Assembly (NCBI RefSeq): GCF_000225705.1
Contig: NZ_JH126467.1
Coordinates: 265,146-329,145, forward strand
Reading direction: 5' to 3'
Length of the DNA stretch: 64,000 nucleotides
Source: Collinsella tanakaei YIT 12063
GTDB taxonomy: Bacteria > Actinomycetota > Coriobacteriia > Coriobacteriales > Coriobacteriaceae
Shown here one piece after another: positions 1 through 64,000 of this stretch. Position 1 is the first letter of the stretch. Every line of letters begins with the position of its first letter. Under the pieces are notes generated by a model. It did not search any database and was not told the origin of the DNA. It saw only the letters and a program-made list of their open reading frames with translations. The position numbers were made by a program, and so were the translations under genes.

Positions 1-198
1 CCCGATGTCGACGCGCCACCCCAAGAAGCCGAGGCCGGGCCACGGGGTCGCGCCGGCGGCGTCGAGGCACGCCGCGAAGTGCAACCGCCGCCTGCAGGAC
101 AGGCGCGACGCCATGTCGCAGGCGGGAAAGAGGCCCTGCGTGGCGAACTGCGCGACGGCCCGCGAGATGGCCTGCTGGGTCTGGGCGATAGCGCTCAT
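1..198 (-). CDS. Possible partial hypothetical protein running off the left edge
   Basis: An open frame on the minus strand begins with ATG at 198 and continues without a stop to the window edge (66 codons, beginning MSAIAQTQQAISRAVAQF). I recognise no domain. There is no good ribosome binding site upstream of the ATG, and the stretch is so GC-rich that an open frame of this length can occur by chance. The composition is clearly richer in GC than the rest of the window, so if it is a gene it may be recently acquired or part of a mobile element lying further left. Equally, the whole GC-rich block 1-492 could be non-coding. Confidence 0.22.
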   Translation of the reverse strand, partial: MSAIAQTQQAISRAVAQFATQGLFPACDMASRLSCRRRLHFAACLDAAGATPWPGLGFLGWRVDIG

Positions 199-448
199 GG
201 TCCGGTAGCGCCCGCGGCGAGATAGGAGTCCGACCCCGGGGCGCGCCGCGCTCGAGGCCGTTGGGAGGCCATTCCAGTTCCTTTTTCTGGGCAGCGGGGG
301 ACCGCCACGCCCGCCACGAGACTGCGATGAAGCCGGAGGCCCCCAGCCGTAGCAACGAAATGCGGTTCCGACCCGCGGATATTAGAGTGCCGAACGTGCG
401 TCGAGCAGACACGCCCTCAAGCGGCGCGTCCCCCGGGTGAAGATAGGT
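199..448. other. GC-rich gene-free stretch, possible structured RNA
   Basis: No convincing gene is seen here. The stretch is strongly GC-rich, has several short complementary segments (for example CCAG...CTGG near 272-290), and on the plus strand leads straight into the strong terminator at 449-492. A terminator with no plus-strand gene in front of it suggests an independent non-coding RNA, or the tail of a transcript that starts left of the window. I could not assign it to a known RNA family by eye. Confidence 0.3.
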
Positions 449-492
449 CGTCCCCGCCCCCCGCGGTAGCTCCCCGGGGGCGGGGACGTTTT
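449..492 (+). terminator. Strong rho-independent terminator
   Basis: A stem of 13 GC-rich base pairs (arms 449-461 and 476-488, CGTCCCCGCCCCC against GGGGGCGGGGACG) is followed at once by TTTT. The T run is only on the plus strand, so it ends a plus-strand transcript for which no protein gene is visible upstream. Confidence 0.75.
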
Positions 493-519
493 GCCACTTG
501 ACAATGTTCAACTCATATT

Positions 520-553
520 AAAAAAGGCTCCCTGAAATCAACAGGGAGCCTTT
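520..553 (-). terminator. Terminator of rpmB
   Basis: Perfect inverted arms AAAGGCTCCCTG (523-534) and CAGGGAGCCTTT (542-553) with a short loop. On the minus strand the hairpin is followed by a run of six T residues, and it lies 36 bp beyond the rpmB stop codon. Confidence 0.87.
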
Positions 554-589
554 GCTTGCAAGCAAACGTTTGTCCAAAAAGGGGAGACC

Positions 590-778
590 TTAGGAACGAG
601 CCACCTTGGCGGCCTTGAGGCAGCTGGTGCACACGTTCATCTTGCGACGATGACCGTTGACAACAACGTACACGCGCTGGATGTTCGGACGGAACGTACG
701 GTTGGTGACGCGGTGAGAGTGGCTGATGGAGCGACCAGCAACGGGGTGCTTACCGCAGATTTCGCAAACTTTGGACAT
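590..778 (-). CDS. rpmB: 50S ribosomal protein bL28
   Basis: This 62-residue protein is ribosomal protein bL28 of the large subunit. The sequence begins MSKVCEICGKHPVAGRSISH and contains the family's signature around 'SHRVTNRTFRPNIQRV'. Two CxxC pairs, CEIC near the N-terminus and CTSC near the C-terminus, form the zinc-ribbon of the cysteine-containing type of L28. The length is normal for the family. An AAGGAGG ribosome binding site lies a few bases before the ATG. The gene stands alone, with its own terminator and a promoter-like site upstream. Confidence 0.98.
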   Translation of the reverse strand: MSKVCEICGKHPVAGRSISHSHRVTNRTFRPNIQRVYVVVNGHRRKMNVCTSCLKAAKVARS

Positions 779-833
779 TTCTTGACCCTCCTTGGGCGGC
801 TAGATTCGGTGCCGCGTGAACAAACAGCAATGA

Positions 834-842
834 ACTATAGCA
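834..842 (-). promoter_or_regulatory. Probable extended -10 element of rpmB
   Basis: On the minus strand the sequence TGCTATAGT (extended -10, TATAGT at 839-834) lies about 55 bp before the rpmB start. No clear -35 is seen, as often with an extended -10. Between here and about 1100 I see no gene or structured element. Confidence 0.5.
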
Positions 843-1102
843 CAGCATGGGCAACATGTGCGTAATCTACATATTGCACATGTTACTTTTTTCTGCACTT
901 GATTCGAGCTTGGGCTCGGTTTCGTGGGAGTCATATTATCGCCTGCTCAAGATGCTCATGCAAGACTCATTTGCTATGGCGCCTAATAAATAATCATTCC
1001 GTGCGTATTCTCATCACATTATTAATTTGCAGGGACCGGAAGATGCCTTTGGGCACTCGTATGTGGAAAAGCAAGCGTTCTACAAGTTTCCGTATTCGTG
1101 CT

Positions 1103-1130
1103 CGAAACAAGGTGGAAACATGTGTATACT
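1103..1130 (+). promoter_or_regulatory. Likely promoter of the pyr operon
   Basis: A TATACT -10 hexamer at 1125-1130 is preceded by a weak -35 (GAAACA, 1103-1108) with 16 bp spacing. A start near 1137 would give a leader of about 170 nt before pyrR, which contains the hairpin described at 1216-1257. The -10 is good and the -35 poor, as expected for a regulated promoter. Confidence 0.45.
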
Positions 1131-1146
1131 TACAAAAGACCTTTAA

Positions 1147-1890
<744 letters not shown>

Positions 1891-1894
1891 AGCC

Positions 1895-2839
1895 GTGTTC
1901 AACAACCATAAGCACCTTATCGACATCTCGGAGTACTCCGATACCGAGCTCATGACGATCCTGCAGACCGCCAAGGCGTTCTCCGAGGTCAACGAGCGCG
2001 CGATCAAGAAGGTCCCCACTCTTAAGGGTAAGACTATCGTCAACATGTTCAACGAGCCTTCTACGCGCACCCGTAGCTCCTTTGAGCTTGCCGAGAAGCG
2101 CCTTTCCGCCGACACTCTTAACTTCGGCGGCTCCTCCACGTCTACCGTCAAGGGCGAGAGCCTCATCGATACCGTCATGACGCTCGATGCTTATAAGATC
2201 GACTGCATCGTTGTCCGCGATAAGCACGCCGGCGCCCCTCATATCGTTAGCCAGGCGAGCCCCGCCGTGGTCATCGACGCCGGCGACGGCAAGCACGGCC
2301 ACCCCACCCAGGCACTGCTCGACCTGTACTCAATTTGGGAGCGCAAGGAGAGCTTCGATGGCCTTAAGGTTGGTATCGTTGGCGATATCGGCCATTCTCG
2401 CGTCTGCGGCTCTTTGATCCCCGCCTTGAAGATCATGGGCGCCGAGGTCACCGTCGTTGCCCCCGGAACGCTCATGCCCCCTCGTCCCGATGTCCTCGGC
2501 GCCGACCATGTAAGCTATTGTCTGGACGATGTTCTTCCCGAGCTCGACGTGGTCTACATGCTTCGTATCCAGCGCGAGCGCCTCGAGGGTGCTCCGTTCC
2601 CGAGCTTGCGCGAGTATCACCAGCTCTTTGGCCTTACGCAGAAGCGCGAGCGCCTTATGAAGCCCGACGCGATCATCTGCCACCCCGGCCCGATCAACCG
2701 CGGCGTTGAGTTCGATTCCTACATGGCCGACCATCCCGAGCGCTCGGTCATCCTCGATCAGGTCTATGCCGGCATCTGCGTCCGCATGGCCGCCCTGTAT
2801 CTGCTGCTTGGAGGTGCCGATAATGGCCTTGCTTCTTAA
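1895..2839 (+). CDS. pyrB: Aspartate carbamoyltransferase catalytic subunit
   Basis: The 314-residue catalytic chain of aspartate transcarbamoylase, which joins carbamoyl phosphate and L-aspartate into N-carbamoyl-L-aspartate, the committed step of pyrimidine synthesis. The carbamoyl phosphate motif STRTR lies at residues 56-60 and HPTQALLD further on. The start is taken as GTG at 1895, with GGGAGGCG upstream, because it gives a normal N-terminus; the frame is open further upstream, overlapping pyrR. No pyrI regulatory chain gene is present, as expected outside Enterobacteria and Archaea. The end overlaps the pyrC start by 17 bp, suggesting coupled translation. Confidence 0.95.
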   Translation: MFNNHKHLIDISEYSDTELMTILQTAKAFSEVNERAIKKVPTLKGKTIVNMFNEPSTRTRSSFELAEKRLSADTLNFGGSSTSTVKGESLIDTVMTLDAYKIDCIVVRDKHAGAPHIVSQASPAVVIDAGDGKHGHPTQALLDLYSIWERKESFDGLKVGIVGDIGHSRVCGSLIPALKIMGAEVTVVAPGTLMPPRPDVLGADHVSYCLDDVLPELDVVYMLRIQRERLEGAPFPSLREYHQLFGLTQKRERLMKPDAIICHPGPINRGVEFDSYMADHPERSVILDQVYAGICVRMAALYLLLGGADNGLAS

Positions 2840-4112
2840 GAATGCCCACGTTGTCGATCCCGCTGCCAACCTTGACGGCGTTCTCGACGTCCTTATCGAT
2901 GGCGACCGCATCTCCGCGGTGGGTGAAGGTCTCGACTTCGATGGCGCGGAGGTTATCGACCTTACCGGTAAGTACCTAGTCCCCGGTCTCGTCGATATGC
3001 ACGTGCACCTTCGCGAGCCCGGCTTTGAGCACAAGGGCGACATCGAGTCCGAGACGGCTGCTGCGGCCGCGGGCGGTTTCACCGGCGTCTGCTCCATGCC
3101 CAACACCAACCCCGTTGCCGATAACGGCACCGTTATCACCTATATCAAAGCTCGCGCCGCCGAAGCCGGCCATTGCCGCGTTTACCCTGCGGGCGCCATG
3201 AGCAAGGGTCTTAAGGGCGAGATCATCTCCGAGATGGGTGATATGGTCGCGCGCGGAGCCGTCGCCTTCACCGATGACGGCCGTGGAATCCAGGGTGCCG
3301 GCATGATGCGCCGCTGCATGGACTACGGCAAGATGTTTGACAAGGTGTTCATGAGCCATTGCCAGGACGAAGACCTTGTTGGCGAGGGCCAGGTGAACGA
3401 GGGCGTCGCCTCTACGCGCCTGGGTCTTCTCGGCTGGCCTGCGGAGGGCGAGGAGCTGCAGATCTCCCGCGATATCATGCTCGCGGAACTCACCGGCGCC
3501 AAGCTGCACATCCAGCACATCTCCACCGCACGCGGCCTCGATATGGTTCGCGCCGCTAAGGCCAAGGGTCTGCCCGTTACCTGCGAGGCCGCCCCGCACC
3601 ACATGTTCCTCACCGAGGATGCCATCACCGGCGCTTACGAGACCTGCTTCAAGGTCAACCCGCCGCTGCGCACCGCTGAGGACGCGCAGGCGATTATCGA
3701 GGGCGTTTTGGACGGCAGCGTCGACGCCATCGTGACCGACCACGCTCCTCACGCGGATTGGGAGAAGGCTCGCGAGTTCGAGCTCGCCCCCTTCGGCATG
3801 ATCGGTATCGAGGCTTCGCTCGCCCTTATCAACACCAATCTGGTCAAGACCGGCAAGATGGGCTATGGCAAGCTGGTCGAGCTCATGTCCATCAACCCCC
3901 GCAAGATTCTGGGTGTCGAGCCTGTGAGCATCGAGGCGGGTTCCCTTGCCGACATCACGGTCTTTGACGCCGATGTCGAGTGGACCGTTGGCGAGGACGG
4001 TTACGTCTCCCATGCGAAGAACTGCGGTTTTGCCGGCACCAAGGTGACCGGTCGCGCCACCGACGTCTTCGTGGGCGGCAAGCAGACTCTTAAGAATGGT
4101 GCTATCTGCTAG
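2823..4112 (+). CDS. pyrC: Dihydroorotase (class I)
   Basis: A 429-residue amidohydrolase that closes carbamoyl aspartate to dihydroorotate. The metal-binding DMHVHLREPG motif at residues 58-67 is the signature of the long class I type, and the later TDHAPHA motif supplies the catalytic Asp and further His residues. The start ATG at 2823 lies inside the pyrB end. The length is standard for the family. A weak terminator-like hairpin follows, so transcription of the downstream pyrKDF may be partly separate. Confidence 0.96.
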   Translation: MALLLKNAHVVDPAANLDGVLDVLIDGDRISAVGEGLDFDGAEVIDLTGKYLVPGLVDMHVHLREPGFEHKGDIESETAAAAAGGFTGVCSMPNTNPVADNGTVITYIKARAAEAGHCRVYPAGAMSKGLKGEIISEMGDMVARGAVAFTDDGRGIQGAGMMRRCMDYGKMFDKVFMSHCQDEDLVGEGQVNEGVASTRLGLLGWPAEGEELQISRDIMLAELTGAKLHIQHISTARGLDMVRAAKAKGLPVTCEAAPHHMFLTEDAITGAYETCFKVNPPLRTAEDAQAIIEGVLDGSVDAIVTDHAPHADWEKAREFELAPFGMIGIEASLALINTNLVKTGKMGYGKLVELMSINPRKILGVEPVSIEAGSLADITVFDADVEWTVGEDGYVSHAKNCGFAGTKVTGRATDVFVGGKQTLKNGAIC

Positions 4113-4136
4113 TTTTAGTTAATATAGCTTTCATGA

Positions 4137-4172
4137 GAGGCCGTGGTGCGCGCCCGCGCTCGCGGCCTCTTT
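4137..4172 (+). terminator. Weak terminator-like hairpin between pyrC and pyrK
   Basis: Arms GAGGCCG (4137-4143) and CGGCCTC (4163-4169) enclose a GC-rich inner segment and are followed by only TTT. It may reduce read-through from pyrRBC into pyrKDF. The T run is short, so full termination is unlikely. Confidence 0.4.
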
Positions 4173-4243
4173 ACACTTTGTAACAAGGGCAAGGGTTTTC
4201 GAGCATGCGCTCGATTTAAATCCGCAACAGGTAAGGAGCATAT

Positions 4244-5038
4244 ATGCCTACGCCTTCACCCGCCCGCCTGCACGACTTCACGGTTGTGTCGAACGAGAAG
4301 ATCGCCGATGGCGTTTTTTCTCTCGTAATCTCGGCACCTCGCCTCGCAGGCTCGCTGAAACCCGGTCAGTTTGTTAACCTTGCGGTTCCCGGCAACGCAA
4401 TGTCTCTTCTGCGCATTCCGCTGAGCTTCGCCTCCGCGGATGCCGATAAGGGAACCGTTGAGATCTGGTATGCCGTGGTGGGCGAGGGGACCGAGCGTCT
4501 CTCGCAGATGCAGCCCGGTTCCACCTCTACGTTGCTCGGCCCCGGCGGTCATGGATGGACCGTTCCGGAGGGATGCAAGAAGGCTTTGCTCGTCGGTGGC
4601 GGCATCGGCGTTCCGCCGGTGCTTTGCCTGGCCCGCGACCTTGCTTCCAGCGGCATCGCCTTCGATGTCTGCGTTGGCGCCGCGAGCGCGGATTCCATGG
4701 TTGGTGTTGAGGAATTCAATGCCGCCGCCGCGGGAAAGGTTCTCGTCGCTACCGATGACGGCTCCGCCGGCTACCATGGGTTCTGCACGGATCCCGCCGC
4801 TGAGCTTCTGGCGGCTGGCGGCTATGACTACGTTGCCACGTGCGGTCCCAGCCCCATGATGAAGAAGGTCGCCGCTTCTGCAGCCGACGCCGGCGCGTTT
4901 TGCGAGGCGTCTCTCGAACGCATGATGAGCTGCGGCTTCGGCGCTTGCGCTACGTGCGCCGTCGAGACCGTCGACGGCATGAAGGGCGCCTGCATGTGCG
5001 GTCCTGTTTTTGACGCTTCAAAGGTGGTGGCATGGTGA
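4244..5038 (+). CDS. pyrK: Dihydroorotate dehydrogenase B electron transfer subunit
   Basis: A 264-residue iron-sulfur flavoprotein that passes electrons from PyrD to NAD. The N-terminal part is a ferredoxin-reductase-like FAD domain (PGQFVNL and RIPLSFA around residues 40-65), then an NAD-binding region with VGGGIGVPPVL. The C-terminus has the four-cysteine 2Fe-2S cluster segment, with CGFGACATC and a final CMCG. The start ATG at 4244 has AAGGAG 8 bp upstream. The end overlaps pyrD by 7 bp, as is usual for subunits made together. Confidence 0.95.
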   Translation: MPTPSPARLHDFTVVSNEKIADGVFSLVISAPRLAGSLKPGQFVNLAVPGNAMSLLRIPLSFASADADKGTVEIWYAVVGEGTERLSQMQPGSTSTLLGPGGHGWTVPEGCKKALLVGGGIGVPPVLCLARDLASSGIAFDVCVGAASADSMVGVEEFNAAAAGKVLVATDDGSAGYHGFCTDPAAELLAAGGYDYVATCGPSPMMKKVAASAADAGAFCEASLERMMSCGFGACATCAVETVDGMKGACMCGPVFDASKVVAW

Positions 5039-5958
5039 TCAAGGTGAATATGGCCGTCGATTTTGGCGGCGTCAAGATGAAGAACCCCATCAACACGGCT
5101 TCCGGCACGTTCGGTTACGGCTGGCAGTTCTCTGAGCTTATGGATGTGTCCCAACTGGGCGCCATCACCACTAAGGGTTGCGCGGCCGAGCCGTGGCCCG
5201 GCAACCCCGCTCCGCGAATGGCGGAGGTTCGCGGCGGAATGATGAACTCCGTCGGTCTTCAGAACCCCGGCGTGGCCGCATTCGCCGCTCAGTCCGGTCC
5301 TTGGCTGGACGAGCTTTCCCAAAAGGGCACTCAGGTCATCTGCCAGGTCGCAGGCCATTCCACCGAGGAGTACGTCAGCGCCCTCGAGATGTTCTGCGAG
5401 CTGTGCCCGTGGGCAGCGGGCTTTGAGATTAACGTCTCCTGCCCCAACATCGCTGCCGGCGGCATCGCTTGCGGTTCAACCCCGGAGGGTGCCGGCGACG
5501 TGATGCGCGCATGCCGCAAAGTGACCGACAAGCCGCTTTTCGTCAAGATGGCCCCCGTCCGTATTCCCGAGATCGCCCGCGCCCTTGAGGCGGAGGGTGC
5601 AGATGGCCTGTCTGTCATCAACTCCATCCCCGGCATGGCGATCGACGTCCACACGCGTCGTTCAAAGCTGAGCAAGCCTACCGGCGGACTTTCCGGCCCG
5701 CTTTGCCATCCCATCGCGGTCCGCATGGTTTGGGAGGCTGCCAATGCCGTCGATATTCCCATCAACGGTGTGGGTGGCGTCATGACGGGCGAGGACGCGG
5801 CCGAGTTCATCCTTGCAGGCGCTACGTGTGTTTCCGTTGGCATGGCTAATCTTGTTGACCCGACTGCCTCCGTTCGCATCCTTGCGGAGCTTGAGGCCTG
5901 GGCTGAGAGCCAAGGTGTTAACGATATCAACGAGCTGATTGGAGCCTTGGAATGCTAG
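5032..5958 (+). CDS. pyrD: Dihydroorotate dehydrogenase B (NAD+), catalytic subunit
   Basis: A 308-residue FMN-dependent class 1B dihydroorotate dehydrogenase that oxidises dihydroorotate to orotate, working with PyrK. Recognisable features are the N-terminal NPINTASGTFGYG segment, EINVSCPN in the active-site loop region, and the C-terminal GVGGVMTGEDAAEF phosphate-binding region. The neighbouring pyrK confirms the 1B type. It starts within the pyrK end and overlaps pyrF by 7 bp, so the three genes form a tight translational unit. Confidence 0.96.
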   Translation: MVIKVNMAVDFGGVKMKNPINTASGTFGYGWQFSELMDVSQLGAITTKGCAAEPWPGNPAPRMAEVRGGMMNSVGLQNPGVAAFAAQSGPWLDELSQKGTQVICQVAGHSTEEYVSALEMFCELCPWAAGFEINVSCPNIAAGGIACGSTPEGAGDVMRACRKVTDKPLFVKMAPVRIPEIARALEAEGADGLSVINSIPGMAIDVHTRRSKLSKPTGGLSGPLCHPIAVRMVWEAANAVDIPINGVGGVMTGEDAAEFILAGATCVSVGMANLVDPTASVRILAELEAWAESQGVNDINELIGALEC

Positions 5959-6677
5959 AGTCGCTCGCTCGCGATCGGGTTATCGTCGCCATCGACTGCG
6001 GTAGGGATCGCGCTATCGAGCTTGCTGATGAGCTCAAGGGTCACGCACGGTGGCTCAAGGTGGGTATGACCCTGTACTACGCCGAGGGCCCCTCCATCGT
6101 CCGCGAATTCAAAGAGCGCGGCTTCAAGGTATTTCTCGACCTTAAGTTCTACGATATACCTCATCAGGTTCGCGGCGCCGCCCGCTCGGCGGCTTTGGCC
6201 GGCGCGGACCTCATGTCCGTGCACGGGATGGGTTCGGGTGCCATGCTTGCCGCATGCCGTGAGGGCGCCGAGGAGGCTGCGGAGGTTACGGGCTCCCGTC
6301 CCCAGCTCGTTGCCATCACGGTGCTTACGAGCATGAGCCAGGACTCGCTGACCGAGATCGGCATCGATAGCCCCATCCCCGTCGAGGCTGATCGCTTGGC
6401 GAGGCTTGCGCGTGAGAACGGCATCGATGGCGTTGTGTGCTCGCCGCAGGAGGCGGGGGCGATGAGGTCGGTGGTTGGCGAGGATGGACTCGTCGTCACG
6501 CCCGGTGTGCGCCCAGCCGGCGCCGCCCTGGGAGATCAGACGCGCGTCGCCACTCCTTCCTCGGCATTCAAAGCTGGTTCCAGCCATATCGTCGTCGGTC
6601 GTCCCATCACCGGTGCCGAAAATCCCGTCGATGCATATGAGGCGATTATCGCTGAACTTTGCGCGATGGACGATTAA
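5952..6677 (+). CDS. pyrF: Orotidine 5'-phosphate decarboxylase
   Basis: A 241-residue decarboxylase that makes UMP from OMP. The catalytic motif FLDLKFYDIPHQV (about residues 58-70) carries the Asp-Lys-Asp array of the group 1 enzymes. The C-terminal VVGRPITGAENP is the phosphate-binding loop. It is the last pyr gene here. pyrE (orotate phosphoribosyltransferase), which would act just before it, is not in this cluster or elsewhere in the window. Confidence 0.96.
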   Translation: MLESLARDRVIVAIDCGRDRAIELADELKGHARWLKVGMTLYYAEGPSIVREFKERGFKVFLDLKFYDIPHQVRGAARSAALAGADLMSVHGMGSGAMLAACREGAEEAAEVTGSRPQLVAITVLTSMSQDSLTEIGIDSPIPVEADRLARLARENGIDGVVCSPQEAGAMRSVVGEDGLVVTPGVRPAGAALGDQTRVATPSSAFKAGSSHIVVGRPITGAENPVDAYEAIIAELCAMDD

Positions 6678-6758
6678 CGGCCCCTGCATTTTCCTGCGGA
6701 ATCTTCGCGGTAGTTATATGGATTAGCAACAAAACTGCAAGTAAAGGCATGTGTATGC

Positions 6759-6787
6759 TTGAACTTTGGAGTTTGTTCGTCTAATCT
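6759..6787 (+). promoter_or_regulatory. Promoter of mihF-gmk-rpoZ
   Basis: TTGAAC (6759-6764), a 17-bp spacer and TAATCT (6782-6787) make a good vegetative promoter about 84 bp before mihF. The gap between pyrF and mihF (193 bp) holds no strong terminator. Confidence 0.6.
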
Positions 6788-6870
6788 ATATGGCTGTTCA
6801 AGGTTCGATTTGCTGAATTAGCAGGTAAAACCAAGTTTTTTAGATTGTAACTACTCATTTGGAGGTACAC

Positions 6871-7179
6871 ATGGCTCTTCCTCAGCTCACCGATGAGCAG
6901 CGCAAGGCTGCCCTGGAGAAGGCTGCTGCCGCTCGTCACGCTCGCGCAGAGCTTCGCGAGAAGATCAAGAAGGGTGAGGTGACACTCGAGTCCGTCCTCA
7001 ACTCCGAGGATCCCATCGCTTCCCGTATGAAGGTTTCCACCCTCATCGAGTCCCTTCCCGGCTATGGCAAGGCCAAGGCCGCTAAGATTATGGACGAGCT
7101 GGGTATCTCTGCGACCCGTCGCGTTCAGGGCCTTGGCGTTCGCCAGCGTGAGCAGCTCCTCGAGCAGCTCAACAAGTAA
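6871..7179 (+). CDS. mihF: Integration host factor, actinobacterial type (mIHF)
   Basis: A 102-residue nucleoid-associated protein of the actinobacterial mIHF family, which binds and bends DNA through a helix-two-turn-helix and is unrelated in sequence to the IHF/HU family. The core includes the helical N-terminus RHARAELREKIKKGEVTL and the DNA-binding segment with LPGYGKAKAAKIMDELGI. The ATG at 6871 has GGAGG upstream. The gene lies directly before gmk, as in mycobacteria and streptomycetes, and is one of the best markers that this is an actinobacterial genome. Confidence 0.94.
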   Translation: MALPQLTDEQRKAALEKAAAARHARAELREKIKKGEVTLESVLNSEDPIASRMKVSTLIESLPGYGKAKAAKIMDELGISATRRVQGLGVRQREQLLEQLNK

Positions 7180-7749
7180 GTGAGCTCCATCGAGCCAAAG
7201 CTCTTTGTGATTTCTGGACCGTCGGGTGCAGGTAAGGGCACGTTGGTATCCCGCGTGAGGGAGGCCATGCCTAACCTGGGCCTGACGGTTTCGGCTACTA
7301 CAAGAGCGCCCCGTGCCGGCGAGGTAGACGGCGTCAACTACCACTTCCTCTCTGAGGATGAATTTTCCCGGCGTATCGCAAACGGCGACTTTGTCGAGTG
7401 GGCCCAGGTTCACGACCATCGCTACGGAACCCTGGTTCAAGAAGTCGAGCAGAAGTTATCTAGTGGATCTTCGCTCATCCTAGAGATCGACGTTCAGGGT
7501 GCCCTAAACGTTAAAGAGCGTTTTCCGGATTCGATTCTCATCTTCATCGAGCCGCCTTCTATGGAGGTGCTTGAACAAAGGCTCGTTGGCAGGGGTTCCG
7601 AAACCGAGGAATCTCTTCGTCTTCGACTCGCCAACGCCCGTCATGAGATGAGCCTCGCAGACCGCTACGATGTTCGCTTGGTTAACGACGATCTTGACGC
7701 CGCTACCGATGAGCTTTCCAGGGTTCTGCGGGAATATGAAAGGAACTGA
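7180..7749 (+). CDS. gmk: Guanylate kinase
   Basis: A 189-residue kinase that phosphorylates GMP to GDP. The P-loop GPSGAGKGTL lies at about residues 14-23, followed by the GMP-binding segment TTRAPRAGEVDGVNYHF. The start is the GTG immediately after the mihF stop codon; there is no spacer, so translation is probably coupled to mihF. Length and motifs are normal. Confidence 0.95.
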   Translation: MSSIEPKLFVISGPSGAGKGTLVSRVREAMPNLGLTVSATTRAPRAGEVDGVNYHFLSEDEFSRRIANGDFVEWAQVHDHRYGTLVQEVEQKLSSGSSLILEIDVQGALNVKERFPDSILIFIEPPSMEVLEQRLVGRGSETEESLRLRLANARHEMSLADRYDVRLVNDDLDAATDELSRVLREYERN

Positions 7750-7754
7750 ACCGT

Positions 7755-8036
7755 ATGTCAGTCATTAAGCCTAAGATCGACGACCTGCTCGATAAGACCG
7801 ATAACAACCGCTTTCTGCTCGCTTCCTTAGCTTCCAAGCGCGCTTGCGATATCAACAGCATGCTTCGCGAGCAGCACAGCCGCGTTCTCGCTGTTCAGGA
7901 TATCGACGATATCACCATCGCTATGTCCGGCAAGGATACTATTTCGATGGCCATGGAGGAGATCGTCGATGGCAACATTTCCTTTGAGCATGATAAGTAC
8001 GAGGCTGCTCTTGGTCACAAGGCTGCCGAGGAGTAG
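7755..8036 (+). CDS. rpoZ: DNA-directed RNA polymerase omega subunit
   Basis: A 93-residue omega subunit that helps assemble and stabilise RNA polymerase. The family core 'NNRFLLASLASKRACDINSM' followed by an acidic middle region and the conserved 'EEIVDGNI' segment is present. It follows gmk by 5 bp, the standard gmk-rpoZ arrangement. The start ATG at 7755 is the only reasonable one. Confidence 0.92.
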   Translation: MSVIKPKIDDLLDKTDNNRFLLASLASKRACDINSMLREQHSRVLAVQDIDDITIAMSGKDTISMAMEEIVDGNISFEHDKYEAALGHKAAEE

Positions 8037-8041
8037 CTCTT

Positions 8042-9310
8042 ATGGCCAGCCGTGTGTGTCTCGTTCATTATCATGAGATCGGGCTTAAAGGCAACAATAG
8101 AGCGCGTTTCGAACGCATCCTTATGGATAACATCAAGGCGGCTTTGGCCGCCTTTTCCGTTGCCACAATTACCCGCATCTCCGGTCACATTCTAGTGACG
8201 TTCTCGGTCTCCGGCGAGGCCGAGCGTGCATTCCCGCTCATTGCCAAAGTTCCCGGGGTCGCTCGCGTCTCTCTTGCGTTTCATACAAACAGAGAGCCGG
8301 GAGAATATTGCGCTGCGGCCATTAAGGCGTTGGAAGAGTTTGGCGAATTCAACTCCTTTAAAGTTGTTGCCAGGCGTTCCAACACCGATTATGAACTGAC
8401 TTCCATGGATCTCAACAAACAGGTTGGCGAGGTCCTGTGCAACGCGTTTCCCGACAAAAAGGTCCTTATGAAGGGTTGCGACGCGCAGGTGCATGTTCTT
8501 GTCGTTCAGGGCAGTGTCTATGTGTACGCGCGCTCCGAGCGCGGTGTTGGCGGCCTGCCGCAGGGGAGTGCCGGCAAGGTCGTTACCTTGCTATCTTCGG
8601 GTATCGATTCTCCCGTTGCGACGTGGCTGCTTGCACGTCGAGGCGCCGTGCCTGTTCCCGTCCACTTCTCAGGTCGTCCTCAAACGGCGGATACCAGCGA
8701 GTATCTTTGCCAGGACATCATCCAGGCGTTGGCGCCGTGCGTTCAAGTGGGACGTCTATATGTCATCCCCTTTGGTGATTGCCAGCGTGAAATCTCCATC
8801 GCGTGCCCCAGTGATCTTAGGGTCATCATGTATCGTCGCGTCATGTACGCCGTTGCGGAGCGAATCGCGCAGCTCGAGGGCGCCAAGGCGCTTGTAACCG
8901 GTGAGTCCCTGGGTCAGGTTGCCTCACAGACGCTTGAGAATATCATGGCGGTTAACGAAGTCGTTGATATTCCAGTCTTCAGACCGCTTATCGGTTCCGA
9001 TAAGCAAGAGATTATCGCTCGCGCCGAGCAAATCGGCACCTATGACATTTCGACCCAGACCGCTCCGGATTGCTGCACGTTGTTCATGCCTCGTCGTCCC
9101 GAGACTCATGCGAAGCTCGATGAGGTTCATGCGGCATGGGAGATGTTCGATCACGAAGCCATGATTCAGCAGCTTGTTGATGCTGCCGAGTACATCGATT
9201 TCAGCGCTCCCACGTATAAGCCGCCGCGTTGTATGCGCGAGCGCCATGACGAGCTTGAGATTCGTTATCAGCGGAAGAGCGCTGAAGGTAAGCTCCGCAG
9301 CCTCTTTTGA
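8042..9310 (+). CDS. thiI: tRNA 4-thiouridine synthase ThiI
   Basis: A 422-residue enzyme that puts sulfur on U8 of tRNA and can supply sulfur for thiamine thiazole synthesis. It has an N-terminal ferredoxin-like/THUMP region, then a PP-loop ATPase domain with LLSSGIDSPVATWLL at about residues 182-196. The family's conserved cysteine is in TAPDCCTLF near residue 345. There is no C-terminal rhodanese domain, as in Bacillus ThiI, so another sulfurtransferase must deliver the sulfur. It starts 5 bp after rpoZ. A partner NifS-like gene is not in the window. Confidence 0.95.
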   Translation: MASRVCLVHYHEIGLKGNNRARFERILMDNIKAALAAFSVATITRISGHILVTFSVSGEAERAFPLIAKVPGVARVSLAFHTNREPGEYCAAAIKALEEFGEFNSFKVVARRSNTDYELTSMDLNKQVGEVLCNAFPDKKVLMKGCDAQVHVLVVQGSVYVYARSERGVGGLPQGSAGKVVTLLSSGIDSPVATWLLARRGAVPVPVHFSGRPQTADTSEYLCQDIIQALAPCVQVGRLYVIPFGDCQREISIACPSDLRVIMYRRVMYAVAERIAQLEGAKALVTGESLGQVASQTLENIMAVNEVVDIPVFRPLIGSDKQEIIARAEQIGTYDISTQTAPDCCTLFMPRRPETHAKLDEVHAAWEMFDHEAMIQQLVDAAEYIDFSAPTYKPPRCMRERHDELEIRYQRKSAEGKLRSLF

Positions 9311-9363
9311 TATCCTTTATAACGTATAACAATCTCAGTTTATGCAAACATATTGATATCTAT

Positions 9364-9403
9364 TGAGCCGGTTTCCTGCTGTGGGAGATCGGCTCATTTC
9401 ATT
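9364..9403 (+). terminator. Terminator after thiI
   Basis: TGAGCCG (9364-9370) pairs with CGGCTCA (9390-9396), with GGTTTCC...GGGAGAT able to extend the stem, followed by TTTCATTT. It closes the mihF-gmk-rpoZ-thiI transcript, 54 bp past the thiI stop. Confidence 0.6.
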
Positions 9404-9529
9404 TGCACCCTGCTACCTGCCCAATCTAAATTAGGACGATATTTTTGGAAGACGGCCTTTCACTTCTTCATTTTGTCGAACACCTGGCAGCATCCTCTTT
9501 AGACAATTAGATATGGGGAGTGATGAGGT

Positions 9530-10219
9530 ATGCAAGAACACGATGACATTACGCCGGCGGCATGGAGGCTGGCATCCCTTTTGCGGTCGCATCCTTGGAG
9601 GGTCATTGCCGTAATCGCTTCGGTCATGCTGATTTTGGGGACAGCTCTTGCCGGAATCGTCAACGCGAATACGAGCAGCAGCGACATCGTCGTTTCAACT
9701 GATGATGCCAATCAGGACGAGGGTACATCTCGCAAGGGTGGCGACGGCGATTCCCGCGCATACGAGGACGATGTCGAAAATGGGAAGGCAATTGCTGTGA
9801 CAGTCGATGTCGATGGTGCGGTTGTGAATCCCAATGTTATCGAGCTGCCAGAAGGATCGCGTGTCCAAGACGCTATAGAAGCATGCGGCGGGCTTGCTGC
9901 CGACGCTGACGTGAGCGGCATAAACAGAGCCTCCATTCTTCAAGACGGGCAAAAGGTCTACGTTCCCAAGGTGGGCGAAGCGCCGCAGACGTCCGGATCC
10001 GCAACGGGTACGGCCGCAACGGGAGGAACGCTCGTCAACATCAATACCGCTACGGTTGAAGACCTGGACGGGCTTCCGGGTGTAGGCGATGCGACGGCGC
10101 AAGCTATCGTAGACGATAGGGAGGCAAATGGTGCGTTCGCCTCGATTGAGGACCTTATGCGCGTGTCTGGGATAGGGGAGAAGAAGTTTGAGAAGCTTCG
10201 TGACCTTATATGCGTCTAG
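9530..10219 (+). CDS. comEA: Competence protein ComEA (DNA receptor)
   Basis: A 229-residue membrane-anchored DNA-binding protein for uptake of transforming DNA. A single transmembrane helix lies at about residues 25-45 (VIAVIASVMLILGTALAGIV). A polar linker follows, then an SLBB domain (VTVDVDGAVVNPNVIELPEG and on), and a C-terminal pair of helix-hairpin-helix motifs starting NINTATVEDLDGLPGVGDA. This order is exactly that of ComEA. It overlaps comEC by 10 bp. Whether the organism is competent cannot be told from these two genes alone. Confidence 0.93.
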   Translation: MQEHDDITPAAWRLASLLRSHPWRVIAVIASVMLILGTALAGIVNANTSSSDIVVSTDDANQDEGTSRKGGDGDSRAYEDDVENGKAIAVTVDVDGAVVNPNVIELPEGSRVQDAIEACGGLAADADVSGINRASILQDGQKVYVPKVGEAPQTSGSATGTAATGGTLVNINTATVEDLDGLPGVGDATAQAIVDDREANGAFASIEDLMRVSGIGEKKFEKLRDLICV

Positions 10220-12558
10220 GGGGCGACGTTCAAGAGCGTTCTGTCGTCGCCTCCGGGGCGGGCGCTGAAGACGCCAAGCCCATTCGACCATTGCTGCCTG
10301 ATTTCTGGTGCGCAGCTGTCGCTCTCCTGGCAACATGCTTGCCACTCACCCAGGTAGGCTGGCTTGCCCAGATAGATGTTATTCCCAAGGGGCTGCCGAT
10401 CGTCCTCATGGTTGTCATCGCAGTCCTTGGTTTTGCTCTTTGCATTGCAGGGCGCCATGCATCCATGCGAGCCAGGAGACTGCTATATCGGACCTCGGTA
10501 GGCATTCTTGTCGCCGTTTTGTGCTGCTTTGTGTCGAGTGCGCGATTCATTGCGGCTTCGTTCAGGGTGGCTAACGTCACCGTTTCATCTTGTCGCCTCG
10601 ATCCCGTTGAGGACCCAAAGATCGGCGCTTCATCGATATCCACCATCTGTAACGTGCGCCGTGTTGATGGCGCCGTTTTGGGGAAGGTCCTTGTTCAAAC
10701 CGATGACGTTCTCGATCCCGGCAGGCTCTATCAAGTTGCAGGCTCTCTCGAGCCTTTGGACGATAGCTCATGGCATCGATATCTTTATATGAAGGGATGC
10801 GTCGCGATCGTTACCACGCATGCCGTTATCTCCAGTTCACCTAAACCCGCTAACCCTGTTCGCATGGTAAGGACATGGCTGCTGGATGCGATATCACCGT
10901 CATCAAGTCCCTCAAGAGCGCTTATCGCGGGCGTGATCTGCGGTAGAACCACCGAGCTTTCTCAAACTCAAGCGCAGACGGCGTTCAGCCTTACCGGACT
11001 CACCCATCTTGTCGCCGTTTCCGGTAGCCATCTGGCGTATATAGCGATGTTGATTGAATCTTTGCTGCTCGCGCTGGGGTGCCCGGTGCGGACCCGTTCG
11101 GTAGTCGTGGCCTGCATCATGGGAGCTTACGTTGTATTTACCGGTTGTGCGGCATCTGCGATGCGCAGCTTCCTCATGGTTGGATGCAGCTCTTTGACGC
11201 TCGCGGTGCGTAGGCGACCCCATGCCCTGTCCGGTCTGGCCCTGTCGTGTATGCTTCTGTGCGCCTTCAATCCAAAATCGGCTTGGGATCTGGGGTTTCA
11301 GCTATCCGTAGCGAGTGTATTGTTCCTTAACCTGTTTTGCACGTATGTAGCCTGGACTATAGAGCGCGCAGGCGCGCCAAGGATGGTTTCCCAGCAGCTT
11401 TCCATGACGCTTACCGCGCAATGGGCCACCCTACCGTTAACGGTTCCTGTATTTGGTTCCATCTCAATAGTATCCCTTGCAGCGAACCTGGTGGTTGGTC
11501 CGTTGATGACGGCGTTGCTCGCCGCGGGACTGGTTCTAGTCCCCATTTCCGCCCTCGCGCCCCTTCGTGCCGTCGCTATGATTCCATTGGATGGACTCGC
11601 GAACGCCTCGATATTCTTCGCAGATGCGCTCTCTAAGATACCCTTTGCAACCATTATGGCAGACGGTGCCGCCCCATACCTTCCGCTGCTATATCTTGTC
11701 GCCCTTGCGGTATACGCGCTATGGCCGGTTATTCCTAGGCTGGGGACTGTGATCGCCTTCATGCTTGCCGGCGTTGCCTTTACCTGCCACGTTATCTTCT
11801 GGTCATATTTTGTGCCTCCTTCCATCACGGTTATGGATGTGGGTCAGGGCGACTCTATCATCATCAGAGAGGGCTCTTCATCGCTCTTGGTCGATGCGGG
11901 GGTGGACGAGGCCGCGCTCGAGGCGCTCGTCCGAAACAACGTGGTCGCGCTCGACGGGGTGGTTATAACGCATTGGGATAAAGATCATTGGGGCGGTTTG
12001 CCGGCTATATTGCAGCGTATTCCCGTTAGGCGGCTCTTTGTCGCAAAGGGAGCGGTTGACGCCATGCCAAAGGACATCGATGCGTCTTCATTCGAAGATA
12101 TCGTTGAATTGGGGTTGGGAGACTCTATAGCAATTGGCAGTTTTACCTGTGATGTCGTATGGCCCCAAGAAGACGTTTCGGGAGAGGAGAATGGAGATTC
12201 CACGTGTCTGGTTGTCACTTACGACCACGGGGGGAGAAGCCTTCGCTGTCTGCTCACGGGAGATACCGAGCTCGATCAAGAGCGCGCCTATCAACGTGAC
12301 GTTGGGAACATCGACGTTCTTAAGCTTGGCCATCACGGGTCGGGATTATCGGTTGACGGCGATCTTCTCAAGGCGATAGATCCAGAGGTTTCGATTGCAA
12401 GCGCGGGGAGGGGAAACTCATACGGGCATCCCTCTCAGGAATGCGTTGACTGCGTGCGCGGCTACGGCTCGCAGTTCTATTGCACCATAGACTATGGGGA
12501 CGTCTGCATCGAGCCATTGCAAGGTGCTGTTAAGATAAGATGCTCTAGAAACCTTTGA
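10210..12558 (+). CDS. comEC: Competence protein ComEC/Rec2, DNA-uptake channel
   Basis: A 782-residue multi-pass membrane protein that forms the channel for single-stranded DNA during transformation. Hydrophobic segments near the N-terminus precede the competence domain, with LTHLVAVSGSHLAYI as its hallmark around residues 260-275. The C-terminal third is a metallo-beta-lactamase-like domain beginning at MDVGQGDSI (about residue 541) with THWDKDHWGG as its metal motif, thought to degrade the non-transported strand. It is full length. It starts inside comEA and is followed by holA, a common neighbour of comEC. Confidence 0.93.
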   Translation: MRLGGDVQERSVVASGAGAEDAKPIRPLLPDFWCAAVALLATCLPLTQVGWLAQIDVIPKGLPIVLMVVIAVLGFALCIAGRHASMRARRLLYRTSVGILVAVLCCFVSSARFIAASFRVANVTVSSCRLDPVEDPKIGASSISTICNVRRVDGAVLGKVLVQTDDVLDPGRLYQVAGSLEPLDDSSWHRYLYMKGCVAIVTTHAVISSSPKPANPVRMVRTWLLDAISPSSSPSRALIAGVICGRTTELSQTQAQTAFSLTGLTHLVAVSGSHLAYIAMLIESLLLALGCPVRTRSVVVACIMGAYVVFTGCAASAMRSFLMVGCSSLTLAVRRRPHALSGLALSCMLLCAFNPKSAWDLGFQLSVASVLFLNLFCTYVAWTIERAGAPRMVSQQLSMTLTAQWATLPLTVPVFGSISIVSLAANLVVGPLMTALLAAGLVLVPISALAPLRAVAMIPLDGLANASIFFADALSKIPFATIMADGAAPYLPLLYLVALAVYALWPVIPRLGTVIAFMLAGVAFTCHVIFWSYFVPPSITVMDVGQGDSIIIREGSSSLLVDAGVDEAALEALVRNNVVALDGVVITHWDKDHWGGLPAILQRIPVRRLFVAKGAVDAMPKDIDASSFEDIVELGLGDSIAIGSFTCDVVWPQEDVSGEENGDSTCLVVTYDHGGRSLRCLLTGDTELDQERAYQRDVGNIDVLKLGHHGSGLSVDGDLLKAIDPEVSIASAGRGNSYGHPSQECVDCVRGYGSQFYCTIDYGDVCIEPLQGAVKIRCSRNL

Positions 12559-12602
12559 GCGCGCGTCGTCGCGCCTCGTTCAAGTTAGTGGAAGGGGCCA
12601 TT

Positions 12603-13559
12603 ATGTCGAGTACAGAGTTGCTTCCCGGCTATCTGGTTGTCGGCGCCGATGAATTCAAGCGTTCTAAAGTGGTTGCGAAGATGAAAGCGCGCTTGGATGC
12701 CACCGGCATGGCTGATTTCAATTTGGACGAGCGCGATATGACGAAGGATCCGCAAATCGACGACATAATCGCCTCGCTCAATACGCTTCCCATGGGTTCG
12801 GATTTTCGTTTGGTCATCCTCGAGGGCTGCGACAGGCTTAACAAGGCCGTCAGCGAGCCGCTTGTAGCGTATTTTGATAACCCGTCTCCTTCTACCGTCT
12901 GTTTGGTGGTTGCGGAGAAACTTGCAAAAAGCACTCGTCTCCATAAAGCGATTAGCAAGTTTGGCGCTAAGGCGGTTATCGATTGCGCTCCTAAAAAGGC
13001 TTGGGAAATGCCCAAGCAGGTTGTTGTGATGGCGAAAGCCCATGGAGCCACCATTACGCTGCGCGCTGCCGAGGAGCTGGTTAGCAGGGCCGGTGAGAAT
13101 TCACGCATGCTCGATAACGAGTTGAAAAAGCTCGTCGAAATGGTTGGTACCTCTATCGATCTTCCGGACATCGAGCGTCACATCGCGAGAACGGCCGAGG
13201 CGAAACCATGGGATCTGTTGAATGCCATGTCCGCCCGAAATATGGAGAAGACGTTGCAGCTTCTGGCTTTGCAGCCCGATAAGAGCGAAGTGAGGCTCTA
13301 TATGCTTCTCGTGGGTCGTCTGCGTGAGCTCATTATGGCCAAGGCGCTTGATCGTCGTGGTCAGGGCAGGGAGCTGGCGGCCAAGCTCGGCGTCCAGTCT
13401 TGGCAGGTAAAAAATCATCTCAACTGGGCCCGCAACTACTCTATGGAAGAGCTGCTTCGCGCTCTTGCGCGCGTGGAAGATCTCGAGCTTGCCCTTAAGG
13501 GGTCCCGTGATTCCGCTCTCGCGCTTCGCCTTTGGCTGGTCGATTTCATCGAACGTTAG
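12603..13559 (+). CDS. holA: DNA polymerase III subunit delta
   Basis: A 318-residue clamp-loader delta subunit, which opens the beta sliding clamp. It has the divergent AAA+-like fold of the family: an N-terminal region with YLVVGADEFKRSKVVAKMK and a central helical part with ENSRMLDNELKKLVEM typical of HolA. The ATG at 12603 with GGAAGGGG upstream is preferred to the open frame starting 48 bp earlier inside comEC. The comEC-holA pair is common in Gram-positive bacteria. The following 218 bp hold no gene or clear signal. Confidence 0.9.
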   Translation: MSSTELLPGYLVVGADEFKRSKVVAKMKARLDATGMADFNLDERDMTKDPQIDDIIASLNTLPMGSDFRLVILEGCDRLNKAVSEPLVAYFDNPSPSTVCLVVAEKLAKSTRLHKAISKFGAKAVIDCAPKKAWEMPKQVVVMAKAHGATITLRAAEELVSRAGENSRMLDNELKKLVEMVGTSIDLPDIERHIARTAEAKPWDLLNAMSARNMEKTLQLLALQPDKSEVRLYMLLVGRLRELIMAKALDRRGQGRELAAKLGVQSWQVKNHLNWARNYSMEELLRALARVEDLELALKGSRDSALALRLWLVDFIER

Positions 13560-13777
13560 CGCGCCGTCGCCATTTGTGTTCATTTTCCGTGCGCTCTTCG
13601 TGTATCGAGGGGCTCATTTGGTCTTGCCCATTTATTACGATGCGCTTTTCCAGTGCCGATATAAACCTTGGAAGATTTATTCGATAGCGAGGCGATAGTT
13701 TCGCGAGATTAACCGCTGCTTCAACGTTCCTTCTCAGCCATACGATGTGGTTCCCTTTTCGAGGTCTGGAGGAACAT

Positions 13778-14917
13778 ATGGACAACGTGTATGCAGGCAG
13801 AGATCCACTGTTTTTTGGAGGGGAGACCGCAGTCGAGTACTGGCGGCGAGCCAGTAGGCGGGGAGTGAGGCCCAAGCCCGTTACGGGCGTCACGCTTAAG
13901 AGCGCTCCAGACCTGAAGCATCTCGCCGAGTCGTCATATAACGTTCGAGCAATGGCAAACCTTCGAGGGATGCTGCATGTCTACGTGTCAAATACTGGTT
14001 GCGTTCCCAATGGCAGGCTTGGGGTGCCATTTAACGTTAAGCTCCCAGACCCCAGATTCGCTCACCATGGTTCGGGTGCCGCGATGTGCGGCGATCTTGA
14101 TTCGTATCGTTATGAAACCGTTACCGCGAAGATGGTCGCGCATAGGCTGTCGACGGACTCGAGTGTCGGATCGTATTGCTTCGTGGCTCCAGACGTTTAC
14201 GTCGCATCTCCAACGCTTGCGCTTCTGCAATGCGCTGGGAGCCTGCCGCTGCCTTCGTTGATGCAACTCGCCTACGAGTTTTGCGGCATGTTTTCAGTTG
14301 ATGTCCTGAACCCAAAAGGCTATATAGAGCGCTTGCCCCTTACCGACAGCTCAAGCGTGTCGGCAGCTATCGACCAATTTGTGAAGACAGGCCCGGTAAG
14401 GGGCTCGGGCGCACTCAAAATAGTTTCCGATAGGCTGATTGATGGCATCCGTTGTCCGTCTGCCGCCGCGCTCTGCTCTTTGTTCTGCGCGCCTGCGGGC
14501 AGCGGCGGATACGCGCTTCCAACGCCGCGTGCAGGCGTGCTGCATCGGCTTGCTTCCGAGGAAATCGATGATGGGATACCCTGCAGAATACTCATTGACT
14601 TGCTGTGGACTAAATGGCCCGATAGGCCGGATATGGATTGGTCCTGTGGTCAGAGCATCGGCGTGATAGTCTGCGACGGGGGAATGAAGTCGAGTAAGCG
14701 GATCATAGAGCTTCACGAGTCGGTGCCCAACAGCAGGAACATTGCTCTTGTCTGTCTCAGCGCTTCCGATCTGCAGTCGCGCGCTACCTGCAATTCGGTT
14801 GCCAAGATGATAAGGGGGGTCGTTGGCGGTAAAAGGCCAAAGCCGGTGGGCGATTACGACTTGCGCAACGAATCGATGCGCAGCGATCTGTTTGAGTCCG
14901 TCTCAATAGCTTCATAG
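13778..14917 (+). CDS. Hypothetical protein, lineage-specific, nuclease-fold remnant possible
   Basis: A 379-residue protein that I cannot name. The ATG at 13778 has GGAGG upstream. The layout recalls a group of Coriobacteriia proteins annotated as hypothetical: a segment near the middle, DVYVASPTLALLQCAGSL followed by LMQLAYEFCGMF, resembles their 'VxSPxLxxLQxA ... GYELCG' pattern. In that group the C-terminus is often DUF559/Vsr nuclease-like. Here the matching part (about residues 275-345) lacks an obvious acidic catalytic cluster, so nuclease activity is doubtful. The protein has many cysteines and no signal peptide or membrane helix. It lies alone between holA and rpsT. Confidence 0.6.
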   Translation: MDNVYAGRDPLFFGGETAVEYWRRASRRGVRPKPVTGVTLKSAPDLKHLAESSYNVRAMANLRGMLHVYVSNTGCVPNGRLGVPFNVKLPDPRFAHHGSGAAMCGDLDSYRYETVTAKMVAHRLSTDSSVGSYCFVAPDVYVASPTLALLQCAGSLPLPSLMQLAYEFCGMFSVDVLNPKGYIERLPLTDSSSVSAAIDQFVKTGPVRGSGALKIVSDRLIDGIRCPSAAALCSLFCAPAGSGGYALPTPRAGVLHRLASEEIDDGIPCRILIDLLWTKWPDRPDMDWSCGQSIGVIVCDGGMKSSKRIIELHESVPNSRNIALVCLSASDLQSRATCNSVAKMIRGVVGGKRPKPVGDYDLRNESMRSDLFESVSIAS

Positions 14918-14931
14918 CGAATAGATACAAC

Positions 14932-14958
14932 AAAAGGCCCCGTGAATCACGGGGCCTT
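14932..14958 (-). terminator. Terminator of rpsT
   Basis: AAGGCCCCGTGAATCACGGGGCCTT forms a perfect 11-bp hairpin. On the minus strand it is followed by TTGTTG after a TT, giving a short U-rich tail, and lies 36 bp beyond the rpsT stop. It may also block plus-strand transcription from the gene ending at 14917. Confidence 0.8.
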
Positions 14959-14993
14959 AACGCGTAAATATGCTTGGAAGATCCAAGTAATGG

Positions 14994-15257
14994 TTAAGCG
15001 ATGGTGTTAACCAGGTTCTGAACGCCGGACTTACGGTTAGAAGCCTGGTTCTTGTGGATAACGCCCTTGGCGGCAGCCTTGTCCAGCGCGCGGTAAACGC
15101 GGGTGGCAGCTGCGGAAGCGGCCTCCTTGTCACCAGCCTCGACGGCGGCGTGGACATGCTTGACGAGGGTCTTGAGCTCGGAGCGAATCGCCTTGTTACG
15201 AACGCGAGCGATCTCATTGGTGCGGATGCGCTTCTTCTGAGACTTGATGTTTGCCAC
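14994..15257 (-). CDS. rpsT: 30S ribosomal protein bS20
   Basis: An 87-residue, strongly basic small-subunit protein that binds 16S rRNA early in assembly. The start MANIKSQKKRIRTNEIARVRNK and the helical, lysine/arginine-rich body are diagnostic. The ribosome binding site GAAAGGAAAAC is 5 bp upstream. The gene is monocistronic and divergent from lepA, a classical rpsT-lepA neighbourhood. Its leader contains a terminator-like hairpin with a T6 tract directly before the start (15284-15336), which suggests regulation by attenuation. Confidence 0.97.
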   Translation of the reverse strand: MANIKSQKKRIRTNEIARVRNKAIRSELKTLVKHVHAAVEAGDKEAASAAATRVYRALDKAAAKGVIHKNQASNRKSGVQNLVNTIA

Positions 15258-15283
15258 TTGTAGTTTTCCTTTCGAGTTCTTCT

Positions 15284-15336
15284 AAAAAAGCCTGACTATC
15301 CGGCCTCTGAGACACGGTTGAGGTCATACAGTCAGG
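15284..15336 (-). promoter_or_regulatory. Attenuator-like hairpin in the rpsT leader
   Basis: On the minus strand CCTGACT (15336-15330) and AGTCAGG (15297-15291) form the base of a stem, extended inside by GACCTC against GAGGCC with one mismatch, followed at once by CTTTTTT. This has the shape of a rho-independent terminator but sits between the rpsT promoter and its start codon, 27 bp before the ATG. No upstream minus-strand gene needs a terminator here. A start site near 15332 would cut into the outer arm, so the exact start decides how strong the hairpin is. Confidence 0.55.
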
Positions 15337-15338
15337 TG

Positions 15339-15367
15339 AGTATAGCACTCGCCCATGCAGAGGTGAA
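15339..15367 (-). promoter_or_regulatory. Promoter of rpsT
   Basis: On the minus strand TTCACC (15367-15362), a 17-bp spacer and an extended TGCTATACT -10 (TATACT at 15344-15339) form a good promoter firing into the rpsT leader. Confidence 0.6.
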
Positions 15368-15459
15368 GGGGTAACCCTGTGGAATACACGTGAATCTCCG
15401 CTGTTTCTGCACGTTTTGGCTCTCGCGCTAGGGGCGAATCATGCTGTATCATAACTCGC

Positions 15460-17268
15460 ATGAATACTATAGATACCTCACATATCAGGAATTTCTCGAT
15501 TATCGCTCATATCGACCACGGCAAGTCGACTATCAGCGACCGAATTCTTGAACTCACCCGAACCGTAGACGATCGCGATATGGCATCGCAGCTGCTCGAT
15601 ACCATGGATATCGAACGCGAGCGCGGCATCACCATTAAAAGCAACGCCGTGCGCGTCATGTATGACGCCGATGATGGCGAGACCTACCAGTTTAACCTTA
15701 TCGACACCCCCGGCCACGTAGACTTCACCTACGAGGTCTCGCGTTCCCTTGCCGCCTGCGAGGGCGCCGTTCTGGTCGTGGACGCGACGCAGGGCGTCGA
15801 GGCGCAGACCGTATCGAATGCCAACCTGGCGATGAACGCCGATCTGGATATCGTTCCTGCCATCAACAAGATCGACCTTCCCTCAGCGCACCCGGACGAG
15901 GTCAAGACGGAGATCGAAGACGAGCTCGCCATTCCGGCGGATGGCGCGGTATGCGTTTCCGGCAAGACGGGCGAGGGCATCCATGACCTACTCGAGGCAA
16001 TCGTATTTCTCGTCTCTCCTCCCAAGGGCGATCCGTCGGCTCCCTTGAAGGCGCTCATTCTCGATTCGTATTTCGACGAGTATCGCGGCGTGGTGGCAAC
16101 GGTTCGCGTGTTCGACGGTTCTATCAAAAAAGGCGATATCTTGCGCATGATGCAGGGCGGCGAGGACTTCCTCGTCGATGGCGTTGGCGTCAAGCATCCT
16201 GCTGAGGCCCTTGTTGAATCTATCGGCGTCGGCGAGGTCGGTTTCGTAGTCACCGGCCTGAAAGATCCCGAGGCCGTCCATGTGGGCGATACCCTTACCA
16301 TGCGCGATGAGCCATGCGATGCGCCCCTACCCGGCTACCGCGAGGCCAAGCCCATGGTCTATACCGGCATATTCCCCATCGATAACAAGGATTACGAGAA
16401 TCTGCGCGACGCTCTCGAAAAGCTCCACGTCAACGATCCGTCGCTTACGTGGACCCCTGAGACATCCGTAGCGTTGGGCTTCGGTTTCCGCGTGGGATTT
16501 TTGGGACTGCTCCATATGGAGGTCGTCAAGGAGCGCCTTGAGCGCGAGTTCGGACTTGCCTTGATAGCCACCAGCCCTTCGGTGGACTACCACGTGTATA
16601 AGACCGATGGCACCATGGTCGAGGTTCGCAGTCCGCAGGACCTTCCCGACGCAACGCGCATCGATCGCATCGAGGAGCCCTACCTCAAAGCCAAGATTAT
16701 CGTTCCTCCGGAGTATACGGGAGCGGTCATGCAGCTCGCTATCGAGCATCGCGGTATCACCACCGACATGATCCATCTCTCTCAGAAATCCGTTGAGATG
16801 CGGTTCGACATGCCCTTGGCTGAGCTCATCCTCGATTTCTTCGACCAGCTCAAGAGCCGTACAAAGGGCTATGCGTCGCTTGATTACGAGTTCTCCGACT
16901 ATCGTGCGAGCGATCTGGTGAAACTCGATATCCTGCTTTCCGGTGACGAGGTGGACGCATTGTCCTTCATCGTCCACAAAGACAAGGCGTATGCGCTGGC
17001 GCGTGGCTTGTGCGATAAGCTGAAGGAGATCATCCCCAGGCAGCTCTTCGAAGTTCCCATCCAGGGCGCTATCGGTAACAAGATCATCTCCCGCTCGACG
17101 GTGAAGGCGCGCCGTAAAGACGTGCTCGCCAAGTGCTACGGCGGCGATATCTCGCGTAAGCGCAAGCTTTTGGAAAAGCAGAAAGAGGGAAAGAAGCGCA
17201 TGAAGGCGATTGGTTCCGTCGAGGTTCCGCAAGAGGCCTTCATGGCTATTCTCAAGGTTGACGAGTAG
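15460..17268 (+). CDS. lepA: Elongation factor 4 (LepA)
   Basis: A 602-residue ribosome-bound GTPase that helps translation or subunit biogenesis under stress. The order is GTPase domain with AHIDHGKST (residues 16-24), DTPGHVDF and NKIDL motifs, EF-G-like domains II, III and V, and the LepA-specific C-terminal domain with [20 protein letters not shown]. Length and motifs are those of a complete protein. It is divergent from rpsT and is followed by dusB and hemW in the same direction; hemW after lepA is common. Confidence 0.97.
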
Positions 17269-17280
17269 GTTATCTGCCTC

Positions 17281-18309
17281 ATGGACAATGCCGACGTTTT
17301 GAAGAAGCGGTTTAGCGCTCATCCATATCTGCTGGCTCCCATGGCTGGCGTGACCGATGCCGCTTATAGAATCATGTGCAGGCGCCGTGGCGCCTCTATG
17401 GCATATAGCGAGATGGTGAGCGTCGCGGGGTTGGCATATGCTAGCGAAAAGACATGGGACCTGGTTCTTCCTCAAGACGAGGAGTCCCAGATTTGCGTAC
17501 AGCTGTTTGGCTCCAAACCGGAGCAGTTCGCTGGCGCCGCTCGTGCGGTGAGCGAGCGCGTGGGGTCTAAGCTCGACGCCATAGACATCAACATGGCGTG
17601 CCCCGCGCGAAAGGTGATTACAAAGGGCGAGGGCTCGGCGCTTCTCGAGCAACCTGAGCTCGCCGAGAAAATCGTTGCCGCCTGCGTCTCCAACTGCAGC
17701 GTGCCGGTGACGGTGAAGATCCGTAAGGATTTTAAGTCCGGAAAGCTTTTGGCGCCAGATTTTGCTGCCCGTATGGAGCAAGCCGGCGCCTCCGCAGTGG
17801 CCGTGCATGGAAGGTCGGCGGGACAGCTTTACTCTGGATCTGCAGACTGGTCGGTAATCGATGCCGTGGCAGACCGCGTCTCCATCCCCGTTATTGGAAC
17901 GGGGGACGTCTTTTGCGCTCAGGACGCAGCGAACATGCTCGCCCAGACGGCTGCCAGCGCAGTGTTTATCGCCCGCGGCACCTATGGCAACCCGTGGATC
18001 TTCCAAGACGCCGCCGCCCTGAGCGCTGGATCGCCGCTGCCAGTCCATGATGCTTACGAGCGCCTTGCCGCTCTTCGTGAGCATGTAGAGCTTCTTGACT
18101 CGTTGGGCGGCCACATGGCTAAGGCGCGTACGTTTGCCACGTGGTATCTCAAGGGGATTCCCCATGCGGCGTTCTGGCGCGGAAGGTCGGTTCGCTGTTC
18201 CACTACTGAAGAGTTTCTCGACCTTGCGGACGCCATCGAGCGCGACCTCGCATGCTGCGAGGAGCTGGCAGGCAAGGGCCTCCCCATTCCGCACGACCCC
18301 TTTATCTAG
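17281..18309 (+). CDS. dusB: tRNA-dihydrouridine synthase
   Basis: A 342-residue FMN enzyme that reduces uridines in the D-loop of tRNA. It begins with the TIM-barrel segment YLLAPMAGVTDAAYR, followed by QLFGSKPEQF and DINMACPARKV, which contains the family's catalytic Cys, and later GTGDVFCAQDA. These match the bacterial DusB group best. It starts 12 bp after lepA and ends 2 bp before hemW, so it is part of the same operon. Confidence 0.9.
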   Translation: MDNADVLKKRFSAHPYLLAPMAGVTDAAYRIMCRRRGASMAYSEMVSVAGLAYASEKTWDLVLPQDEESQICVQLFGSKPEQFAGAARAVSERVGSKLDAIDINMACPARKVITKGEGSALLEQPELAEKIVAACVSNCSVPVTVKIRKDFKSGKLLAPDFAARMEQAGASAVAVHGRSAGQLYSGSADWSVIDAVADRVSIPVIGTGDVFCAQDAANMLAQTAASAVFIARGTYGNPWIFQDAAALSAGSPLPVHDAYERLAALREHVELLDSLGGHMAKARTFATWYLKGIPHAAFWRGRSVRCSTTEEFLDLADAIERDLACCEELAGKGLPIPHDPFI

Positions 18310-18311
18310 CC

Positions 18312-19550
18312 ATGTCCGTCGAGTCCCTCTACATCCATATCCCGTTTTGCCATGCCCGCTGCACGTATTGCGACTTCGATACCAAGGCGGCGTGCGGCAG
18401 CCAGTTGCTCTCCCAAGGCGACGCATATGTCCAAAAGCTCTTGCGCCGGCTGCGTGATGCGGATCGGGCAGGAGTCCTAGAGCGAGTGGAGACGGTCTAT
18501 ATAGGCGGCGGCACCCCCACCGTTTTGGGCGAGCGTCTGGTGGACATCGTCCGCGAAATCCGCGGCTATTGCAATCCTGTTGAGTTTACCTGTGAGGCTA
18601 ATCCCGAGTCCTTTACTCCCGAGCTCGCATTCGCTCTGGCTCATGCCGGCGTTACCAGGGTTTCTCTTGGCGTGCAGTCTTTGGACGATGATGAGCTCGC
18701 GCTGCTTGGCAGAATTCATTCATCTTCCCAGGCGGAGCGCGCCGTAGGTCTCGCCCGGTCATGCGGGTTCTCCACGTCTGTCGACCTTATCTGCGGTCTT
18801 TCGGGACAGGCCATGGCGTCGTGGGAAAAGACGCTTGATCGAGCGTGCGCGCTCGAGACCGACCACGTCTCCGTCTATCCCCTTATGATCGAGGACGGCA
18901 CGCCGCTGAGCCGGGCGATCGAAGCCGGTAGGGTTGCTGAACCCGATGAGGACCTTCAAGCGGAGATGATGGACGTGGCGAGGTCCGTGTTGACGGGCCG
19001 CGGGCTTGAGCGATATGAGGTTGCGAGCTATGCGCGCGCCGGTAAAGAATGCCGCCATAACATCGCCTACTGGACGGGGAAGAGCTATCTGGGATTGGGG
19101 AGGTCTGCCGCCTCGATGTTCTCGTCCAAAGATTACGGGGCGTGTGCCAAGCTGTTCGATGCGCTCGACGTTCCCAGCGGCGCTTCGAGGATCCGCATAG
19201 TCCAGCTTGATGATGAGGGTACCGCTTTTGACGTCGAGACGCTCTCCTCTCGCGAGGCGCTTGCCGAAGACCTTATGCTGGGCGCTCGGATGAGTCGGGG
19301 CATCTCGTATGACTTGCTGCACCGTGCGGCCGCGGTGATCCCCCCTTCGCGCCTCTTGGGAACTTTGAAAGAGGCCGTAGACTTGGGTTTACTGAGCTTG
19401 AGCGATTCTTGGGATTCGCTTGAGGCGGCGCTGTCTTGCGATGTTTCGCGGTCGGGGCCATGCGCTATGCCAACCAGGCTGGGCTGGCTTATGGGCAACC
19501 AGTTGTACGGCATGCTGTGGGACCTGCACAAGGACGCTCGCTTCTGTTGA
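18312..19550 (+). CDS. hemW: Radical SAM heme chaperone HemW
   Basis: A 412-residue radical SAM protein often annotated as oxygen-independent coproporphyrinogen oxidase but now seen as the haem chaperone HemW. The N-terminus has YIHIPFCHARCTYCDF (residues 6-21), whose CxxxCxxC holds the 4Fe-4S cluster; the extra cysteine of true HemN (CxxxCxxCxC) is absent. A GGGTPT motif follows. The ATG at 18312 directly after the dusB stop is preferred over the longer open frame that overlaps dusB. No haem pathway genes are nearby. Confidence 0.88.
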   Translation: MSVESLYIHIPFCHARCTYCDFDTKAACGSQLLSQGDAYVQKLLRRLRDADRAGVLERVETVYIGGGTPTVLGERLVDIVREIRGYCNPVEFTCEANPESFTPELAFALAHAGVTRVSLGVQSLDDDELALLGRIHSSSQAERAVGLARSCGFSTSVDLICGLSGQAMASWEKTLDRACALETDHVSVYPLMIEDGTPLSRAIEAGRVAEPDEDLQAEMMDVARSVLTGRGLERYEVASYARAGKECRHNIAYWTGKSYLGLGRSAASMFSSKDYGACAKLFDALDVPSGASRIRIVQLDDEGTAFDVETLSSREALAEDLMLGARMSRGISYDLLHRAAAVIPPSRLLGTLKEAVDLGLLSLSDSWDSLEAALSCDVSRSGPCAMPTRLGWLMGNQLYGMLWDLHKDARFC

Positions 19551-19664
19551 CGGTGCGTCTTATAGCCCATTGATGGGTTTGCGGTGCATCAAATAATCTT
19601 GTCAGCACCATCACATATACTTACAAAAACCTATTCGCTTTCGCACAGGAGGTCGTTGCCCCAT

Positions 19665-20765
19665 ATGGCGACAATGAACGAAAAAGATTACTACGCTATT
19701 TTGGGCGTCCCCAAGGATGCTTCGGCGAAAGATATCCAAAAGGCTTTCCAGCAAAAGGCCCGCAAGCTTCATCCTGACATTAATAAGGCGCCCGATGCCG
19801 AGGAGCGCTTCAAAGAGGTGTCAGAGGCGTATGCCGTGCTATCCGATGACGCCAAGCGCGCACGCTACGATGCCATGCGTTCCGGCTCTCCCTTTGCCGG
19901 GGCCCCGTCGCAGCCCGGTTCATCCGCCGGTTCATATGGCGGGGGTTTTGGCGGCTTTCCGTTTGGTGGATTTCCCTTTGACGCCGGCTTTAGCCAGTCT
20001 AGACGGGCTGCCTCTGCCTATAACCCCGAGGAAGGCGCTAACGTGGTGGTCGAGGTCGACCTTACTGCGGCTCAGGCTAAAGAGGGGGCTAAAAGGGCCG
20101 CTACCTATCGCAGGTACGAGAGCTGCTCGCATTGCCATGGCTCCGGCTCGGTCTCGACCGACCATGCTAAAACGTGCCCCACGTGTGGCGGAACCGGCTC
20201 GATCGACGTGGATATGGCATCCCTTTTTGGTATGGGCGTACTCAAGATGGTCTGCCCCGAATGCGCGGGTTCGGGTCGAGTTGTCGCCGATCCCTGTCCG
20301 CAGTGCGGGGGTTCGGGCCGCACCGCGGTGACTTCCGAGGCCGTTATCGAGTTTCCGGCGGGAACGCATGACGGCGACGTGGTGCGCATCAAGGGTATGG
20401 GCCATGCGGGAACCAACGGTGCCGCGGGCGGCGACTTGGTTGGTAGAGCGCGCGTCTCTTCGGAGCGCCTTGAGGGGCGCGCGGCCAACGGGTTCTACAC
20501 GGTTGGAGTGATGCTGCCGTTCCTGCTGCTCTCCGCGTTTACGGGCATCTTTTCGTTGTTTGCGCTCATTTGTCTGGTTCCGCTTGTTATGGGCATAGGC
20601 ATGATCGCGTCGGACGATGCTCTGCATAGGCCCTCCCTGTGGTGGAAGCGCGGTCTTTCCCAGCTTCTTAACGGCGCGGTCAACGGCCTGTTCTTCGCCC
20701 TCATCATGGTTTGGTTTACCAGCTGCACCAACGGGTTATTTCTCAGCCCTTATAGAATGATGTGA
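19665..20765 (+). CDS. DnaJ-like co-chaperone with C-terminal membrane helices
   Basis: A 366-residue protein with an N-terminal J domain ([20 protein letters not shown], with the HPD motif intact), a Gly/Phe-rich linker (about residues 85-110), and a DnaJ zinc-finger region beginning at Cys154 with four CxxCxGxG-type repeats ([32 protein letters not shown]). Substrate domain I is present but short. In place of the second C-terminal domain and dimer region there are about 90 hydrophobic residues that form two or three membrane helices (about 278-313 and 335-355). The AGGAGG before the ATG at 19665 fixes the start. The canonical dnaJ follows 85 bp later. Substrates are unknown; a role at the membrane with DnaK is inferred. 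Confidence 0.85.
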
Positions 20766-20850
20766 TGGTTAGCCCGCTGATGTACGGGGCATAATGACAA
20801 GCGGAAAATGACGGCGGGTCGCACCCGCTTAGATCGGGAGGTTCTTTCTC

Positions 20851-22002
20851 GTGGCGGAGAAGAGAGATTATTACGAGGTTCTTGGCGTCGATCGCGATGC
20901 TGATCAGCGCGCTATTAAGCGGGCATTCCTGAAGAAAGCGCGTGAGGTGCATCCTGATGTTTCAGATGACCCTAATGCCGAGGAGCTTTTTAAAGAGGTA
21001 AACGAGGCATATTCCGTTTTGTCCGATGAACAGAAGCGCGCCAACTACGATCGTTTTGGCACGGCTGACGGTCCGGGTATGGGAAGCGGTTACGTCGACT
21101 TCTCCGACATCTTTGGCGGTATGGGCGTCGATGACATCTTCTCGTCTTTCTTTGGCGGCGGGCGCTCCGGTGGGTCCGCGCGCAATCGTCAGGCTCGTCG
21201 CCAGGGCCGTGACATGGCCATCAACCTCACTATCTCTCTTGAAGAGGCGGCGACTGGTTGCACCAAGACCATCAGCTACGATCGTCTGGCTCCGTGTGAG
21301 GACTGCAACGGTTCCGGCCTGTCCGAGGGCGCCCAGGAGAAGCAGTGCGACCATTGTCATGGAACGGGCTATGTAACAACTTACCAACGCTCCATTTTTG
21401 GCGATGTTCAGTCTACGGCACCCTGTCCGGATTGCCAGGGAGAGGGCACCGTTATCGATCATCCCTGCGAGATGTGCAACGGCCAAGGTCGTACGCCCAC
21501 TCATGAGAAGCTTGACGTGCAGATTCCTGCTGGCGTGGCAACGGGCAGGCAGTTGCGCGTCTCCGGGTACGGCGAGGCGGGCTATCGCGGCGCGGAGTCC
21601 GGCAATCTCATCGTCACGGTTCAGGTTTCTGACAATGAGCGTTTCCAGCGAGGTGGAGACGACCTCTATACCGATGTGACCGTCTCCATGGTTCAGGCCG
21701 CGCTTGGTTGCTCGGTCACCGTAGACGGCATTCTTCCGGACGAGAAGATCGAGGTCAAGGTTCCCGCCGGCACGCAGTATGGCACCGCTATCCCCGTCGA
21801 GGGCTACGGCATGCCCCGTATGGGCAGGTCTGGTCGCGGCAGGCTGGTGGTGCGCGTCCTCGTCCATATTCCCGAGCACCTTTCTTCTGAGGCGCGCCAG
21901 GCGCTGGAGCGCTACGAGGACGCGGTGGGCGAGGATTACGAGAAGCAGCACAAAACGGTGGGCGATCGAATTCGCGACGCCATCGATGACATCCTTGATT
22001 AG
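20851..22002 (+). CDS. dnaJ: Molecular chaperone DnaJ
   Basis: A 383-residue canonical DnaJ that stimulates DnaK and delivers unfolded proteins. It has a J domain with HPD (KKAREVHPDVSDD), a Gly/Phe linker, the four-repeat zinc finger (CEDCNGSG, CDHCHGTG, CPDCQGEG, CEMCNGQG) and both C-terminal substrate domains. The start is GTG at 20851 after GGGAGG. It follows the membrane DnaJ-like gene and precedes mtaB by 9 bp. grpE, dnaK and hrcA are not in the window, and no CIRCE or HAIR operator is seen upstream. Confidence 0.95.
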   Translation: MAEKRDYYEVLGVDRDADQRAIKRAFLKKAREVHPDVSDDPNAEELFKEVNEAYSVLSDEQKRANYDRFGTADGPGMGSGYVDFSDIFGGMGVDDIFSSFFGGGRSGGSARNRQARRQGRDMAINLTISLEEAATGCTKTISYDRLAPCEDCNGSGLSEGAQEKQCDHCHGTGYVTTYQRSIFGDVQSTAPCPDCQGEGTVIDHPCEMCNGQGRTPTHEKLDVQIPAGVATGRQLRVSGYGEAGYRGAESGNLIVTVQVSDNERFQRGGDDLYTDVTVSMVQAALGCSVTVDGILPDEKIEVKVPAGTQYGTAIPVEGYGMPRMGRSGRGRLVVRVLVHIPEHLSSEARQALERYEDAVGEDYEKQHKTVGDRIRDAIDDILD

Positions 22003-22011
22003 GCGGGCAAC

Positions 22012-23361
22012 GTGCGTAAAACCACTGCTTCCGTTATCAATCTTGGATGCCGCGTCAACCGGGTGGAATCCGATAAAATCGCCGTCGGTCTCATCTCGCA
22101 CGGTTTCGAGCTTGTGGATGAGGAAGAAGCGCAGCTGATCGTGATCAACACCTGCGCCGTCACCGGCGAAGCGGAGGCCAAGACGCGTAAAGCCGTTCGC
22201 AAGGCGGCCGGACGTCCTTTGGAGCCCATCGTTATCGTCACCGGATGCGTTGTTAACCTCAACCCCGGGGAGCTCACTTCTATTTCTGATCGCGTGATCG
22301 CCGAGCCTTCAAAGGTGGATGTGGTTTCGCGAGCCCTGCATGCTATCGGAGACATGACGGATTCATCAGAGGGCCGGCACCTCGATGACCGCGAGTCTTC
22401 GACCATGCTTTCGGTCTCCTCTGGTGAGGCCCATGTGGACGAGGACCCCCATGCCATCTCTGATCTATTGGGACGCTCTCGCTATGGAATCAAGATACAG
22501 GACGGATGCAACCACCGTTGCACGTATTGTATTGTGTGGAAAGCGAGAGGGCCCGAGCGTTCCGTTCCCCTAGACAGCGTGATACGCGATGTTCGCTCCG
22601 CTGAGCTCGCCGGGGTGCCCGAAGTGGTCCTTACCGGTGTCAACCTTGGCGCCTATCGTTATGAACTGGCTGACGGTACGGTTGTCGGTATCGCGCGCCT
22701 GCTCCAAGAGATTCTCGACCAAACCGCAATTCCCCAGGTCCGCCTCTCGTCCATAGAGCCTATGGACGTCGATTTGGACCTAGTGCGCGTTATGTCTTGC
22801 AATCAGGACCGTGTGGCGCCCTTTTTACACCTTCCCATTCAGTCTGGCTGCATGCAAACCTTGAGGCGTATGGGACGGCCCTATTCTGCTGAGACGTTGC
22901 TTGCGAACGTGAATGCTATTCGCGACATCTTGCCCTCTGTCTCGATTTCCTGCGACCTCATCGTTGGCTTCCCAGGTGAGACGGACGAGGAGTTCGCTCG
23001 CACGCTGGAGGCATGTCGCAAGATAGGGTTCTCGAGGATGCATGTCTTTCGATACAGCAAACGGCCCGGTACCCCGGCCGCCGCGGCGCCCAACCAGGTC
23101 GACCCCAAGGTTATGGCCGCGCGTTCCGCCCGGGTGAGGCGCCTGGCCGAGCAGATGGCGCGGCAAGATGCCGCGTCGCGCATCGGTTCGGTTGAAAACG
23201 CCGTCTTCGAGTACGAGGACAAGGGAACGCTGGGTTCGTTTCACAAGGTTATTATCGAGGACGCTCCGGCGGGTATGCGAGGAGCAATCGCCCCTGTCCG
23301 CATCGTGAGCCTCGATGATGACGGATACCTACATGCCCGTCTTGTAGATTATCAGAGCTAG
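22012..23361 (+). CDS. mtaB: tRNA (t6A37) methylthiotransferase MtaB
   Basis: A 449-residue radical SAM methylthiotransferase that makes ms2t6A at position 37 of tRNAs reading ANN codons. The N-terminal cluster domain starts INLGCRVNRVESD, has NTCAVTGEAE, and the radical SAM motif CNHRCTYCIVWKARG lies at about residue 165. The CRVN and NTCAVT patterns separate MtaB from MiaB and RimO. There is an odd insertion of about 40 residues (DMTDSSEGRHLDDRESSTML) before the radical SAM domain. Start is GTG at 22012. It is translated close behind dnaJ, a frequent pairing in Gram-positive bacteria. Confidence 0.92.
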   Translation: MRKTTASVINLGCRVNRVESDKIAVGLISHGFELVDEEEAQLIVINTCAVTGEAEAKTRKAVRKAAGRPLEPIVIVTGCVVNLNPGELTSISDRVIAEPSKVDVVSRALHAIGDMTDSSEGRHLDDRESSTMLSVSSGEAHVDEDPHAISDLLGRSRYGIKIQDGCNHRCTYCIVWKARGPERSVPLDSVIRDVRSAELAGVPEVVLTGVNLGAYRYELADGTVVGIARLLQEILDQTAIPQVRLSSIEPMDVDLDLVRVMSCNQDRVAPFLHLPIQSGCMQTLRRMGRPYSAETLLANVNAIRDILPSVSISCDLIVGFPGETDEEFARTLEACRKIGFSRMHVFRYSKRPGTPAAAAPNQVDPKVMAARSARVRRLAEQMARQDAASRIGSVENAVFEYEDKGTLGSFHKVIIEDAPAGMRGAIAPVRIVSLDDDGYLHARLVDYQS

Positions 23362-23371
23362 GAGCACCAAT

Positions 23372-24373
23372 ATGGATGCCGCAAAGGTTCGCCTTACCAT
23401 TCCCCAGGGTATCGACCCTGCTTTGGTTACCGGCGCGGGGGATTGCATCCTGCGCGCGGTAGACGCTATGAAGTGCGGCGAGGCGTTGGTGAGGGGTGAC
23501 TCCATCCAGCTTTCAGGCTCTCCAGATGAGGTCGAAAAGCTTACGCGCCTGTTTACCCAGCTCATCAAGATGGCATCTGCCGGTCAGGTGCCATCTAGCG
23601 ATGACGCCGATCGCATCATGGAGGCCCCTCGTCATCAAGATCTCGCCGGTGCGGGTTTTGCTGACGATATCATCCTTACGTATCGCGGTCGCGCCATTCG
23701 TCCTAAAACCGCCGGCCAGAAAGCGTATATAGACGCCATCCGGTCCAATACGGTCACGTTTTGCCTGGGGCCTGCGGGTACGGGTAAAACCTATCTTGCC
23801 ATGGCTATGGCGATCGCCGCGCTCAAGCGTCGCGAGGTCAGCCGTATCGTCCTCACCAGGCCGGTCGTCGAGGCTGGAGAGAGCCTTGGCTTTCTTCCCG
23901 GTACGCTGCAGGAGAAGATCGACCCCTATATTCGTCCGTTATTCGATGCGTTGTTCGACCTTACTGATATGGAGCGCGCAAATGAATACATCGAGCGCGG
24001 AACCATCGAGATTGCGCCGCTTGCGTATATGAGGGGGCGCACCTTGAACGACGCCTTCGTTTTACTTGACGAGGCCCAAAACACCACGCCCGAGCAGATG
24101 AAGATGTTCCTGACGCGCCTGGGCTTTAATTCGAAGTTTATTATCACCGGTGATGCCACCCAGCGAGACCTTCCCATCAAGCGTGGCGGGCTCACCGACA
24201 TCGAGGATATTCTGGCGGACGTCGCAGACGTCAGCTTTATCCATTTGGGAAGGTCCGATGTCGTCCGTCACCAGCTGGTTGGTCGGATCGTCGAGGCGTA
24301 TGACGCATTCGAGACCGCTCGCGACGCGCGGGCGCGCGCGAAGAAAGGGGAGCGCCATGAGCGTGCTCATTAG
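23372..24373 (+). CDS. phoH: PhoH-like ATPase
   Basis: A 333-residue member of the PhoH family, a P-loop ATPase linked to RNA metabolism. The Walker A motif FCLGPAGTGKTYLAMA lies at about residues 130-145, followed by RIVLTRPVVEAGE and the Walker B region VLLDEAQNTTPEQMKMFLTR, and a sensor-like ITGDATQRDLP. An N-terminal KH-like region precedes it. The gene overlaps ybeY by 17 bp, the conserved phoH-ybeY pair, which supports a shared role in rRNA processing. Confidence 0.93.
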   Translation: MDAAKVRLTIPQGIDPALVTGAGDCILRAVDAMKCGEALVRGDSIQLSGSPDEVEKLTRLFTQLIKMASAGQVPSSDDADRIMEAPRHQDLAGAGFADDIILTYRGRAIRPKTAGQKAYIDAIRSNTVTFCLGPAGTGKTYLAMAMAIAALKRREVSRIVLTRPVVEAGESLGFLPGTLQEKIDPYIRPLFDALFDLTDMERANEYIERGTIEIAPLAYMRGRTLNDAFVLLDEAQNTTPEQMKMFLTRLGFNSKFIITGDATQRDLPIKRGGLTDIEDILADVADVSFIHLGRSDVVRHQLVGRIVEAYDAFETARDARARAKKGERHERAH

Positions 24374-24866
24374 TAACGACGGGGGCATCCAGGTTCCTAT
24401 CGACGCAGATGAAATAGTCCAGGTCATCCAGGCGGTCCTGTCTGCTGAGGCGGTGGAGCGTGAATGCAGCGTTTCCGTCTCCATTGTGGACGAGGATGAG
24501 ATCCAGTCCCTGAACGCCATGTGGCGCCAGATCGACGCCCCCACCGACGTGCTTTCTTTTGAGTGCGACTCGCCGTTTGGCGACGAGGTTCCCGATGGTG
24601 AAGTGGTCGAGCTGGGCGATGTCATTTTATGCCCCGCCGTCATCGCCGCGCAGGCGCCCGACTTCAACACCACGCCTGCCGATGAGTTCCGCCTTATGCT
24701 GGTCCATGGCATGCTGCATCTGCTTGGGTACGACCACATCGACCCCGATGATGCGACGCGTATGGAGGATCGAGAGCTTGTGATTCTGCGCAGTCTTGCT
24801 CAAGTGCGCGGCATCGACCCCCAATCGATTGTAATCGGTCCAACCACCAGCCATCTGGATGATTAG
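24357..24866 (+). CDS. ybeY: Endoribonuclease YbeY (rRNA maturation factor)
   Basis: A 169-residue zinc-dependent endoribonuclease needed for 16S rRNA 3' end maturation and ribosome quality control. The metal-binding motif HGMLHLLGYDH (HxxxHxxxxxH) is intact near residues 119-129. The middle part has the family's TDVLSFE. The start ATG at 24357 lies inside phoH; the frame is open further upstream but only as a shadow of phoH. It is followed by dgkA, era and recO, a gene order conserved in Gram-positive bacteria. Confidence 0.94.
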   Translation: MSVLISNDGGIQVPIDADEIVQVIQAVLSAEAVERECSVSVSIVDEDEIQSLNAMWRQIDAPTDVLSFECDSPFGDEVPDGEVVELGDVILCPAVIAAQAPDFNTTPADEFRLMLVHGMLHLLGYDHIDPDDATRMEDRELVILRSLAQVRGIDPQSIVIGPTTSHLDD

Positions 24867-24874
24867 GAGCCGCC

Positions 24875-25252
24875 ATGATACCCGGTTCGGATAGGGACCA
24901 TCCCACTTTTGTCCAGTCATTTCGCTATGCCATCGAAGGTCTCTTCACGGCGATCAGAACCGAGAGAAACATCAACGTGATGCTTGTCCTGGGGGTGGTC
25001 ACCGTTGTTGCCGGCATTGCGGTGGGGCTCGACCCCGTCTCTTGGTGCCTCATCGTTATTTGCTGCGGACTTGTCATCTTTGCTGAGCTTTGCAACACCG
25101 CAATGGAAGCGATCGTCGATCTCGCTACGCAAGAACTTCATCCCCTGGCAAAGCGTGCGAAGGATATCGCTGCGGCCAGCGTTTACGTTCTCTCGCTCAC
25201 GGCTGCGGTTGTGGGCGTCATCGTCTTTTCCCACGCCCTCGGTGTTATTTAA
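24875..25252 (+). CDS. dgkA: Undecaprenol/diacylglycerol kinase
   Basis: A 125-residue integral membrane kinase of the DgkA family. In Gram-positive bacteria it phosphorylates undecaprenol to recycle the lipid carrier for cell-wall synthesis. The signature ELCNTAMEAIVDLATQE, with the catalytic Glu and Asn residues, is present, and the cytoplasmic loop has HPLAKRAKDIAAASV. There are three predicted membrane helices. The sequence starts with a short soluble part containing FRYAIEGLFTAIRTERN. It lies between ybeY and era. Confidence 0.93.
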   Translation: MIPGSDRDHPTFVQSFRYAIEGLFTAIRTERNINVMLVLGVVTVVAGIAVGLDPVSWCLIVICCGLVIFAELCNTAMEAIVDLATQELHPLAKRAKDIAAASVYVLSLTAAVVGVIVFSHALGVI

Positions 25253-25264
25253 GAAGGAGTTGCC

Positions 25265-26350
25265 ATGAGCGACCAATCTATCAATTCACATAGCGCTCTC
25301 AATGACGTCGATGACCGCAGCCTGCTAGAGGACGCGGACGGCGACCTTTTCGATGTCGAGCAGGATTTCGATCCCTTTGCAGAGCTGGACGATGATGAGC
25401 TCGATGCGATGCTCGCCAAGGCTGAAGGCGGCTTCGATGCTACTGCTTCCGGCGTACCGGAGGGGTTCCGCAGCGGCTTCGTGGCTCTTGTGGGGCGTCC
25501 CAACGCTGGTAAATCCACTTTGCTCAACGCATGCTTCGGCCAGAAGGTCGCCATCACATCACCCGTCGCGCAGACTACGCGTCGCCGCATGAGGGCCGTG
25601 ATCAATCGCGAGGGCTGCCAGATCGTCATCGTCGATACACCGGGCCTGCACAAGCCTAAGGACTCGCTTGGCTCCGAGCTTAACAAGAGCGCGCTTTCCG
25701 AGATTGGCGACGTGGACGTCGTGGCATTTCTAGTCGACGCCACCAAGCCCATCGGCAGGGGAGACGCCTGGGTCGCAGAGCATGTTGCGGCGTCCAGGGC
25801 TACAAAGATTCTCGTCCTTACCAAAGCCGATATCGCCAATCCCCAACAGGTGACCTCTCAGCTTGAAGAGGCGAGGAAGCTTGTCGATTTCGACGAGGAG
25901 CTCGTTGTCTCGTCCACCGAAGGGTTCAACGTGGAGGCGTTTGTCTCCGTTGTGGCTAGCTATCTTCCCGAGGGACCCAAATGGTTCCCCGACGACATGG
26001 GCGTCGATGCTTCCGATGAGACGCTTGTTTCCGAATTTGTGCGCGAAAAGGTCCTCCTTCACACGCGCGAGGAGATTCCCCATGCCGTGGGCGTTCTATG
26101 CGACGGCTTTGAGTACAAGCGCGACCTGTTGAAGCTTCATGCCACCATCTACGTTGAGCGCGAGGGCCAGAAGGGCATTCTCATTGGCAAGCGCGGCGAG
26201 ATGATCAAGAGGATAGGTATCGAGGCGCGACGCGACTTAGAGCGCATTTTCGACACCCGCGTCTACCTTGAGCTTGATGTTAAGGTTAAGCAGGGCTGGC
26301 GTGAGGACCAGGGCCAGATTAGGCGATTTGGCTATTCCGCGGACGAGTAG
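25265..26350 (+). CDS. era: GTPase Era with acidic N-terminal extension
   Basis: A 361-residue GTPase that binds the 3' end of 16S rRNA during 30S assembly. The G1 motif GRPNAGKS is at residues 77-84, with DTPGLHKP (G3) and LTKAD (G4), and the C-terminal KH domain has KGILIGKRGEMIKRIG. Normal Era is about 300 residues: here about 65 residues precede the GTPase domain, and 18 of the first 50 are Asp or Glu. The AAGGAG before the ATG at 25265 supports this start, and no later in-frame ATG with a ribosome binding site is evident before the GTPase fold. Confidence 0.94.
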   Translation: MSDQSINSHSALNDVDDRSLLEDADGDLFDVEQDFDPFAELDDDELDAMLAKAEGGFDATASGVPEGFRSGFVALVGRPNAGKSTLLNACFGQKVAITSPVAQTTRRRMRAVINREGCQIVIVDTPGLHKPKDSLGSELNKSALSEIGDVDVVAFLVDATKPIGRGDAWVAEHVAASRATKILVLTKADIANPQQVTSQLEEARKLVDFDEELVVSSTEGFNVEAFVSVVASYLPEGPKWFPDDMGVDASDETLVSEFVREKVLLHTREEIPHAVGVLCDGFEYKRDLLKLHATIYVEREGQKGILIGKRGEMIKRIGIEARRDLERIFDTRVYLELDVKVKQGWREDQGQIRRFGYSADE

Positions 26351-26359
26351 CAGGGGCGC

Positions 26360-27121
26360 GTGCGCGGTATGGCGGGCTCGAGAACTTATAGAACCTGCGC
26401 CATCGTTTTGGATAAGACCAAGCTCAAGGAGACCGATCTTATCCTTACGCTGCTAGCGCGAGATGGACGCGAGATCAGGGCGGTTGCGAAAGGCGCGAGA
26501 AAGCCGGGAAGCCGCCTGGCTGCTCGTTGCGAGTTGTTCTGCACGGTCGACCTGCTGCTTGCTAAGGGGCGGTCGCTCGACGTGGTCTCGCAGGCAGACC
26601 TTGTGGGAGCCCCGCTGGGCGCCGCCCCCACATATGAGGCCATGCAGCGCGCCTCTGTTATCGCGGAGGTGGCCTCGCTATGTTGTTTTGAGGATGCCAC
26701 GGATCCCTTCGTCTTCAGCATCAGTGCGAAAGCTCTTCGTGTTTTGGGCTCTTTACAGGGTGATTGTCCGCATATGGACCTTTTGGTCGCCGCGTACGTT
26801 TTCAAGCTTTTGAGCCACGTTGGTTATCGCCCGGATTTATCGTCCTGCGTTGCCTGCGGGGATCCGGCGTTGGCGTTTTTCTCCGCCTCCGCTGGAGGCC
26901 TTCTATGTTCCTCGTGCGCGTCCAGCGTCGCGGGGGCCGAGGCGGTGGATGCGGAGGCCGTTAACTGGCTGAGGGCGTTGCTGCCGCTCACCTTTGACGA
27001 GCTGGTGCTTCAGCATGTCGATACGGGTACGTCCAACCTATTGCTCGCCCTGTCCCATGCCTGGGCCGCCACCCATCTTGATGCGAGGCTGCGGGCGATG
27101 GAGTTCCTACTGGGCAGATAG
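26360..27121 (+). CDS. recO: DNA repair protein RecO
   Basis: A 253-residue mediator that, with RecR and RecF, loads RecA on SSB-coated DNA. The N-terminal OB fold contains the conserved KETDLILTLLARDGR and KGARKPGSR. The central part has a zinc-binding site, CVAC and then CSSC (about residues 167-195). The start may be the GTG at 26360 or the ATG at 26369; the N-terminal strand begins only at TCAIVLDK, so either works. It completes the ybeY-dgkA-era-recO cluster. Confidence 0.9.
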   Translation: MRGMAGSRTYRTCAIVLDKTKLKETDLILTLLARDGREIRAVAKGARKPGSRLAARCELFCTVDLLLAKGRSLDVVSQADLVGAPLGAAPTYEAMQRASVIAEVASLCCFEDATDPFVFSISAKALRVLGSLQGDCPHMDLLVAAYVFKLLSHVGYRPDLSSCVACGDPALAFFSASAGGLLCSSCASSVAGAEAVDAEAVNWLRALLPLTFDELVLQHVDTGTSNLLLALSHAWAATHLDARLRAMEFLLGR

Positions 27122-27270
27122 GGTGTCTTGTGTTCATCCTGCGTTGATGCGTTGGTTGTGGTACTATATCGAGCTGTTGGTACCCCGACCTTGGATGCGC
27201 GCTTTCACCGGCGGCTTCCCAGTACGGGGCGAATAGAGTCCTTATAGACCATAGAAGAAAGGTGATCAAC
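27122..27270 (+). promoter_or_regulatory. rpsO promoter and leader
   Basis: TTGATG at 27143-27148 and TATATC about 15-16 bp later form a possible promoter. The leader that follows contains TACCCCG (27180-27186) able to pair with CGGGG (27226-27230) around a GC-rich inner segment. Ribosomal protein S15 controls its own mRNA by binding a leader structure in many bacteria, with different folds in different phyla. A structured leader here fits that, but I cannot show an S15 site. Confidence 0.35.
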
Positions 27271-27549
27271 ATGACGATCTCCAAGGAGCGCAAGGCCGAG
27301 CTCACCGCTCAGTTCGGCAAGAACGCACAGGACACCGGTAACTCCAAGGTCCAGGTCGCCATCCTGACCGAGCGCATCCGCGAGCTCACCGAGCACATGA
27401 AGTCTCACCAGAAGGACTTCCACACCCGCCGCGGCCTGCTCATGCTCGTTGGTAAGCGTCGTCGTCTTCTTTCCTACATCAAGAAGAACGACATCAACGA
27501 GTACCGTGAGCTTATCGCTCAGCTCGGTATCCGCGACAACATCCAGTAA
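27271..27549 (+). CDS. rpsO: 30S ribosomal protein uS15
   Basis: A 92-residue small-subunit protein that binds the central domain of 16S rRNA. Recognisable segments are the N-terminal [17 protein letters not shown], the [23 protein letters not shown] rRNA-binding core, and the ending [16 protein letters not shown] (family normally 89 residues). The ATG at 27271 is preceded by GAAAGGTGATC. It stands just before pnp, the order seen in most bacteria. Confidence 0.97.
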
Positions 27550-27560
27550 TATGGCATTTG

Positions 27561-27584
27561 GGAGCGCTACGGCGCTCCTTCTTG
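27561..27584 (+). terminator. Partial terminator between rpsO and pnp
   Basis: GGAGCGC (27561-27567) pairs with GCGCTCC (27572-27578), followed by TTCTTG. It lies 11 bp after the rpsO stop. The T tract is interrupted, so some read-through into pnp is likely. Confidence 0.55.
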
Positions 27585-27617
27585 TGTGAGGGCACCGCGA
27601 CCGCGGCCCCGACACCC

Positions 27618-27638
27618 GTCCGAAACGGTTTTTCGGAC
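27618..27638 (+). promoter_or_regulatory. Hairpin in the pnp leader
   Basis: GTCCGAAA (27618-27625) and TTTCGGAC (27631-27638) form a perfect 8-bp stem with a 5-nt loop, 48 bp before the pnp start. In E. coli a leader stem is processed and then used by PNPase to repress its own mRNA; this hairpin could serve similarly, though the sequence is not the same. Confidence 0.4.
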
Positions 27639-27686
27639 ATGAAGACGCCCGTGCGCAATGTGGCGTACGGAGATGAAAGAGGAAAA

Positions 27687-29930
27687 ATGACTCTCGTATC
27701 CAAGACCTTCGAACTCTACGGCAAGACCTACACGCTTGAGTCCGGCGAGCTCGCCAAGCAGGCTACCGGCTCCGTGCTGGTGAAGCAGGGCGACACCACC
27801 GCCAACGTGACCGTCGTCGTTTCCAAGGAGCGTAAAAACTACGACTTCTTCCCCCTGACGGTCGACTTCATCGAGAAGATGTATGCCGTGGGCCGCATCC
27901 CCGGCGGATATCTCAAGCGCGAAGGTCGTCCCAGCGACAAGGCCACTCTTACCGCCCGCATGATCGACCGCCCCATCCGCCCCAGCTTCCCCGACGGTTT
28001 CCGTAACGAGGTTCACGTCGTCGCTACCTCTCTCGTTGCCGATCAGGTGAATCCCATCGATGTCATCTGCACCATGGGCGCCTCGCTTGCCATGACCTTG
28101 GGCGGCGTTCCGTTCGAGGGCCCGCTGGCTTGCGTCCGCATCGGTCGCGATCGCGAGACCGGCGAGTTTATCGTCAATCCCACCTACGAGGAGCGCGACA
28201 ACTCCGATCTGGACCTGGAACTCGCGGGCACTCGCGACTTCATCTCCATGGTCGAGGCCGGCGCGGATGAGATCTCCGAAGAGGACATGCTCGCCGCCAT
28301 GCAGTTTGGCCAGGAGGCCATCGGCGCCTTCTGCGATGCCCAGCTCGACTTCGTTGAGGAGTGGGAGCGCGTCAACGGCGAGATCATGGTGAAGGAGTAT
28401 CCGCTCGATCAGCCCAACGAGGAAGTCCACGATCGCATCTTCGCTCACTACGACGAGATGTCCGCCGCTCTTCGCGACGCCGACAAGCTCTCTCGCATCG
28501 GCAAGGTCGAGGCTCTGAAGGAAGCCATCAAGGCCGAATTCAGCGAGGACGAGCAGCTGCTGTGGGAGCGCGAGATCCCCGTCAACCTCAAGAAGCTCGA
28601 GAAGCAGGCAATGCGCACCATGGTTGTCGAGACCGGTGAGCGCGTCGACGGTCGTGCTGCCGACGAGATCCGCCCCATCATGGTGAAAGACAACTACCTG
28701 CCCCTGGTTCATGGCTCCGGCCTGTTCCAGCGCGGTCAGACCCAGGTACTCTCCGTGCTTTCCCTGGGCATGCTCAACGAGGGGCAGCGTCTCGATACCA
28801 TCGAGCCCGTCGAGGGCAAGCGCTACATGCACCAGTACAACTTCCCGCCCTACTGCACTGGAGAAGTTGGCCGCATGGGCTCTCCTAAGCGTCGCGAAAT
28901 CGGCCACGGCAACCTTGCCGAGCGCGCGCTCCTTCCCATGCTTCCCTCTGAGGACGAGTTCCCCTACGCCATCCGCGTGGTTTCCGAGGTTATGGAGTCC
29001 AATGGTTCCTCGTCCATGGCTTCCACCTGCGCGAGCACCTTGGCGCTTATGGACGGCGGCGTACCCATTAAGCGCCCCGTTTCCGGCATCGCCATGGGCC
29101 TGATCCAGGAGGAGGGCAAGACCGTTGTCCTGTCCGATATCCAGGGCCTTGAGGACTTCCTGGGCGACATGGACTTCAAGGTTACCGGTACCGAGCGCGG
29201 CATCACCGCCCTGCAGATGGACAACAAGGCCACGGGCCTTACGTTCGATATCCTTCGCACCGCTCTCGAGCAGGCAAAGGTTGGACGTGCCTTCATCCTG
29301 GACAAGATGCTTCAGGTCATTCCGCAGACCCGACCCGAGACCCGCCCCTCCGCTCCGCGCATCGTCTCCATCTCCGTTCCGGTCGACAAGATTCGCGACG
29401 TCATCGGCACCGGCGGAAAGGTTATCCGCGGTATCCAGGACGAGACCGGTGCTTCCGTGGACATCCAGGAAGACGGTACCGTTTACGTCGGCGGCACCGG
29501 CGAGTCCGTCGAGCAGGCCGTCGAGCGCATCCAGCTTATCATCAAGGTTCCCGAGCCGGGCGAGGAGTATACCGGTCGCGTCGTTTCCATCCAGCCCTTC
29601 GGCGCCTTCGTTTCCCTGCTTCCCGGTAAGGACGGTTTGCTTCACATCTCCCGCGTCGCCCAGGGTCGCGTCGATAAGGTCGAAGACGTCCTCAACGTAG
29701 GCGACGAGGTCAAGGTGCGTGTTCTCGAGGTCGATGAACGCGGCAAGATCTCCCTCGACCGCATCGATAAGCCCGAGGCTCCCGCCGGATCTGGTAACGG
29801 CGGTGGAGAGGGCGAGCGTCGCGAGCGCTCCGATCGTCCCCGTCGCAACCGCTCTGAGCGCTCCGATCGTCCCCGTCGCGCACCCGGCGATAATGGTGGC
29901 CGCACCCCGCGCCGCCATCATGAGGGTTAA
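27687..29930 (+). CDS. pnp: Polyribonucleotide nucleotidyltransferase (PNPase)
   Basis: A 747-residue phosphorolytic 3'-5' exoribonuclease, central to mRNA decay. Two RNase PH domains are separated by the helical domain; the second has GSGLFQRGQTQVLSV and MEKNGSSSMAST-like residues (VMESNGSSSMASTCASTL). Then come a KH domain (DVIGTGGKVIRGIQDETGA) and an S1 domain (VSIQPFGAFVSLLPGKDGL). The tail after the S1 domain is rich in Arg, Ser and Asp with a 24-nt repeat (29823-29846 and 29856-29879, period 33 bp), giving ERSDRPRR twice. I chose the ATG at 27687, preceded by AGAGGAA, over an upstream open frame through the leader. A strong terminator follows. Confidence 0.97.
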   Translation: MTLVSKTFELYGKTYTLESGELAKQATGSVLVKQGDTTANVTVVVSKERKNYDFFPLTVDFIEKMYAVGRIPGGYLKREGRPSDKATLTARMIDRPIRPSFPDGFRNEVHVVATSLVADQVNPIDVICTMGASLAMTLGGVPFEGPLACVRIGRDRETGEFIVNPTYEERDNSDLDLELAGTRDFISMVEAGADEISEEDMLAAMQFGQEAIGAFCDAQLDFVEEWERVNGEIMVKEYPLDQPNEEVHDRIFAHYDEMSAALRDADKLSRIGKVEALKEAIKAEFSEDEQLLWEREIPVNLKKLEKQAMRTMVVETGERVDGRAADEIRPIMVKDNYLPLVHGSGLFQRGQTQVLSVLSLGMLNEGQRLDTIEPVEGKRYMHQYNFPPYCTGEVGRMGSPKRREIGHGNLAERALLPMLPSEDEFPYAIRVVSEVMESNGSSSMASTCASTLALMDGGVPIKRPVSGIAMGLIQEEGKTVVLSDIQGLEDFLGDMDFKVTGTERGITALQMDNKATGLTFDILRTALEQAKVGRAFILDKMLQVIPQTRPETRPSAPRIVSISVPVDKIRDVIGTGGKVIRGIQDETGASVDIQEDGTVYVGGTGESVEQAVERIQLIIKVPEPGEEYTGRVVSIQPFGAFVSLLPGKDGLLHISRVAQGRVDKVEDVLNVGDEVKVRVLEVDERGKISLDRIDKPEAPAGSGNGGGEGERRERSDRPRRNRSERSDRPRRAPGDNGGRTPRRHHEG

Positions 29931-29975
29931 TCCTCGATTGCCAAATCGTTCGACTGACAGCTTGCTTTAAGTACG

Positions 29976-30009
29976 TGGCCCCGTTGGTTTCGGCGGGGCC
30001 ATTTTTTTT
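29976..30009 (+). terminator. Terminator of pnp
   Basis: TGGCCCCG (29976-29983) and CGGGGCCA (29994-30001) form a stem followed by eight T residues, 45 bp after pnp. A textbook rho-independent terminator. Confidence 0.92.
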
Positions 30010-30198
30010 CTACTTTTGCATTGGGTGATTTCAATTGTTTATTCGGTAGGGAAGAGTTATGGTGAATCGCTGCAGTCTTTTCCCTGCTATCATTTAAAAA
30101 CCTGTGTTTGGGTAGAGATAATATCCATATGAATTGATGCGGCGATTGTTCGCCGTGCATATATCTGTACGACTATCTGAAAGGATTGCATTCCGTTT

Positions 30199-31875
30199 AT
30201 GGCAACAACTAAAGGTAAAACCGCGCCGCTGAAGGTCATCCCTCTCGGTGGCCTTGATGGCATTGGCAAGAACATGACCGTTATCGAGTGCGGTCCCGAT
30301 ATGATGCTGGTCGATGCTGGCCTTATGTTTCCGGATGACTCCCAGCCCGGTATCGATTTGGTGCTTCCGGATTACACGTACGTGCTCGAGAACGAGGACA
30401 AGCTTCGCGGCATTATTATCACGCATGGTCATGAAGACCATACCGGTGCTCTTCCGTACCTGCTGCAGGACCTCAACAACAAGGTACCCATCTTCTCCAG
30501 CAAGCTCACTTTAGGCTTTATCGAGGGCAAGCTTTCCGAATTCCGCATTCGCGCACCCAAGTTCCGTGAGGTAAAGGGTGGTAGCCATGTAAATCTGGGC
30601 TGCCTTTCCGTTGACTTCTTTTCCATGACGCACTCTATCCCCGGAGCGCTCGGCATCTTTGTCAAGTCTCCGCAGGGTACCGTTATGCATACAGGAGACT
30701 TCAAGCTCGATCAGACTCCTATCGACGGCGTCACCCCTGACTATGCCGCGATCACCCGGTTTGGCAAGTCCGGCGTCGACCTTCTTTTGTCGGACTCCAC
30801 TAATGCCACCGTCCCTGGCTTCACCAAGTCCGAGGCCGAAGTCGGTCACTCGCTGTACGATGCCATCAAGAACGCCGAGGGCCGCGTTTTTGTCGCGTCC
30901 TTCTCCAGTCACATCCATCGTCTTCAGCAGATCTGCGATGCTGCTAAGGCATGTGGCCGTAAAATCGTAGTCACTGGTCGCTCAATGCTCACCAATACGC
31001 GCGTTGCGCGCGAGCTTGGCTACCTTAAGATCGATGAAAACGATCTGGTCGATGCTTACGAGCTCAACGGCATTCCCGAGAACAAGGTTGTCGTCATGTG
31101 CACCGGCTCACAGGGCGAGCCCCTCTCCGCGCTTTCCCGTATGGCCAACGGTGAGCATAAGACGCTTTCGATTCACGATGGCGATACCGTCATTATCTCC
31201 GCCACTCCCGTTCCCGGCAACGAGAAGGCCGTTCAGCAGGTTGTCAACAGCCTTGCTAAGCTTGGTTGCGACGTGTATGACAAACATCGCTGCCTGGTTC
31301 ATGTGTCCGGTCACGGCAGCCAAGAGGAGCTCAAGCTCATGCTCGCCATGGCTCGCCCCACCTACTTCATGCCCGTTCACGGCGAGGCGGTCCATCTGCG
31401 CGCCCACGCAAAGCTGGGTGAAAAGATGGGCATTCCACGTGACAATATCTTTGTCATCGACAACGGTGATTCCCTTGAGATGCGCGCCGGTAAGGTCAAG
31501 CGCGGCCGAGCCGTCGAGAGCGGCGTGGTCTACGTTGACGGCCTTCGCATCGGTGATACCGACCCCATCGTTTTGCGCGACCGTCAAAAGCTCGCCAACG
31601 ACGGCATGGTGACCGTCGTAGCCACCATGTCGACCAAGCGCAAGAAAATCGAGGCTATCGAGGTGTCCGGTCGCGGCGTTTCGTTCACCATCGATGATGA
31701 GTTCACTTCCGATGCCTCCGACTCGATCATGAAGATGATCGAGAAGGGTTCCTTCAACTTTACCAGCAGCGGTACGGACGCTCTTCGCAAGGCCGTCCGC
31801 GATTCGCTTTCCAACTTTATTTGGAACCGTACGCATACTCGACCCATGATCATCCCGGTCGTCATGGAGGTCTAG
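30199..31875 (+). CDS. rnj: Ribonuclease J
   Basis: A 558-residue metallo-beta-lactamase ribonuclease with 5'-3' exonuclease and endonuclease activity, acting in mRNA turnover and rRNA maturation. The zinc motif THGHEDHTGALPYL is near residues 74-87; the beta-CASP part has SDSTNATVPGFTKSE and later GSQGEPLSALSRMA and HVSGHGSQEELKLM. The C-terminal domain is complete. The ATG at 30199 follows GAAAGGA. It is 1 bp before ftsK, so the two are co-transcribed. Confidence 0.96.
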   Translation: MATTKGKTAPLKVIPLGGLDGIGKNMTVIECGPDMMLVDAGLMFPDDSQPGIDLVLPDYTYVLENEDKLRGIIITHGHEDHTGALPYLLQDLNNKVPIFSSKLTLGFIEGKLSEFRIRAPKFREVKGGSHVNLGCLSVDFFSMTHSIPGALGIFVKSPQGTVMHTGDFKLDQTPIDGVTPDYAAITRFGKSGVDLLLSDSTNATVPGFTKSEAEVGHSLYDAIKNAEGRVFVASFSSHIHRLQQICDAAKACGRKIVVTGRSMLTNTRVARELGYLKIDENDLVDAYELNGIPENKVVVMCTGSQGEPLSALSRMANGEHKTLSIHDGDTVIISATPVPGNEKAVQQVVNSLAKLGCDVYDKHRCLVHVSGHGSQEELKLMLAMARPTYFMPVHGEAVHLRAHAKLGEKMGIPRDNIFVIDNGDSLEMRAGKVKRGRAVESGVVYVDGLRIGDTDPIVLRDRQKLANDGMVTVVATMSTKRKKIEAIEVSGRGVSFTIDDEFTSDASDSIMKMIEKGSFNFTSSGTDALRKAVRDSLSNFIWNRTHTRPMIIPVVMEV

Positions 31876-31876
31876 C

Positions 31877-34663
31877 GTGGCTAGAAGCGGGGGACAGGCC
31901 AAAAAGGGGACTGCGACGACTAAGTCAGATCAATCTAAAAAGGCGCGGAGTGCTTCGGCGGCTCCGCGCCCCTTGCGCGCTAACGCTAAGCATGAAGAGG
32001 AGCTGTATCAGGACGTCCCTCCTTTGATGGGGGAGTCCGTTAATCGCGATATCGCAGGGGTCGTGCTCGCCGTTATCGCCGTCGCCTCTATGATCGCGGT
32101 GGTTGCCCCTGCTTCTGCACCGGTTACCAGCGCGGTCTCTTCCTTCTATCATCTCGGGTTCGGCTTGGGAGCATATGTGCTGCCCGTCGCGATGCTCGCG
32201 GTGGCCGCGTTGCTGTTCTTGCGCGACCGCGCTCCTGTCAACGCTCGAACCACCGTCGGCATAGCCGTTATTTTTGTTTTCATCTGCAGCGCGCTGTCTT
32301 TGATGGTCCCCAACACCGAGCTTTCCACCGTTGCCATGTTCGAGCCCCATAACCTCGCTTCTAGCGGTGGCTATCTGGGCGCTTTCGTAGCGTCCGCTTT
32401 GCAAAATGCGCTTGGTAAGTCCATTGCAATGGTGCTTTGTGTAGGCGGCGTCATCCTCGGCATGGTCATCATCGGCTTCTCTGTGAGCCAGTTTGTGCAG
32501 GGCGCCGCAGCTCGTGCAGCGCAGATTGCACAGAAGCGCAAAGTCGATCTTAACGATAATCCTTGGGGCGAAGCCGTTCCCGCCGCCGCTCTCCAGCACC
32601 GCCGGGAAGCGCCTGTTGCCGCAGCCGGCAAGCAGCAGTCGCTCTTCGATGACATCCCTGAGCCCGAGACCACGTTTTTGGGCAACCGCGAGACCACCGT
32701 TCTTCCTCGTCCAGATGATGATGAGGACGATGGTGATCCCTTTGTCGATGTGAAGGACGAGTATGAGGGCGAGAGCGCTAAGACCACGCTTATTCCCGTT
32801 AAAGAGCGCTTTGCTAAGGCAGTAACCGCTGCCGCTTCCAAACCTAAGCGCGGCAAGGCCCTGGACGTCATCGCGGACGCAACGGATTCGCTCGAGGCAA
32901 CCTCTGCAGCCGAGCCCGCTATGGATACGCCGCCCTGGATCGCCGCAAATGACGCTGCGTCTGTCGAGAAGCGACCGCTTCCGGATTTCCTGCAGTCCTC
33001 GCCCGCCCGTGCCCAGCAGACTTCCGCCGATCGCGATGCCGATGCGTATGCCGATGAGCACGCCCAGGCGTCGTCGCAGCAGGGGAGAGCCAAGGCAGAG
33101 CCTAGGCCCGAAGATATCAAGGTGAAGCCCGCGAGCGGTGTCGACGATTCTGATGATGAGCGCCAGCTGCCGCCCTCGTCCATGCTTAAGCACAGCCCCA
33201 AGGCCGCTGCCTCCTCATATTCCGAAAAAGAGCTTGAGCAGACGGCTGCGGCTCTTCAGTCCACCCTGCAGGAGTTTGGCCTTCACTCGCGCGTGGTTGG
33301 ATGGATCTCCGGCCCCACGGTCACCACCTTTAAGGTGCAGCCCGGCGAGGGCGAGCGCGTGAGCCGTATCTCCAACCTTGAAGACGATATCGCCCTGTCG
33401 CTTGCTACCGATTCGGTGCGTATCTTCGCCCCCATTCCGGGGACGTCGCTGGTTGGTATCGAGATTCCCAATAGAAGCAGGCAAAACGTTTCCTTTGGCG
33501 ACATTTTGCCCTACGTCAAGGGCGGTCCTTTGGAGTTCGCCCTTGGTCGCGATGCCGAGGGTACGCCCATGGTCGCGGACCTGGCCAAGATGCCGCACCT
33601 GCTTATTGCCGGCACCACCGGTTCGGGTAAGTCCGTGGTCATCAGCTCCATCCTTATGTCGCTGCTCATGAGGACGTTCCCCGAAGACGTGCGCCTGATC
33701 ATGATCGATCCCAAGCGCGTCGAGTTCGCACCCTATGACGGGCTGCCGCACCTGTACGTGCCCGTGGTGACCGAGCCTAAGCAGGCCGCGAGCGCGCTGC
33801 AGTGGGCGGTTTCCGAGATGGAGCGTCGCCTTAAGATCTTCGAGCGCATTGGCGTTCGTAAGATCGCGACCTTCAACGAGAAGCAGGCCGCCGGCGAATT
33901 CGACCATTACGACAACCCTCCAACCAAGATGCCCTATCTGGTCATCGTTATCGACGAGCTCTCCGACCTCATGATGGTCGCGGGCAAGGACGTCGAGGCC
34001 TCCATCGTCCGAATCGCGCAGCTTGGTCGCGCCGGCGGTATCCATATGATCGTGGCTACGCAGCGTCCTTCCTCTAACGTTGTTACCGGTCTCATCAAGG
34101 CGAATATCACCAACCGCATTGGCCTTACGGTCGCTACCGGTATCGACTCGCGCGTCATTTTGGACCAAACGGGTGCCGAGAAGCTCCTGGGCCAGGGTGA
34201 TATGCTTTTTAGCCGCGTCGATTGGGGCAAGCCCAAGCGCATCCAGGGTTGTTATGTTTCTGACGAGGAGATCGTCGACGTCGTGGGCTTTGTTAAGGAG
34301 CAAAGCGCCGCCGACTACCATGAGGAGATCTTGTCCGCCGTCACGCCGGCTCTTGTTGGAGGGGCTGGCGCTGGGCCCGCCGGCATGGGTTCGTCCGAGC
34401 CTTCTGAGGACGATCCCTTGCTGTGGGATGCCGCGCGCATAGTTGTTGATTCCCAGCTTGGTTCCACGTCCGGCCTGCAGCGCCGCCTTAAGGTGGGTTA
34501 TGCTCGTGCTGGTCGTATTATGGATATGCTCGAGGAAAAAGGTGTTGTGGGACCGCCCGACGGCTCTAAGCCGCGTGAGGTCCTGCTCGACGCAGAGGGT
34601 CTTGCCGAGCTGGAAGCCGTAGAGGCGCAGCTCGCTGCCGAAGATGAGTTTGGAGGGTTCTGA
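31877..34663 (+). CDS. ftsK: DNA translocase FtsK/SpoIIIE
   Basis: A 928-residue septal DNA pump that clears chromosomes from the closing septum. The N-terminal 60 residues are basic, then four hydrophobic helices (about residues 55-215) anchor it in the membrane. A long acidic, low-complexity linker runs to about residue 430. The motor has the Walker A motif [14 protein letters not shown] around residue 575-588, [19 protein letters not shown] as Walker B, and a C-terminal gamma winged-helix domain ([20 protein letters not shown]) that reads chromosome polarity sites. Start is GTG at 31877. It shares 1 bp with rodZ. Confidence 0.95.
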
Positions 34664-36063
34664 TGTCCGCCCGATTTGGAGAGATGCTGCTCACTCGCCG
34701 TCGCGAGCGCGGTATGTCTATCCAGCAGGTATCGAACGCTATAAAGATCCGTCCCCAGATTATCGAGTACTTCGAGACCGGTAACTTTGCCTCCATGCCG
34801 CCGCGCGGCTATGCGCAGGGCATGATTTCGAGCTACGCGCGTTTTTTGGGGTTGAACCCTCGCACCGTTGTCGACGCGTATTTCGACGAGCTTCATACGT
34901 ATGAGCGCGTCAACAATACCGGAGCCGGCAGGTTCCAGGATTCCGTTGCCGAGGCAAGTCCGCACAACGTGAATCCTGAGGGCCGCTTCCTCATGGTCAA
35001 CGGACCCGTGCCCAACTCTCGGTATGGGCAGAGGCCTCCCCAGGCGGGCTACGTTTCCGAATCGGTGTCTCCGCATGAGCCCATGTCTACCAGCACTCTT
35101 CGGTACGGGCAGGCAAACCGCGGCGGCAGGCAGCGCGCGTTGCCGCAAGGTGGTGGATACGGTCCTTCCGGTCAGTCTCGCTATGGGCAGGGCCCGCGTC
35201 CTGCTCGCGGCGACCAGTTTCCGTCCCGCGGCGGCCGTTCTACGGATTCCCGCTACAGGGGGTCGGCGCCCTCTGCAGGCAGACCTCGTCCCCAAGGTTC
35301 CATGCAAAACGGTTATCGCTCCGCTTCCGGGCGCCCCGGCCAGCAGAACCCCGGTCGATACCAGCAGTCGCGCGGTAGGTCCTCTCAGCCTCCCTCGCCG
35401 TTTTCCGATAATAGGGTCCTTATGCTGCTGGGTGCAGCCGTAATCATCATCTTGCTGCTTTTGCTCCTGCTGTTCTTCAGGGGTTGTGCGCCTTCGTCTG
35501 ACGCGTCCGCTCAGGGCAGTACGCAGACCTCGCAGTCTCAATCCTCCACATCTTCTTCCAATAAGGATGATGATTTGGACGATGACTCTGCTGACGATGG
35601 AAGCGATGACGCCGCGACTACCTCCTCGCAGGATGGCTCATCTACCGCTGCTTCCAACACGACCAGCCAGCAGAACGAGCCTACTGAGACCAAGGTTAAG
35701 ATCAGCATCGCCAAGGGCAAGACGTCTTGGCTCGAGATCAAGCTTGATGGCAAGTCTGTCTACGGCGATACCGTTGTTGGGCCTTTTGAGCAAGAATATA
35801 CGGTCACGCAGTCGATGGAGATCACCGTCGATAAGCCCGCCGACGTCACCATCACCAAGAATGGTGAGAAGGTGCGCTATGACAGCAAGAGCGCAGGCGT
35901 CGCGCGCGTTACCATCACTGCTCCCCAGACCGACTCCACACAGGACGGTACGGACGCCGATGGCACCGCGCAGGATGCGGACGGCACGCAAGATGCAACC
36001 CAGGCGGCGACGGATCAAAATACCGCTACCGGCCAGCAAACCACCCAATCAAACGGCGACTAG
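34663..36063 (+). CDS. rodZ: RodZ-like helix-turn-helix membrane protein
   Basis: A 466-residue protein with the RodZ layout: an N-terminal HTH domain (residues 4-75, including [18 protein letters not shown] and [16 protein letters not shown]), a cytoplasmic linker, one membrane helix at residues 251-272, a Ser/Thr/Asp-rich stretch and a C-terminal domain of the DUF4115 kind (about 345-425). RodZ links MreB to the membrane in rod-shaped cells. The linker (85-250) is unusually long and rich in Arg, Gly, Gln and Tyr with three RYGQ repeats. It starts on the A of the ftsK stop (TGATG) and precedes yajQ and pgsA; ymfM (rodZ) has the same position in Bacillus. MreB is not in the window. Confidence 0.85.
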
Positions 36064-36101
36064 GGCGTTTCGATTGGTTCTACGTACGAAAGGAGCCCAA
36101 C

Positions 36102-36599
36102 ATGGCTAAAGATTCAAGCTTTGATGTAGTGTCTCAGGTCGATATGCAGGAGGTCGACAACGCCTACCAGCAGACCGCGCGCGAACTCACGCAGCGCTAC
36201 GACCTTAAGGATTCCGGCGCCACCATCGATCTGTCTAAAACGGACAAGACGTTCACCATCAGCGCCCCTGCGGATTTTGTCTCGAGGCAGATCATCGACG
36301 TTCTCAATAGCAAGCTCATCAAGCGCGGCGTTGACATCAAGTCCGTCAAGTGGGATGCCCCCCAGGCCGCTTCCGGCGGCACCGTGCGCGTGATCGGCCG
36401 CATTATCGAGGGCATCGACCAGCCCACCGCTAAGAAGATCAACAAGGACGTCAAAGACATCAAGCTTAAAGTCAAGGTCACCATCGAGGCCGACAAGCTT
36501 CGCGTGAGCTCTGCTTCCAAGGACGCGCTGCAGCAGGTTATCGGCTTTTTGCGCGACCAGGATTACGGTCAGCCCCTTCAGTTCACCAACTATCGATAA
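36102..36599 (+). CDS. YajQ family nucleotide-binding protein
   Basis: A 165-residue protein of the YajQ (DUF520) family, with two ferredoxin-like RNA-binding folds. Some members bind cyclic di-GMP and act with a transcription factor; the role in Gram-positive bacteria is not settled. The start MAKDSSFDVVSQVDMQEVDN and the ending FLRDQDYGQPLQFTNYR are diagnostic. The GAAAGGAGC before the ATG is strong. It lies between rodZ and rimO. Confidence 0.93.
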   Translation: MAKDSSFDVVSQVDMQEVDNAYQQTARELTQRYDLKDSGATIDLSKTDKTFTISAPADFVSRQIIDVLNSKLIKRGVDIKSVKWDAPQAASGGTVRVIGRIIEGIDQPTAKKINKDVKDIKLKVKVTIEADKLRVSSASKDALQQVIGFLRDQDYGQPLQFTNYR

Positions 36600-36608
36600 G
36601 GCATCAGC

Positions 36609-37949
36609 ATGGCTAAAGGTTCTCTACTCTACATCACGCTTGGTTGCGCCAAGAACGAGGTCGATACCGACCGCATGAGGGCGCTGCTTGACGCCGCGGA
36701 TTACCAGGAAGTCGATTCCGCACAAGACGCCGACGCCGTCATCATCAACACGTGCTCGTTCCTTGCCTCCGCAACCTCGGAGAGCATCGAGACTACGCTC
36801 GCTTTGGCCGAGGAGGTCAAGGAGGGTGTTCGCGCTGCGCGCATCATCATGTGCGGTTGCGTGCCCTCTCGTTACGGCGACCAGCTGCCTCAGGAGCTGC
36901 CCGAGGTCTCCGCGTTTGTCCGTGCGGATGAAGAGGACGGTATCGTTGCGGTTGTGGACGAGTTGCTGGGCGTTGAGCGCGATATGCCCTCCTTTATTCC
37001 CAACATCAAGCGCACCGTCGAGGGCTCCGTCGCTTATGTGAAGATCTCTGATGGATGCGACCGTTTTTGCAGCTTCTGCGCTATTCCGTATATCCGCGGT
37101 AGGTATCACTCTCGCCCTGCCGACCGCATCATCGCGGAGGCGCGCGAGCTTGTCGCCGGCGGCGTTAAGGAAATCGTCCTTATTGGCCAGGATACCGGTA
37201 TCTGGGGTAAGGATTTCAAGGACCAGGTCGATGGTCCCGCAAACCTCGCCCAGCTCCTTGTTGCGCTGGCTGAGGAGCTGCGTCCCCAGCACGTATGGAT
37301 CCGCGTTCTCTATCTTCAGCCGGAAGGTATGTCCGGCGAGCTTATCGCGGCGATTCGCGACACGCCCGAAGTGCTTCCCTATATCGATATCCCGGTTCAG
37401 CACTGCAACGAGCGCGTCTTGAAGTCCATGCATCGCAGTGGCTCCGAGCAGCAGCTCGACGAGTTGTTCGCTCGCCTGCGTTCCGAGATTCCGGGCATGG
37501 TCATTCGCACTACCAGCCTTGTAGGGTTCCCCGGCGAAACCGACGAGGAAGCGGAGCAGATGCTCGCGTTCATGGATCGCAACTCCTTTGATTACACCAG
37601 CGTGTTCGCTTACTCTCGCGAAGAAGGTACCAGGGCCGCCGAGATGGACGATCAGGTGGACGAGGACGTCAAGCTCGAGCGCGCCCAGAAGGCCCTGGAC
37701 CTTGCCGAGGCCCTGGGCTTCGCCGCTACCGCCTCGCATGTGGGAGAGACCGCCGAGGTCATCATCGATGGTATAGAGGAGAACGACGGTTTCTCCGAGT
37801 TCATCGGTCACGCTTGGTTCCAGGCTCCCGACAGCGACGGCGCTGTCCACCTTGATATCGAAGAGGCCTGCATTGGCGACATCGTAACGGTCGAGTTCAC
37901 CGACAGCTTCTGCTATGAGCTGGTCGGTCATGTTGTTGAAAGCGAATAG
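36609..37949 (+). CDS. rimO: Ribosomal protein S12 methylthiotransferase RimO
   Basis: A 446-residue radical SAM enzyme that methylthiolates the conserved aspartate of ribosomal protein S12. The N-terminal domain begins LLYITLGCAKNEVDTD and has NTCSFLASATSES; the radical SAM motif CDRFCSFCAIPYIRGRYHSR is at about residue 145; a TRAM domain ends the protein. The GCAKNEVDTD pattern and 'GRYHSR' separate it from MiaB and MtaB. It is 2 bp from pgsA; rimO-pgsA is a common pair in Gram-positive bacteria. Confidence 0.95.
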   Translation: MAKGSLLYITLGCAKNEVDTDRMRALLDAADYQEVDSAQDADAVIINTCSFLASATSESIETTLALAEEVKEGVRAARIIMCGCVPSRYGDQLPQELPEVSAFVRADEEDGIVAVVDELLGVERDMPSFIPNIKRTVEGSVAYVKISDGCDRFCSFCAIPYIRGRYHSRPADRIIAEARELVAGGVKEIVLIGQDTGIWGKDFKDQVDGPANLAQLLVALAEELRPQHVWIRVLYLQPEGMSGELIAAIRDTPEVLPYIDIPVQHCNERVLKSMHRSGSEQQLDELFARLRSEIPGMVIRTTSLVGFPGETDEEAEQMLAFMDRNSFDYTSVFAYSREEGTRAAEMDDQVDEDVKLERAQKALDLAEALGFAATASHVGETAEVIIDGIEENDGFSEFIGHAWFQAPDSDGAVHLDIEEACIGDIVTVEFTDSFCYELVGHVVESE

Positions 37950-37951
37950 TA

Positions 37952-38563
37952 ATGGCATCCCAGCATAAAGAACTGCAAAGCATTTGGACTCCGGCGAACA
38001 TCGTCACCTGCGTTCGCATCCTGTTTATCCCTGTGTATATGGCTTTTGCCCTCGGCGCCTTTACCATTGTGGGCATCTCCTATGAGTTCCAGGCGATCGC
38101 GGCATTCGTGATCTACATGGTGCTGAGCTTGACCGATAAGGTCGATGGGCATTTGGCTCGTTCTCGTGGCGAGATTACCGATTTTGGAAAATTCCTCGAT
38201 CCCATCGCCGATAAGCTGCTCGTCTTTTCCGCGCTTCTTATCTTTATCGAACAAGGGGTGCTCGCTTCCTGGATCGTATTCATCATCCTCTTCCGCGAAT
38301 TTCTGGTCAGCGCTCTTCGCATGGTCGCCAGCGCTAACGGCGAGGTGATCGCTGCAGATAAACTGGGCAAGTGGAAGACCGCGGTTACCATGGTTGCCAT
38401 CTGCGGATACTTGCTTGTTGATGTTATAGCGCTGTATTCCGTTGATGCAGCATCCATTCTGCTGACCGTATGCCATGTTTTCATGGCTGCCGCCGTTGTG
38501 CTCACGGTGGTTTCCGGTGCGCAGTACTTTTGGAACTGCCGCAAGATTGTGTTTAGGGTGTAG
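37952..38563 (+). CDS. pgsA: CDP-diacylglycerol--glycerol-3-phosphate 3-phosphatidyltransferase
   Basis: A 203-residue integral membrane enzyme that makes phosphatidylglycerol phosphate. The CDP-alcohol transferase motif is visible as DKVDGHLARSRGEITDFGKF continuing to LDPIAD, with the three Asp residues of the active site in place. Several membrane helices follow. It begins 2 bp after rimO, ends 3 bp before cinA, and belongs to the rimO-pgsA-cinA-recA order. A second, more distant family member lies at 57125-57886. Confidence 0.93.
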   Translation: MASQHKELQSIWTPANIVTCVRILFIPVYMAFALGAFTIVGISYEFQAIAAFVIYMVLSLTDKVDGHLARSRGEITDFGKFLDPIADKLLVFSALLIFIEQGVLASWIVFIILFREFLVSALRMVASANGEVIAADKLGKWKTAVTMVAICGYLLVDVIALYSVDAASILLTVCHVFMAAAVVLTVVSGAQYFWNCRKIVFRV

Positions 38564-38566
38564 TGC

Positions 38567-39064
38567 ATGGAGCTTGAACAAGATATTTACGCGCTTTGCC
38601 AAAAGTTGGTCGAGACGTGCGCGGCTAAGGGCTTGACCGTATCTACGGCGGAGTCTTGCACCGCAGGTCTGGTCGCTGCTCACATCGCCGATGTTTCCGG
38701 GGCATCCGCTTGTCTCAAAGGCGGCGCCGTTACATATTGCGATGAGGCGAAGCAAGCGCTTCTAGGGGTCTCGCCTTCAACCTTGCATTCTTTTACCGCG
38801 GTGTCTCGACAGACCGCTTTGGAGATGGCAACCGGTTCTCGCCAGGTATATGCTTCGGATATAGCGGTTAGCACCACTGGGTACGCAGGTCCCGGCGGTG
38901 GCACCGAAGAAGATCCGGCGGGCACGGTTTACATCGGCATCGCCTCCAAGCGCGGCCATCAGGCTTGGTGCTGCTCATTTGCCGGTGACAGGCAGCAGGT
39001 CCGTCTCGAGGCGGTCCGATTCGCGCTCGATCAGCTTCTATGCGAATCCATGGAGCTTTCGTGA
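38567..39064 (+). CDS. pncC: Nicotinamide-nucleotide amidohydrolase (CinA C-terminal type)
   Basis: A 165-residue stand-alone version of the CinA C-terminal domain, which deamidates nicotinamide mononucleotide to recycle it to NAD. The motif LTVSTAESCTAGLVAAHIAD (catalytic Ser) is at residues 22-41, and TGYAGPGGGTEEDPAGTVYIG is the second family block. The N-terminal MoCF-like domain found in full CinA of Bacillus is missing. The position just before recA is the same as cinA in Bacillus and Streptococcus. Confidence 0.92.
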   Translation: MELEQDIYALCQKLVETCAAKGLTVSTAESCTAGLVAAHIADVSGASACLKGGAVTYCDEAKQALLGVSPSTLHSFTAVSRQTALEMATGSRQVYASDIAVSTTGYAGPGGGTEEDPAGTVYIGIASKRGHQAWCCSFAGDRQQVRLEAVRFALDQLLCESMELS

Positions 39065-39211
39065 TGTAAACCCTCTACAGCGTCGCATGTTACGACTTGA
39101 ATGGGCTGTTTTACGTGCGGCGCTTAGATTTAACCGTTTTTCGAGACTCCTTTTTGCAATTAACGATAACGATTCTGTACAGATGCTCCTGCTTAGCATA
39201 AAGATATTTTC

Positions 39212-39240
39212 TTGCAACGAACAGCTGTTCGTAGTAGGAT
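39212..39240 (+). promoter_or_regulatory. recA promoter with embedded LexA box
   Basis: TTGCAA (39212-39217), a 17-bp spacer and TAGGAT (39235-39240) form the promoter. The first 14 bp of the spacer are the perfect SOS palindrome CGAACAGCTGTTCG (39218-39231), matching the Gram-positive LexA consensus CGAAC-N4-GTTCG. LexA bound here would cover both promoter elements. The start of transcription would be near 39247, 24 bp before recA. Confidence 0.9.
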
Positions 39241-39270
39241 TATCAAGGAAATCATTCGTTAGGAGTCAAG

Positions 39271-40353
39271 ATGGCAAAGAGCACAGGCCCTGCCCGTCAA
39301 ATTCACGAGCGCACTACCGGCGCCGAGCGCGATAAGATGATCGAGGCGACCACTAAGGAAATCGAAAAGAAGTTTGGAACCGGCTCGATCATGAAATTCG
39401 GCGATGGCGGACCGGAGCTGGAGGTTGAAGCCATCCCTACGGGAGCGCTCGCCCTCGATGCCGCTCTTGGTATCGGTGGAGTGCCGCGCGGACGTATCAT
39501 CGAGATCTACGGTCCTGAATCCTCTGGTAAAACCACGCTCTCCCTTGAGATTCTCGCTGAAGCGCAGGCGATGGGCGGCGTTGTCGCCTTCATCGACGCC
39601 GAGCACGCGCTCGACCCCACGTATGCCGCTCGCATCGGCGTCGACATCGATGAGGTCCTTATCTCCCAGCCGGATACGGGTGAGCAGGCGCTTGAAATCT
39701 GCGACATGCTCGTTCGCTCGGGCGCTATCGACGTGATCGTTATCGACTCCGTAGCAGCGCTTGTTCCTCGCGCTGAAATCGAAGGTGAAATCGGCGATAG
39801 CTCCGTGGGTCTTCAGGCACGCCTTATGAGCCAGGCGCTGCGCAAGCTCGCCGGTTCCCTCGCAAAATCAAAGACTACTTGCATCTTCATCAACCAGCTT
39901 CGCGAGAAGATCGGCGTCATGTTCGGTAACCCCGAGACAACGACCGGCGGCCGCGCGCTCAAGTTCTTCTCTTCCGTCCGCATCGATATCAGGCGTATCG
40001 ACAGCATCAAAAACGGCGCCGATATCATCGGCAACAGGGTTCGCTGCAAGGTTGTCAAGAACAAGGTTGCGGCTCCGTTTAAAACTGCTGAATTCGACAT
40101 CATGTACGGCACGGGTATATCTAAAGAGGGCTCTATTCTCGACATGGGCGTTGAGTACGATATCGTAACCAAGTCGGGCTCTTGGTACACCTACGAACAA
40201 GAGCGCTTGGGGCAGGGTAGGGAGGCTGCGAAGGAGTGTCTTCGCACCAACCCTGATCTACGGGATGAGATCGAGCACCGCGTACGCGTTGCGTGCGGAC
40301 TTGATTTTGAAGACGACCCCGTTGGCGAGGTCGTGGATCAGACCACGGCGTAA
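39271..40353 (+). CDS. recA: Recombinase RecA
   Basis: A 360-residue recombinase that forms filaments on single-stranded DNA, exchanges strands, and triggers LexA self-cleavage. Walker A is [10 protein letters not shown] (about residues 83-92), with IDAEHALDP, the L1/L2 region including [20 protein letters not shown], and [17 protein letters not shown]-like residues. Length is normal. The ATG follows TTAGGAGTC. The promoter carries a perfect LexA box, and recX follows 31 bp later. Confidence 0.98.
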
Positions 40354-40384
40354 TGTCGCCCGCTTGCATAGTTTTCCATCCTAA

Positions 40385-41065
40385 GTGAGGCTCCCCTTGA
40401 GCGATATCGCTTCGGCCGCCGTCTTCTTTCCGGAGAAGGCGGCGGTTTACCAATCATCCTTTCAGCAGGTCAAGCCTACCTCCCGCCTCGTCCTAACCCT
40501 TATGGATGGGTCTGAGAGGACTTTTCGCGTCCCCATGCGGGTGGGGCGAATTCTTCAAGCCGACCTCGATGCGCTGCCCCAGTCCGCCTCCGAGGCTGTC
40601 GATTACATCGATTCCCTTCAGAGGCGAGTCGCATTCTCCTATTTGGTAGACGTGCTTTCCAGACGTGACCACTCTACAAAGGAGATCCAGGACAAGCTTA
40701 AAGGCCAAGGCTTTTCGCCGTCTTCTATTGAAAGCGCCGTCGAGAAGGCCCGGCAATCCCGGTACCTCGATGATGCGAGGTTTGCCAGCTACTTTGTGGA
40801 TGAGCGGGTGCGGCGTGGATGGGGAAGGATTAAGATCGAGCAAGAGCTGCAAAGAAGGGGCGTGGATCCCGCCGAGATACCCGGGTATCCGGAAGAGTTT
40901 TTTGATGAACAGAGCGATGTAGAGAGAGCCGCGGCCCTCTTGGCGCGAAAGTCCATACCCGAGAACAAACCGTTTGAAAAGCTTGTAAGGCATCTTATGT
41001 CTAAGGGCTTTTCGTATTCAATAGCGCGAGACGCCGTTCAGCAGCGACTTTGTCGGGATTCCTGA
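40385..41065 (+). CDS. recX: Regulatory protein RecX
   Basis: A 226-residue modulator that binds RecA filaments and limits their activity. Three-helix repeats typical of RecX are recognisable: SYLVDVLSRRDHSTKEIQDK, YLDDARFASYFVDERVRRGW and FEKLVRHLMSKGFSYSIARD. It is longer at the N-terminus than E. coli RecX. The start is GTG at 40385; a TTG at 40397 is an alternative. It directly follows recA with no terminator between them and is probably induced with it. Confidence 0.9.
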   Translation: MRLPLSDIASAAVFFPEKAAVYQSSFQQVKPTSRLVLTLMDGSERTFRVPMRVGRILQADLDALPQSASEAVDYIDSLQRRVAFSYLVDVLSRRDHSTKEIQDKLKGQGFSPSSIESAVEKARQSRYLDDARFASYFVDERVRRGWGRIKIEQELQRRGVDPAEIPGYPEEFFDEQSDVERAAALLARKSIPENKPFEKLVRHLMSKGFSYSIARDAVQQRLCRDS

Positions 41066-41166
41066 TCTTTGCAGTCCGTGATTCTTTAGTTTTGCCTGCT
41101 ATTCATTTCATTTTGGTTTTTCGTCCAGCTCATTCACCGAAGTCTTTACCGTCTGCCCATGCTTCA

Positions 41167-41195
41167 TTGACATACGTATATTATCAACGTACGAT
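41167..41195 (+). promoter_or_regulatory. Promoter of the rny operon
   Basis: TTGACA (41167-41172), a 17-bp spacer and TACGAT (41190-41195) form a strong vegetative promoter, giving a leader of about 160 nt before rny. The rest of the 294-bp gap between recX and rny is AT-rich and shows no other clear element. Confidence 0.7.
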
Positions 41196-41359
41196 GATTA
41201 GGTCATTTGTTATGTGATATGCGCTCATCTAGGATGAGATTGATATATTTCTCATATTCATTTTCATGCGGTGGACTCAATCCATGCAAATGTCCCGCGC
41301 GCGGTCATTGGCCTCGTGCAGTTTGATGCATTCAAAATTCTAAAAAGGAGCGTACAAGC

Positions 41360-42910
41360 ATGGAGATTGGCATTGGCATTGTCTGCCTTCTTATAGGAGC
41401 AGGTATCGCCGTGCTCGTCATGCGCAACGCCAAGACCGGTAGCATTCGCGAGGCTGAAAATAAGATTCAGTCTGCACATGCAGAGGCTGAGCAGGTCATG
41501 GGTGATGCGCGTCGAGCGGCTGAGACGTTGAAGAAAGAGGCTCTTCTCGAGGCGAAGGAAGAGATCATCCAGAATAAGCAGGCAGCAGAGGCCGAGGAGA
41601 AGCTTCGCAAGAAGGAACTTCGCGTCCTTGAGAATCGCGTTATGCAGCGCGAGGAATCCCTGGATCGCCGCAACGAGGCACTCGATAAACGCGATCATCA
41701 GCTTTCCAGCCAGCAGGGCCAGATTGAGAAGAAGTCTCGTGAGTTGAACGAACTGTATGAGAAGCAGACCGATGAGCTTGAGCGAATCGCTGAACTCACT
41801 CGCGAGGACGCCCATAGGGAGCTTCTCGACAAGGTTCGCGGCGAGGTCACCCATGAGGCGGCAACGATCATCCGCGATAGCGAGCAGAAGGTTAAGGCCG
41901 AGTGCCATAAGACCGCTCAGGAGATCATCTCTCTTGCCATCCAGCGCTGCGCTGCCGACCATACCGCTGAGGTCACCGTCACCTCGGTGCATATTCCGTC
42001 CGATGATCTTAAGGGCAGGATCATCGGTCGCGAGGGCCGCAATATCCGCACCTTCGAGCAGGTTTCCGGTGTGAACCTGGTTATCGACGACACCCCTGAA
42101 ACGGTTGTTCTCTCCAGCTTCGATCCGGTTCGTCGTGAGACGGCTCGCGTCGCTCTCGAGAACCTTATCGCAGACGGTCGCATCCATCCTGCGCGCATCG
42201 AGGAGATGTATCAGAAAGCTGCCGATTTGGTTCAGCAGCGCGTTCGCGAAGCGGGCGAGCAGGCATGCTTCGATACCGGCATTCACGATCTTCATCCTGA
42301 GATTGTCAAGACCCTTGGCGCCCTTCGCTACCGTACCTCGTTTGGCCAGAACGTTCTTCAGCACTCTATCGAGGTGTCTGAGCTCTGCGCAATCATGGCT
42401 TCCGAGCTTGGTGTGGACGTTCGCGTGGCCAAGCGCGCAGGCCTGCTGCATGATCTCGGCAAGGCAATCGATCATGACGTAGAGGGTCCCCACGCCGTTA
42501 TCGGCGCCGATCTCGCTCGCCGCTACGGCGAGAAGCCCGTTATTGTCCACGCGATCGAGGCTCATCACGGCGATGTCGACCCCAACACCGTTCTTGCCGT
42601 GCTTGTTCAGGCTGCAGATGCAATTTCCGCGTCGCGTCCCGGTGCTCGCCGCGAGTCTGCCGAGAACTACATCAAGCGCCTTGAGAAGCTTGAGGAGATC
42701 GCCAACTCCCACGACGGCGTCGAGAGGACATATGCTATGCAGGCTGGTCGCGAGGTCCATGTCATGGTGCAGCCTGATAAGATTTCCGATGCTGAATCGA
42801 CCGTTCTGGCTCACAACATCGCTCAGCAGATCGAGGAAGAGATGGAGTATCCCGGCCAGGTTCGCGTCGTCGTGATCCGCGAGAGCCGCGCTGTGGATAT
42901 CGCTAAGTAA
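41360..42910 (+). CDS. rny: Ribonuclease Y
   Basis: A 516-residue membrane-anchored endoribonuclease that starts mRNA decay in many Gram-positive bacteria. An N-terminal membrane helix (residues 2-20, [19 protein letters not shown]) is followed by a long coiled coil rich in Glu and Arg (to about 190), a KH domain ([21 protein letters not shown]) and an HD domain with [12 protein letters not shown]. All parts are complete. It leads an operon with the GHKL ATPase, spoVS and miaB, beginning 1 bp before the ATPase gene. Confidence 0.97.
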
Positions 42911-42911
42911 C

Positions 42912-44000
42912 ATGAGCGACTCTAACGACCTCATCGCTTTCATCGCCTCCATGTCCGGAGAAGGCAATCTTCGTGTTGAAGAGAACCTAGGCGACGGCTA
43001 CGTAAAGCTTCGAGTTTCCGAAGCTGAGCGCCGTCAAGCTAAGCACGACATTCAAAGTGTCGAGGATATCGTTATCGAGATGCTCAGAAACGCTCGTGAC
43101 GCTGGAGCCGATCGGGTCTATATCGCAACATCGAAAGAGGAGGGTGTTCGCACTCTCCTCTTCCTTGACAACGGTTCCGGTGTCCCGATGGGCATGAGGG
43201 AGCGCATATTCGACGCCCGCGTCACCTCCAAGCTCGAGACCATGAAGATGGACAAGTGGGGCGTTCACGGTCGCGGTATGGCCCTGTTCTCCATTAAGCA
43301 GAATGCTCAATCCGCAGAGGTCCTCACGTCCGGTCCGGGTCTCGGATCCGTTTTTCGCGTTATAGTCGATTGCTCCTCGCTTAAAGAGCGAGTCGACCAA
43401 TCGACTTGGCCCCAGGCTGAAAAGAACGATGAGGGCGTCTTCGTTTGCACGCGCGGGCCTCACAATATCGTTCGTACCGCCTGCGAGTTCGCTTTGGAAG
43501 AGCTTCGTGGTTGCGATGTGTTCTTGGGAACGCCTACAGAGATCGCCTCTACGCTCTATAACCAGGCTCGCCGCGAGTTGGATGCTTCAAGCCTTTTATT
43601 TATGGACGATGAATCGGGCCTTCCGGTGATATCTCGCCTAGGCTTTGCCGCTGATGCGTCAGATTTCATCCAAATTGCTTCCACTTTGGGCATCGAGATT
43701 TCCGAGAGGACGGCTCATCGCATTCTTGCGGGGTCTATCGCACCGTTGAGAAGCGTATCCGCTCGTCTTTTAAGGGAGCGAACCACGCCTAGCGAGAGGT
43801 TGATGCGTCAAGTTGATCTTGAACGCGATCGCAGGGGGCTAAAGATTTCCAAGGATGATATCGCCAGCTTTTCTCGGGCCGTGGAGAAGGACTTTAACGA
43901 CCTTGCTTCACGGTATTACATCAACCTCTTGGGTGAACCAAAGGTGCGAGTCCTCAAGGATAAGATCACGGTTACCTTTGACCTTGGTAAAGAAGAGTAA
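42912..44000 (+). CDS. GHKL-type (MutL/Hsp90-like) ATP-binding protein of unknown role
   Basis: A 362-residue protein with a Bergerat ATP-binding fold. The N box EMLRNARDAGADRVYI (residues 56-71) matches the E..xxN..DA pattern of MutL, Hsp90 and type II topoisomerases. The G1 box DNGSGVP is at 86-92, and the G2 glycine-rich lid KWGVHGRGMALFSI at 115-128. The C-terminal 200 residues match no family I know and show no histidine-kinase dimerisation domain and no membrane helix, so it is not a sensor kinase. It starts 1 bp after rny and is followed by spoVS, taking the place that ymdB has in Bacillus. It may work with RNase Y or SpoVS; the exact role is unknown. Confidence 0.8.
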   Translation: MSDSNDLIAFIASMSGEGNLRVEENLGDGYVKLRVSEAERRQAKHDIQSVEDIVIEMLRNARDAGADRVYIATSKEEGVRTLLFLDNGSGVPMGMRERIFDARVTSKLETMKMDKWGVHGRGMALFSIKQNAQSAEVLTSGPGLGSVFRVIVDCSSLKERVDQSTWPQAEKNDEGVFVCTRGPHNIVRTACEFALEELRGCDVFLGTPTEIASTLYNQARRELDASSLLFMDDESGLPVISRLGFAADASDFIQIASTLGIEISERTAHRILAGSIAPLRSVSARLLRERTTPSERLMRQVDLERDRRGLKISKDDIASFSRAVEKDFNDLASRYYINLLGEPKVRVLKDKITVTFDLGKEE

Positions 44001-44078
44001 ACGGTTTTCCAGGTCGCTCGCTTGCGGTATACTTAAAATAATATGCATAAACGCACCACACACGCTGGAGAAACATAG

Positions 44079-44399
44079 ATGGAATTCCTCAAGGTATCGA
44101 GCAAGTCTTCACCTGCTTCCGTGGCGGGTGCCATCGCCGGTATGGTTAAAGACGGTGTGCCCGTCAATATGCAGTGCGTTGGCGCCGGTGCCGTCAACCA
44201 AGCGATCAAGGCGGTAGCCATAGCTCGCGGCTTCCTTATTCCTACGGGATTCGATATCTCCTGCGCCCCCATCTTCTCCGACATTCTCATTAACGGTGAA
44301 TCGCGCACGGCTATCAGGCTTTCTGTGTACGTTCACCATCTCTCTATTCAAAGCTCGGACGCTGCCGAGCTGCTTAAAGATTTTCAAGAGGTCTGCTAA
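44079..44399 (+). CDS. spoVS: SpoVS family protein
   Basis: A 106-residue protein of the SpoVS (Alba-like) family, which in Bacillus affects septation and spore coat assembly and is likely to bind nucleic acid. The start MEFLKVSSKSSPASVAGAIAG and the core ANQCVGAGAVNQAIKAVAIARGF-like segment (QCVGAGAVNQAIKAVAIARG) are highly conserved. The C-terminal half is longer and more variable than in the 86-residue Bacillus protein. Coriobacteriia do not sporulate, so the function must be a general one. It lies 78 bp after the ATPase gene and 2 bp before miaB. Confidence 0.92.
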   Translation: MEFLKVSSKSSPASVAGAIAGMVKDGVPVNMQCVGAGAVNQAIKAVAIARGFLIPTGFDISCAPIFSDILINGESRTAIRLSVYVHHLSIQSSDAAELLKDFQEVC

Positions 44400-44401
44400 G
44401 A

Positions 44402-45760
44402 ATGAACTCCTCTATCCTTTCAGGTAAAACCTATTTCATCCGTACGTTCGGTTGCCAGATGAACCTTCATGATTCCGAGCGTGTGAGCGGCTTGCTCGAC
44501 TCCCTTGGGTGCTTGGAGGTCGGCGAGCCCTCGGATGCCGATATCGTTATCTTTATGACGTGCTGCGTTCGCGAGGCGGCTGATACACGTTTGTACGGAC
44601 AGTGCTCCTCCTGTAAGAGCCTGCCTAAGTCTCCTAGCGGTCGCCGCGTTATCGCAGTTGGCGGCTGCATCGCTCAGCGTGATGGCGAGGGACTTCTCAC
44701 CAACCTCGACAACGTTGACGTTATCTTTGGCACCCATTCCATCGCTCACGTGGGCGAGCTTATCGCCCAGGCCTTCGAAGATGGCGACCATCACGTTAGG
44801 TGCGAGGAGATCGAAGATAAGGGGGCCACAAGCATGCCGTGGCATCGCGCCACCACGTTCCATTCTTGGGTCCCCATCATGACTGGTTGCAATAATTTCT
44901 GTAGCTACTGTATCGTTCCTTATGTTCGCGGCCGCGAAAAGAGCCGTCCGTTTGAGCAGATCGTTGACGAGGTCGCCGGACTTGTGCGCTCCGACGTTCG
45001 TGAAATCACGCTGCTCGGCCAAAACGTTAATTCCTATGGACGAGACATTTTTGGCAAGCCGCGCTTTGCCGACCTGCTCCGTGCAGTGGGAGAGACCGGC
45101 ATTGAGCGTATACGCTTTACATCCTCTCATCCTAAAGATCTCTTGCCTGAGACCATTAATGCGATGGCCGATGTTCCCGCCGTTATGCCTCACCTTCATC
45201 TTGCGGTTCAGTCCGGTTCCACCCGTGTGCTTAAAGAGATGAATAGGCGCTATACGCGTGAGCAGTACATCGATCTTGTTCGCAGCATCCGTGAAAAGAT
45301 ACCTGGCATAGCACTGACCACCGATATTATCGTCGGCTTCCCTGGTGAAACTGAAGAGGACTTTTTGCAGACCCTTTCACTTGCTGAAGAGGTTCGCTAC
45401 GCCCAGGCCTTTACGTTCATCTATTCTAAGCGCGAGGGCACGCCCGCTGCAATGATCGATGATCCCACGCCGCATGATGTCATTCTCGACCGTTTCAACC
45501 GTTTGGTCTCCGTTATCGAGACCACGGCACATGAATTCAACCAAGGGCAGCTGCATACCACGGTTCCTGCGCTCATCGAGGGCACGTCCAAGAAGGATGA
45601 TTGCATGCTCCAAGGTAAAAGCCCTTGGAATCAAACCGTTCATGCTCCACTGCCCGAAGGCGCCGACATCGATTCCTACATCGGTAAGATCGTCGATGTC
45701 GATGTTGATGTTGCTAAAACCTGGTATCTTTCCGGCTCCTTGGTTGGCGGGCCTCGATGA
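44402..45760 (+). CDS. miaB: tRNA-2-methylthio-N6-dimethylallyladenosine synthase
   Basis: A 452-residue radical SAM methylthiotransferase that makes ms2i6A37 in tRNA. The N-terminal part begins YFIRTFGCQMNLHDSERV, the MiaB hallmark; CCVREAAD follows; the radical SAM motif CNNFCSYCIVPYVRGREKSR is at about residue 162; a TRAM domain ends the protein. It overlaps miaA by 4 bp, so the isopentenylation and methylthiolation enzymes are made together. Three different methylthiotransferases (MtaB, RimO, MiaB) lie in this window. Confidence 0.96.
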   Translation: MNSSILSGKTYFIRTFGCQMNLHDSERVSGLLDSLGCLEVGEPSDADIVIFMTCCVREAADTRLYGQCSSCKSLPKSPSGRRVIAVGGCIAQRDGEGLLTNLDNVDVIFGTHSIAHVGELIAQAFEDGDHHVRCEEIEDKGATSMPWHRATTFHSWVPIMTGCNNFCSYCIVPYVRGREKSRPFEQIVDEVAGLVRSDVREITLLGQNVNSYGRDIFGKPRFADLLRAVGETGIERIRFTSSHPKDLLPETINAMADVPAVMPHLHLAVQSGSTRVLKEMNRRYTREQYIDLVRSIREKIPGIALTTDIIVGFPGETEEDFLQTLSLAEEVRYAQAFTFIYSKREGTPAAMIDDPTPHDVILDRFNRLVSVIETTAHEFNQGQLHTTVPALIEGTSKKDDCMLQGKSPWNQTVHAPLPEGADIDSYIGKIVDVDVDVAKTWYLSGSLVGGPR

Positions 45761-46677
45761 CAATCCCCGTTATCTCTATTACGGGTCCCACTGCGTCCGG
45801 TAAGAGTTCTCTTGCCGATGAGGTCGCCTCTCGACTGCATACAGATGTCATCTCTGCTGATGCTATGCAGGTCTATGTTGGCATGGATATCGGTACTGCA
45901 AAAACACCAGAGCCAGAGCGTAGGGTACCGCTCCGTCTCGTGGATATCGTTTCTCCTTCAGAGAGCTATTCTGCAGCCCTGTATCAGCATGATGCACGGG
46001 CGATAATTGACTCGCTCCTTTCTGCAGGCAAGCCGGCCATTCTCTGCGGTGGCACTGGTTTGTACCTTCGTGCTGCTTTGGACGAAATGGAATTTCCGAA
46101 AGGCGAGGTTGAGGGCGAGCGCCGCTCGCGGTATCAGCATATAGCTGAGGAGCTTGGCCCGGAAGGGCTTCACGCCCTGCTTCGTGAAAAGGATCCTGCT
46201 AGCGCCGATCAGATTCATCCCAATAATGTTCGACGGGTTGTCCGGGCGCTCGAAATGATCGATGAGGGTATTAGCTACGCCGATCAAAAGGCCGGATTCT
46301 CCACGCCCCGCGCTCACTATGATTACGTTAGCTTCGCTCTCACTATGGATAGAGATCGTCTGTATAAGAGAATCGATGATCGCGTTGATATCATGATGCA
46401 TCAGGGCCTTCTTGATGAGGTAAAAGGTCTCGTCGCTTCTGGTGCCGCTGATGCGATCACAAGCAGGCAGGCCATTGGCTATAAGGAGATCATCGATTAT
46501 CTCGAGGGGACCTGCTCGCTTGCAGATGCGGTCTCTTTAATCAAGCAGAGGTCAAGGCGATATGCAAAAAGGCAGCTGTCTTGGTGCAGGAAGGATGATA
46601 GGACCATTTGGTTGGATATGGACCAGCTGTCAACCAATCAAGCTGCTGATTTCATAATGGAGAAAACGGGGTACTAA
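45757..46677 (+). CDS. miaA: tRNA dimethylallyltransferase
   Basis: A 306-residue enzyme that adds the dimethylallyl group to A37 of tRNAs reading UNN codons. The P-loop ITGPTASGKSSLADEVA is at the N-terminus, followed by SADAMQVYVGMDIGTAK and CGGTGLYLRAAL. The C-terminal part has QAIGYKEIIDYLEG. It starts inside miaB and ends directly at the hflX start codon. From here to about 58 kb the GC content is visibly lower than in the pyr and era regions. Confidence 0.95.
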   Translation: MTIPVISITGPTASGKSSLADEVASRLHTDVISADAMQVYVGMDIGTAKTPEPERRVPLRLVDIVSPSESYSAALYQHDARAIIDSLLSAGKPAILCGGTGLYLRAALDEMEFPKGEVEGERRSRYQHIAEELGPEGLHALLREKDPASADQIHPNNVRRVVRALEMIDEGISYADQKAGFSTPRAHYDYVSFALTMDRDRLYKRIDDRVDIMMHQGLLDEVKGLVASGAADAITSRQAIGYKEIIDYLEGTCSLADAVSLIKQRSRRYAKRQLSWCRKDDRTIWLDMDQLSTNQAADFIMEKTGY

Positions 46678-47967
46678 ATGGCAAAACCGGGCTTCATCTC
46701 TACGACTCCCGTCCCGGAGCGAGCCCTTCTCGTTGGCGTAGACTGGAGGGTCAACTCATGTCCTATCGATCGGTCTCTTGATGAGCTCGAGCGCCTTGCT
46801 CATACAGCAGGTGCTGAAGCTGTTGCAAGACTTACGCAGCGACTAGACAAGCCAATCCCCAAGTCATTTATTGGGTCTGGCAAGGTTGAGGAACTTGTTC
46901 GAATGGTTCACAGCCTTGATATAGATGTCGTCATCTTCGACGATGAACTTTCGCCATCTCAACAGTCTTACCTTGAAAAAGCCGTAGGCGAACCAGTGAA
47001 GATTATCGATCGCACCGCATTGATTCTCGATATATTCGGTTTACATGCGAAGACTCGCGAGGGTCGCCTTCAAGTTCAGCTTGCCCAGCTTCAATACCTT
47101 CTTCCAAGGCTTCGCGGTATGTGGAGCCATCTTGCAAAAGAGCAGACTCGTGGTGGAATCGGAAGTCGCTTCGGCCAGGGCGAAAGTCAGCTTGAAGTGG
47201 ACAGGCGCTTGATCCGCAATAAAATCTCCGCGCTTCGAAAGCAATTAAGGCTCGTCGAGAAACGAAGGGGAGTGCAGTCTAAGGACCGACTGGAATCAAG
47301 TGCTTTCAGAGTAGCCCTAGCAGGTTATACCAATGCTGGAAAGTCGACTCTACTCAACCGCCTTACGGGCGCCGATGTTTTCACCCAGGATAAGCTGTTT
47401 GCAACCCTTGATCCTACAACTCGAGCGTATGCCCTTCCGGGCGGCAGGTTAATTACCGTCACCGATACGGTCGGTTTCATCCAGAAGCTTCCGCATGGGT
47501 TGGTTGAGGCTTTCAAATCGACGCTCTCAGAGGTTCTTAACGCCGATCTCATTCTCAAGGTTGTAGATATTTCAGATGATGACTGGATTCGTCAAATGGA
47601 TGCAGTCGAGTCCGTTCTTTCTGAAATCGGTGCGGGCGATAAGTTATCTGTTACGGTCTTCAATAAAGTTGATCTTCTTGATCCCATTGAGCTTGGCATT
47701 CTCAAGTCCCGCTATTCCGATAGCATCTTTTTTTCCGCGCTTACTGGCGAGGGGATTGATTCGCTTACCTCTCGAATTGCCAACGAGGCATCCGCAAGTG
47801 ACACCGTGCTCAGCGCCACGATTCCGTACAAGGAAGCTGCGCTGATTTCGTTGATTCGCGAGCAAGGTCAAGTTGTTCATGAGGAATTTCTAGGCGAGGG
47901 CGTGCGGCTGATTGCTCGCGTTCCCAGCCGTATCGCTCCTCGGATCGAACGCTATATTACCGAATAG
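46678..47967 (+). CDS. hflX: GTPase HflX
   Basis: A 429-residue GTPase that splits stalled or heat-damaged ribosomes. The N-terminal domain contains DDELSPSQQSYLEK and the RTALILDIFGLHAKTREGRLQV block that defines HflX. The GTPase domain has GYTNAGKSTLLN, DTVGFIQKLPHGLVEAFKST and FNKVDL. It directly follows miaA, and miaA-hflX is a common pair (in Bacillus and E. coli with hfq between). It converges with a minus-strand gene 14 bp away, with no clear terminator. Confidence 0.96.
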   Translation: MAKPGFISTTPVPERALLVGVDWRVNSCPIDRSLDELERLAHTAGAEAVARLTQRLDKPIPKSFIGSGKVEELVRMVHSLDIDVVIFDDELSPSQQSYLEKAVGEPVKIIDRTALILDIFGLHAKTREGRLQVQLAQLQYLLPRLRGMWSHLAKEQTRGGIGSRFGQGESQLEVDRRLIRNKISALRKQLRLVEKRRGVQSKDRLESSAFRVALAGYTNAGKSTLLNRLTGADVFTQDKLFATLDPTTRAYALPGGRLITVTDTVGFIQKLPHGLVEAFKSTLSEVLNADLILKVVDISDDDWIRQMDAVESVLSEIGAGDKLSVTVFNKVDLLDPIELGILKSRYSDSIFFSALTGEGIDSLTSRIANEASASDTVLSATIPYKEAALISLIREQGQVVHEEFLGEGVRLIARVPSRIAPRIERYITE

Positions 47968-47981
47968 CCCCTGCTATCTCA

Positions 47982-48722
47982 CTAACCCAGTGTAGCTGTG
48001 AGCAAGGCTAGGACGATGGGCTGGTGGAGTAAGTAGACCAATAGGCTATGGCGTCCAATAATCGTTAACAGGTGGCAGTAATCCCTCTTCATCCAACTTG
48101 GATATATATAAGATTTCACGTCTCTAGACAGGTATGCGATCGCTGAAAACACGCCTGCGGCATAAAGGAAGAAGTAGGGGATTGGGGGATAGTAATCTCC
48201 GGAAGCAAATCCCGGTCCCGGAAAGCCCAGCCACGACAGCCCTGCAAACATATAGCTACCCCTGGGAACTCCATAGGTGATCGCGAATAATGACATGCAG
48301 ATTGTTATGCCTATTAAAGGGTTGAGCCTCTTGAAGAATCTCGCACCCGCTCCATAGGCTAAGGTACAAAAAGCCATGCAATAGAGAATTCCGAAGGATA
48401 CGGGTGTGTCAACACTTGCGACAGATGTAACGAGAAACACCACCAATGCGGCGATGGCATACATCGCACCCCTTTTAAGATTGTTCCGCGAGTGTTGGGT
48501 CATCCAGCCTGCAAGTATAAGGAATGTCCAGCTAATCGCAGCTCTCCAAATATCTTGAAATATGCTAGATGTAAACCAAGGCAAATCAATCCCATATAGA
48601 TATGCCAAGTCGTATGTGGTATGGAAAGCGACCATGGAGATTATGGTCAGCCCGCGAATCGTATCGAAAAAAACGATTCTTTCCGCGGGCTTTTGCTGGT
48701 CGATGTCAGACTCGGTATTCAT
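47982..48722 (-). CDS. DUF1624 (heparan acetyltransferase-like) membrane protein
   Basis: A 246-residue protein with about seven hydrophobic helices. The N-terminus FFDTIRGLTIISMVAFHTTYDLAYL is the DUF1624 signature, related to the heparan-alpha-glucosaminide acetyltransferase catalytic domain and to acyltransferase-3 proteins; the end HSLLVYLLHQP also matches. It may acylate a cell-surface sugar, but the substrate is unknown. Its ATG directly follows the lexA stop codon, so it is likely co-transcribed with lexA and under LexA control. This gene order is the odd point. Confidence 0.8.
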   Translation of the reverse strand: MNTESDIDQQKPAERIVFFDTIRGLTIISMVAFHTTYDLAYLYGIDLPWFTSSIFQDIWRAAISWTFLILAGWMTQHSRNNLKRGAMYAIAALVVFLVTSVASVDTPVSFGILYCMAFCTLAYGAGARFFKRLNPLIGITICMSLFAITYGVPRGSYMFAGLSWLGFPGPGFASGDYYPPIPYFFLYAAGVFSAIAYLSRDVKSYIYPSWMKRDYCHLLTIIGRHSLLVYLLHQPIVLALLTATLG

Positions 48723-49361
48723 CTAGAACCTTCGCATCAAAGCTACAACCTTGCCAAGAATGGTGGGGCTCACAGCATAGATTGGCTCCATAGAATCGTT
48801 TTCAGGCTGCAGCCTCACCCTACCCGCTTCTTTGTAGAAGGTCTTAACGGTCGCCTCGCCATCGATCATAGCGACGACGATCTCCCCGTTCATGGCGTTG
48901 TGCTGTTCGCGAACAACTATATAATCCCCGTTGAAGATTCCCACGTTAATCATAGAGTCGCCGTGAACCTCAAGTATGAACGAACTTGAATCGGTTGCTA
49001 TTTCAGTGGGTAGCGTGAACGTGTCTTCAACGTTCTGTTCGGCGAGAATTGGAATTCCGGCTGCTACGCGTCCAATGAGAGGCAGCGATATGGTCCCACG
49101 ATTCGGAGTTTCAGTGACATTGGCAAGCTGGGCGTTGGTTCCGTCTTCATTAAATACTTCAAGAGCGCGCGGCTTTGTTTTATCACGGCGAATCAAGCCA
49201 TGCTGTTCGAGGGCGCTGAGATGGGCGTGTACGGTTGAGGGCGAAGACAGGCCCACGGCGGCTGCCATCTCGCGAACGCTAGGGGGATACCCTTTTTCCA
49301 GCTGATACGAGCGGATGAAATCGTAGATCTGCTGCTGGCGCTTCGTAATCTTGCGTGCCAT
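48723..49361 (-). CDS. lexA: LexA repressor
   Basis: A 212-residue SOS repressor. The N-terminal winged helix-turn-helix has PPSVREMAAAVGLSSPSTVH (residues 26-45). The self-cleavage site is Ala101-Gly102, with catalytic Ser136 (HGDSMI) and Lys173 (EATVKTF), so it should respond to RecA filaments. The ATG at 49361 with GAAGGGAG upstream is the real start; the frame is open upstream through the operators. Divergent from the LysM gene, with three LexA boxes between the two. It is followed without a gap by a DUF1624 gene. Confidence 0.97.
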   Translation of the reverse strand: MARKITKRQQQIYDFIRSYQLEKGYPPSVREMAAAVGLSSPSTVHAHLSALEQHGLIRRDKTKPRALEVFNEDGTNAQLANVTETPNRGTISLPLIGRVAAGIPILAEQNVEDTFTLPTEIATDSSSFILEVHGDSMINVGIFNGDYIVVREQHNAMNGEIVVAMIDGEATVKTFYKEAGRVRLQPENDSMEPIYAVSPTILGKVVALMRRF

Positions 49362-49379
49362 AAACACTCCCTTCATAGT

Positions 49380-49393
49380 GAAACATTTGTTCG
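49380..49393. promoter_or_regulatory. LexA box 1
   Basis: GAAACATTTGTTCG matches CGAAC-N4-GTTCG in all but the first two positions. It lies 19 bp before the lexA start codon, within the lexA leader. Confidence 0.7.
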
Positions 49394-49401
49394 TATTTAT
49401 C

Positions 49402-49430
49402 TTGACAAGAACAACTGTTCGAAGATAATA
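49402..49430 (+). promoter_or_regulatory. SOS promoter of the LysM (YneA-like) gene
   Basis: TTGACA (49402-49407), a perfect -35, is followed by LexA box 2 and then ATAATA (49425-49430) with 17 bp spacing (or GATAAT at 16). The architecture, -35 directly followed by a LexA box and then the -10, is the same as at recA. Transcription would begin near 49437 and lead into the gene at 49520. Confidence 0.75.
49408..49421. promoter_or_regulatory. LexA box 2
   Basis: AGAACAACTGTTCG matches 13 of 14 positions of the palindrome CGAACAACTGTTCG pattern (CGAAC-N4-GTTCG). It fills the spacer of the plus-strand promoter. Confidence 0.85.
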
Positions 49431-49435
49431 ATAAA

Positions 49436-49449
49436 CGAACACTCGTTCT
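49436..49449. promoter_or_regulatory. LexA box 3
   Basis: CGAACACTCGTTCT matches CGAAC-N4-GTTCG except the last base. On the minus strand it lies between a GCGCAA -35-like and a TATTAT -10-like element, and is the likely operator of lexA itself. A half-site CGAACATAT lies further right at 49473-49481. Confidence 0.82.
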
Positions 49450-49519
49450 TGCGCTAGTCATTTTTGTCCAGACGAACATATATATCTTTAATCGTTAAAT
49501 GAGCCGAAGGGAGATACCG

Positions 49520-49960
49520 ATGAATACGCAATCTTACGTTTCTGGAAACCTCGCACTTTCCGTCTATCCGGAACATGAGAATAGTCTTGTTGTTATCAAC
49601 GGTGGGCGCGATTGCGCTGCGGTCGATACATCTATGGTTAAGCGTGCGCCTCGTACGATTCATTCCCGTAGGCTTTCTGCAATACGTGTTGCCGTCTTTG
49701 TTATTGTGAGCGTCGCGGTGTTCATGGCTACCTATCAGATTTCAGTTGCAGCTTTAGCTCCCACTTACGACTTGATCGAGACCATGGACTTACAGTCTGT
49801 ACGGGCAAAGCAGGGAGAGACGCTCTGGGAGCTTGCTGAGGCGTACCATGTCGATGGGATATCGACTCAGGATATGGTCTCCGCCATTAGAGATTGGAAC
49901 GACCTCGACTCCTCGATGCTCCAACCGGGTCAAACGATCTTGGTCGCCAATCCTTCGTAG
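49520..49960 (+). CDS. LysM membrane protein, YneA-like SOS cell-division inhibitor
   Basis: A 146-residue protein with a cytoplasmic N-terminus, a single membrane helix at about residues 54-76 and a C-terminal LysM domain (about 92-143, SVRAKQGETLWELAEAYH ... MLQPGQTILV), which would bind peptidoglycan outside the cell. This layout, divergent from lexA and behind LexA boxes, is that of Bacillus YneA and the mycobacterial ChiZ-type proteins, which block division during DNA damage. The assignment rests on architecture and context; the sequence itself is poorly conserved in the group. The ATG at 49520 with GAAGGGAG is the start. nrdR and dut follow. Confidence 0.8.
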   Translation: MNTQSYVSGNLALSVYPEHENSLVVINGGRDCAAVDTSMVKRAPRTIHSRRLSAIRVAVFVIVSVAVFMATYQISVAALAPTYDLIETMDLQSVRAKQGETLWELAEAYHVDGISTQDMVSAIRDWNDLDSSMLQPGQTILVANPS

Positions 49961-50032
49961 CCATCCTGCTTCAACGCATCTTCGCTGTTCTGGGTTATCC
50001 TATATGCATTGTATATCTGAAAGGATGCTATT

Positions 50033-50476
50033 ATGCGGTGCCCTAAATGCGGTGGAGAGAACACGAGGGTTATTGATTCGCGCATGCAGGAAGTAACCAA
50101 CGCAATTAAACGACGTCGCGAATGTCGTACGTGCGGTCATAGGTTTACGACGTTCGAACGCTGCGAGGACCCTATAGAGGTTGTCAAAAGCAACGGTACC
50201 ACTCAACCATTTGATAGAAACAAGCTGATGGTTGGTCTTATGCGAGCAACCTCGAAACGGGATATCGATCTTTCTCAGCTCAACTATCTTATTGATGACA
50301 TTGAGCTAGAGCTCCGATCGAGAACGGTTAGAGCTGTCTCTTCTCATGAAATCGGCGACATGGTTCTAAAGAGGCTTGCCAACCTAGACAAAGTCGCATA
50401 TATTCGCTTCGCATCCGTCTATCGTGATTTTAAGGATGTTGAAGAATTCTTTAACGAGCTCGACAAGTTGAGGTGA
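50033..50476 (+). CDS. nrdR: Transcriptional repressor NrdR
   Basis: A 147-residue repressor of ribonucleotide reductase genes that senses dATP/ATP. The N-terminal zinc ribbon has MRCPKCGGENTRVIDSR and CRTCGHRFTTFER (CxxC pairs), then an ATP-cone domain with FDRNKLMVGLMRA and YIRFASVYRDFKDVEEF. Length is normal. GAAAGGA precedes the ATG. It is 72 bp after the LysM gene, so it may also receive SOS transcription, and 4 bp before dut. No NrdR box is seen in the window, so its targets lie elsewhere. Confidence 0.97.
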   Translation: MRCPKCGGENTRVIDSRMQEVTNAIKRRRECRTCGHRFTTFERCEDPIEVVKSNGTTQPFDRNKLMVGLMRATSKRDIDLSQLNYLIDDIELELRSRTVRAVSSHEIGDMVLKRLANLDKVAYIRFASVYRDFKDVEEFFNELDKLR

Positions 50477-50480
50477 GCTG

Positions 50481-50924
50481 ATGGCTGCTATTACGGTGCC
50501 TATTAAAAAGTTGTCCCCAGAAGTCCAGATTCCTTCGTACGCCTATGAAGGAGACGCAGGACTTGATCTTCGCTCTATTGAGACTGTTGTCCTTCAACCT
50601 TTTGAGCGCGCTCTTATCCCGACTGGACTGGCTATCGCACTGCCGGATGGATACGCTGGATTCGTCCAGCCTCGCTCCGGTATGGCAATCAAAAAGGGCC
50701 TCTCTATTTTGAACACCCCCGGTCTTATCGATGCGCATTATCGTGGCGAACTCAAGATCATTGCCATTAACCTCGATCCCCATGAGTCTATCGTTATCGA
50801 AAAGGGTGACCGTATTGCCCAGCTTGTTATCCAAGCCGTTCCTAGCGTGACGTTGCTTGAGGTCGATGAGCTCGATGAAACTGACCGAGGCGAAGGCGGC
50901 TTTGGTTCAAGTGGATCCAAATAG
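50481..50924 (+). CDS. dut: dUTP diphosphatase (dUTPase)
   Basis: A 147-residue trimeric dUTPase that keeps uracil out of DNA and supplies dUMP. The five family motifs are visible: AGLDLRS-like DAGLDLRSIE (I), PRSGMAIKKG (II), NTPGLIDAHYRGELKI (III), EKGDRIAQLVIQ (IV) and the C-terminal RGEGGFGSSG (V). It is in the same transcript as nrdR; together they form a small deoxynucleotide-quality unit beside the SOS genes. Confidence 0.97.
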   Translation: MAAITVPIKKLSPEVQIPSYAYEGDAGLDLRSIETVVLQPFERALIPTGLAIALPDGYAGFVQPRSGMAIKKGLSILNTPGLIDAHYRGELKIIAINLDPHESIVIEKGDRIAQLVIQAVPSVTLLEVDELDETDRGEGGFGSSGSK

Positions 50925-50938
50925 TCGGCTTTTCTAAT

Positions 50939-50962
50939 GGAGGCTCCCTGCGCGGAGCCTCC
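50939..50962. terminator. Hairpin between convergent dut and glycosyltransferase genes
   Basis: GGAGGCTCC (50939-50947) and GGAGCCTCC (50954-50962) form a perfect 9-bp stem with a 6-nt loop. It lies between two convergent genes and probably ends both transcripts, though neither side has a long T run. Confidence 0.55.
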
Positions 50963-50968
50963 AAGTAT

Positions 50969-52234
50969 CTATCGGGTGTGAGCGGGTTTTTCACCCCAGT
51001 AAAACTCAAGAAAGTGCTTCTGTCGCCTTCTTTTGATCTTCGTTTGCCCCATGGTAGCTCGAACGATATCTTCTGCCGCATTCGGTTTTCTCAATGCATT
51101 GGCACCAATGAGCAGCGCATCGAGCGCTTCGGGGTGCCTATGGATTCGCTCAAGCGTGAGGACAAGCTCACGTGCTGTGGTCGCATGGAGGCTTGCGCCA
51201 AAAGACGTCAGCATTACCGTATTGGCTTTTTCCTGCCCATATGATTTCCCAACCAGGAGCATGGGAAGGTGCGCGCACAGGCATTCGGTAACGGTGAGGC
51301 CGCCAGATTTCAGTATCGCTAGGTTTGACGCCCTCATAAGAGAAGCCATATCGCTTACATAATCCAAGACGGTGGCGTTTTCTAGCTTCATTCCAGAGAA
51401 CAAAGCTTTTAGGTTTCTTGCATATTCATGGTCTTTGCCCGGGAGAAAGACAAAGTGCATGTCAACGAAACGTCGCAGATAGGGTAGCGTCTGCTCGATC
51501 GCCATTCTAAAGCGAACGTACGGCTGCGGTAAGCTTGCTCCTGCGAGAACGAGGACGATTTTCTTGTTTACAGGGAGTCCGAACTGCTCAAGAACAGCAT
51601 TCCTATCGAAGGGCTCATCCTCAAAGCCTCCTCTAACTGGTATGCCGGTAATGGTTATATTCGCTTCCGGAACCTTACGGGGACGAAGCGTCTCTGCCAT
51701 AAACTCCGTTGCAACGCAGAACATATCCGCTTCTTTATGGGGCCACAAGCCCTCTATCTCGTAATCGGTGGGGATGCAAACGATGGGATAATCGATATCG
51801 GTCATCATTCGAGCACCAACCGCTACGTTTGCCGCGGTGATATGCGTGCATATTAGTGCGAGGGGTCTCTTTTCACGAACATAATCATTAAAGGCTGGGA
51901 ACATAATGCGTGACCAGGCGGAGCCACCGCCCCAAAGCAAGCGTCCCGTTAACGTGTATCGCCAAGTGATATCGTAAATGGGGCGCGTGGCGCCGGTGAA
52001 CGAGGCTGCGGTCTTGTTGCCGTCAAATTTAATTCGTCCAAAGTCCAACACGTCGAGGACTTCAACGATTACGTTGGATGGAACATTATTGGTTCCGCGC
52101 ATTCGGTCTATCGCCTGAGCGACCGCATTGGCTGCAGCCTTATGTCCTGATCCGACGGATGCATGCATGATTGTTATGACCGGCGCAGGCGTGGCTGTGT
52201 TTTGCCAAGGTGCCATCGCACGCTTCTCGTCCAT
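50969..52234 (-). CDS. Processive diacylglycerol glycosyltransferase-like protein (GT28)
   Basis: A 421-residue glycosyltransferase of the MGDG synthase / UgtP group, which adds glucose or galactose to diacylglycerol to make membrane glycolipids and lipoteichoic acid anchors. The N-terminal domain has the hallmark HASVGSGHKAAANAVAQAI, and the C-terminal GT28 part has LPGKDHEYARNL and SGGLTVTECLCAHLPMLLVG as the nucleotide-sugar site. The ATG at 52234 with AAGGAGTG is used. Its sugar and processivity cannot be told. It is divergent from trxB, with about 105 bp between them. Confidence 0.87.
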   Translation of the reverse strand: MDEKRAMAPWQNTATPAPVITIMHASVGSGHKAAANAVAQAIDRMRGTNNVPSNVIVEVLDVLDFGRIKFDGNKTAASFTGATRPIYDITWRYTLTGRLLWGGGSAWSRIMFPAFNDYVREKRPLALICTHITAANVAVGARMMTDIDYPIVCIPTDYEIEGLWPHKEADMFCVATEFMAETLRPRKVPEANITITGIPVRGGFEDEPFDRNAVLEQFGLPVNKKIVLVLAGASLPQPYVRFRMAIEQTLPYLRRFVDMHFVFLPGKDHEYARNLKALFSGMKLENATVLDYVSDMASLMRASNLAILKSGGLTVTECLCAHLPMLLVGKSYGQEKANTVMLTSFGASLHATTARELVLTLERIHRHPEALDALLIGANALRKPNAAEDIVRATMGQTKIKRRRQKHFLEFYWGEKPAHTR

Positions 52235-52338
52235 GTTCACTCCTTGCGTAAAATCAATCTTCTCCATTCTACGATTAACTTATCTACTTGTTGTCTCTAA
52301 TAACGGGTATGAAAAGAAAGACTGATTGGAGGTCATGA

Positions 52339-53280
52339 ATGAATGAACAGTCGACTTATGATGTCGCCATTATCGGCGGTGGACCCGCTGGATATACGGC
52401 AGGCATCTACGCCGCCCGCGCCAGCCTCAATACAGCCGTGTTCGAACAAGGTATGCCGGGTGGACAGATTGCAACATCCGACACAATTGATAATTACCCT
52501 GCGTTTCCTTCGATATCTGGCGCCGAGCTTGGAATGAAAATGCAGGATCATTCTGAACAAGCTGGTGCTCAGACCATCTATGAGATGGTGAACAATGTTC
52601 ATATTGATGAAACGGGGGAGTTTGATGTTGAGACCGTCTCCGCCACGTATCATGCGCGATCGCTGATTGTTGCTACCGGTGCAAGGCCCAGACTCGCGGG
52701 TTTTAAGGGTGAAAATGACTATCGCGGCAGGGGCATCTCTTATTGCGCAACATGCGACGGAATGTTTTATCGCGGAAAAGACTTATTTGTTGTGGGCGGC
52801 GGAAACTCAGCCGTCGAGGAAGCGATGTTTCTGGCTAAGATCGCTAAGCACGTTACGATGGTTGTGCGAAAAAATCATTTTAGAGCATCTCGGGGCATGG
52901 TCTCTAGGCTACTTGAGCATGATAACGTTTCAGTTCGCTTTAACACATCCATCACTGAGGTTACCGGCGGCACGCTTCTTAATCGTATAGAGTTCATCGA
53001 TACGACAAACGGCGAATCTAGAGTCGAGGAACTTCCTGAGGGGTCATTTGGCATCTTTGTCTTTACAGGCAACGATCCCGTGGTCGATCTTGTGAAGGAT
53101 TACGTAGACCTTGGTTCAGACGGCGGCGTCATCACCGATGATTCCATGATGACGAAAACGCCTGGCTTGTTCTGCGTTGGCGATATGCGCACTAAACAGC
53201 TTCGTCAGGTTATTACTGCTGCCGCGGACGGCGCCATTGCCGGTACGGCAGCGTACCGATACCTGGAGCAGTTGGATTAA
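52339..53280 (+). CDS. trxB: Thioredoxin reductase
   Basis: A 313-residue flavoenzyme that reduces thioredoxin with NADPH. The FAD motif IIGGGPAGYTAGIYAARA is at the N-terminus, the redox pair is in SYCATCDGMFY (CATC, about residue 136-139), and the NADP fold has VVGGGNSAVEEAMFL. The end GDMRTKQLRQVITAAADGA closes the FAD site. Three overlapping ATGs occur at the start; the one at 52339 is in frame and lies after GGAGG. No thioredoxin gene is adjacent. Confidence 0.94.
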   Translation: MNEQSTYDVAIIGGGPAGYTAGIYAARASLNTAVFEQGMPGGQIATSDTIDNYPAFPSISGAELGMKMQDHSEQAGAQTIYEMVNNVHIDETGEFDVETVSATYHARSLIVATGARPRLAGFKGENDYRGRGISYCATCDGMFYRGKDLFVVGGGNSAVEEAMFLAKIAKHVTMVVRKNHFRASRGMVSRLLEHDNVSVRFNTSITEVTGGTLLNRIEFIDTTNGESRVEELPEGSFGIFVFTGNDPVVDLVKDYVDLGSDGGVITDDSMMTKTPGLFCVGDMRTKQLRQVITAAADGAIAGTAAYRYLEQLD

Positions 53281-53301
53281 CGCTATTTGATTGTTTGCTT
53301 T

Positions 53302-53350
53302 GGGAGAAGGAAGGCTTCTATGCTCAAAGCAGTCCTTCTTCCCTTTTCTA
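53302..53350 (+). terminator. Terminator of trxB
   Basis: GGGAGAAGGA...GCTT pairs imperfectly with AAGC...TCCTTCTTCCC (53302-53343), followed by TTTTCTATT. It lies 21 bp after the trxB stop. Confidence 0.65.
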
Positions 53351-53393
53351 TTCGCGATAATATATCTTATGTAAAGTTGTTATTTATATAATA

Positions 53394-53438
53394 GACCCGG
53401 CCGCCGCTATCAGCATCTTCATGAGCGGCGGCCGGGTC
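53394..53438 (-). terminator. Terminator-like GC hairpin after degV
   Basis: A perfect 15-bp stem, GACCCGGCCGCCGCT (53394-53408) with AGCGGCGGCCGGGTC (53424-53438), 21 bp past the degV stop. It sits between convergent trxB and degV. The minus-strand tail is AT-rich rather than a pure T run. Confidence 0.65.
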
Positions 53439-53459
53439 TACGGTTATTTTGAATGCGGA

Positions 53460-54329
53460 CTATACCCATCCATAGCCAACGATAATACCGCTCGCTTCAG
53501 CGTAGTACGAACAAAGGCCACCGCAAGGCAATATCTTTATTTCTGCGTTTGGCCATTGCTCTAAGAGGGTGCTTTTAAGAAGTTCAGCCGTATGCTCGTT
53601 ATTAACATGATCAATCGCTATGAAGCCCCCGTGATACCCATCGGAGACCATTGCATCTATGATACCGCGAATCGCTTTCTTCTCGCCTCTTGAGGGACCG
53701 ACTAGCTTAATCGTTCCCTCCGAATTTGCCGTGCCGAGAATGCGGATATTTAAACGACTCGCAATGGCGCCGGCAACGCGAGGCATTCTACCTGCTTTTA
53801 CCAGGTTCTCATAACTGCTAAGTGAGAAAAGGACCTGCGAAGTTGCTTCGAGCTTCTTTGCGTATTCAACCGCTTCGTCGAAAGTAGGATTATTACTTAG
53901 GTACCTATCTAATAGGGTAACGATAAGTTCAAGCTTGCCGCCGGCAGCGCGTGAATTTAGAACATAGATATTCTTACCAGCGATAACGCCGTTGCGATCT
54001 CGAGCATATTCGTCTAATACAATATTACGAGCCATCATGGCGGCATCATAGCTACCAGATAGATTCGAACTTATGGTTACGGCGATAACGTTGTCTGCCG
54101 ACTTAAAGATCTCAGTCCACTCCCCTACACTTGGACAAGAACTCGAACTTGCGGATGCCTCGATAGCTACAGCCTGGTTAAGCGCGTCTACATCGAGGTG
54201 CTCGTCATCGACATACTCGATACTGCCAACATTTACCTTAAGCGGCGCCAGACGGAATGACAAATGAGGAGTCTCGGGGGTGTACCCGCGAAGATTACAG
54301 CTTGAATCTGCTGCAATGCACCATGACAT
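53460..54329 (-). CDS. DegV family fatty-acid-binding protein
   Basis: A 289-residue protein of the DegV/FakB family, which in Gram-positive bacteria holds a fatty acid for phosphorylation by FakA. The segment CPSVGEWTEIF (family's TSQPSP-like site) at about residue 65 and the ISSNLSGSYDAAMMA motif at about 85-100 are typical, as is the C-terminal GPGxxG-like region. The N-terminus SWCIAADSSCNL is a variant of the usual DSTxDL. FakA is not adjacent. Base composition is lower in GC than the operons on the left. Confidence 0.85.
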   Translation of the reverse strand: MSWCIAADSSCNLRGYTPETPHLSFRLAPLKVNVGSIEYVDDEHLDVDALNQAVAIEASASSSSCPSVGEWTEIFKSADNVIAVTISSNLSGSYDAAMMARNIVLDEYARDRNGVIAGKNIYVLNSRAAGGKLELIVTLLDRYLSNNPTFDEAVEYAKKLEATSQVLFSLSSYENLVKAGRMPRVAGAIASRLNIRILGTANSEGTIKLVGPSRGEKKAIRGIIDAMVSDGYHGGFIAIDHVNNEHTAELLKSTLLEQWPNAEIKILPCGGLCSYYAEASGIIVGYGWV

Positions 54330-54469
54330 AGCAGTTCCCTTCTAAGATGATGAAGTTCAAGTTATTATACTCCTGCTCTCCATGTAGTTTTGTATACTAG
54401 GTCTAGTAATTTACAGTATCTTGTTTAATGTAACCTTAATTCTTAGAAGAGAAGGACGAGGGGTTGTTC

Positions 54470-55090
54470 ATGAAGCCGTCTCCCCAGGTTATTCCTATGG
54501 CAGATTCATCTGAGCAGATTTCTCCAGATGATCTTATTCCCACATTTCTTCCTGACGCATTTCTTAGATCAGAAGCGGCTATTAATATGCAGCGCTTCAA
54601 ATTGCCCCGTTATGACGATCTCCCAGAAATCCCTTTATACCGTGAACAAGTCATCTCTTATATAGAAAAGGCATTTGAGCCGCTGTCTTATTGCGTAGAA
54701 GGTCCTTGGATAACGCCCTCTATGGTCAACAACTATGTAAAAGCTGGTCTTGTTCCCCCACCGGTGAAAAAGCTATATGGTAAAGATCAGCTTGCGCTGC
54801 TTGTTGCTATCTGCATCTTTAAGCAGGTTCTATCTATGTCTGCGATAGAGCACCTCTTTAAAATTCAACGCATTACCTATCACAATGATGTCGCGTATAA
54901 CTACACCGTTACTGAGGTTACCAATTCCCTTTCAGCTGCATTCACTTCCACGTTCGAGACATCGGAAGATTCCGCCAAGTTGGTGACACGCGAATCACTT
55001 TTAGTTAGAAGTGCGGCCATTGCGTTTGCTTCTAGGTGCTACCTTATGGGCTATCTGAGATACACAGGTCTAGATAAGTCTTATAAATAA
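54470..55090 (+). CDS. DUF1836 domain protein
   Basis: A 206-residue protein with a DUF1836 region (about residues 40-150), a family from Firmicutes and Coriobacteriia related to MerR-like winged helices: the segment ITPSMVNNYVKAGLVPPPVKKLYGKDQLALLVAI has the helix and 'YxxxqlaxLi' shape of such regulators. The target is not known. The ATG at 54470 with an upstream AGGGG is used; a TTG two codons earlier is possible. AT-rich flanks. The following hairpin separates it from the convergent apt. Confidence 0.75.
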   Translation: MKPSPQVIPMADSSEQISPDDLIPTFLPDAFLRSEAAINMQRFKLPRYDDLPEIPLYREQVISYIEKAFEPLSYCVEGPWITPSMVNNYVKAGLVPPPVKKLYGKDQLALLVAICIFKQVLSMSAIEHLFKIQRITYHNDVAYNYTVTEVTNSLSAAFTSTFETSEDSAKLVTRESLLVRSAAIAFASRCYLMGYLRYTGLDKSYK

Positions 55091-55129
55091 TGGTCAGCAA
55101 GTGGCAGATAATTAAATCGCTAAAAAACA

Positions 55130-55156
55130 AGGCGTCCGATTATCGGACGCCTTTCT
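55130..55156. terminator. Bidirectional terminator between DUF1836 gene and apt
   Basis: AGGCGTCCGA (55130-55139) and TCGGACGCCT (55143-55152) form a 10-bp stem. The plus strand continues TTCT and the minus strand TGTTTTTT, so it ends apt well and the DUF1836 transcript moderately. Confidence 0.85.
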
Positions 55157-55183
55157 AATCAATACATGGTTTTAAAAATATGT

Positions 55184-55717
55184 CTAGCTTACCTTGATAA
55201 GGCTGAATACGTCGTGATTGCCAGACTCAGCAAGCGTCGTACGAGGATTAAGGAACTGCAGCTCAAGAATGCAAGCAAACCCGACAAGTTCGGCACCGAT
55301 TTGTTGGACGAGCTTACCGGTCGCTGCAGCAGTGCCACCCGTTGCGATGAGATCGTCGACTATGAGAACCTTATCGCCGGGTTTGATTGCATCCTTGTGA
55401 ATCTCAAGCGAGTCGGTACCGTATTCGAGTTCATAGCTAACTGAATAGGTATCACGAGGAAGCTTTCCGGGCTTGCGAGCAGGAATGAAGCCCGCACCCA
55501 GTTCCATGGCTACAGGCACGCCGACGATGAAGCCGCGCGCTTCAGGTCCGACAACCTTGGTGATTCCAGCATCGCGAAAATGGTCGGCAATGGTTACAAC
55601 GGTCTCTCGGAGACCATCCGGATCGGCGAAAAGAGGCGTGATGTCTTTGAAAACGACGCCGGGCTCGGGATAGTCGGGAATATCGACGATAAGGGACTCG
55701 AAGTTGAAATCGGACAT
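55184..55717 (-). CDS. apt: Adenine phosphoribosyltransferase
   Basis: A 177-residue purine salvage enzyme that makes AMP from adenine and PRPP. The start region has IPDYPEPGVVFKDITPLFAD, the body has GPEARGFIVGVPVAMELGAGF, and the PRPP-binding motif is VLIVDDLIATGGTAAA (about residues 118-133). Length and motifs are complete. It is the last gene of the minus-strand cluster pgsA-like, FHA, merR, apt. Confidence 0.97.
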   Translation of the reverse strand: MSDFNFESLIVDIPDYPEPGVVFKDITPLFADPDGLRETVVTIADHFRDAGITKVVGPEARGFIVGVPVAMELGAGFIPARKPGKLPRDTYSVSYELEYGTDSLEIHKDAIKPGDKVLIVDDLIATGGTAAATGKLVQQIGAELVGFACILELQFLNPRTTLAESGNHDVFSLIKVS

Positions 55718-55756
55718 TGAACGGACACCTTTCCTGTGGCTGGCCTATAGCATCGT

Positions 55757-56638
55757 CTAACGACGAGAGCTTGAAACCGAAGCACGGTTCTTAAGAGACG
55801 GAACCTCGATGGGCTTTATCTTCGCGGAATCGACATTGCTTTGAGCTGCCCGGGTCTTAGCGGCCTGGTCTGCGCGAGAAAGCTGCTCGTCGATCGTGTC
55901 GACATCAGCGTCCTCTACAACAGCATTAAGCGACTCGAAAACTCTGTTTTTGAGCAGAGCGGTGCGAACGCCGTCAGTGAGATCGTGAAGCTTGTTGAAA
56001 GCTCGTTCCAACTTTGCGGCGCGGTCATCGTCCGAATCGTCCATGCCGAGCATGCCAATCAAAACTTGCTCGAACATGGTCGACTCGCGGTTGGCTGCGG
56101 AAACGTACTGGCGAAGGTTGCGCGGCTCGATATGAAAACGAGAAAGCTCAGCGCAGTAGCGGATGATCTCGAAGTCACGACCATCGATGAGTTCGCGATT
56201 CTGCGGACTTTTGATGATGCGTATGAGGTCATTCTCAGCAAGGGAGCGAACGAATGATATCTCAACCCCGAGCAGATCCGGCATGTCCTCTATAGGATGC
56301 AGTTTCTGCTTGCTCTCCTTAGGCTGCGCCTTCATGGGGAGATCGGAAAGCAATCCGATCTCAAAGGCGAGAGTGGATAAATCGGTAGCGCTCTCGAGCT
56401 TCTGCTTGATTACGTTCAACGGCATGTATCGCGTTTTTTGTAGATGCAAAATGACTTCGAGTCGATCAACGTCCTCTTTTGAGTATTGACGGTAGCCTTT
56501 TGGAGTGCGATGCGGCGTTATCAGCCCCTCGTCCTCCAAGAAGCGAATCTTGGAGTTCGAGAGGTCTGGATAGGCACCGCGCAACAAGTTGACGACCTGA
56601 CCGATGCTGAGGTAGCTGCGCTCAGCCAAATTACTCAC
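55757..56638 (-). CDS. MerR family transcriptional regulator
   Basis: A 293-residue regulator with an N-terminal MerR winged helix (residues 5-75: YLSIGQVVNLLRGAYPDLSN, KIRFLEDEGLITPHRTPKGY, RQYSKEDVDRLEVIL). The long C-terminal part has no metal-binding cysteine cluster, unlike metal-sensing MerR proteins. It overlaps the FHA gene by 8 bp with a GTG start at 56638. The pairing with a GarA-like FHA gene is the same as Rv1827-Rv1828 in Mycobacterium, where the MerR-like protein's signal is not well defined. Confidence 0.86.
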   Translation of the reverse strand: MSNLAERSYLSIGQVVNLLRGAYPDLSNSKIRFLEDEGLITPHRTPKGYRQYSKEDVDRLEVILHLQKTRYMPLNVIKQKLESATDLSTLAFEIGLLSDLPMKAQPKESKQKLHPIEDMPDLLGVEISFVRSLAENDLIRIIKSPQNRELIDGRDFEIIRYCAELSRFHIEPRNLRQYVSAANRESTMFEQVLIGMLGMDDSDDDRAAKLERAFNKLHDLTDGVRTALLKNRVFESLNAVVEDADVDTIDEQLSRADQAAKTRAAQSNVDSAKIKPIEVPSLKNRASVSSSRR

Positions 56639-57065
56639 CAGTCTCAATGCGCTCCGGCGTGCTCTCGTGATAGATGAGCGTGAACGTACCGATCTGAACG
56701 GAAGAACCGTCATGGAGGGGCGCGGAGTTTACGATAGCGCCATCGACCCATGTGCCGTTAAGGGAGCCCAGGTCCTCGATGAGGACTCCCATGGGCCCAC
56801 GCTTAATCTTCGCATGAGCGCGAGAAACGGTCATGTCGTTAAGGAAGATGCTGTTAGCCGGATCGCGACCAACGGTTGTTTCAACCTCGTCGAGCTCGAA
56901 GGTGTTGCCAGTCTGGGGGCCCTTAATGATGGTGAGAACGGGAGTGCTAACTTGGACTTTTCTCATAAGATCGGGTGCGGTCGCATCGTCCAAAGGCATA
57001 CGAAAAACGCAGGTGGCATCGGTGCCCTCGCCCATGCCGGACATGTTGTTATAAGTCTCTACCAT
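56631..57065 (-). CDS. FHA domain protein, GarA/OdhI-like
   Basis: A 144-residue protein with a C-terminal FHA domain (about residues 45-130) containing VGRDPANSIFLNDMTVSRAHAKI and LGSLNGTWVDG, the phosphothreonine-binding residues. The N-terminal DATCVFRMP (residues 16-24) aligns with the ETTSVFR phosphorylation segment of mycobacterial GarA and corynebacterial OdhI: the threonine phosphorylated by PknB (second T) is kept as Thr18, while the PknG site is Ala17. Those proteins inhibit 2-oxoglutarate dehydrogenase and tune glutamate metabolism when unphosphorylated. The neighbours merR and a pgsA-like gene match the mycobacterial locus. No kinase gene is in the window. Confidence 0.86.
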   Translation of the reverse strand: MVETYNNMSGMGEGTDATCVFRMPLDDATAPDLMRKVQVSTPVLTIIKGPQTGNTFELDEVETTVGRDPANSIFLNDMTVSRAHAKIKRGPMGVLIEDLGSLNGTWVDGAIVNSAPLHDGSSVQIGTFTLIYHESTPERIETGE

Positions 57066-57124
57066 GGCAAACCCCTAGTAAAAATTGAAATTACATACTC
57101 GATATTCTACCCCACTGAGAATGA

Positions 57125-57886
57125 TTAGTGCTCAGGGGAAACCTGCTCATCGGACTCAATTATTTCCGGATTGAGAAAATCCGCTTTCTCATCTTCCGGG
57201 TGATCAAGCGCGTGCCTAATCGCCTTGACACCCTTGTAGGTGTATATAACGCCCGTGATCATGGAGAAGACAACTCCAAGGTATACGAAGAAAATTCCCA
57301 TAGGCGCCGGGGTACCGTTAAGACCCGGAAAACTGGAAAAGGACGCGGGCAGAAAGCTCAGGCCATCCAAAACAGGGAGACCAAATAGCATCAGCGAAAA
57401 GCCGGCCATAAGGAAGGCAGTGGCCGCTTTGCCGGTGTAGACGACGTCGATGGGTCGCCTATGATATCGGCGAACGATGAGGTTGCCTAAACCGAGATAT
57501 ACATCGCGACCGATAATGAGCGCGCAAACCCATAAGGGAAGCTCCGCTCTCGCAACAAGCCCGACGACACCAGTGAACAGAAGGGCACGATCAACGATGG
57601 GATCCATCATCTTGCCCAGCCAGCTGACAGTTTTGGTAGCTCTAGCTATCTGGCCGTCAAGCCAATCGGTAGATGCGGCGACCGCATAGATTACAAGCGC
57701 TACATAACGGTTGTAATCCGTGACAAATAAGTAGAGAAATACAAACGTTAAGATCAACCTTATAAAGGTAATGAAGTTAGAGATCGTAAAAATTTTATTT
57801 GAGGGGTAATCGGATGTACCGATTAGCTCTTTTTTAATCTTTTTCCTAAGGCCCACTGGCGGTCCCCGGTTTCCTCGAGAGTACAC
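57125..57886 (-). CDS. CDP-alcohol phosphatidyltransferase family protein
   Basis: A 253-residue membrane protein with the CDP-alcohol transferase motif DWLDGQIARATKTVSWLGKM continuing to MDPIVD, all three Asp residues present. It is thus a phospholipid synthase, possibly a second phosphatidylglycerophosphate synthase or a cardiolipin synthase of the actinobacterial type. The C-terminal tail (about residues 215-253) is charged and cytoplasmic. The start is uncertain: GTG at 57886, or GTG at 57856 (VGLRKKIKKEL). Placed 59 bp upstream of the FHA gene, it is the first gene of the minus-strand cluster, as pgsA2 is near garA in Mycobacterium. Confidence 0.85.
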   Translation of the reverse strand: MYSRGNRGPPVGLRKKIKKELIGTSDYPSNKIFTISNFITFIRLILTFVFLYLFVTDYNRYVALVIYAVAASTDWLDGQIARATKTVSWLGKMMDPIVDRALLFTGVVGLVARAELPLWVCALIIGRDVYLGLGNLIVRRYHRRPIDVVYTGKAATAFLMAGFSLMLFGLPVLDGLSFLPASFSSFPGLNGTPAPMGIFFVYLGVVFSMITGVIYTYKGVKAIRHALDHPEDEKADFLNPEIIESDEQVSPEH

Positions 57887-58070
57887 AACGTTTCATTACT
57901 ATACCCGCTAACCATACTTTGAACGCTATCCCCACATACGTTCTGAATAGGTTTTCAAAAAAGTACCCGAATATAACCAAAAAGCAGCTAATCGTTACCC
58001 CTTCTTCGTTCGGCGAAAAATGATTCTAGATAATCCTGCTCTGAATAAACTAGCTATAGAAAATAAAATA

Positions 58071-58084
58071 TTGAAGCGCTCCAA
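58071..58084. promoter_or_regulatory. Palindromic operator-like site 1 (adhE)
   Basis: TTGAAGCGCTCCAA has the centre AGCGCT and near-complete symmetry (TTGRAGCGCTYCAA). The shape recalls LacI/GalR or CcpA-type operators (for example TGAAAGCGCTTTCA) but is not identical. It is the reverse complement of site 2. Confidence 0.6.
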
Positions 58085-58225
58085 CTTTCTATATGCTTAC
58101 ATTTGCTTTAACCAGAACTTATCTATAATGAGAATAAAGATTACTAGGAGAATTGCCGATTTTTATAGGGTGACAGCTCACTAATCAACCCGTTCACCAT
58201 CTTGCTTTTAAAAAATATATAGACA

Positions 58226-58239
58226 TTGGAGCGCTTCAA
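58226..58239. promoter_or_regulatory. Palindromic operator-like site 2 (adhE)
   Basis: TTGGAGCGCTTCAA is the exact reverse complement of site 1, 155 bp away centre to centre, and the likely TATAAT promoter lies between them. Repression by looping is a possibility. Confidence 0.6.
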
Positions 58240-58331
58240 TTAGAGAGAATTGCCAAAAGTCTGTTCACTTCCCTATTCCTAATTGCTATCATTCAAGTTG
58301 TTGGGTAAGGCCGCCGCTTAAGGAGAGCAGT

Positions 58332-60977
58332 ATGGCAAAGAAACCTATCGCAAACCCTGCACCCCAAATCGTAGACTCAGTTGAATCCCTTGAGGCGAAG
58401 CTCGCGCGCATGCGCGAGGCCCAGGGGATTTTTGCTAAGTTTACGCAGGAGCAGGTCGACAAGATCTTCTATGAGGCTGCGATGGCCGCTAATAAGGCTC
58501 GCATCCCCTTGGCCCGTATGGCCGTAGAAGAGACCGGTCGTGGAGTCCTCGAGGACAAGGTGATCAAGAATCACTACGCCGCCGAGTACATCTACAACGC
58601 GTACAAGAACACAAAGACATGCGGAGTTATCGAGCGCGACGAGGCGTACGGCATCACCAAGATAGCCGAGCCCATCGGTCTTGTTGGCGCGGTCATCCCC
58701 ACCACCAACCCCACCTCCACCGCTATTTTCAAGTGCCTTATCTGCTTGAAGACTCGCAACGCGATCATTATCAGCCCGCATCCCGCAGCTGCTAAGTGCA
58801 CTATCGCCGCTGCCAAGCTGGTTCTGGATGCTGCCGTCAAGGCTGGCGCACCCGAGGAGATCATCGGCTGGGTCGACGTTCCCTCCATCGACCTTACTAA
58901 TATGGTTATGCGCGACGTCGATATCATCCTCGCGACCGGCGGCCCGGGCATGGTCAAGGCTGCCTACAGCTCCGGCAAGCCCGCCCTGGGCGTCGGCGCT
59001 GGCAACACCCCCGTTGTCATCGATGACACCGCGGACGTCAAGCTCGCCGTCAACTCCATCATCCACTCCAAGACCTTTGACAACGGTATGATTTGCGCTT
59101 CCGAGCAGTCCGTTACCGTTATCGATACCATCTACGACCAGGTCAAGTCCGAGTTCGCTCGCCGCGGCTGCTATTTCGTGAAGAAGGGCGCCGAGATGGA
59201 GGCCCTGCGCGAGGCCATGTTCAAGAACGGAGCCCTGGACCATCGCATCCCCGGTATGCCCGCCGCCAAAATTGCCGAACTCGCCGGTATCGAGGTTCCC
59301 GCAAAGACCAAGATCCTGATCGCCGAGGTGGAGTCCACTGATCCCGAGAAGGAAGAGTTCTCGCACGAGAAGCTCTCCCCCGTGCTGGCGATGTATCACG
59401 CCGCCAACTTCCAGGAGGCAGTGGACAAGGCGGAGCACCTGGTCCTCGCCGGCGGCCCTGGCCACACTGCGTCCCTCTACGTGCATCCCGCCCAGGCCGA
59501 GAAGATCGCCCTGTTTGAGGACACGATGAAGGCTTGCCGCATCGTCGTCAACACCCCCTCCTCTCAGGGCGGCATCGGCGACCTGTACAACTTCGGTATG
59601 AAGCCCTCCCTTACCCTGGGCTGCGGTTCCTGGGGTGGCAACTCCGTCTCCGAGAACGTTGGGGTGAAGCACTTGCTGAACGTAAAGACCGTGGCTGAGC
59701 GCCGCGAGAACATGCTCTGGTTCAGGGCTCCTGAGAAGGTCTACTTCAAGAAGGGTTCCACCCCCGTCGCACTCGACGAGCTTGGCACCGTCATGGGCAA
59801 GAAGCGCGCCTTCATCGTTACCGACCAGTTCCTCTTCAAGAACGGCAATACCCGTGCTATCGAGGCTAAGCTGGACGAGATGGGCATCGCTCACGACTGC
59901 TTCTACGATGTCGAGCCCGACCCCTCGCTGCAGTGCGCGCGCCGTGGTGCCGCCCAGATGGCCCTCTTCGAGCCCGACGTCATCATCGCGGTCGGTGGCG
60001 GATCCGCTATGGACGCCGGCAAGATCATGTGGATGATGTACGAGCACCCCGAGTGCAACTTCGAAGACATGGCCATGGACTTCATGGACATCCGCAAGCG
60101 TATCTTCACCTTCCCCGAGATGGGCAAGAAGGCTTACTTCGTCGCCGTCCCGACCTCCTCGGGTACCGGCTCCGAGGTAACGCCGTTCGCGATCATCACC
60201 GATAAGGACACCGGCATCAAGTGGCCGCTCGCCGACTACGCGCTGCTGCCTAACATGGCGATCGTCGACGTCGATAACGCAATGACGGCCCCGCGCGGTC
60301 TTACCGCTGCTTCTGGCATCGACGTTATGACCCACGCCATCGAGTCCTACGTCTCCATCATGGCTTCCGACTACACCCAGGGCCTTTCCATGAAGGCAGT
60401 CAAGCTGGTCTTCGAGAACCTGCCTTCCGCTTACGAGAACGGCGCCAAGGATCCGCACGCTCGCGAGGAGATGCACAATGCCTCTTGCATGGCAGGCATG
60501 GCATTCGCCAACGCCTTCTTGGGCCTCAACCACTCTATGGCCCACAAGCTCGGCGCCTTCCATCATCTGCCCCACGGTATCGCGAACGCCATCATCCTGA
60601 CCCGCGTCATGCGCTACAACGCCGCCGAGGCTCCTGTCAAGATGGGCACCTTCTCCCAGTATCCCTACCCCAACGCTCTGCACAACTATGCCGATCTCGC
60701 TCGCTACGCGGGCATCCAGGGCAAGGACGACAAGGAGGTCTTTGAGAACTTCGTCGTCGCCCTTGAGGAGCTCAAGGAGACCATCGGCGTAAAGAAGACC
60801 ATCGCCGACTACGGCGTGGACGAGCAGTACTTCCTCGACACCCTTGACGACATGGTCGAGCAGGCGTTCAACGATCAGTGCACCGGTGCCAACCCGCGCT
60901 ACCCGCTCATGAGCGAGATCAAGGAGCTCTTCCTCGACGCCTACTACGGCCGTGAGCCGCAGTCCTACGAGGTCTAA
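58332..60977 (+). CDS. adhE: Bifunctional acetaldehyde-CoA/alcohol dehydrogenase
   Basis: An 881-residue fermentative enzyme that reduces acetyl-CoA to acetaldehyde and then ethanol, restoring NAD. The N-terminal aldehyde dehydrogenase part (to about 450) has the catalytic Cys in TFDNGMICASEQSV; the C-terminal iron-dependent alcohol dehydrogenase has VPTSSGTGSEVTPFAI and GLNHSMAHKLGAFHHLPHG, with its iron-binding His residues. It is known to form spirosome filaments in E. coli. The ATG at 58332 has AAGGAGAG. Codon use is strongly biased to C-ending codons, as in pnp, a sign of high expression. A hairpin follows. Confidence 0.98.
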   Translation: MAKKPIANPAPQIVDSVESLEAKLARMREAQGIFAKFTQEQVDKIFYEAAMAANKARIPLARMAVEETGRGVLEDKVIKNHYAAEYIYNAYKNTKTCGVIERDEAYGITKIAEPIGLVGAVIPTTNPTSTAIFKCLICLKTRNAIIISPHPAAAKCTIAAAKLVLDAAVKAGAPEEIIGWVDVPSIDLTNMVMRDVDIILATGGPGMVKAAYSSGKPALGVGAGNTPVVIDDTADVKLAVNSIIHSKTFDNGMICASEQSVTVIDTIYDQVKSEFARRGCYFVKKGAEMEALREAMFKNGALDHRIPGMPAAKIAELAGIEVPAKTKILIAEVESTDPEKEEFSHEKLSPVLAMYHAANFQEAVDKAEHLVLAGGPGHTASLYVHPAQAEKIALFEDTMKACRIVVNTPSSQGGIGDLYNFGMKPSLTLGCGSWGGNSVSENVGVKHLLNVKTVAERRENMLWFRAPEKVYFKKGSTPVALDELGTVMGKKRAFIVTDQFLFKNGNTRAIEAKLDEMGIAHDCFYDVEPDPSLQCARRGAAQMALFEPDVIIAVGGGSAMDAGKIMWMMYEHPECNFEDMAMDFMDIRKRIFTFPEMGKKAYFVAVPTSSGTGSEVTPFAIITDKDTGIKWPLADYALLPNMAIVDVDNAMTAPRGLTAASGIDVMTHAIESYVSIMASDYTQGLSMKAVKLVFENLPSAYENGAKDPHAREEMHNASCMAGMAFANAFLGLNHSMAHKLGAFHHLPHGIANAIILTRVMRYNAAEAPVKMGTFSQYPYPNALHNYADLARYAGIQGKDDKEVFENFVVALEELKETIGVKKTIADYGVDEQYFLDTLDDMVEQAFNDQCTGANPRYPLMSEIKELFLDAYYGREPQSYEV

Positions 60978-60996
60978 GGGACTTAACCGTTGTTTA

Positions 60997-61022
60997 GAGC
61001 GGGGACGCTGATGTTCCCGCTC
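60997..61022 (+). terminator. Hairpin after adhE
   Basis: GAGCGGGGAC (60997-61006) pairs with GTTCCCGCTC (61013-61022) with one G-T pair. No T run follows, so it may stabilise the adhE mRNA 3' end or give partial termination before the phosphotransferase gene. Confidence 0.45.
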
Positions 61023-61059
61023 CCACCTGTCGGCGCTATACCAGAAAGGATGCGCAGAT

Positions 61060-61824
61060 ATGATTCTCTCCGATTCCAAGACCCAGATCGTCGAGCGCGG
61101 TAACAAGAAGGTCTATGACCTGGGCGACAAGATCGTCAAGGTCGCCAATGCCGCCAAGCCCGTATCGGATGTTTTCAACGAGGCCCTGAACCTCGCCCGC
61201 ATCAATGAGGCCGGTATCCGTTCCCCCAAGGTTCTCGAGGTTTCAGAGGTCGAGGGCGACGGTTGGGCCGTTATGACCGAGAAGGTTCCGGGTGTCACTC
61301 TTGCCGAGAAGATGGCAGAGGACCCCAGCCGTTTCTATGAGTATCTTGAGCAGTTTGTCGACCTCCAGATTGAGATTCACGGCTTCCGTGCCCCGCTTCT
61401 TAACCGCCAGCGCGACAAGTATGCTCGTATGATCAACAGCCTGGCCCAGATCAACGCGACCACCCGCTACAACCTTCTTGAGCGCCTTGACGGCATGAAG
61501 AAGGAGTTCCAGGTGTGCCATGGTGACTTCAACCCCTCCAACGTTATTGTTGGCGAGGACGGCAACCTCTACGTCTGCGACTGGGCCCACGCCACCCAGG
61601 GCTCTCCCGCTGCCGACGCAGCTATGACCTACCTGCTTTTTGCGCTTCAGGATAAGCAGCAGGCAGAGGCCTATCTCGAGCTCTACTGCGATCGCGCCGA
61701 TGTGCCCATGCAGATTGTTCGTCGCTGGATGTCCATCGTCGCTGCCTCCGAGCTTGCTCGCGGCCGCGCTGACCAGGATGCCGACTTCCTGCTGAGCTGG
61801 ATCGACGTCGTCGATTATCAGTAG
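61060..61824 (+). CDS. APH-fold phosphotransferase
   Basis: A 254-residue protein of the aminoglycoside/choline kinase (APH) fold. An N-terminal ATP-binding lobe (YDLGDKIVKVANAAKP, EALNLARINEAGI) is followed by the catalytic loop CHGDFNPSNVIV (about residues 150-161) and the metal-binding VCDWAHAT (about 172-179). It may phosphorylate a small sugar, amino-alcohol or another hydroxyl compound; resistance is not implied. It has a GAAAGGATG ribosome binding site and follows adhE by 82 bp. Codon use is like that of adhE, so it is well expressed. A strong terminator follows. Confidence 0.8.
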   Translation: MILSDSKTQIVERGNKKVYDLGDKIVKVANAAKPVSDVFNEALNLARINEAGIRSPKVLEVSEVEGDGWAVMTEKVPGVTLAEKMAEDPSRFYEYLEQFVDLQIEIHGFRAPLLNRQRDKYARMINSLAQINATTRYNLLERLDGMKKEFQVCHGDFNPSNVIVGEDGNLYVCDWAHATQGSPAADAAMTYLLFALQDKQQAEAYLELYCDRADVPMQIVRRWMSIVAASELARGRADQDADFLLSWIDVVDYQ

Positions 61825-61853
61825 GAAATACAAGGCCTAGCCTCTAGCTAATA

Positions 61854-61898
61854 AATCCCCCGGCAGCTATATTCAAGCAGCAGCCGGGGGATTATTGT
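61854..61898 (+). terminator. Terminator of the phosphotransferase gene
   Basis: AATCCCCCGGC (61854-61864) and GCCGGGGGATT (61883-61893) form an 11-bp stem followed by ATTGTTT. It also faces the convergent thiN. Confidence 0.8.
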
Positions 61899-61925
61899 TT
61901 CTATTTGAAGATGGCTCCGTCAAGC

Positions 61926-62594
61926 TCAGCGTAGGAAAACCCAGGCGACTATGGTTCCTTTGTGGCAGGTTATCGAACCGTCTGGATAGTCGAGCTCGTT
62001 GGAAATGCCAAGGTCCGATAACAGGGTCGCCTGTTTGTGGTCGAGCTCCCACCTCATCCGATGCTCAGAGACCTCGCACGTGTCTGACAAGGGGATGAAG
62101 GAAAAGCGATCACCCTGGTGACCTCCAAGGCTCCACGCCTCCCCGGCCTTGAGAATGCGGCCCCTCCTTCCATCGTGAATAAGCTCAACTGATCCTTTCC
62201 AATTCATCAATCTGCCCATAACGGCTAGAAAATGATCTGGTAGGCCGCCTTCAAGACACGTTGCGATTATATGGGCAAATCCCCATCTGGTCTCGATGGC
62301 CTTGAGAGCAAGGTCCAAATCAGTAAAGTCCTTATGAGGGTTATAGCGCTCGACCTCTATAAGGGCGAGTGGGCCAGAGGAAGAACCGATTCCGTTCACC
62401 AGGCGTCGGCCTTCCTCTCCAACAGAATCCGCATCACCGCAAAACAGGTCAACCGCGATTCCGGAGGCTAGCAGCATGTCGAGCCCCCGATCCACAGCGA
62501 CGACTTTATCAACTTGATCGGCGATTCGACATAGAAGGTCGGCCGAGCACTGCTCGGGAGATCCCCCAACAAGCAAAACCTTCATGCGAATCAC
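61926..62594 (-). CDS. thiN: Thiamine diphosphokinase
   Basis: A 222-residue kinase that makes thiamine diphosphate from thiamine and ATP. The N-terminal part has VVAVDRGLDMLLASGIAVDLFCGDADSV, the pattern of the family with its Asp-Gly residues, and then HKDFTDLDLAL; the C-terminal half is the thiamine-binding jelly-roll. The GTG at 62594 overlaps the stop of the upstream HAD gene by 4 bp; an ATG at 62585 is also possible. No TPP riboswitch or other thiamine gene is nearby. Confidence 0.87.
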   Translation of the reverse strand: MIRMKVLLVGGSPEQCSADLLCRIADQVDKVVAVDRGLDMLLASGIAVDLFCGDADSVGEEGRRLVNGIGSSSGPLALIEVERYNPHKDFTDLDLALKAIETRWGFAHIIATCLEGGLPDHFLAVMGRLMNWKGSVELIHDGRRGRILKAGEAWSLGGHQGDRFSFIPLSDTCEVSEHRMRWELDHKQATLLSDLGISNELDYPDGSITCHKGTIVAWVFLR

Positions 62595-63292
62595 ATGCCA
62601 AACGTTAAAATGCGGTCAAGTAACTCATCGCTGAAATCATCGATAAAGATCTCCGAGTTTTCAATGACGTCGTTTCTGTCGCATCGCCCCGCGGGATCAT
62701 GGATGCCGACGCGCTTATAGCCTGCAGCCCCGGAGCTCATCAGCCCGAATACAGCATCTTCGAAAACCCACACACTGGATCGCGGAGGAACGGTCTCTCC
62801 CGAGTGCTCCATGAGCGTTTTGAGTGACAGGTCGTAGACGTCGGCATGTTTCTTTGAGGCTCCCGCCTCGCCTGTGGTTGTGATATTTGAAAAATACCGC
62901 TCAAGACCATTCGCCTCCAGCCCAAGCCTTACAAGATCAGAAGGAGTCGAGGTCGCTATCGACATAGGAATGTCGGCCGCTTTTGCGGCGTCGAGGAATG
63001 CGCGGACGTTTTTGCGCGGTGCAATCATTTTCTGGTACCGCTCCTGCAGCATCAAACTCATTTCTTCGAATAAAGCTTTACCGGAACGTCCAATCCCCCA
63101 CTTTCTATGGTACGCCTCGCATTCCTCCTCCAGAGCGAGGTGTTCAAATTGAGCGAGGTCTTTGGCGGTGACTTGGATTCCGTATCTCCTGAGAAACTCA
63201 GGGCCAAGATCGAGCCACATATCCATAGAGTCTAGAATGGTCCCGTCGCAGTCAAAGATAAAAGCCTGCGGCGTACATGAGCCTGAGTTCAC
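62591..63292 (-). CDS. HAD family phosphatase / beta-phosphoglucomutase-like
   Basis: A 233-residue HAD superfamily protein. Motif I is FIFDCDGTILDSMDM (about residues 11-25), motif II is IATSTPSDLV, and the C-terminal WVFEDAVFGLMSSGAAGYK is motif IV. The helical cap between motifs I and II makes it subfamily IA. Substrate unknown; a sugar phosphate or a phosphorylated metabolite is likely. I chose the GTG at 63292, with AAAGGA 8 bp before it, over longer starts to 63352 that add a hydrophobic stretch not typical of the family. It overlaps thiN, so the two are co-translated. Confidence 0.85.
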   Translation of the reverse strand: MNSGSCTPQAFIFDCDGTILDSMDMWLDLGPEFLRRYGIQVTAKDLAQFEHLALEEECEAYHRKWGIGRSGKALFEEMSLMLQERYQKMIAPRKNVRAFLDAAKAADIPMSIATSTPSDLVRLGLEANGLERYFSNITTTGEAGASKKHADVYDLSLKTLMEHSGETVPPRSSVWVFEDAVFGLMSSGAAGYKRVGIHDPAGRCDRNDVIENSEIFIDDFSDELLDRILTFGM

Positions 63293-63647
63293 GCGGCCCG
63301 TCCTTTCATTCGGCAGATAGATAAGCATCATATAGTTAATCCATGTTAGCAAAACAACAGTCTGTATTTATGCAGGTAGCGTCATGAGTACTTAAGGAGA
63401 ATATATACATTTGTCAAATGCGAATCCAACCTTTTCGTTCACTGATAAAAACCTGCCAATCCCGTGTCTTCCCAGGATTTATCGAACCTTGGAGTGCTAC
63501 ATTAATGTTCGTCACAGGTTCCACATACATGCATGGATATTGTGGGCCGATAGCCATCTATCACTTCTAAAGCATGCCTGTAGAGCCAGCGACAAAAAAG
63601 GTACGGGCAAGCGGTTTAATACCGTCGATAGATGGGATGGTTCATCA
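63293..63647. other. Intergenic region between the HAD gene and glgB
   Basis: A 355-bp AT-rich gap between divergent genes. It must hold the promoters of the HAD-thiN pair and of glgB, but I see no convincing -35/-10 pair, hairpin or repeat that I could assign. Confidence 0.4.
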
Positions 63648-64000
63648 ATGGCACAGAAAGCCTCGCCTGCGGCATCCTCTCCCTGTCTCATGATTACTCC
63701 CGACGACATCCATCTTTTCAGCGAAGGCGCTTGGCAGCGCGGCTGGGAGAAGATGGGCGCTCATCCGGATGTGCAGAACGGAGTAGAGGGATGGCGATTC
63801 TGCGTTTGGGCTCCCGATGTTACGAGCGTGCACGTAATCGGCGAATTCAATGAGTGGAATCCAGAAGCTCACGCCATGTTCCCTATCGAGAAGAGCGGTC
63901 TTTGGCAGTGCTTTGTTGCTGGCGCCGAGAAGGGCCAGCTGTATAAGTATCTAATCGAAACAAAGGATGGCGAGAAGCTATACAAAGCTGATCCTTATGC
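63648..64000 (+). CDS. glgB: 1,4-alpha-glucan branching enzyme (N-terminal part, cut by window)
   Basis: The first 117 residues of a glycogen branching enzyme; the gene continues past the right edge. After a short N-terminus (MAQKASPAASSPCLMITPDD), the segment WRFCVWAPDVTSVHVIGEFN and GLWQCFVAGAEKGQLYKYLI show the CBM48 domain that precedes the amylase-like catalytic domain. The ATG at 63648 has a poor ribosome binding site, and an in-frame ATG at 63690 is possible. A related glycoside hydrolase 13 enzyme with CBM48 cannot be fully excluded from this part alone. Confidence 0.82.
   Translation, partial: MAQKASPAASSPCLMITPDDIHLFSEGAWQRGWEKMGAHPDVQNGVEGWRFCVWAPDVTSVHVIGEFNEWNPEAHAMFPIEKSGLWQCFVAGAEKGQLYKYLIETKDGEKLYKADPY

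Follow-up and report, generated by a model that had tools for sequence, protein, structure and literature searches.

A conserved, apparently undescribed GHKL ATPase family closely linked to the RNase Y gene in Collinsella and other Actinomycetota

Introduction

RNase Y initiates mRNA decay in many bacteria, and its regulators are known mainly from Bacillota, most of the papers found dealing with Bacillus and Staphylococcus; in Bacillus its gene stands first in the order rny-ymdB-spoVS. In a stretch of 64,000 nucleotides from Collinsella tanakaei YIT 12063 (contig NZ_JH126467.1, positions 265,146 to 329,145), which is called here the window, with positions counted from its first letter, the gene that follows rny encodes a protein with the ATP-binding boxes of the GHKL superfamily. 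GHKL ATPases are familiar chiefly as DNA-repair proteins, topoisomerases, chaperones and kinases. Which function, then, does such a protein serve beside RNase Y, and does it belong to RNase Y at all?

Gene and operon context

The genes and promoter-like matches around the GHKL gene are the following:

41167..41195, + strand: promoter-like match TTGACA-17-TACGAT upstream of rny, weak
41360..42910, + strand: rny, RNase Y, 516 aa (ORF reading; Pfam and NCBIfam matches)
42912..44000, + strand: GHKL ATPase family protein, 362 aa (ORF reading, Pfam, alignment, AlphaFold model)
44006..44033, + strand: promoter-like match TTTCCA-16-TATACT upstream of spoVS, number of such matches not above chance
44079..44399, + strand: spoVS, 106 aa, a common but optional neighbour (ORF and Pfam)
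44402..45760, + strand: miaB, neighbour in the conserved block (ORF; C. aerofaciens record; locus survey)
45757..46677, + strand: miaA, neighbour in the conserved block (same evidence)
46678..47967, + strand: hflX, neighbour in the conserved block (same evidence)

The GHKL gene starts with ATG and is separated by a single base (42911) from the TAA stop codon of rny (42908-42910). The assignments of its two immediate neighbours are secure, RNase Y by NCBIfam (TIGR03319, with 714 bits where 454 is the cut-off) and SpoVS by Pfam (PF04232, 2.7e-34). A preliminary description of this DNA had reported a protein with GHKL boxes 1 bp past RNase Y, followed by spoVS, miaB, miaA and hflX, and this gene order was confirmed by the open reading frames together with the Pfam and NCBIfam matches. 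The same order, with miaB, miaA and hflX downstream, is annotated in a record of Collinsella aerofaciens, where a close relative of the GHKL protein is named only “ATP-binding protein”. Promoter-like matches in the region are at chance level (two, against a mean of 2.3 in shuffled sequence), and Rfam matched no RNA element between positions 38500 and 49600 of the window. Beyond hflX and on the opposite strand, a membrane protein is encoded between hflX and lexA (47982-48722, - strand); the C. aerofaciens record annotates it as a heparan-alpha-glucosaminide N-acetyltransferase.

The ATP-binding domain

The GHKL domain spans residues 46-153, which are matched by PF13589 (HATPase_c_3, 1.2e-7) and PF02518 (HATPase_c, 4.5e-7), both above their gathering cut-offs; a Pfam search of the full 362-aa protein returned nothing besides HATPase families at E<=1. 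The asparagine of the N box, the DxGxG of G1, the glycines of G2 and, in the structure model, the Bergerat fold are all present, which are the features of the GHKL superfamily. Three boxes mark the ATP site, and their conservation is given for an alignment of 89 rows, made up of 68 rows (five genomes being present twice) and 21 of a group labelled f35, the most divergent in the family:

43062..43109, + strand: N box, residues 51-66 (EDIVIEMLRNARDAGA; E56, N60), with N60 in 89/89 rows and E56 in 88/89
43167..43181, + strand: G1 box, residues 86-90 (DNGSG), with D86 and G90 in 89/89 rows
43224..43286, + strand: TSK and G2 box, residues 105-125 (TSKLETMKMDKWGVHGRGMAL), MutL-like, with T105 and G122 in 89/89 rows

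Besides N60, D86, G90, T105 and G122, the unvarying positions of this alignment include E159, Q163, N185 and S264, while E56, R266 and R270 each vary once. Among 40 members from the class of the window, Coriobacteriia, the N box, the G1 box and the TSK/G2 region (W-G-x-H-G-R-G-M-A-L) are invariant or nearly so, and the same holds for D162-Q163, N185, R188, S264, R266 and R270. Group f35 retains the main ATP-site residues and an S-x-R-x-x-x-R motif of the C-terminal part, and departs from the other members in lacking Q42, in having A or S in place of R121 and L in place of D162, and in mostly replacing K107 by R and R188 by A. Judged from its sequence, the ATP site is intact and of the MutL type.

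The partial NCBIfam matches all fall in the GHKL part and are to MutL (TIGR00585), a sacsin-like ATP-binding domain and histidine kinases. TIGR00585 matches residues 47-130 only (1.5e-7, 30.7 bits against a cut-off of 180), and over its full length the protein fails the curated MutL model. In a PDB sequence search MutL ranks first, and it is also the top match of the family profile against the PDB (4.1e-8). The AlphaFold model of the whole protein, with a pLDDT of 87, has its best match in the N-terminal domain of MutL (Z 12.6, rmsd 4.1, 159 residues aligned), within 1 of which lies topoisomerase VI (Z 12.2), with ParE/GyrB behind (11.1), and the matches to these three kinds of protein together cover Z 10-12.6; Foldseek alone puts histidine-kinase ATPase domains first, and the MutL-type reading therefore relies on the Z-score structure comparison and on sequence. 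The earlier assignment of the boxes to the MutL/Hsp90/topoisomerase fold is upheld in that NCBIfam, the Z-score comparison and the PDB profile search place the domain nearer to MutL and the topoisomerases, with histidine kinases further off, against the ranking of Foldseek alone. With the N-terminal ATPase of MutL the protein shares the GHKL fold, the E-x-x-x-N arrangement of the N box, DxGxG, TSK and the A-L of the G2 region; it differs in scoring far under the model cut-offs, in that neither an S5 transducer nor the C-terminal domain of MutL is recognised in it, and in possessing another C-terminal region and another genomic partner.

A kinase is the other activity that a GHKL domain could suggest. 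The DHp/HisKA dimerisation domain with a phospho-accepting His, which in a histidine kinase precedes the ATPase domain, was not found, no HisKA family being matched in Pfam at E<=1 and only about 45 residues, with one short helix in the model, preceding the Pfam match. A serine/threonine kinase, acting in the manner of SpoIIAB/RsbW or CapK and phosphorylating a neighbour, for instance RNase Y or SpoVS, would agree with the Foldseek ranking and has a precedent in GHKL kinases fused to HTH and nucleic-acid-sensing modules, of which CapK is one (PMC13373217). CapK and VapK are HTH-STAS-GHKL kinases, with the HTH and STAS domains of CapK at the N-terminus and a STAS-wHTH protein as substrate (PMC13373217); the protein described here shares with them the GHKL domain, possibly combined with an HTH, but its GHKL domain is N-terminal and Pfam finds no STAS. 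Moreover, the best scores are with MutL-type models (PF13589, TIGR00585 and, as PDB profile, MutL), the TSK and G2 segments are MutL-like, and the genes adjoining the GHKL gene include no STAS-domain partner. The protein is likely a non-kinase, and phosphorylation of a neighbour is an improbable function for it.

The C-terminal region

The rest of the protein follows the GHKL domain and can be divided as below:

43389..43997, + strand: C-terminal region, residues 160-362, with no recognised family or convincing fold match (Pfam, fold searches)
43656..43733, + strand: helix-turn-helix-like segment, residues 249-274, with S264, R266 and R270 (weak fold matches; conservation)
43851..43991, + strand: C-terminal helix and strands, residues 314-360 (secondary structure of the models)

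The C-terminal 203 residues of the window protein, searched alone, matched no Pfam family at E<=1, and the corresponding part of 62 homologues gave scattered matches, with no family in more than 3 of the 62 and the strongest (bPH_4, 2.7e-4) in one. Modelled alone, the region reaches a pLDDT of 90; Foldseek searches with this model gave a best E of 0.73 in the PDB and 0.35 among viral models, which does not imply a novel fold. Thus, the statement that the last 200 or so residues resemble nothing known still stands, Pfam, PDB and viral-model searches having given nothing convincing. The fold searches with the C-terminal model did not recognise an S5 transducer either, though an unmatched fold is no proof of its absence.

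In the VIA fold list the C-terminal model has Z values of 2-3.9, and DNA-binding helix-turn-helix domains, among them those of RpoN (the best, Z 3.9), VanR, ArgR and Fur, take up many of the top places, aligned with residues 202-278 and intermixed with other folds such as calmodulin; Z values below 4 are in the range typical of common arrangements. The S-x-R-x-x-x-R motif within this stretch is near-invariant (S264 in 89/89 rows, R266 and R270 each in 88/89). The weak fold matches hint at a putative helix-turn-helix in the C-terminal part. A sigma-54-like HTH, suggested by the best fold match, was rejected on a profile comparison with E. coli RpoN, which was empty, as were the controls (the LexA of the window and two unrelated E. 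coli proteins).

From the same matches and the same conserved serine and arginines, the protein might be read as an ATP-responsive transcription regulator, in which the C-terminal HTH would bind DNA, the GHKL domain would sense ATP or a partner, and the position beside rny would reflect autoregulation of the operon. This is unlikely: the Z values are those of common arrangements, calmodulin stands in the same list, and no Pfam HTH was found above noise in the C-terminal part of the homologues (HTH_31 in 2/62, best E 0.39).

Distribution of the family

In a first sample of relatives the family was found in 56/58 genomes and in 47/48 of those of good quality, the exception (G044) being 90% complete and in 290 contigs. 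A sample of the class gave 118/119 genomes and 68/68 genera, with 106/106 at good quality (completeness of 90% or more, contamination of 5% or less). Each genome carries a single strong match, barring genes split across contigs, and additional matches are weak and generic. In a sample of 246 genomes from the phylum, 160 match the family profile at E<=0.001; 97 of these, with a best E below 1e-27, were counted as family, and 63 (best E from 6.9e-9 upwards) were left out as generic GHKL proteins. Outside the class, members occur in 15 further GTDB families of this sample, including the divergent group f28 and the most divergent f35, whose proteins are mostly 300-324 residues long as read and score between 1e-27 and 1e-39. 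The nearest named record, among the best 80 of 513 confirmed relatives, is from Collinsella sp. and is 79% identical; by their record names these best 80 are all from Coriobacteriia. The family is conserved across Collinsella, its relatives and other Actinomycetota.

A mobile or defence origin was ruled against. Phages gave no match to the family, 21 pattern matches on viral contigs gave no confirmed member, and the one match on a plasmid is a Collinsella record on a 900-kb replicon; PADLOC returned just a weak GHKL match to TmtA (0.0013) and PHROGs only weak GHKL matches (best 8.3e-4). MORC and paraMORC proteins share with the family a GHKL ATPase followed by an extra C-terminal domain, but they carry S5 and occur sporadically in restriction-modification operons (PMC2292703), whereas the present family is lineage-wide, in a single strong copy and linked to rny.

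Linkage with RNase Y

The preliminary description had made a conserved link with rny or spoVS one test of its proposal, and for RNase Y the neighbours of the homologues supplied it. With rny called by TIGR03319 at E<=1e-40, the gene is found in 177 of the 246 genomes of the phylum sample: 96 have the family and rny, one the family alone, 81 rny alone and 68 neither. A Fisher test on these four counts takes no account of how the genomes are related, and its value is not to be read literally. The single genome with the family and no detected rny (G384) is 79% complete and its GHKL gene starts at a contig end. The two genes adjoin on the same strand in 89/89 genomes with printed rny coordinates, with gaps of -4 to 548 bases, and reading the DNA of group f35, where adjacency holds in 21/21, added six genomes to the 89; adjacency is therefore found in 95/97, the two others being unreadable (G304, in which rny is in two pieces, and G384). 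At the level of loci, the GHKL gene directly neighbours rny in the same orientation in 60/60 distinct loci, and further counts gave 70/70 (one genome twice) and 109/109 (five genomes twice). The gap exceeds 300 bases in 4/60 loci, where it contains open frames of 63-180 aa.

Other associations among the 60 loci are looser: spoVS is present in 42 of the 53 that extend 3 kb or more downstream, recA in 43 of the 50 that extend 5.5 kb or more upstream, and miaB in 47 of the 50 that reach 5.5 kb or more downstream. The block recA-recX-rny-...-miaB-miaA-hflX is nevertheless conserved as a whole, and the linkage is therefore in part general synteny. Protein distances give no sign that RNase Y and the GHKL protein covary specifically: over 32 loci and given recA, miaB and miaA, their partial correlation is 0.056, which is less than in any of the other five pairs formed without recA (0.16 to 0.43). 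In 20 of the 81 rny genomes lacking the family, the rny neighbourhoods were searched for divergent copies with hmmsearch, filters off, and none was found in 20/20 (best E 0.68). Since 81/177 rny genomes are without the family and the 20 neighbourhoods searched hold no divergent copy, RNase Y can work without it.

These data bear on two further explanations. The protein could be a housekeeping protein unrelated to RNase Y, kept beside rny by operon inertia, as the synteny of the whole block, the lack of rate covariation with rny and the absence of the family from 81/177 rny genomes would allow; there is little probability in this, given that adjacency to rny has no exception where it is readable while other neighbours come and go, and that only 1/97 genomes has the family without a detected rny. 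The protein could also descend from MutL and act in a DNA transaction such as repair or recombination, having simply remained where an ancestral recA...mutL-miaA-hflX neighbourhood stood. The mutL gene of Bacillus and E. coli is found close to miaA/hflX, recA-recX stand upstream of rny in the present block, and MutL is the closest named relative; a MutL-descended repair protein deserves weighing as a rival, because within the phylum sample MutL itself (TIGR00585, E<=1e-25) is confined to group f35, whose genomes have both proteins (21/21), apart from one fragment in G304. The co-occurrence of a true MutL and the GHKL family protein in f35 speaks against this descent of function, as do the score far below the MutL models and a proximity to recA that is looser than the adjacency to rny, and a repair role is unlikely.

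Two details of the locus vary among lineages. In group f28 the GHKL frame and the end of rny share several bases (in locus L195, rny covers 320-1873 and the GHKL gene, from its first possible start, 1863-2960), and gaps of -4 are among those measured between the two genes; the overlap in f28 suggests translational coupling. Elsewhere in the class and phylum, though not in the lineage of the window, a gene for a PHP-domain protein of about 280 aa follows rny, the GHKL gene or spoVS, mostly just before miaB (L052:8137-8982, and similarly in L185, L197, L202, L207 and L208); this protein may be a phosphatase of nucleotides or RNA ends that is associated with the block.

SpoVS, YmdB and the proteins of the Y-complex

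SpoVS accompanies the family in 69/97 genomes and is missing in 28/97 (all 21 of group f35 and seven others), while SpoVS also occurs in ten genomes of the phylum sample that lack the family; a partnership with SpoVS is weakened by both counts, and the idea of SpoVS as a fixed partner is not supported in view of the first, which likewise counts against SpoVS as the substrate of a kinase. Two SpoVS genes per genome are found in G229 and G366, both of group f55, and in G304; in G229 one adjoins the GHKL gene and the other is on another contig, and in G366 neither rny nor a family-level GHKL match accompanies the two, possibly owing to an assembly gap.

YmdB shares with the GHKL protein the position after rny, as in one Clostridia record where a gene of the YmdB family (TIGR00282) follows rny, but it is a metallophosphoesterase and unrelated; the window protein does not match TIGR00282 in NCBIfam. 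YmdB is found in 0/59 class genomes and in 52/246 genomes of the phylum, 27 of which also carry the GHKL family (15 of f28 and 12 of f35); in 27/27 the YmdB gene stands either on a different contig or at a distance above 0.8 Mb. As the two coexist, unlinked, in 27/97 family genomes, the GHKL protein is no stand-in for YmdB, and a strict displacement was rejected despite the absence of YmdB from the class sample; the phrase “in the place of ymdB” used for this gene therefore does not hold in the sense of replacement. Two of the f28 matches to the YmdB family (G165:C71:10775-11560 and G228:C53:57552-58343) contain one in-frame TGA each, which may reflect a pseudogene, a sequencing error or an artefact of the start region.

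In Bacillus, RicT stably complexes RNase Y only when RicA and RicF are present (PMC10470536). The family of RicA and RicF (Com_YlbF, YlbF/YmcA) is found in 0/59 class genomes and in 3/246 of the phylum (G188, G301 and G380), whereas PSP1, the domain of RicT (YaaT), is found in 58/59 class genomes; RicT must therefore work in the class without its Bacillus partners. RNase Y and a RicT-type protein thus occur in the class without the two proteins that join them in Bacillus, and this recommends the GHKL protein as a candidate helper. The GHKL protein itself has no Com_YlbF or PSP1 domain, its Pfam matches at E<=1 being to HATPase families. Com_YlbF is also missing in 80/81 rny genomes without the family (the exception is G380), and the reading of the protein as a substitute for YlbF/YmcA is weakened by this absence from nearly the whole phylum sample.

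Proposed function

The link of the GHKL protein to RNase Y is genomic, and from it we infer the mechanism that follows. The protein is proposed to be an ATP-switched accessory factor dedicated to RNase Y, with a probability of about one half; this is based on the linkage to rny, exceptionless where readable, on the intact ATP site, and on the retention of ATP-site residues and of the C-terminal motif. The protein would be made together with RNase Y, as the 1-base gap in the window and the overlapping frames in f28 suggest, and its C-terminal part would bind nucleic acid or RNase Y. ATP drives dimer closure in MutL and gyrase B; by a similar closure, ATP binding and hydrolysis may switch the GHKL protein between states in which RNase Y could be brought to its substrates, licensed to act on them or held back. 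Its role would be like that of the specificity factors of RNase Y in Bacillus, played by an unrelated protein: with RicA/RicF/RicT (YmcA/YlbF/YaaT) of the Y-complex (PMC10470536), it would share the proposed role only, that of an accessory factor deciding what RNase Y does, the proteins themselves being unrelated.

A more specific form of the accessory-factor proposal is tentative, and rather doubtful at present: the protein might be a dimeric, ATP-gated clamp and a GHKL-based component of an RNA degradosome, whose nucleotide state would load RNase Y onto selected RNAs or keep it away from them, as an independent answer to the Y-complex of Bacillus common to the class of the window and other deep lineages of Actinomycetota.

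Significance

The family is real, conserved and apparently undescribed, and its genomic tie to RNase Y is strong. The suggestion that this gene was a candidate for an undescribed system has so far been sustained, as a literature search, whose coverage left out most subscription journals and preprints, found no description of the protein. The gene names a concrete candidate partner of RNase Y in gut bacteria such as Collinsella and Olsenella, and with this family the control of RNase Y becomes directly testable where YlbF, YmcA and YmdB are missing. If the proposed function is true, RNA decay would join the roles of GHKL ATPases.
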